Source of the DNA: a virus
DNA: 20,236 nt
Reading direction: 5' to 3' (one strand)
Virus record (IMG/VR): IMGVR_UViG_3300028581_000308
Coordinates: 1 to 20,236 of that record
Part shown: in pieces, positions 1 through 20,236 of the stretch
Position numbering within the stretch: position 1 is the first letter of the stretch
Layout of the letters: every line of letters starts with the position of its first letter
The notes under the pieces: generated by a model
Database searches by the model: none
Told to the model about the DNA's origin: nothing
What the model saw: the letters and a program-made list of their open reading frames with translations, nothing else
Program-made: the position numbers and the translations under genes

Positions 1-4
1 GCCT

Positions 5-35
5 GACTAGCCTCTCAGAAATGGGAGTCTTTTTT
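5..35 (+). terminator. Possible intrinsic terminator of an upstream unit
   Basis: GACT (5-8) and CCT (11-13) can pair with GGGAGTC (23-29) across a two-base bulge, one pair being G-T. Six T (30-35) follow, then more A/T. This fits the end of a gene lying left of the window. The stem is short and bulged, so the call is tentative. Confidence 0.4.
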
Positions 36-189
36 ATTTTATATCATTATGTCACAATCCACCCCTCAAAATGCCTATTCCCTTAAAGCGTAAAAGCTAA
101 CAAAATGTCAAAAAACAACCAATTCAACAGAAAACAACAGTTGATTTATATTTTATAATTGGCATCTCAGTGTATAAATAGGCCTTTAC
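36..189 (+). promoter_or_regulatory. AT-rich leader with possible promoter for the packaging block
   Basis: No gene is visible here. The stretch is strongly AT-rich just before the terminase gene. TTTATATTTTA at 145-155 contains TATATTTT, one base from the Bacteroidota -7 consensus TAnnTTTG, and sits 35 bases before the start codon. I do not see a clear TTTG -33 box at the usual spacing, so a promoter is only suggested. The same 11-mer occurs at 5851-5861 before the scaffold gene. Confidence 0.3.
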
Positions 190-687
190 ATGTCGAAATA
201 CAACAGAAAACGGGTTAACAAGATTTGCTCCCTCATTAAAGCGGATAGTTATACTATTGCTGAAATTTGCTCATTATCAGGAATTTCAGAAAGCACTTAC
301 CATGAGTGGAAGGCTACAAAATCGGAGTTTTCGGAGTCTATTAAAAAGGCAGAGGAAGATTTTTATTCTTTCATGATTGTTGAAGCAAAAAAATCATTAG
401 TAAAGCTTGTACAAGGTTACACAGTTCAGGAGAAAAGGATAGTTACCTTACACCGGGGGAAAAAGAACGAAGAAGGCGAACAGCCTGGCATTGTGAAAGA
501 ACACACCGTTACCGATAAACACTACCAGCCAAACCCAACAGTAATAATATTTACTCTTACCAACCGGGACCCGGATAATTGGAAAAACAAGTTAAATACA
601 GAACTTACAGGAAAAGGAGGAAAAGACCTAATTTCAGGGAGTATTAACGTCGATGAGTGGATTAAAACTAAATCCCAAAAACAGTGA
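190..687 (+). CDS. terS: Terminase small subunit
   Basis: This 165-residue protein probably recognises phage DNA and hands it to the large terminase for packaging. Residues about 15-45 form a helix-turn-helix-like segment (TIAEICSLSGISESTYHEWK), typical of small terminases that begin with a DNA-binding domain. The middle (about 46-90) is charged and helical and could oligomerise. The end contains DNWKNKL, a motif I know from other small terminases of this type. It lies directly before the large subunit, with stop and start codons overlapping in GTGA, so the two are likely translated together. The ATG at 190 is the first in the frame and has no Shine-Dalgarno sequence, as for most genes here. 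Length and position both fit the family. Confidence 0.85.
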   Translation: MSKYNRKRVNKICSLIKADSYTIAEICSLSGISESTYHEWKATKSEFSESIKKAEEDFYSFMIVEAKKSLVKLVQGYTVQEKRIVTLHRGKKNEEGEQPGIVKEHTVTDKHYQPNPTVIIFTLTNRDPDNWKNKLNTELTGKGGKDLISGSINVDEWIKTKSQKQ

Positions 688-1937
688 TTGAGTCGCAAGA
701 TGTATACGATCCGTTATACACCGATAAAGAGCATTTTTTTTTCCTCATAACCGGGGGCCGGGGTAGTGCTAAATCATTCAATGGTTCAACATTCATTGAA
801 CGATTAACATTCGAAGCCGGGCACGTTATTTTATATTCCCGTTACACAATGGTTTCTGCCAACGTTTCAATCATTCCGGAAATAAAAGAAAAGATTGAAC
901 TTGATGAAACTGAAAAGTATTTCAGCATAGCCAACAATGATGTTATCAATACTTTCTCAGGTAGCAAAATACTATTCAGAGGTATTAAAACCAGTTCCGG
1001 GAACCAGACAGCCAAACTTAAATCAATTAAAGGATTAACAACGTTTGTTTGCGATGAAGCCGAAGAGTGGGTTTCAGAGGAGGACTTCGACAAAATTGTA
1101 CTTTCCATCAGGAAAAAGGGAATCCAGAACAGGGTAATTATCATTATGAACCCTTCCGATGTTAATCATTTCATTTATAAAAAGTACATCGAAAAAACAC
1201 ACCGATTTGTAAATATCGATGGCGTTGATGTGCAGATAAGTACACACCCGAGCGTTTTACACATTCACACAACCTATTTCAACAACGTTGAAAATCTTAG
1301 TACTGAGTTTCTGGAAGAGATTGAGCGAATGAAAGAAACGGACCCTAAAAAATATGCTCATGTGGTTATAGGCCGATGGGCAGATATTGCAGCCGGGGTT
1401 ATATTCAAGAAAATTGAAATTATTGATGAAATTCCAACCTGGGTTAGGAAGCGTGGCCGTGGAATGGACTTTGGATTTACAAATGACCCTACTGCAATAA
1501 TTGATTGTGGAATATTTGAACATGACTTGTATCTGGATGAATTGTGCTATAAAACACGAATGCTTACAGGCGAAATTATTACTGAATTAAAGAAAACAAA
1601 TACTAAAGTAATATCAGAAAGTGCAGACCCGCGTTTAATTCAAGAGATTTTTAATACAGGAATACTTATCTATCCTGTCGATAAATTTCAAGGCTCTATA
1701 AACGCCGGAATAAATGCAATGCTTGATTACAATATCAAGGTAACCCGAAGATCGATAAACCTTTTATTTGAGTTCAGAAATTATACCTGGGATAGAGATA
1801 AAGACGGCAATTTTATAAATACTCCAATAGATAAATATAATCACGGGGTAGATGCTGTTAGATATTATATTTTAGGTGAGATATTAGGTCGATTGTTGAG
1901 ACCTCAAAATTTATCAACACTTGCAGGAATGTACTAA
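684..1937 (+). CDS. terL: Terminase large subunit (ATPase and nuclease)
   Basis: This is the motor and nuclease that cuts and pumps DNA into the prohead. The ATPase domain has a Walker A motif GGRGSAKS at residues 24-31 and a Walker B FVCDE with D124 and E125. The C-terminal RNase H-like nuclease domain shows D262 (GMDFGF), D315 (ESADPR) and D390 (HGVDAVRY), the expected metal-binding acids. At 417 residues it is a complete PBSX/Terminase_3-type protein. The start is GTG at 684: the next in-frame ATG is codon 56, after the Walker A motif, and the frame is closed just upstream by TAA at 669-671. The start overlaps the stop of the small subunit by four bases, pointing to translational coupling. 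Confidence 0.97.
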   Translation: MIESQDVYDPLYTDKEHFFFLITGGRGSAKSFNGSTFIERLTFEAGHVILYSRYTMVSANVSIIPEIKEKIELDETEKYFSIANNDVINTFSGSKILFRGIKTSSGNQTAKLKSIKGLTTFVCDEAEEWVSEEDFDKIVLSIRKKGIQNRVIIIMNPSDVNHFIYKKYIEKTHRFVNIDGVDVQISTHPSVLHIHTTYFNNVENLSTEFLEEIERMKETDPKKYAHVVIGRWADIAAGVIFKKIEIIDEIPTWVRKRGRGMDFGFTNDPTAIIDCGIFEHDLYLDELCYKTRMLTGEIITELKKTNTKVISESADPRLIQEIFNTGILIYPVDKFQGSINAGINAMLDYNIKVTRRSINLLFEFRNYTWDRDKDGNFINTPIDKYNHGVDAVRYYILGEILGRLLRPQNLSTLAGMY

Positions 1938-1949
1938 TAAGTAAAGATT

Positions 1950-3485
1950 ATGCCAACCTACTTTGAAATTATTAAAAGTGAGAATTACGAAGCAATTCGT
2001 AAAATATTTGAGGACAACAGACCGGCTTACATGACTGGTTTAAATGGATATACCTTTGAGCAGGCAAAGGATGAATATATTGTGGATTCTCATAGAGTAA
2101 TGATTAACGACTCTGACAACAGACCTGACAAAACTATCTTCAGGCCTGTTATCAGTGATTCAACAGGAGAAACACTAATTGACACAGCAACTGGCAATGC
2201 AAAAGTACAACGTGCAACATCGAAGGTAAACAGGGTTCCTCTCCCGGTTCCTGAAATCATTGTAAACAGGAGAGTAGGCTTCATGCTTGGAAATCCAATT
2301 AAGTATGATGTTGTTTTTAATGATAAAAATCCAAAAGAACAGACATTGGTTGATTATGTTTACGAAATAGAGGATTCATCGAAAATAAGTTATAAAAACA
2401 AGGAAATTGCCAGAAGAATGATGAGCGAAATGGCTTGTGCTGAACTCTGGTACCTGACCGAATTAAAGGAGGAAGGCTTTTGGAATTATATATCTTCGAG
2501 ATTTGGTTTTAGCAAGCCAAAATATTTACTGAAAATGAAAGTACTTTCTCCCATGCTTGGAGATGGACTTTATCCATTATTTGATGGGTACGGTGATTTG
2601 ATTGCATTTGCACGTTCATATAAACTTAAGGAAGATCAAAAGGAAGTTGATTGTTTTGATGTATACACCTTAGAAATGACATATAAATTCTCCAACCGGG
2701 ATACAGCCTGGAAATTGGATGAGACATCTGTTGGTGGTGGAAAGATACCAAACCTCGCACAGAAAATTCCGTTGGTATATCATCAGCAGGAAAAACCAGA
2801 GTGGGCAAATGTGCAGAAGATGATTGAACGCCTTGAAAAATTGCTTTCCAACCATGGAGATATGAATGACTATTTTGGGGAACCAATACTGGCAATTTTC
2901 GGACAGTTGATCCAGGCTGTCAATAAAGGTGAATCTGGTAAAATATTACAATTGGCTGAAAATGCAAAAGCTTCATTCCTTGCACTTGATTCACCACCGG
3001 AATCTGTGAAGATGGAGATTGAGAACCTTGAGAAGTTCATATTTGCATTAAGTCAAACTCCTAATATTTCTTTTTCAGAGATGAAGAGCCTTGGCGATTT
3101 ATCAGGGGTTGCTTTGGAACTTATGTTTTTAGATGCTCACCTGGCAGCCAGGGCAAAAGAAGAAGTTTTCGGAGTTGGTATTCAAAGAAGGGTAAATCTG
3201 ATAAAAGCATTTATTGGAAATATTCTTGATGTTTCCCTGGCTGAAGCATCTCAAACGGTTAAAATGAAGCCGGTATTTACTCCCTATATGCCAAAGAATA
3301 TGAAGGAGTTAATTGAAACAATGTCACAGTCTGTTGCTTCCGGAATAATTTCAACAACTACTGCAACTGAAAAACTGGAAAATGAAGGGTATATTTCAGA
3401 TGCTTCTAAAGAGCAGGAACGATTGCAGCAGGAAGCTGATTTGATTGCTAAAAGGAATAACCAGATTGGATTGAATTTTCAGTAA
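1950..3485 (+). CDS. Portal protein, SPP1 gp6-like
   Basis: The portal forms the dodecameric ring at one vertex through which DNA enters and to which the neck attaches. The sequence is 511 residues, the usual size for the SPP1 gp6-like family. Residues about 95-125 (PEIIVNRRVGFMLGNPIKYDV) match the conserved early segment in which the protein describes a membrane-like helix and a 'GxP' turn. Residues about 345-400 (SLGDLSGVALELMFLDAHLA) match the long crown/stem helix region with the family's SGVAL motif. The C-terminal 60 residues are charged and helical. It follows the large terminase by 12 bases and precedes the minor head protein, the classic order. A 75-base gap with two small hairpins follows it. 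Confidence 0.93.
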   Translation: MPTYFEIIKSENYEAIRKIFEDNRPAYMTGLNGYTFEQAKDEYIVDSHRVMINDSDNRPDKTIFRPVISDSTGETLIDTATGNAKVQRATSKVNRVPLPVPEIIVNRRVGFMLGNPIKYDVVFNDKNPKEQTLVDYVYEIEDSSKISYKNKEIARRMMSEMACAELWYLTELKEEGFWNYISSRFGFSKPKYLLKMKVLSPMLGDGLYPLFDGYGDLIAFARSYKLKEDQKEVDCFDVYTLEMTYKFSNRDTAWKLDETSVGGGKIPNLAQKIPLVYHQQEKPEWANVQKMIERLEKLLSNHGDMNDYFGEPILAIFGQLIQAVNKGESGKILQLAENAKASFLALDSPPESVKMEIENLEKFIFALSQTPNISFSEMKSLGDLSGVALELMFLDAHLAARAKEEVFGVGIQRRVNLIKAFIGNILDVSLAEASQTVKMKPVFTPYMPKNMKELIETMSQSVASGIISTTTATEKLENEGYISDASKEQERLQQEADLIAKRNNQIGLNFQ

Positions 3486-3489
3486 TATT

Positions 3490-3520
3490 AACCGAAAGGT
3501 TTTATTCGCCTAGTGATAGG
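3490..3520 (+). other. Two tandem small hairpins with GNRA-type loops
   Basis: AACC-GAAA-GGTT (3490-3501) and CCTA-GTGA-TAGG (3509-3520) are each four-base-pair hairpins with GNRA-type loops, and each runs straight into a TTTTA stretch. They fill the short gap between the portal and minor head genes. They may be weak terminators, RNA processing sites or chance; the stems are short. Confidence 0.35.
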
Positions 3521-3560
3521 TTTTAAGAATGGGTTTAAATGTCATTAGTTACGGTATAAT

Positions 3561-4604
3561 ATGCCAGACCTCAATTTCCACGAATTACAGCACATACAGA
3601 AACTACTACAGCAGCAGGGTAGTTTGAAATATATATTTGATGATTTTGTAAAAAAGACCGGAAATTTACTAACACAGTGGAATGATTATCCTTCCGGTGA
3701 TTTGTGGTCACGGAATCAGAACGTTCAGAAAGCCATCGAGGAAGAAATGCAAACCCTCAGAACAAAACTAACTGCAAGCATTGAGAATTACACAACTGAT
3801 GCATGGAACCGAAGCAATTTAAAAAGTGATGAACTGGTGGATGGATTTGTTAAGAACCTTGCATTGAATGATGTTGTAACCAAAGGCATGTATGCCCGGA
3901 ATAACGAAGCGTTACAGGCATTTTTAAAGCGAAAGGTTGACGGTACAACATTATCACAAAGGGTCTGGCATATTGCCGAAGGTGCAAAGGAAAACATTGA
4001 GTTCTATCTTGAATCCGGTTTATCAACCGGGCGTTCAGCAGCTTTAATTAGTCAGGATATAAGGCAACTGTTGCAGAAACCCGATAAACGATTTCACCGA
4101 ATCAGGAATGCAGATGGTAAACTGGTACCATCGCAACCGATGAAAGATTACCATCCCGGCCAAGGCGTTTATCGTAGCAGTTACAAAAATGCTCTCAGGC
4201 TGGCAGCCACCAACACAAACAAAATGTACAGGCTTACCGACCATGAGCGGTGGATGAAACTTGATTTTGTGATTGGCTTTAAAGTGAGCCGGGCAACAAA
4301 CAATTTCGGGCCGTGTGCAATATGTGATGCAATGGTTGGCAATTACCCAAAGACTTATGTATTTACCGGGAATCACCCGTTTTGTATCTGTTATGCAACT
4401 CCGATCCTGATGAATGAAGATGCTTTTATTGATGCTTTGGTTGAAGATGATTTTTCAGGCGTGAAATATGTTGAAGATATACCGGCCAATGGCAGAAAGT
4501 ACATTCAGGATTTGATTGACAATAAAAAGCTTTCAACGGATTCGTATTTGTTGAAGAATAATAAAGGGTTCTTTGATGGAAGCAGGGGAAAATATCGTAC
4601 CTGA
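3561..4604 (+). CDS. Minor head protein, MuF / SPP1 gp7-like
   Basis: Proteins of this family sit inside the prohead near the portal and help assembly or DNA delivery. The 347 residues start with a helical region (about 1-120). They end in the MuF-type core at about 130-285, including the helix-rich ALRLAATNTNKMYRLTDHERW. A Cys/His cluster follows: C252-x2-C255, then H272, C275 and C277 (HPFCIC), a pattern that could bind zinc. The final part resembles the usual end of family members (RKYIQDLIDNKKLSTDSYLLKNN). The 3' end overlaps the next gene, a metallopeptidase, by 29 bases in another frame. In many phages that peptidase domain is, to my knowledge, fused to the C-terminus of the MuF protein, so this pair may be a split form. 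Confidence 0.92.
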   Translation: MPDLNFHELQHIQKLLQQQGSLKYIFDDFVKKTGNLLTQWNDYPSGDLWSRNQNVQKAIEEEMQTLRTKLTASIENYTTDAWNRSNLKSDELVDGFVKNLALNDVVTKGMYARNNEALQAFLKRKVDGTTLSQRVWHIAEGAKENIEFYLESGLSTGRSAALISQDIRQLLQKPDKRFHRIRNADGKLVPSQPMKDYHPGQGVYRSSYKNALRLAATNTNKMYRLTDHERWMKLDFVIGFKVSRATNNFGPCAICDAMVGNYPKTYVFTGNHPFCICYATPILMNEDAFIDALVEDDFSGVKYVEDIPANGRKYIQDLIDNKKLSTDSYLLKNNKGFFDGSRGKYRT

Positions 4605-5499
4605 AAAGAAAATTATTGAGCCGGTTAAACCTGCTATTGCAAAATTTGTTCCCGCAAAAACAATCCAGGAAGCCGAAGCGTGGGCTAAAAAGAATCTCAA
4701 TGTTGAATTTGTCAATTTTAAAGGACTTGATATTGATGTTGCAAATGATATCAATAAAAGCACTTTCAATATTAAAACTTTAATGCCTGATATTAAAACC
4801 AAAGGTATAGGAAATGCTCAACAGGCAAACAAAGCAATGAAAGCCGAAATAGTTGATGAATTCAGGAAAACCGAATGGTATAAGAACGTTGCAGCTAATT
4901 ACAGTGAGGCAGCAGCCGATAAAAGAGCTGTTCAGTTTGCAAATTCACAGGTTTCAAATGTTGGTGGCAATACTGTTGCATGGAGTACCAATAGAGATTC
5001 AGTAAGGCTACCAGGCGGCATTTTGGTTGATGTTTCAAAATACAAAGGTGTTTTTGTAAATGAGAAATATGGTAAGAAAGCGTCAATTATAAACGATGTT
5101 GTTTTAAAAGCCGAAAAATCAGGATTTTACACTAAGGATGCCAAAGGCTTTGGCTATATAATGTCCCACGAAATTGGACACGAAATTGATAAAACCATTG
5201 GATTTAGAAATTCAGATGTGTTTAAAGCAATTTACAAAAAAGAACACGACAAAGGAATTCAGCATGTTATTGAAAACCTGAGCGAATACGGTGCAAACGC
5301 CGGGCATAAAGCAAGTGCAAAGCCGCTTGAATTTATTGCGGAAAGTTGGGCTGAATTTGTAACTTCGCCAAATCCAAGACGTATATCAAAAGAAGTTGGT
5401 GAGGCTATGCTTAAAGAATATCATACCTACTACATGAAAGGGTCTGGTATTAAATTTGATGAATGGAGAAATGAAATATTAAAAACTTTATCAATATGA
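4576..5499 (+). CDS. HExxH zinc metallopeptidase associated with the minor head protein
   Basis: A 307-residue protein with a zincin signature: HEIGH at residues 198-202, followed about 55 residues later by FIAESWAEF, whose Glu is a good candidate for the third zinc ligand. Upstream, residues about 28-62 (KTIQEAEAWAKKNL, FKGLDIDVANDINKS) match a linker domain I know from C-terminal extensions of MuF minor head proteins. There is no signal peptide or membrane segment, so it probably acts in the host cytoplasm or is packaged. ATG 4576 is preferred; TTG 4573 just before it is also possible. Its stop overlaps the next gene in ATGA. It might be a head maturation protease, an internal enzyme ejected with DNA, or a MuF-type effector; the substrate cannot be told from sequence. 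Confidence 0.8.
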   Translation: MEAGENIVPEKKIIEPVKPAIAKFVPAKTIQEAEAWAKKNLNVEFVNFKGLDIDVANDINKSTFNIKTLMPDIKTKGIGNAQQANKAMKAEIVDEFRKTEWYKNVAANYSEAAADKRAVQFANSQVSNVGGNTVAWSTNRDSVRLPGGILVDVSKYKGVFVNEKYGKKASIINDVVLKAEKSGFYTKDAKGFGYIMSHEIGHEIDKTIGFRNSDVFKAIYKKEHDKGIQHVIENLSEYGANAGHKASAKPLEFIAESWAEFVTSPNPRRISKEVGEAMLKEYHTYYMKGSGIKFDEWRNEILKTLSI

Positions 5500-5666
5500 T
5501 TTTATCAGTAGAACCGATTTGCGCTAAGTGCAAACATTTAAATGTAAATACAAGTCTATGCCCGGCTTTTGATGGTGATATTCCGGATGAAATACTGGAA
5601 GGGGATAACAACCATTCCAAACCGTTGCCAGGGCAAAAGAACAACATTGTTTTTGAGCCGAAATAA
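5496..5666 (+). CDS. Small Cys/His protein of phage head modules
   Basis: A 56-residue gene that is easily missed because of its size. Its ATG overlaps the previous stop in ATGA (5496-5499). It has C9-x2-C12-x-H14 and C22, followed by PAF, IPDEIL, G, H40, PLPG and a final FEP. This order (CxxCxH, CxAF, IPxxIxxG, H, PxPG, FEP) is one I recognise from tiny phage proteins next to head morphogenesis genes. The Cys/His pattern suggests a metal-binding fold. The role is unknown. It ends the first block and is followed within 25 bases by a terminator. Confidence 0.78.
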   Translation: MILSVEPICAKCKHLNVNTSLCPAFDGDIPDEILEGDNNHSKPLPGQKNNIVFEPK

Positions 5667-5687
5667 ACCTATAAGTTGATTTATATT

Positions 5688-5720
5688 AGCCGGGTTCCTT
5701 AACAGGTTCCCGGCTTTTTT
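5688..5720 (+). terminator. Strong intrinsic terminator after the packaging block
   Basis: AGCCGGG (5688-5694) pairs with CCCGGCT (5709-5715). A symmetric internal loop and a CC:GG extension (5697-5698 with 5705-5706) follow, and a run of six T (5715-5720) completes it. It lies 22 bases after the stop of the small Cys/His gene and closes the packaging and portal block. Confidence 0.88.
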
Positions 5721-5740
5721 ATTCCCCTCAGAAAAATACA

Positions 5741-5773
5741 GAAGCCGGTCAGTAAACTGATCGGCCCCGCTTC
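5741..5773 (+). promoter_or_regulatory. Long imperfect hairpin in the leader of the capsid block
   Basis: GAAGC (5741-5745) can pair with GCTTC (5769-5773), and CGGTCAGT (5746-5753) with ACTGATCG (5756-5763) with one G-T pair, leaving a bulged GCCCC. No T run follows, so it is unlikely to be a terminator on this strand. It lies 117 bases before the scaffold gene, so it may be a leader structure or an RNA stability element. No protein-binding role can be assigned. Confidence 0.5.
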
Positions 5774-5850
5774 GTCGAATCCGTAGAATCGATGCCACAA
5801 AGATAAAACATTCCATAATCATTTCCAAATACCAGAAAAACTTAAGCGGC

Positions 5851-5861
5851 TTTATATTTTA
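5851..5861 (+). promoter_or_regulatory. Possible promoter element before the scaffold gene
   Basis: TTTATATTTTA, identical to 145-155, ends 28 bases before the scaffold start codon. TATATTTT is one base from the Bacteroidota -7 consensus TAnnTTTG. No convincing -33 TTTG is present. A promoter is expected here because a strong terminator lies just upstream and highly expressed genes follow. Confidence 0.35.
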
Positions 5862-5889
5862 AGAGCAGTGAAACTTAATATTATTACAA

Positions 5890-6546
5890 ATGAAAGAAAA
5901 GTTGATTGCAGCTCTGAAAACCAAGTATAAAAATCTGGGGTTTGGAGACAAGGCTTTTGACGGGGTTGCCGATTATCTAAGTAAAACCGTTACAGAGGAT
6001 AGCCAAATAGAAACCGCTATTGCAGGGGTCGAAACTATTCTTAAATCAATCCAGGGCGATATTGACAAGGTAAGAACAGAAAAATCGGACCTTCAGAAAA
6101 AGTTTGAAGAACTGGAAAAAAGAATTCCTAAAACAGACCCGCTCGCTGCTGAGGCTAATGAGCCGGCATGGTTTAAAGCCTACCGTGAAAAACAGGATGC
6201 AGAATCAGCAGCTTTAAAACTGAAAGTGGAAGGATTTGAAAAAAAGGAAACTCAAACAGGTTATTTGTCAAAACTGAAAGCATCCCTTAAGGAAAAGGGA
6301 GTGCCAGATGTTTACTGGGCAAAGCGTAACCTGTTGATTGAATCTGAGGAGCAATTAACATCCATTACAGCCGAAATTGAAACTGATTACACCGGTTTCA
6401 AACAGGAAATGGTAAACGCAGGTGTAATGATTGACATTCCGAAATCACCAGACGGAGCATCAAAGGAAGGAGCGTCATTGGGTAAATCGATTGCCGAAAA
6501 ACGCAATTCAGGTACTTCAGAAGGTGTGAAGGGTAAAGAAATTTAG
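5890..6546 (+). CDS. Probable capsid scaffolding protein
   Basis: A 218-residue, highly charged, helix-forming protein directly before the decoration and capsid genes, where scaffolds usually lie. Residues about 45-85 (DIDKVRTEKSDLQKKFEELEKR) look like a coiled coil, and a second helical stretch runs from about 100 to 160. The C-terminus is Gly/Ser/Lys-rich and basic (SLGKSIAEKRNSGTSEGVKGKEI), like the capsid-binding tails of known scaffolds. The function is inferred from position and composition; I recognise no specific motif. No protease domain is fused to it. It opens the second block, with no Shine-Dalgarno sequence before the ATG. Confidence 0.68.
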   Translation: MKEKLIAALKTKYKNLGFGDKAFDGVADYLSKTVTEDSQIETAIAGVETILKSIQGDIDKVRTEKSDLQKKFEELEKRIPKTDPLAAEANEPAWFKAYREKQDAESAALKLKVEGFEKKETQTGYLSKLKASLKEKGVPDVYWAKRNLLIESEEQLTSITAEIETDYTGFKQEMVNAGVMIDIPKSPDGASKEGASLGKSIAEKRNSGTSEGVKGKEI

Positions 6547-6568
6547 TATTAATTAAAAACCTTGTAAA

Positions 6569-7447
6569 ATGCAGATAACGCAGGACAGTTTTGGAGGTCG
6601 TAACGTGGTTTTCGACTACGTTTACGAAGATTTACCGGGTGGCTGTAATCTTGACAAATCGAGATTAAAAGCAGGTACAACCTACCTGAAAGCCGGAACT
6701 CTGGTAAATTTAAATAAAAGCACACGGATTGCTGAGATTGTAAAAACAGCAACCGTAATCACAGGCGGCAGTTCTACTGCTGTTCGTGTTCCTATCACTC
6801 ACCAGTTCAAAGCTGGTGAATATGTTACTGACGGCGTGGCCGTTCAAACCATTTCAACAATCACTGCCGGAACTACATATGACACGCTTAATTTAGGCGG
6901 TGCATTGCTTGCATACGGTGCAGGTGTGGTAATTGCTGAGGTTAACGCAAGTGCTTCAATGATTCCGGTTGCTTCGGTTACACTGGTAACAGGTTCAGGT
7001 AAATCATTAACCGTTACAGACCCATCCGGTAAATTGGCCGGTGTTAATGTAGCTGTTACCGCTAACGGTTCAGATGCTTTGGCTGTGACTTTCGCAAACA
7101 ATACTTTGTCAATTGCTTTGGCAAGTACAACCGCAGCAAGCAATACTCCGGGTGTTGAGATTCAGGCTGCAATCAGGGCTTTGACCACAGCCGGTTACGC
7201 GTTCCTGAACGTACAGTGTTCGGGTGATGAAATTGCAGGTTCAGCATTGACACCTGCTTCAGGAACAATCGCAACAAATCAGCCTTATAAATATTTACCA
7301 AGCGGATTCATTAAAGATAAAGTAAACGTGGAATATGACAATGTTGATATTTCAGTTGTACTGTCAGGAGCCGTTCGCGAAAGCGCTCTTCCTTTCCCGC
7401 TTACAACCGCCATGAAAACACAATTACCCAAAGTAACTTTTAACTAA
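6569..7447 (+). CDS. Head fibre or capsid decoration protein
   Basis: A 292-residue, Thr/Val/Ala-rich beta protein immediately before the major capsid gene, the position of decoration proteins. Residues 1-125 and about 240-292 look like one unit: the C-terminal segment (VNVEYDNVDISVVLSGAVRE) resembles the end of phi29-type head fibre proteins. Between them, about 135-230, is a segment that reads as an inserted Ig-like or beta-sandwich module (SLTVTDPSGKLAGVNVAVTA, NNTLSIALASTTAASNTPG). It probably coats the mature shell. The family call rests on pattern and position, not on a diagnostic motif. Confidence 0.65.
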   Translation: MQITQDSFGGRNVVFDYVYEDLPGGCNLDKSRLKAGTTYLKAGTLVNLNKSTRIAEIVKTATVITGGSSTAVRVPITHQFKAGEYVTDGVAVQTISTITAGTTYDTLNLGGALLAYGAGVVIAEVNASASMIPVASVTLVTGSGKSLTVTDPSGKLAGVNVAVTANGSDALAVTFANNTLSIALASTTAASNTPGVEIQAAIRALTTAGYAFLNVQCSGDEIAGSALTPASGTIATNQPYKYLPSGFIKDKVNVEYDNVDISVVLSGAVRESALPFPLTTAMKTQLPKVTFN

Positions 7448-7455
7448 TAACCGAG

Positions 7456-8538
7456 ATGAAAACACAGATTATAGCAGGATTTTCTCAGGTAGGTTTAGAA
7501 TCGTACCTGAATGCACGTCAATACGCAGCATTGTATTGGCCAACTCTGTTCCCGGTTAAACCAGTTAACAGCCTTGATGCTAAAACCATTATTGGCGATA
7601 TGGGTAACCGTGTGGCTGCTTTTGTAATCTCCTTTGATGCCAAAGCACCTGAAGCAACCAGGAAAGCAATTGCAACAAAACACTTCGATATTCCGAAGAT
7701 TGCCCTTTCCCGCAGGAAAAATGAAAAAGAAATTCTTGAACATGCAATTACACGTGCTTTACGTGGAAATGATGCAGTGTTGGAAGATTATTTCAATGAT
7801 ATCGATTTTGTTTTCGATGCAGCTCAGGCCCGTATGGAATGGCTGGCTTTGCAGGCCGTTTCACAGGGACAAATCACACTGTCAACCACTAATAACCCAC
7901 TTGGTATTATTAGTGAAACAGCTATTGATTTTGGTATGCCAACAGCCAACAAACAAACTGTTGCTGTTGTTTGGTCAGCAGGTAATGCTGCAACCATGAC
8001 TCCGATTGCAGATTTCAAAAAGGTAGTAAAAGCAGCCAGGGCAAAAGGTATTTCATTTGCCAAAATGCTGTTACACCCTGATGATTTTGATTTAATCGTT
8101 GCTTCAACAGAGTTTCTTACTTCCGCCAAATCATTGATTGCAGGGGAAAGTGCAGGCTTGGGTGTTGAAACGCTTGGTGTGTTAAATACCGTTTTACGCT
8201 CGCTCAGATTGCCGGAAGCAGCTTTAATTGATACTTCGGTTGATATTGAAAATGCAGCAGGTGTTAGGACTTCTGTAAATCCGTTTACGGCCGGTCACGT
8301 TGTGTTTGTACCAACTACATCGTTGGGTAATATGTTCAGCGGCCCGATTGCTGAAGAAATTGAAAAACCTGAAAATGTACTGCAGCAGAAAAAAGGAAAT
8401 ATCCTTGTTTCTATCCAGAAAGAATGGAACCCTGTTGCCGTGGTTACCAAAGGTGAATCAAACTCTTTCCCAAGCTGGCCAACGATTGATAAATGTTTCA
8501 ACCTGTATACTGGTCACACCAGTACCTGGGCTGTGTAA
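7456..8538 (+). CDS. Major capsid protein, E-type (HK97 fold)
   Basis: The main shell protein, 360 residues. Features of the E-type capsid family (lambda gpE-like) include the N-terminal ALYWPTLFPVKPV stretch and the helix at about 84-135 (RRKNEKEILEHAITRALRGN, then AQARMEWLALQAVSQGQI). They also include HVVFVPTTSLGNMFSGP followed by an EEWNP-like turn (QKEWNPVAVVTKGESNSFPS) near the end. No N-terminal delta domain is obvious, in keeping with a separate scaffold. It lies nine bases after the decoration gene and before the neck genes. As for its neighbours, the start has no Shine-Dalgarno sequence. Confidence 0.92.
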   Translation: MKTQIIAGFSQVGLESYLNARQYAALYWPTLFPVKPVNSLDAKTIIGDMGNRVAAFVISFDAKAPEATRKAIATKHFDIPKIALSRRKNEKEILEHAITRALRGNDAVLEDYFNDIDFVFDAAQARMEWLALQAVSQGQITLSTTNNPLGIISETAIDFGMPTANKQTVAVVWSAGNAATMTPIADFKKVVKAARAKGISFAKMLLHPDDFDLIVASTEFLTSAKSLIAGESAGLGVETLGVLNTVLRSLRLPEAALIDTSVDIENAAGVRTSVNPFTAGHVVFVPTTSLGNMFSGPIAEEIEKPENVLQQKKGNILVSIQKEWNPVAVVTKGESNSFPSWPTIDKCFNLYTGHTSTWAV

Positions 8539-8555
8539 TTAGAGAAAATTGAGTA

Positions 8556-8870
8556 ATGACAATACTTGAAGCAATTAAAGAAGCGATAGGTTACCCGATT
8601 TCGGATAACAGGGCAAATATGACTTTGATAAAACGAGGGTTAAGCGCAACAGCGGAAGCCAATGAAGCTGTTTTAAATGGCCAGGCTTTTGATCTTGCAA
8701 CGGCTGACCTTATTTATTGGATGATTACTACCCCAAATATTTCGGAAGGTGGTTACAGTTTGACAGTAAATGACAAAAAAACGCTTCAGCAAATTGCTTC
8801 AGGTATTTTCTCAAAATGGGGAGTTACTGATCCTTCAACGCCAAAAGCAAAGTTTATAAGTCCATGGTAA
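8556..8870 (+). CDS. Head-tail connector protein, DUF6706-like
   Basis: A 104-residue helical protein right after the capsid gene, where the first connector (gp6/gp15-like) is expected. The opening TILEAIKEAIGYPISDN and the later TADLIYWMITTPNISEGGYS match my memory of the DUF6706 phage family, which begins LLEAI..YP+SD. It would dock on the portal and continue the DNA channel. The stop overlaps the next start by seven bases. The call is from position and family resemblance. Confidence 0.65.
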   Translation: MTILEAIKEAIGYPISDNRANMTLIKRGLSATAEANEAVLNGQAFDLATADLIYWMITTPNISEGGYSLTVNDKKTLQQIASGIFSKWGVTDPSTPKAKFISPW

Positions 8871-9187
8871 CTATGCAGTATCCTGATGAAATAATTATTA
8901 CCCGTAAACCCGGATTTAGTTTAGATACCAATGGTGACGGACAAACCACAGGTTCTGCTACAACCTTTACAGGCAAAGGCAGGGCTGAAGTTGCCGGAGC
9001 CAATTCGACAATAACCGGTACAGATGGGGAAAAAATTAGCTATTCATGGATAGTTTACATGCCAAAAACAAGTGAAGTATTTGATTTTGATGATGAAGTT
9101 AAAGTTACAAAACCGGACGGAAGTATTTCTGAAGGTACTTTGAAAAGGCAGTCAAACGGTCAGTTCAATACAAGGCTATGGGTATAA
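8864..9187 (+). CDS. Probable head closure (neck) protein
   Basis: A 107-residue beta-rich protein between the connector and a gp10-like protein, the place of head closure proteins such as SPP1 gp16. The sequence has IIITRKPGFSLDTNGDGQTT near the N-terminus and the ending GTLKRQSNGQFNTRLWV, a KR...G+...RLWV pattern I associate with this family. It overlaps the previous gene by seven bases and the next by ten. ATG 8873 is an alternative start three codons in. Confidence 0.55.
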   Translation: MVTMQYPDEIIITRKPGFSLDTNGDGQTTGSATTFTGKGRAEVAGANSTITGTDGEKISYSWIVYMPKTSEVFDFDDEVKVTKPDGSISEGTLKRQSNGQFNTRLWV

Positions 9188-9756
9188 TTCCACGAAGCAC
9201 AAACAGCCAGACGGTTTTAACCGAACTGAGAAGGGGTTACCGGACCATTGAGAACGGAATTATCAAGATTCTGCAATTTGCCGGCGAAGAGTTTGTAAGG
9301 GATGCCCGGGAAGCGCTGAAAATTAGCGGTGATTGGAAACAAAGGATTCTTACCAAAGAAGAGCTTTTAAAAAAGAAAACTCAACCTAAACGGGGTGATT
9401 ATCTTGATGATTCAGGAAACCTTAGAAGCTCAATAGGCTATTTTGTTCTGAACGATGGGAAAATTGTAATGGACGAATTTAGCGGAACAGCAGAAGGGAT
9501 TGCGGCAGGGAGACAGGCTTTGGAATTGGTAAAAGTAAAACACGGCTATCAATTGATTGGCGTTGCAGGCATGGATTATGCCAGTTACGTTGAAAGTATG
9601 GGTTACAATGTAATATCAGCACAATCAGTAGTTGCAATTGAGGGGCTTGAAAAATCACTTTTAAAGTTTAAAGACAGGTTGAATAAAAAAGGAGTTGATG
9701 CAGGGTTTGATATTGGAGATATTGGATACGAGTTTATAAGTTCAAAATTGAAATGA
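9178..9756 (+). CDS. Neck / tail completion protein, HK97 gp10-like
   Basis: A 192-residue protein with the hallmarks of the HK97 gp10-like (Ne1-type) group. There is a helical N-terminus, then DDSGNLRSSIGYFVLNDG at about 76-93 (the NLRSSI motif), and then GMDYASYVESMGYNVISA at about 130-148 (the YxxYVExxG motif). It joins the head to the tail. The C-terminus is charged and helical. It overlaps the upstream gene by ten bases and the downstream gene in ATGA, consistent with one operon. Confidence 0.72.
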   Translation: MGIIPRSTNSQTVLTELRRGYRTIENGIIKILQFAGEEFVRDAREALKISGDWKQRILTKEELLKKKTQPKRGDYLDDSGNLRSSIGYFVLNDGKIVMDEFSGTAEGIAAGRQALELVKVKHGYQLIGVAGMDYASYVESMGYNVISAQSVVAIEGLEKSLLKFKDRLNKKGVDAGFDIGDIGYEFISSKLK

Positions 9757-10124
9757 AAACAACAGATGTAGCAATCGACAAAGTTTATTTATTGCTGAAA
9801 GGTAAAATAGACAATGTGTATAAACTTAGGAAGCCAACAAAGTCCAGTCACACAAACTATGTCGTTATCAATTCATTACCCATTTCGTCAGGAGTATTGC
9901 AGAAATGCTATGTAAACGTGAATTATCATGTAAAAGATCTGATATCCGGATTGGCAGATATGAAAACACTGCGAACTGGGACTGACCTTTTAATGACAAA
10001 CCTGCAACTGTATCAGGAGAAGGGAATGATTATCGAATTCGAAAACCAACAGTATTTCAGTGAATCTCAACTTGATGAACATTACTCAAATATTAGGTTA
10101 TCAGTAAAAATTATTAATACATAA
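9753..10124 (+). CDS. Tail terminator / tail completion protein
   Basis: A 123-residue protein between the gp10-like and tail tube genes, the slot of the tail terminator (Tc1-like). The N-terminal helix (TDVAIDKVYLLLKGKI), the TNYVVINSLPISSG strand pair and the YVNVNYHVKDL segment fit an alpha/beta fold of that type. It would cap the tube and join it to the neck. It overlaps the previous stop in ATGA. Assignment is mainly by position and size. Confidence 0.58.
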   Translation: MKTTDVAIDKVYLLLKGKIDNVYKLRKPTKSSHTNYVVINSLPISSGVLQKCYVNVNYHVKDLISGLADMKTLRTGTDLLMTNLQLYQEKGMIIEFENQQYFSESQLDEHYSNIRLSVKIINT

Positions 10125-10130
10125 ATTATT

Positions 10131-10658
10131 ATGGCAGCAGAAAAATATGCTTATGGTATTGCATCCGTAAAATTCGGAATACCAACAGGATTAAGCACCA
10201 TGCCTGGCACGTTGACAGCATGGGCGCAGACCGTTCGTGGTTCTTTGACTCTTTCAGAAGATGAAGCACAGACCAAAGAATTTAACGTTGAAGAAGCAAC
10301 CACCGCAGTGAAAAGAATTGTTACATCGGTCGGCTCGCTTGCAATTAAATGGAGAGCATACGACCTCACACCGTCATTGGTGGTAGTTGTAAAAGGTGGA
10401 ACAGCCGGAACAGCCGGTTCGGGTGGAACAGCAAAACTTACTTATGCTGGTCCGGTATCGGTTACAACCTTGGAACTTGCATTGGAAATTACTACTACAA
10501 ACGGAGTTGTTTTTAACATTTACAAAGCATCTGTTTTGGCTCGCTTCGATGGTGGAGTAAGTGCTGAAAGTTTGCTTGAAATGGAAGTAAATGCAACAGC
10601 ATTAGACCCTGGAGCAGGCACTTCGCCGTACATGATTTCCTTACCAAATCCGGCTTAG
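10131..10658 (+). CDS. Major tail tube protein
   Basis: A 175-residue beta-rich protein that polymerises into the tail tube. Residues about 35-65 (RGSLTLSEDEAQTKEFNVEE) and 140-160 (FDGGVSAESLLEMEVNATAL) fit the two beta-sheet halves of tube proteins. A flexible Gly/Thr-rich loop at about 89-101 contains a repeated GGTA motif; the matching 11-base repeats are at 10395-10405 and 10422-10432. It is followed by a terminator before the chaperone gene, as often seen for this highly expressed gene. The position between the tail terminator and the G/T chaperones supports the call. Confidence 0.86.
   Translation: MAAEKYAYGIASVKFGIPTGLSTMPGTLTAWAQTVRGSLTLSEDEAQTKEFNVEEATTAVKRIVTSVGSLAIKWRAYDLTPSLVVVVKGGTAGTAGSGGTAKLTYAGPVSVTTLELALEITTTNGVVFNIYKASVLARFDGGVSAESLLEMEVNATALDPGAGTSPYMISLPNPA
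10395..10432 (+). repeat. Short direct repeat in the tube gene
   Basis: GGTGGAACAGC occurs exactly at 10395-10405 and 10422-10432, with a diverged copy of the GGAACAGC core between them. It encodes a Gly/Thr-rich loop in the tail tube protein. Confidence 0.7.
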
Positions 10659-10698
10659 TGATTTTTGATTTTAGTATAGTTTAGGTTAATGTATCGAG

Positions 10699-10729
10699 AA
10701 GGCTGGCCTTAAACAGTCAGCCTTTTTTT
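10699..10729 (+). terminator. Intrinsic terminator after the tail tube gene
   Basis: AAGGCTG (10699-10705) pairs with CAGCCTT (10718-10724), followed by seven T (10723-10729). It lies 40 bases after the tube stop and 11 bases before the chaperone start. That is too close for a new promoter to fit, so the tail genes probably depend on read-through. Confidence 0.85.
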
Positions 10730-10740
10730 AAAGTCTTTTT

Positions 10741-11250
10741 ATGGAAAACATAGAATATCAAGCAGGTTTGATATTAGTTGAAGACGGGATTCAAATTAAA
10801 GTACCTACGTTTTTTGGAAGGAAAACTACCCTAACCATAAAACCATTGAAGCCAGGAACTATTGTTCGTATCGGAATGGAAGCAAATAAGTTGGAAGCTA
10901 TCAACAGCGAAGCAAACATGATTCAGGAGTTGCTTTCAAAATCGGATAATATTAAATGCATGGCAGCTATTGTTGCTCATGCTTTGGTAAACCAGGAAAT
11001 AACAAAAAAATGGAAGTTCAGGTATTACCAGTGGCTTATGCTTAACAAGGTTGAGAACATGAAGTATTTGTATTCATACGTGAATCTTGTTTACAGGCAA
11101 ATGTCCTCAGAACACTTTTTTTTTATTATGGCATTAACGCCAGCGATGAACTACCTGACCAAACGGAAGGAGAACACAAAGGCGGAAAAACCTTTTGGGG
11201 AACAATCGGATATATCCAGAAAACCTTCGGACTCAGCCACAGGCAAGTAA
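10741..11250 (+). CDS. Tail assembly chaperone G (zero-frame product)
   Basis: A 169-residue, mainly helical protein directly after the tube and before the tape measure, the invariant place of the lambda gpG-type chaperone. It binds the tape measure and prepares it for tube assembly. Residues about 1-50 hold a beta/alpha start (ILVEDGIQIKVPTFFGRKTT). The helical part at about 60-125 follows, ending in SSEHFFF. The tail after the nine-T run (IMALTPAMNYLTKRKE...) is basic and looks unrelated to its neighbours. The overlapping frame continues through a better-looking domain; see the frameshift entry. ATG 10741 has no Shine-Dalgarno sequence. Confidence 0.83.
   Translation: MENIEYQAGLILVEDGIQIKVPTFFGRKTTLTIKPLKPGTIVRIGMEANKLEAINSEANMIQELLSKSDNIKCMAAIVAHALVNQEITKKWKFRYYQWLMLNKVENMKYLYSYVNLVYRQMSSEHFFFIMALTPAMNYLTKRKENTKAEKPFGEQSDISRKPSDSATGK
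11116..11124 (+). promoter_or_regulatory. Slippery nine-T site for a -1 ribosomal frameshift
   Basis: Nine T in a row. In the zero frame the codons are TTT TTT TTT, preceded by CAC, so T-TTT-TTT is an exact X-XXY-YYZ slippery heptamer. The -1 frame is open from 11055 to 11387, and this is the only good slippery site in that overlap. A small stem TGGC/GCCA (11129-11132 with 11139-11142) begins five bases downstream and could help, although it is weak. Confidence 0.82.
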
Positions 11251-11387
11251 TGTGGGAAGAAAGTTGGATAAACCTGACAATGAAAATGAACGACATGCCT
11301 TATTACAGTTACGGAAAACAAGAAAAGGTAAAGTCAGGAACGATTGAAGATTTGAAAAACAACTTTAGCAAGTACATACAGAAATGA
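11124..11387 (+). CDS. gpT-like extension read after -1 frameshift (GT chaperone)
   Basis: After slipping at the nine-T site the ribosome reads TAT TAT GGC onward in the -1 frame to TGA at 11385-11387. This adds 87 residues to the first 128 of G, giving a GT fusion of about 215. The segment reads as a sensible domain: YYGINASDELPD, then GGKTFWGTIGYIQKTFGLSH and WEESWINLTMKMNDMPYYSY, typical of gpT-type domains with paired Trp and a MPYY end. GT recruits tube subunits to the tape measure. The frame stays open back to a TGA at 11052. An alternative is separate reinitiation at ATG 11250 (TAATG), which would give only 45 residues. The stop overlaps the tape measure start in ATGA. Confidence 0.8.
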   Translation, partial: YYGINASDELPDQTEGEHKGGKTFWGTIGYIQKTFGLSHRQVMWEESWINLTMKMNDMPYYSYGKQEKVKSGTIEDLKNNFSKYIQK

Positions 11388-14300
11388 GTGCAATATATTT
11401 CGATGCAAGGATTGACGGGGCACAGTTACAGAAAGATATTACAAATATCAACCAGCAATTAAACAGAATCACCCAGTCAGTAAAAAAGGAAGGTAATGAA
11501 ATGGATTTGCTTGCTAATCGTATTGGATTGGCATTTGCAGGTGCGTTTACAGCATTTAGCGGAGTTCAAATCATTAAAGATGTTGCAAGAGTTCGTGGAG
11601 AATTCCAGCAGTTAGAGGTTGCCTTTGAAACCATGTTGGGAAACAAGGTAAAGGCAGACCAATTGATGGCAGAAGTTGTTGAGTTTGCATCAAGAACGCC
11701 TTTCACTTTACAGGATGTTGCAACCGGAGCCAAACAGTTACTTGCATACGGAATAGAAGCTGAGAATGTCTTACCAACCTTAAAATCAATGGGTGATGTT
11801 TCAGCGGGATTATCCGTACCAATTGAACGGTTAATCCTGAATTATGGTCAGGTTCGCACTCAGCTTAAAATGACAGGAAAAGAACTTCGCGATTTTCAGG
11901 TTGCGGGTGTTCCAATCGTTGCAGAATTGGCAAAGAATCTTGGCGTAATGGAAACTGACATTGAAGGAATGGTTTCAGCAAGCAAAATCGGTTTTGACGA
12001 TGTTGAGAAAGCATTCAGGACAATGACAAGTCAGGGTGGCCGTTTTAATGACCTGATGGACAAGCAGGCCAAAACAATAACAGGACTTGCTTCCAACTTT
12101 TCCGATGCCTGGGATAAAATGCTAAACAGTATTGGTAAGCAAAATGAAGGTGTTATTACCGATAGCATTAAAGCAGCAACCGAATTAGTCAACAATTACG
12201 AAGAAGTATTAAAAGTGCTTACAATACTCGCTGTAACTTATGGAAGCTATAAAGCAGTAGTTATCGCAGCCGGTATTGCTCAGAAAACAGCAGCTACATA
12301 CGGAGTATTTGATGTAGCGACAAAGAAATTGCAAATAAGTGCAACCCTAAAAGCAGCAGTAGCGCAGAACTCGCTTAATACAGCAATGAAAGCGAACCCT
12401 ATTGGTTTTATCATTGGCGCCATTGGTGCGCTTGTTAGCATATTGTCAATTTACGGAAGCAAAACAGATGAAGTCGCAGGTGTTTCCTCAAAGTTCACTC
12501 AAAACTTGGGTGAAGAAAAAAAGGCAATAGGACAGGCGTTTGAAGCAGTAAAAAATGCGAAAAATGGAACAGAGGACAGAGCAAAGGCCATTGCATTTGT
12601 CAATGAAAAGTATAAAGACTATCTGCCAAACCTACTGACAGAAGCATCCAATTTAAAGGAAGTTGAAAAGGCGCAGAATTTAGTTACCACAGCAGTTGCC
12701 AAAACATTGGCATTTAAGGCACAGGAAGAACAGTTGGGCGATTTAAAGGAAAGAACAACCGGAGCATGGACAGATTTTTATAATGCCATTGATAAGTCGG
12801 TAAAAGGACTGACAAGCGAACAGCAGGGAAAAATCAAGGCCATGATGGAAGAATATGCTCGGGGCGTTAAAGAGTGGTCAGGCATGAGTACAATTTCCAG
12901 CGAATTCGAAAAACTTGCAGGGAAGAAACTTGGAGCATTTGCATTTAACGATTTGGATTCTGCATTTAAGGCGGTAAAAAGATCTGAGAGAGAAGTTATC
13001 GTTACGACGAAAGAACTAAAAACTGAATATGATTCCTACCTAAAAGCATTAGGAATTGGAGAAAGTGTTCCAGAACCGACAGTTTTGAAAACCGTTAACG
13101 AAAGAATTGTTGAAACAAACAATTTGCTTGAAACAGCAAAAGTAAAATTGACAGAACTTATGACATCCGGTTCAACGGCAACCGACAAAGATTTAATTGA
13201 CCAGAACGCACAAATCAAAGAGTATGAAGAAAAGCTGGTATTACTTACAGGAGTAAGCAAACAGGTTAGTAAGGCATTGCTTAAAGAACAACAGGAAAGG
13301 TTTGAAGGTGAAGTGGATTTTGCAGCACAGGAAATTGAGTTACAGAGAAGCGTTGAAGCATCAAGGATTGCAATTATGCAAGAAGGTACTGAAAGACAGA
13401 AGAAGGAAACTGAGGCAGCTTTTCAGGATCAGCTTGATTCCATTGAGAAGCAGAAAGAGGAATACTTGAAAATATACAATGCAAAAACCGGATTGAAGCC
13501 AGGAGATAATGGTTACGTTACAGAATTGCCCATTGAAGCATTTGAACAATTCGACACCCTTAGAATTAATGCAGAGATTGACAAGAACCAAAAGATTGAA
13601 AAAATCAACGAAGATTCTGCAAATGCGATAAAAGCAATTTGGGACAATGTAAATGACGTTTACCTTACCGATACTCAAAGGACAATCAAGCAGATAAACG
13701 ACCATTACGATTCGCTTGTTGAAGAAACCATAAAGATTGACCCGACTGCAGATATTTCAAAAATCAACGAAGCAAGAGGAAAGGCTACAACGGAAGCAGT
13801 TATTAATTCGCAGATTGGAATTCTTGAATTTGAGGAACAGATTGCCATGCAAAGGGCAGAAATTTCCACTCAGGGTTTTAATAGGGAATTTGAAATTGAG
13901 AAAAAGAAACTTGGTATTGCAAGAAAAACCGCAGAGGAAAAAATTAAAATTTTATCAGAATCTGACGAAGTTATAAATGCTCAGGAAATAGAGCGTTTAA
14001 AACTATTCATTGAAGCAACTGACGACGGATTGGCTAAACTTAAAACTGAAAATATACTTGGGTACATTGACGGTGTAAACAGTGGCCTTGGAATGATGAA
14101 TCAATTATTGCAAGAGCAGGGTGCAATAAGTGAGGCCAACGTAGAAAATTTACAAAATGCTCAACAGGCGCTTTCTGCTTTATCGCAGGTAGCATCTGGT
14201 AATTATATCGGTGCAGCATTTTCGGTTATAACAATGATTGCATCCGGTTTTGAATCGATGGAAGTTGCGTTATCTGAATTGTTCACAAAACTGAGGGAAG

Positions 14301-15259
14301 AAATCGAAAGCATCAAAAGTGCGATTGAATTGGCAAATAAAACCCTTGGGAATATTGGCAATGGCAACGATTTAAAGTCGATTGATAACACGATTAAAAA
14401 ACTGAGAGAATTAACAGCAGCAGCAGTTGATTTAAACAAGAAAACTGCAAATGTTAATTTCTATGGTGAAGGTGGTAATTGGTTTGGAGAAATGAACCAG
14501 ATAATGAACCCTGCAAAGCCATTAACTGAATATCTCGCTGAAATGAGAAAGGAAATTCCTATTCTCGTTAACAAGTTGCTTTATGGAACGCTTACTGCAG
14601 AACAGAAAAAAGCAATTGAAGAAACGCTTAACAGCTACAATTCCATTATAGAATCAATTGATGGTACTATCAATAAGTTAACAGGAACATCGACGAACGA
14701 ACTTGCTGATGCAATGGTAGCAGCATTTGAGGCCGGTGAAGGTGCAGCAGTTAAGTGGGGAGAAACAGTTGATGATATAATAAAGAATATCATCCTTAAA
14801 CAGCTTACTTCTCAGTTTTTAGTTGCTCCAATCCAAAATGCCTTAACACAGTTTGCTGATAATTCGTCAGACGGTGTTCAAGTCTACGATATTCAAGATT
14901 TAGAGACAGCCCTCAATAAAGCTTTTATCGATGGAAAATTGCAGTATGAGGCAGCAATGAAGGTACTTGAAGGTTTTGGTATTGATAGTAAAGCTACCGT
15001 AGAAAGTTCTCAGCAGGGAATTAAGGGTTCTTTCCAAAGCCTTACAGAAGAAACCGGAGGAATGATTGCAGGTCAGTTTTTTGCTTTCAGGGAGTTACAG
15101 CAAAAGAATTATGATACTTCATTAATGATGCTAGATTCAATCAATCAGACCGTAGGGCATTTGGCAGAGATTGCCAAAAATACAAAGCACAATGTCCGGT
15201 TGGAAGCTATTGAAAATGGGATAAACAGTATGAACACCATTTTAAAGGAAAGGTTATAA
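11384..15259 (+). CDS. Tape measure protein
   Basis: At 1291 residues the largest complete gene here; it sets tail length and is ejected through the tube. The N-terminal domain at about 75-235 matches the TIGR02675-type tape measure domain, with AFETMLGNKVKADQ, FASRTPFTLQDVATGAKQLL and the later MTGKELRDFQVAG. Hydrophobic helices are visible at about 274-300, 338-358 (PIGFIIGAIGALVSILSIYG) and 939-955, as expected for a protein that can enter membranes. Long charged coiled-coil stretches fill about 550-900. With the common rule of about 1.5 Angstrom per residue the tail would be near 190 nm, an estimate only. It overlaps the GT frame in ATGA and the next gene in TAATG. Confidence 0.97.
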   Translation: MSAIYFDARIDGAQLQKDITNINQQLNRITQSVKKEGNEMDLLANRIGLAFAGAFTAFSGVQIIKDVARVRGEFQQLEVAFETMLGNKVKADQLMAEVVEFASRTPFTLQDVATGAKQLLAYGIEAENVLPTLKSMGDVSAGLSVPIERLILNYGQVRTQLKMTGKELRDFQVAGVPIVAELAKNLGVMETDIEGMVSASKIGFDDVEKAFRTMTSQGGRFNDLMDKQAKTITGLASNFSDAWDKMLNSIGKQNEGVITDSIKAATELVNNYEEVLKVLTILAVTYGSYKAVVIAAGIAQKTAATYGVFDVATKKLQISATLKAAVAQNSLNTAMKANPIGFIIGAIGALVSILSIYGSKTDEVAGVSSKFTQNLGEEKKAIGQAFEAVKNAKNGTEDRAKAIAFVNEKYKDYLPNLLTEASNLKEVEKAQNLVTTAVAKTLAFKAQEEQLGDLKERTTGAWTDFYNAIDKSVKGLTSEQQGKIKAMMEEYARGVKEWSGMSTISSEFEKLAGKKLGAFAFNDLDSAFKAVKRSEREVIVTTKELKTEYDSYLKALGIGESVPEPTVLKTVNERIVETNNLLETAKVKLTELMTSGSTATDKDLIDQNAQIKEYEEKLVLLTGVSKQVSKALLKEQQERFEGEVDFAAQEIELQRSVEASRIAIMQEGTERQKKETEAAFQDQLDSIEKQKEEYLKIYNAKTGLKPGDNGYVTELPIEAFEQFDTLRINAEIDKNQKIEKINEDSANAIKAIWDNVNDVYLTDTQRTIKQINDHYDSLVEETIKIDPTADISKINEARGKATTEAVINSQIGILEFEEQIAMQRAEISTQGFNREFEIEKKKLGIARKTAEEKIKILSESDEVINAQEIERLKLFIEATDDGLAKLKTENILGYIDGVNSGLGMMNQLLQEQGAISEANVENLQNAQQALSALSQVASGNYIGAAFSVITMIASGFESMEVALSELFTKLREEIESIKSAIELANKTLGNIGNGNDLKSIDNTIKKLRELTAAAVDLNKKTANVNFYGEGGNWFGEMNQIMNPAKPLTEYLAEMRKEIPILVNKLLYGTLTAEQKKAIEETLNSYNSIIESIDGTINKLTGTSTNELADAMVAAFEAGEGAAVKWGETVDDIIKNIILKQLTSQFLVAPIQNALTQFADNSSDGVQVYDIQDLETALNKAFIDGKLQYEAAMKVLEGFGIDSKATVESSQQGIKGSFQSLTEETGGMIAGQFFAFRELQQKNYDTSLMMLDSINQTVGHLAEIAKNTKHNVRLEAIENGINSMNTILKERL

Positions 15260-15618
15260 TGATTACTGAAAAAATAGGAGATACTGAACTTTCAACTTTT
15301 GGCTTGAAGCTTTCAAGGCTGGATGGAAATGTTGATTTGCCAGCATTTAAGCAAATCATCGATGAACACGATTTTGAAAGCAATCTTCTTGTTACCGAAG
15401 AAAAGCAGGTTGCCATTAAGTTGATTGGCATTTATGCAGGCAAAACGCACCTTGGAGCCGCAATAGCCAGTTTCCAGAATAAAATCAAATCTGAGTTGAA
15501 ACAGGTATGGAAATTTGAAAACCATTCTTTTGAAGAAACCTGTATTGTGAAGAATGGAGCAAATACAATGGTTTATGGAACCGGAGTTGAAATAACCTTA
15601 ACGTTGACAATTGTATGA
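15259..15618 (+). CDS. Dit-like distal tail protein (stand-alone copy)
   Basis: A 119-residue beta-rich protein after the tape measure, where the distal tail (Dit) protein usually lies. Its start IGDTELSTFGLKLSRLDGNV resembles the start of the next gene (FGDIDFEEYGVMVSKSTGVL), and later strands align too (EEKQVAIKLIGIYAG with DRDIILNCWIYAK; GTGVEITLTLTIV with VGTFSLRITVHG). The two are probably paralogues in tandem. It is short for a full Dit protein and may represent the ring domain alone. Overlaps: TAATG upstream, ATGA downstream. Confidence 0.65.
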   Translation: MITEKIGDTELSTFGLKLSRLDGNVDLPAFKQIIDEHDFESNLLVTEEKQVAIKLIGIYAGKTHLGAAIASFQNKIKSELKQVWKFENHSFEETCIVKNGANTMVYGTGVEITLTLTIV

Positions 15619-18020
15619 GTTGGAAATTTGGTGACATAGATTTTGAAGAATATGGAGTAATGGTGTCGAAAAGTACCGGAGTACTCGATTTGCCAAAACT
15701 TAGCAATGAAGGTTTCAATTGGCTTGATGTTGATGGTATTGATTACCAGCAAGAATATGCAGAAATAACTGACAGGGATATTATTCTCAATTGCTGGATT
15801 TATGCAAAGCCGAGCCGAAACATGGGTGGTGAAATTACAATTACAGGTTATGACAATTTCAGAAATAAGGTACAATATTTTACCGATGCAATTAAGGCAG
15901 CAGGGAAGGTCACTTTCCAAACTCCATACCTGGATATTAACAATTGCAGCATAAGTTCAGGTATAAGCATTGTCAGGGAAACGAATTACGTCCTTGAACA
16001 ACAGGTCGGGACTTTCTCGCTCAGGATAACTGTGCATGGTGACAGCAAGTTCACGCTTTTGTCGATTTTGGATAAGTCGAGCGATACATTGGTGGCGATT
16101 GTAAAAACTTCAAACCTGATTTTAAACAAGACATTGCAGGGCGAAAGTTATGCAACCTGTACCGTAGAATCCAACAGCTTGCTTGATGTTGAAATGTTCG
16201 ATTGGATCAAAATCAACAGCAATGGCTACGATGATGAAAAATACCATCTGGCAACAGAGCCGGAATACCGGAAAGTATCATCGAATAAATTTGTTTATGA
16301 TTTTAGGTTCGATGGAGCAGAATCTTATTTGAGCCAAACTATGTTCATGCTTGACGGACAGTCAGAGTTTTCATTTTATGGAGATTTGGAAACTATTATT
16401 GATTTGATTGTGACGAATTCAAACAGATTTCTTTCAGGTAAATTTGTTAAAGGTGGAATTGAGTTAACGATTAAAAAGAATCATGCTTTCCGTGGCGAAA
16501 ATTGTCTGGAAGTATTAAAGCGAATTGTTGCTGAGTACAACATGGAGTATTTGGTTCAGTTCAATGCAACAGGTGATTATTTTTATTACATAATCTGTCA
16601 AGAACAACTCGGACCAATTAAAGAAATTACGCTTGAATATGGCAAAGGCAAAGGACTGTATGAACTGACAAGAGGTAAGGCAGACACTTCGAAGTTGTGT
16701 ACTGTTTTGTATGCCTACGGAGCAGCAAAAAACCTAAAAACAACTTATGGAGCTAAAAGGCTGCAATGCCCCGGAAATCCATTAACCAGCAACCTGAGTA
16801 CATATTTAAGGCACGAAAAAGTTGAGTTTTTTGAAGACATTTATCCGCAGCGAACTGCTACCGTAACAGGTTATATTCAGGTGTTGCCCGAAAATTTAAC
16901 GGCAGCAGAAAGAGAAGTATATCCAGAAGGTATATTCGTTGTAGGTGATACGACTATTAATTTTGATATTAACGCCTATTTACTTGGTGGACGCACTGCA
17001 AAAATAAGTATGAAAACCGGAGCCTTGGCAGGTTTTGAGTTCGATATTTTGAGATACGACCATGCAAACACATTAATTTACATCATACGGTTTTTGGATG
17101 AACAGGGTGGGTTATTACCAAATGCTACATTACAGATTGCAGCAGGGGACGAATATACGCTGGTTGACATAGAACAACCGCCAACATACCTTGCAGCAGC
17201 AGAATCAGCATTGGCACTCAAAGCTTTGGAATACATAACGAAATGGAGTACACCGATTTATCCATTCACCGCAGTAGTTAATCCAGCCTTTATTCTTGCA
17301 ACACCTTTTTTGGGTTTTGAGGTTGGCGAAAAAGTGACGATTGTTGATGCAGATTATGGAATTAATACGTTATTCAGAATTTCGGCCTTAACGCTGAATA
17401 AGAACACCGGAATTTACACCCTGACACTTTCTGATTACAGGTCGATTACCAAAAGGAAGCAAACGGAGTTCAGGTTGCAAACTATTGAAAGAGCAATATT
17501 TTCAGCAAACAAACAGGCCGTTGAAGTGGTGAAGGACGAACAGCAACCGGCAGGCGAAGTTAAAAGGGTAATACTTGATCCGGACAACGTTCTTCGTGTT
17601 GACCAGATTATTGCCAACGACACGATTGATGCGCGAATGTTGGGACTTGATGCGAACATGCCACAGGTAAGTTTAACGGATGCTTGGTTTGAATCTAATG
17701 TTGGTGGCAATATTGAAGCTGCAAAGCAATATGCAGGTATTATCACAATCCACAATTATGCAAGTTTAAACCGGTTTGAGGTACAAAAACTGAAAGACAA
17801 TAACGAAGTGTACGACCCCAGCCGGACTTGGGAAATACCTGAAACCACTTTTACAGCCGCTGCCGATACCAGTTATAACATTTACGCAAAATTGGATTTA
17901 ACACCGGCTTCAACAGCTTGCGAAGTGTTTTTGCATGAAGATCATATTGATGCCAAAGCGGAAATAGAAAGCGGGTTTGTGATTTACAAGTTGGGAAATC
18001 TTACAAAGCAAATAGTATGA
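15615..18020 (+). CDS. Dit-like domain fused to tail hub / Tal-type protein
   Basis: An 801-residue tail tip protein. Residues about 1-150 resemble the preceding Dit-like protein. Residues about 155-610 read as a hub of the gp27/Tal type: alternating strands, and segments such as FSFYGDLETIIDLIVTNSNR and RGENCLEVLKRIVAEYNMEY that are common in such hubs. Within this, about 520-610 (ALKALEYITKWSTPIYPF, then VGEKVTIVDADYGI and TLTLSDYRS) looks like the closing hub barrel. A charged linker at about 611-660 and a C-terminal beta domain follow. I see no peptidase or lysozyme motif. It would close the tube and present the fibre. Stop and next start overlap in ATGA. Confidence 0.75.
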   Translation: MSWKFGDIDFEEYGVMVSKSTGVLDLPKLSNEGFNWLDVDGIDYQQEYAEITDRDIILNCWIYAKPSRNMGGEITITGYDNFRNKVQYFTDAIKAAGKVTFQTPYLDINNCSISSGISIVRETNYVLEQQVGTFSLRITVHGDSKFTLLSILDKSSDTLVAIVKTSNLILNKTLQGESYATCTVESNSLLDVEMFDWIKINSNGYDDEKYHLATEPEYRKVSSNKFVYDFRFDGAESYLSQTMFMLDGQSEFSFYGDLETIIDLIVTNSNRFLSGKFVKGGIELTIKKNHAFRGENCLEVLKRIVAEYNMEYLVQFNATGDYFYYIICQEQLGPIKEITLEYGKGKGLYELTRGKADTSKLCTVLYAYGAAKNLKTTYGAKRLQCPGNPLTSNLSTYLRHEKVEFFEDIYPQRTATVTGYIQVLPENLTAAEREVYPEGIFVVGDTTINFDINAYLLGGRTAKISMKTGALAGFEFDILRYDHANTLIYIIRFLDEQGGLLPNATLQIAAGDEYTLVDIEQPPTYLAAAESALALKALEYITKWSTPIYPFTAVVNPAFILATPFLGFEVGEKVTIVDADYGINTLFRISALTLNKNTGIYTLTLSDYRSITKRKQTEFRLQTIERAIFSANKQAVEVVKDEQQPAGEVKRVILDPDNVLRVDQIIANDTIDARMLGLDANMPQVSLTDAWFESNVGGNIEAAKQYAGIITIHNYASLNRFEVQKLKDNNEVYDPSRTWEIPETTFTAAADTSYNIYAKLDLTPASTACEVFLHEDHIDAKAEIESGFVIYKLGNLTKQIV

Positions 18021-18334
18021 GCAGAACCGCAAATATGATATTTGGTAACACTCGCCAGCCAGAAGCGAATGTTCAAAATTTTGAACTCGAACTGGCGCGT
18101 AAAAGCACTGGCGGCAGCTACATGGAATACACCGAAACCGCTGGCCTGATAACCCGGGTCGATTACTGGCAAGATCCCTCTAAGCTGGTAAAGCTTTTCA
18201 CAAAAACCATTACTTATTCGGGCAGCAACCCGGTGCAAATAATTACAACCGACGAAGTAACCGGTAAAGTATTGCAAACCGTACCTGTTTATACAGGCGA
18301 TGTGGTAACAAGTGTAATTAAAACAATAACATAA
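18017..18334 (+). CDS. Small tail-tip protein of unknown function
   Basis: A 105-residue protein between the hub and the fibre. It is polar with several short strands (DYWQDPSKLVKLFTKTITYS, NPVQIITTDEVTGKVLQTVP) and no membrane segment. I do not recognise a family with confidence; similar short proteins lie next to fibres in other Bacteroidota phages, where they are thought to be structural. It overlaps the hub stop in ATGA and is five bases from the next gene, so it belongs to the same operon. Confidence 0.6.
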   Translation: MSRTANMIFGNTRQPEANVQNFELELARKSTGGSYMEYTETAGLITRVDYWQDPSKLVKLFTKTITYSGSNPVQIITTDEVTGKVLQTVPVYTGDVVTSVIKTIT

Positions 18335-18339
18335 TTAGT

Positions 18340-18681
18340 ATGGAAACAATAACAGTATCTGAATCTCCGGAAACCGCAAAAGCCGCCGAAGTACCCGAAA
18401 CAATAGCAGGCATCGAAGTATTTGAAGCAGCAAAAGCCGAAATTGTACCTGAAGTAACAAGCCTTGATGTAGCCCGAATTAAAGTACCGGTAGGTTATAA
18501 GGTTATAATCGACCCGGAACTTTTGGAAAAAGAGAACCGGAAAAAAGAGAGATTGGAGATAGAGGAACGGCTTGCTGCAACACCAGAACCAACGATGGAA
18601 GAGTTGGCTGAATTTGGTAAACTTTATCATCCTTACTATGCTGAGTTAAGAATTCTAAATGAATTGATTCAGTATGACTAA
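18340..18681 (+). CDS. Small unknown protein upstream of the fibre
   Basis: A 113-residue protein. The first half is rich in Ala, Glu, Pro and Val and looks disordered (SPETAKAAEVPETIAGIEVF); then PVGYKVIIDPELLEKENRKK leads into a charged helical end with LYHPYYAELRILNELIQYD. I do not recognise it. Its place between tail hub and fibre suggests a linker or chaperone for the fibre, but that is position only. It overlaps the fibre gene by eight bases. Confidence 0.6.
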   Translation: METITVSESPETAKAAEVPETIAGIEVFEAAKAEIVPEVTSLDVARIKVPVGYKVIIDPELLEKENRKKERLEIEERLAATPEPTMEELAEFGKLYHPYYAELRILNELIQYD

Positions 18682-20236
18682 AATAGTTACATTCACAGAT
18701 TTAGCCACGCCAACGGCACTTGCAGGAGTTGCAGTTGCAGGTGGTTCTTTAGCTGCAAATACAACGTATTACTATATCGTTCAGGCAGTTTTTGATAACG
18801 GAACGTATAACTCCTTCGCGGCGGGTAAAAGTTATTCAAGCCTTGAAATTGCTGTATCTACAAATGCAACCAACAGAAGCATTACTCTTACCTGGAATCA
18901 TCCGAAGGGTGCTGGCGGTGGATATAGAATTGTTAGACGTGCTGGAGCATCGGCCAAAACAGGACAACATACAGTTGTTAATAAAGACCTTAGAGACACT
19001 ACTATAAATTCAGCAGGTGTATGTACGTGGACTGACGATGGGTCTACAACAGATATAGGTAATTACATATATCAAAACACTTCCCACGGAATATTAGTTT
19101 TAACCAGCACAGATTCAGTAAATGATGTTTGGTCAATCGTTGATTTATATAACGCTGATGTAGCAGGTGGGTGGGGAGTTGTTAATAAATTGGATGAAAG
19201 CACATATAGGGTTGACGCATATGTTTCCATCAATTACGCAGGTGCAAAATGGTTAGACTTAGATAAGACAATAATATTTGCAGACGGATTCTTTACAGGT
19301 GGCACAGGAAGCACATTTACATTCGGTGCGTTTAATGCAGGTAATGGGGTAACATCACGAGGATGCAGATTAATCTATAAAACATACTGGCTTACAAACT
19401 CATCTTTCCCTATTCTCTACGCTTATAAAACAACATTCGATTGGGTTGGTGACTATCATCCTTATTACACAACTGATTCTGGTTTGTTGCCTGTTGGGAT
19501 ATATTTTGCTTCTGGAATAGCCAGAGATTGTATGTCAAATAAGATGAGAAAATTCGTTCCAACGAGTGCCGCAAACTGCACATTAAAAAATTTCGTATGT
19601 ACACAAGCCGATATTGCATTCAACACTGGACAAGCTACATTTGATAATGTTACAGGCATGTATTGTTCCAGGCTATTCCAGACATCTGGTAGTACTACAA
19701 TGACAGCTAAGAATGCGATAAATACAGCAAGTATGTACACGATTCTCGTTGTTGGACAGAATAATAATATAACGATGATAAATTCGAACGTAACACCAGC
19801 ATCTTATGCTCCATTAGGGAATTGTAAGGGAACTGTTGTATACGAAAAGTTTACATATAACTTAACTGTTAATCAGAATGTAAGCGCCACACCTATCAGC
19901 GGAGCATCTGTTAAGATATACGACGCATTTAATAATTTGATATGCGATACAACCACAAATGCAAGTGGTGTAATTGCCGAACAAACGCTGATTTTTCGAA
20001 CTCAGACTTATTCCGATGCATCGACTTCAGTTAGAACCTCGACAAACTATGCTCCACATAAAATGGTTGTATCTGCGCCAGGGTTTGAAATTTATACACA
20101 GTTCACAAATTATACTGGAGCTTATGCTACTCAGCATATAGTTGGGCTAACCCGTTTAAATAACATTCGCCAAACCATTGAAGGAGATTTACTGCTTGCC
20201 CTAAAACCCGAACTGGGCAGCAGCTCTAAATTACTG
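18674..20236 (+). CDS. Tail fibre / receptor-binding protein, 3' end outside the window
   Basis: The frame starts at ATG 18674 (overlapping the previous stop) and is open for 521 codons to the last base, so the gene continues beyond the window. Residues about 10-125 look like a fibronectin type III-like unit (YYYIVQAVF, TLTWNHPKGAGGGYRIVRRA). Residues about 130-390 are rich in Asn, Thr, Gly and aromatics with irregular strands, like a beta-helix or other fibre shaft. Residues about 395-470 resemble a carboxypeptidase-regulatory or CNA-B-like beta sandwich (NLTVNQNVSATPISGASVKI). It then resumes with a charged stretch. Such modular beta proteins at the end of the tail block usually bind host surface receptors. 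The domain calls are from pattern. Confidence 0.72.
   Translation, partial: MTKIVTFTDLATPTALAGVAVAGGSLAANTTYYYIVQAVFDNGTYNSFAAGKSYSSLEIAVSTNATNRSITLTWNHPKGAGGGYRIVRRAGASAKTGQHTVVNKDLRDTTINSAGVCTWTDDGSTTDIGNYIYQNTSHGILVLTSTDSVNDVWSIVDLYNADVAGGWGVVNKLDESTYRVDAYVSINYAGAKWLDLDKTIIFADGFFTGGTGSTFTFGAFNAGNGVTSRGCRLIYKTYWLTNSSFPILYAYKTTFDWVGDYHPYYTTDSGLLPVGIYFASGIARDCMSNKMRKFVPTSAANCTLKNFVCTQADIAFNTGQATFDNVTGMYCSRLFQTSGSTTMTAKNAINTASMYTILVVGQNNNITMINSNVTPASYAPLGNCKGTVVYEKFTYNLTVNQNVSATPISGASVKIYDAFNNLICDTTTNASGVIAEQTLIFRTQTYSDASTSVRTSTNYAPHKMVVSAPGFEIYTQFTNYTGAYATQHIVGLTRLNNIRQTIEGDLLLALKPELGSSSKLL

Follow-up and report, generated by a model that had tools for sequence, protein, structure and literature searches.

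A lambda-type G/GT tail chaperone gene with a nine-T junction in a siphophage-like viral record, and a possible change of slippage mechanism among its relatives

The region from position 10741 to position 11387 of the viral record IMGVR_UViG_3300028581_000308 (the window, i.e., the whole record of 20,236 bases) is almost certainly a lambda-type G/GT tail assembly chaperone gene. Most of its product would be the zero-frame protein G, and a minority product, GT, would carry the T domain encoded in the -1 frame, joined at a run of nine Ts (SSEHFFF/YYGIN, the slash marking the junction). In the clade with nine Ts (T9), we give a slight preference to transcriptional slippage, with an mRNA carrying ten Us (U10), as the main route to GT, judging from the sequences compared here. 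Relatives with 4 to 7 Ts would instead use ribosomal -1 slippage aided by a 3′ stem-loop, and the same gene appears, from this comparison, to have changed mechanism more than once.

The window encodes a siphophage-like structural module with terminase, portal, head, tail and tape-measure genes, and its nearest named relatives, as judged by the tape measure and the T domain, mostly infect Bacteroidota (Riemerella, Bacteroides and Porphyromonas). Two overlapping ORFs lie between the genes for the tube and the tape measure (Table 1), the second in the -1 frame, as in lambda, and the tape measure ATG overlaps the TGA stop of T. The initial annotation had recognised this location as that of a lambda-type G/GT site, and synteny agrees, the tube gene being assigned, probably correctly, by its position.

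Table 1. Features of the G/GT region and its neighbours (positions in the window).
Feature	Coordinates	Strand	Basis or remark
Probable tail tube (major tail) protein gene	10131..10658	+	5′ of G; phrog_6767 match (function not named), E 1e-22
G, zero-frame tail assembly chaperone, 169 aa	10741..11250	+	ORF; N-terminal part matches phrog_12247; fold
Open -1 frame, full extent, 110 codons	11055..11387	+	Frame reading
Nine-T run, codons TTT TTT TTT after CAC	11116..11124	+	Sequence; conserved length
Slippery heptamer T_TTT_TTT in zero-frame phase, the sole strict one in the overlap	11118..11124	+	Heptamer scan
T domain, -1 frame after the switch, 87 aa, stop at 11385-11387	11124..11387	+	phrog_11996 match
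Region of the stimulator stem of T4/T6/T7 relatives	11125..11190	+	Weak fold in the window (z -1.58), not clade-conserved
T-frame ATG overlapping the TAA stop of G (TAATG), would open a 45-aa ORF	11250..11252	+	Sequence; unlikely start
Tape measure protein gene	11384..15259	+	phrog_9959, E 5e-162; Pfam TMP_3

The phrog_12247 family is also matched by most of the related G proteins. Foldseek searches with the AlphaFold model of G (pLDDT 78) retrieved several named frameshifted tail chaperones with probabilities up to 1.00, none with an E value below 0.001. The sequences of the window, unlike those of lambda, are too diverged for a Pfam match; PDB sequence and fold searches, as well as a structure search with the model of T, returned nothing useful. 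By the known lambda scheme, the tape measure protein would be coated by G and by the G part of GT, with tube subunits recruited through the T part.

Relatives were collected with the tape-measure N-terminus, then the T domain, as baits, leading to 244 loci with a T domain; the tape-measure N-terminus worked as a bait, and a search of viral contigs with the G protein alone gave no matches. The T domain is conserved in relatives, with identities of 12 to 63%. A G ORF precedes T, with T in the -1 frame, in 241 of the 244 loci, and the other three (L022, L080 and L156) present single-frame G-T ORFs. In the non-redundant set, T lies in the -1 frame in all 139 loci, three further loci having G and T in one frame. 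The -1 segment had been described initially as coherent and gpT-like, with an alignment of relatives for both frames proposed as a check; the conserved T domain and its recurrent -1 position agree with that description. The junction is conserved in the clade of the window (HFFFIMAL in G, and FFYYGIN in the -1 frame of L025), and relatives carry a slippery site at the homologous place in the overlap, as expected for a gene of the lambda type. Synteny, the conserved T domain, the one-frame fusions and the fold resemblance strongly support a G/GT gene with a -1 change at the T run; it is homology that makes the case.

Two of the single-frame ORFs (L022:2287-2997 and L080:1773-2504) match phrog_11996 nearly end to end. 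The third, in L156, has TTTTTTTGGGG at 1197-1207, where its near relative L172 has TTTTTTTGGG and two frames; L156 may be a natural locked fusion or a one-base indel in the record at the run. Three loci with the closest or near-closest tape measures (L023, L024 and L026; 57-69% identity to the window) have no G/T pair directly upstream of the tape measure and no T domain in their records, which are possibly fragments.

The initial annotation considered that T has no useful start of its own, a statement that has to be corrected, as an ATG in the T frame overlaps the stop of G. T might then be a separate protein produced by reinitiation at this overlap, and L038 and L043 show similar overlaps, located at the same MW motif. 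However, the invariant T residues and half of the conserved T domain are located upstream of this ATG, one-frame G-T fusions exist, and the stretch between the run and the T core contains no ATG in 124 of 126 relatives and no ATG, GTG or TTG in 117 of them. We consider reinitiation very improbable and reject it on this survey of start codons. Even less credible is an artefact, i.e., a real single ORF that an indel error at the Ts has split, or gene decay. Homopolymers are error-prone and L156 resembles a variant of one base at a run of this kind, but independent contigs, those of the clade of the window among them, share both the two-frame layout and T9, a conservation that contradicts this explanation and led to its rejection.

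The codons at the junction are CAC TTT TTT TTT ATT. Because the run begins at a codon boundary, it holds one strict tandem heptamer only, T_TTT_TTT, in phase with the X_XXY_YYZ pattern of ribosomal -1 frameshifting. Both the heptamer within the nine-T run and the 110 open codons of the -1 frame had been correctly read in the initial annotation. Its suggestion of more than one slipping register did not survive: a slip of one base at any point of the run yields the identical peptide HFFFYYG. With the G peptide fixed and the codon usage of the window, 0.5% of synonymous draws keep the -1 frame free of stops between 11055 and the stop of G. Canonical in-phase heptamers are frequent in the window (44 per 5094 codons), so that the heptamer by itself is weak evidence. 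An upstream candidate, the in-phase A_AAA_AAA at 11004, was discarded as unproductive because a stop interrupts the -1 frame upstream of 11055.

The T run at the junction varies in length among the 139 non-redundant loci: 4 (64 loci), 6 (40), 9 (28), 7 (4) and 3, 5 or 8 (one each, the run of 8 being off the expected position), and no run is longer than nine. It is exactly nine across the whole clade of the window and in all 28 loci of the T9 class; the junction thus presents a length-conserved A/T run of about nine bases, as expected for transcriptional slippage. This length occurs in three codon phases: xxT TTT TTT TTN in 22 loci, TTT TTT TTT after CAC or CAG in the five loci that form the clade of the window (support 98) and GTT TTT TTT TAC in one locus. 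A preceding codon with a final T goes with TTC, TTA, TTG or TAC as the closing codon of the run, any other with TTT, and the length is nine both ways. Codon usage with fixed peptides would put about 4.6 of the 28 loci at nine, runs of 8 and 10 being expected too; as the T9 class was chosen for being nine, this figure is supportive and not a clean test. On this expectation, amino-acid constraint was judged insufficient as the cause of the exact nine. The presence or absence of T9 requires eight changes on the tree, many branches of which are weakly supported, so that the number of T9 origins is uncertain. Many relatives of the T4 class (L007, L021, L061, L091 and others) have non-canonical N_NNT_TTT sites, mostly G_GAT_TTT, which do not follow X_XXY_YYZ, and they keep the -1 layout and a downstream stem. 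A second nine-T run is located at 734-742 in the gene for the terminase large subunit (EHFFFLITGG), where slippage would be wasteful.

A 3′ stimulator is a usual aid to ribosomal frameshifting and not a strict need, and lambda-type sites can lack one. In the T6, T7 and T4 relatives, a stem with a long loop can form directly 3′ of the run. The mean duplex z is -2.86 for T6, -3.76 for T7, -2.70 for T4 and -0.21 for T9, control stretches 70 nt further on being close to 0 (Mann-Whitney p 4e-9, relatedness being ignored in these class statistics); the folding energy follows the same pattern between classes. In the T6/T7 stem, 92.8% of the cells are paired, compared with 49-63% in slid alignments, and 18 cells are changed on both sides. 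RNAalifold predicted nine pairs, four of them with compensatory changes, in subset A8, which was chosen for a single register of the 3′ arm, a choice that favours the stem somewhat; it found no structure in the full T6 alignment because the 3′ arm occupies two registers. The T4 stem is 79.8% paired, compared with 31-48% when slid, counts that lean towards the stem because the T4 rows were picked for a significant duplex.

By contrast, the same positions are 52.8% paired in twelve T9 sisters of the T6 clade, compared with 44-59% when slid, with no covariation. The T6 stem is the stronger one in all comparable cases of hand-picked sister contrasts, which are indicative only, and a pair test on the starred branches had two pairs only and no power. 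The fold of the window is weak over 66 nt (Table 1), some 55-nt windows reaching z -3.3; it is absent from the clade members L104, L106 and L118 (z near 0) and appears weakly (-1.52), in another form, in L025. No conserved 3′ stimulator was found in the clade of the window and the T9 sisters, and T9 and T6 are not clearly distinguished by any structure upstream of the run. Two T9 loci, L038 and L043, are exceptions with a significant stem. The three T7 relatives tested that have a single T_TTT_TTT all possess the stem, whereas the clade of the window shares the single T_TTT_TTT but has nine Ts and lacks a conserved stem.

We propose that, in the T9 clade, the switch would be made mainly during transcription, RNA polymerase adding one U at U9, and that normal translation of the U10 mRNA would then produce GT, one inserted U in the run leading exactly to the T frame. 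Nine is a known threshold length: runs of nine A or T allow efficient slippage of bacterial RNA polymerase in vivo (PMC5009743), dnaX of Thermus relies on RNA-polymerase slippage at a nine-base run (PMC1088944), and the E. coli enzyme slips preferentially at T runs, with insertions more favoured than deletions (PMC6260861). Several observations count against a transcriptional route: L038 and L043 combine T9 with a stem, a weak fold exists in the window itself, and a second T9 is present in the terminase gene. Moreover, slippage seems to be suppressed in some AT-rich bacteria (PMC1088944).

The main competitor, to which we assign a substantial probability somewhat short of even, is ribosomal -1 slippage on U_UUU_UUU alone, the tRNA-Phe in the P and A sites slipping back by one base and T9 needing no 3′ stem. 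A T9 run necessarily holds an in-phase T_TTT_TT heptamer, making ribosomal slippage possible at every T9; a canonical heptamer is in phase at the junction, relatives clearly use slippage on a heptamer with a stem, and G/GT of lambda is ribosomal (PMC5009743). Phase-2 T9 runs even contain two overlapping heptamers, but a double heptamer as the cause of T9 was rejected since it does not fit phases 0 and 1. Ribosomal slippage alone leaves unexplained the exact nine in all three codon phases, as well as the stem kept by single-heptamer T7 relatives and lacking in the single-heptamer clade of the window. The initial annotation had proposed a programmed -1 frameshift: a G/GT gene whose long form arises by a -1 change at the T run is retained, whereas the ribosomal route is less certain: the 3′ stem that covaries where runs are shorter is not conserved in the T9 clade of the window, and the length of nine recurs in three phases, which suits slippage by RNA polymerase no less well. 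Slippage by RNA polymerase and by the ribosome may also act together, and either would yield HFFFYYG. We infer from these comparisons that slippage occurs, that it is transcriptional, the ratio of G to GT and the roles of the proteins. By a small balance of probability, the G/GT family has switched repeatedly between a ribosomal mode (heptamer and 3′ stem) and a transcriptional one (T9, stem lost).

Few recoding events of tailed phages are as conserved as the G/GT frameshift, which is generally called ribosomal. G/GT production by a ribosomal -1 shift is already known across tailed phages, the lambda type being conserved among them (PMC5009743, citing Xu, Hendrix and Duda 2004). The gene described here resembles that of lambda in its fusion, inferred to be a minority product, and differs in its T9 site, which replaces G_GGA_AAG, and in a mechanism that is possibly transcriptional in the clade of the window. 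The Bacteroidota phages CRP19 and PJN03 (Riemerella), Versailles and BV01/p00 (Bacteroides) and phage005 (Porphyromonas) share the gene order and a homologous -1 T domain, but their T runs are short, with sites A_AAT_TTT (Riemerella), G_GGT_TTT (Versailles), C_CCT_TTT (BV01) and G_GAT_TTT (phage005). The nine-base A/T run recalls dnaX of Thermus thermophilus, and the fusion of two ORFs by insertion of one nucleotide in a U run recalls mxiE of Shigella; unlike the phage chaperone gene, in which slippage is deduced, these are cellular or plasmid genes with measured slippage (PMC1088944, PMC5009743). Our literature search, mainly in open-access sources with few subscription journals, retrieved no description of G/GT for phages of Bacteroidota, nor any account of a tail chaperone that uses transcriptional slippage.

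Relatives of dnaX use either RNA polymerase or the ribosome (PMC1088944, PMC5009743). If the T9 branch uses RNA polymerase, it would provide a phage counterpart of the split between the dnaX genes of E. coli and Thermus, with several natural replicates. This would suggest selection on the G:GT ratio rather than on the machinery, with the stimulator stem being lost where the run lengthens to nine. In most of the phage records inspected, G and T are listed as separate hypothetical proteins or are unannotated, and the layout described here supplies an annotation rule for such pairs.

Two other observations were made in the window. A segment of the gap between the probable tube gene and G (10658-10732, + strand) gives a full-length match, below threshold, to the Rfam family RF04319 (BTncRNA_FopS, a Bacteroidetes sRNA family; 33.5 bits for a gathering cut-off of 56, E 0.001-0.005). 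This element, which ends in a terminator-like hairpin followed by T7, was not seen in 11 related loci. Finally, the head-morphogenesis gene (3561-4604) is overlapped by an ORF in another frame (4573-5499) with a HEIGHE metallopeptidase motif, the pair having a weak Pfam match to ATLF, below the cut-off. These two ORFs match different parts of phrog_21401 and may therefore correspond to one protein elsewhere.
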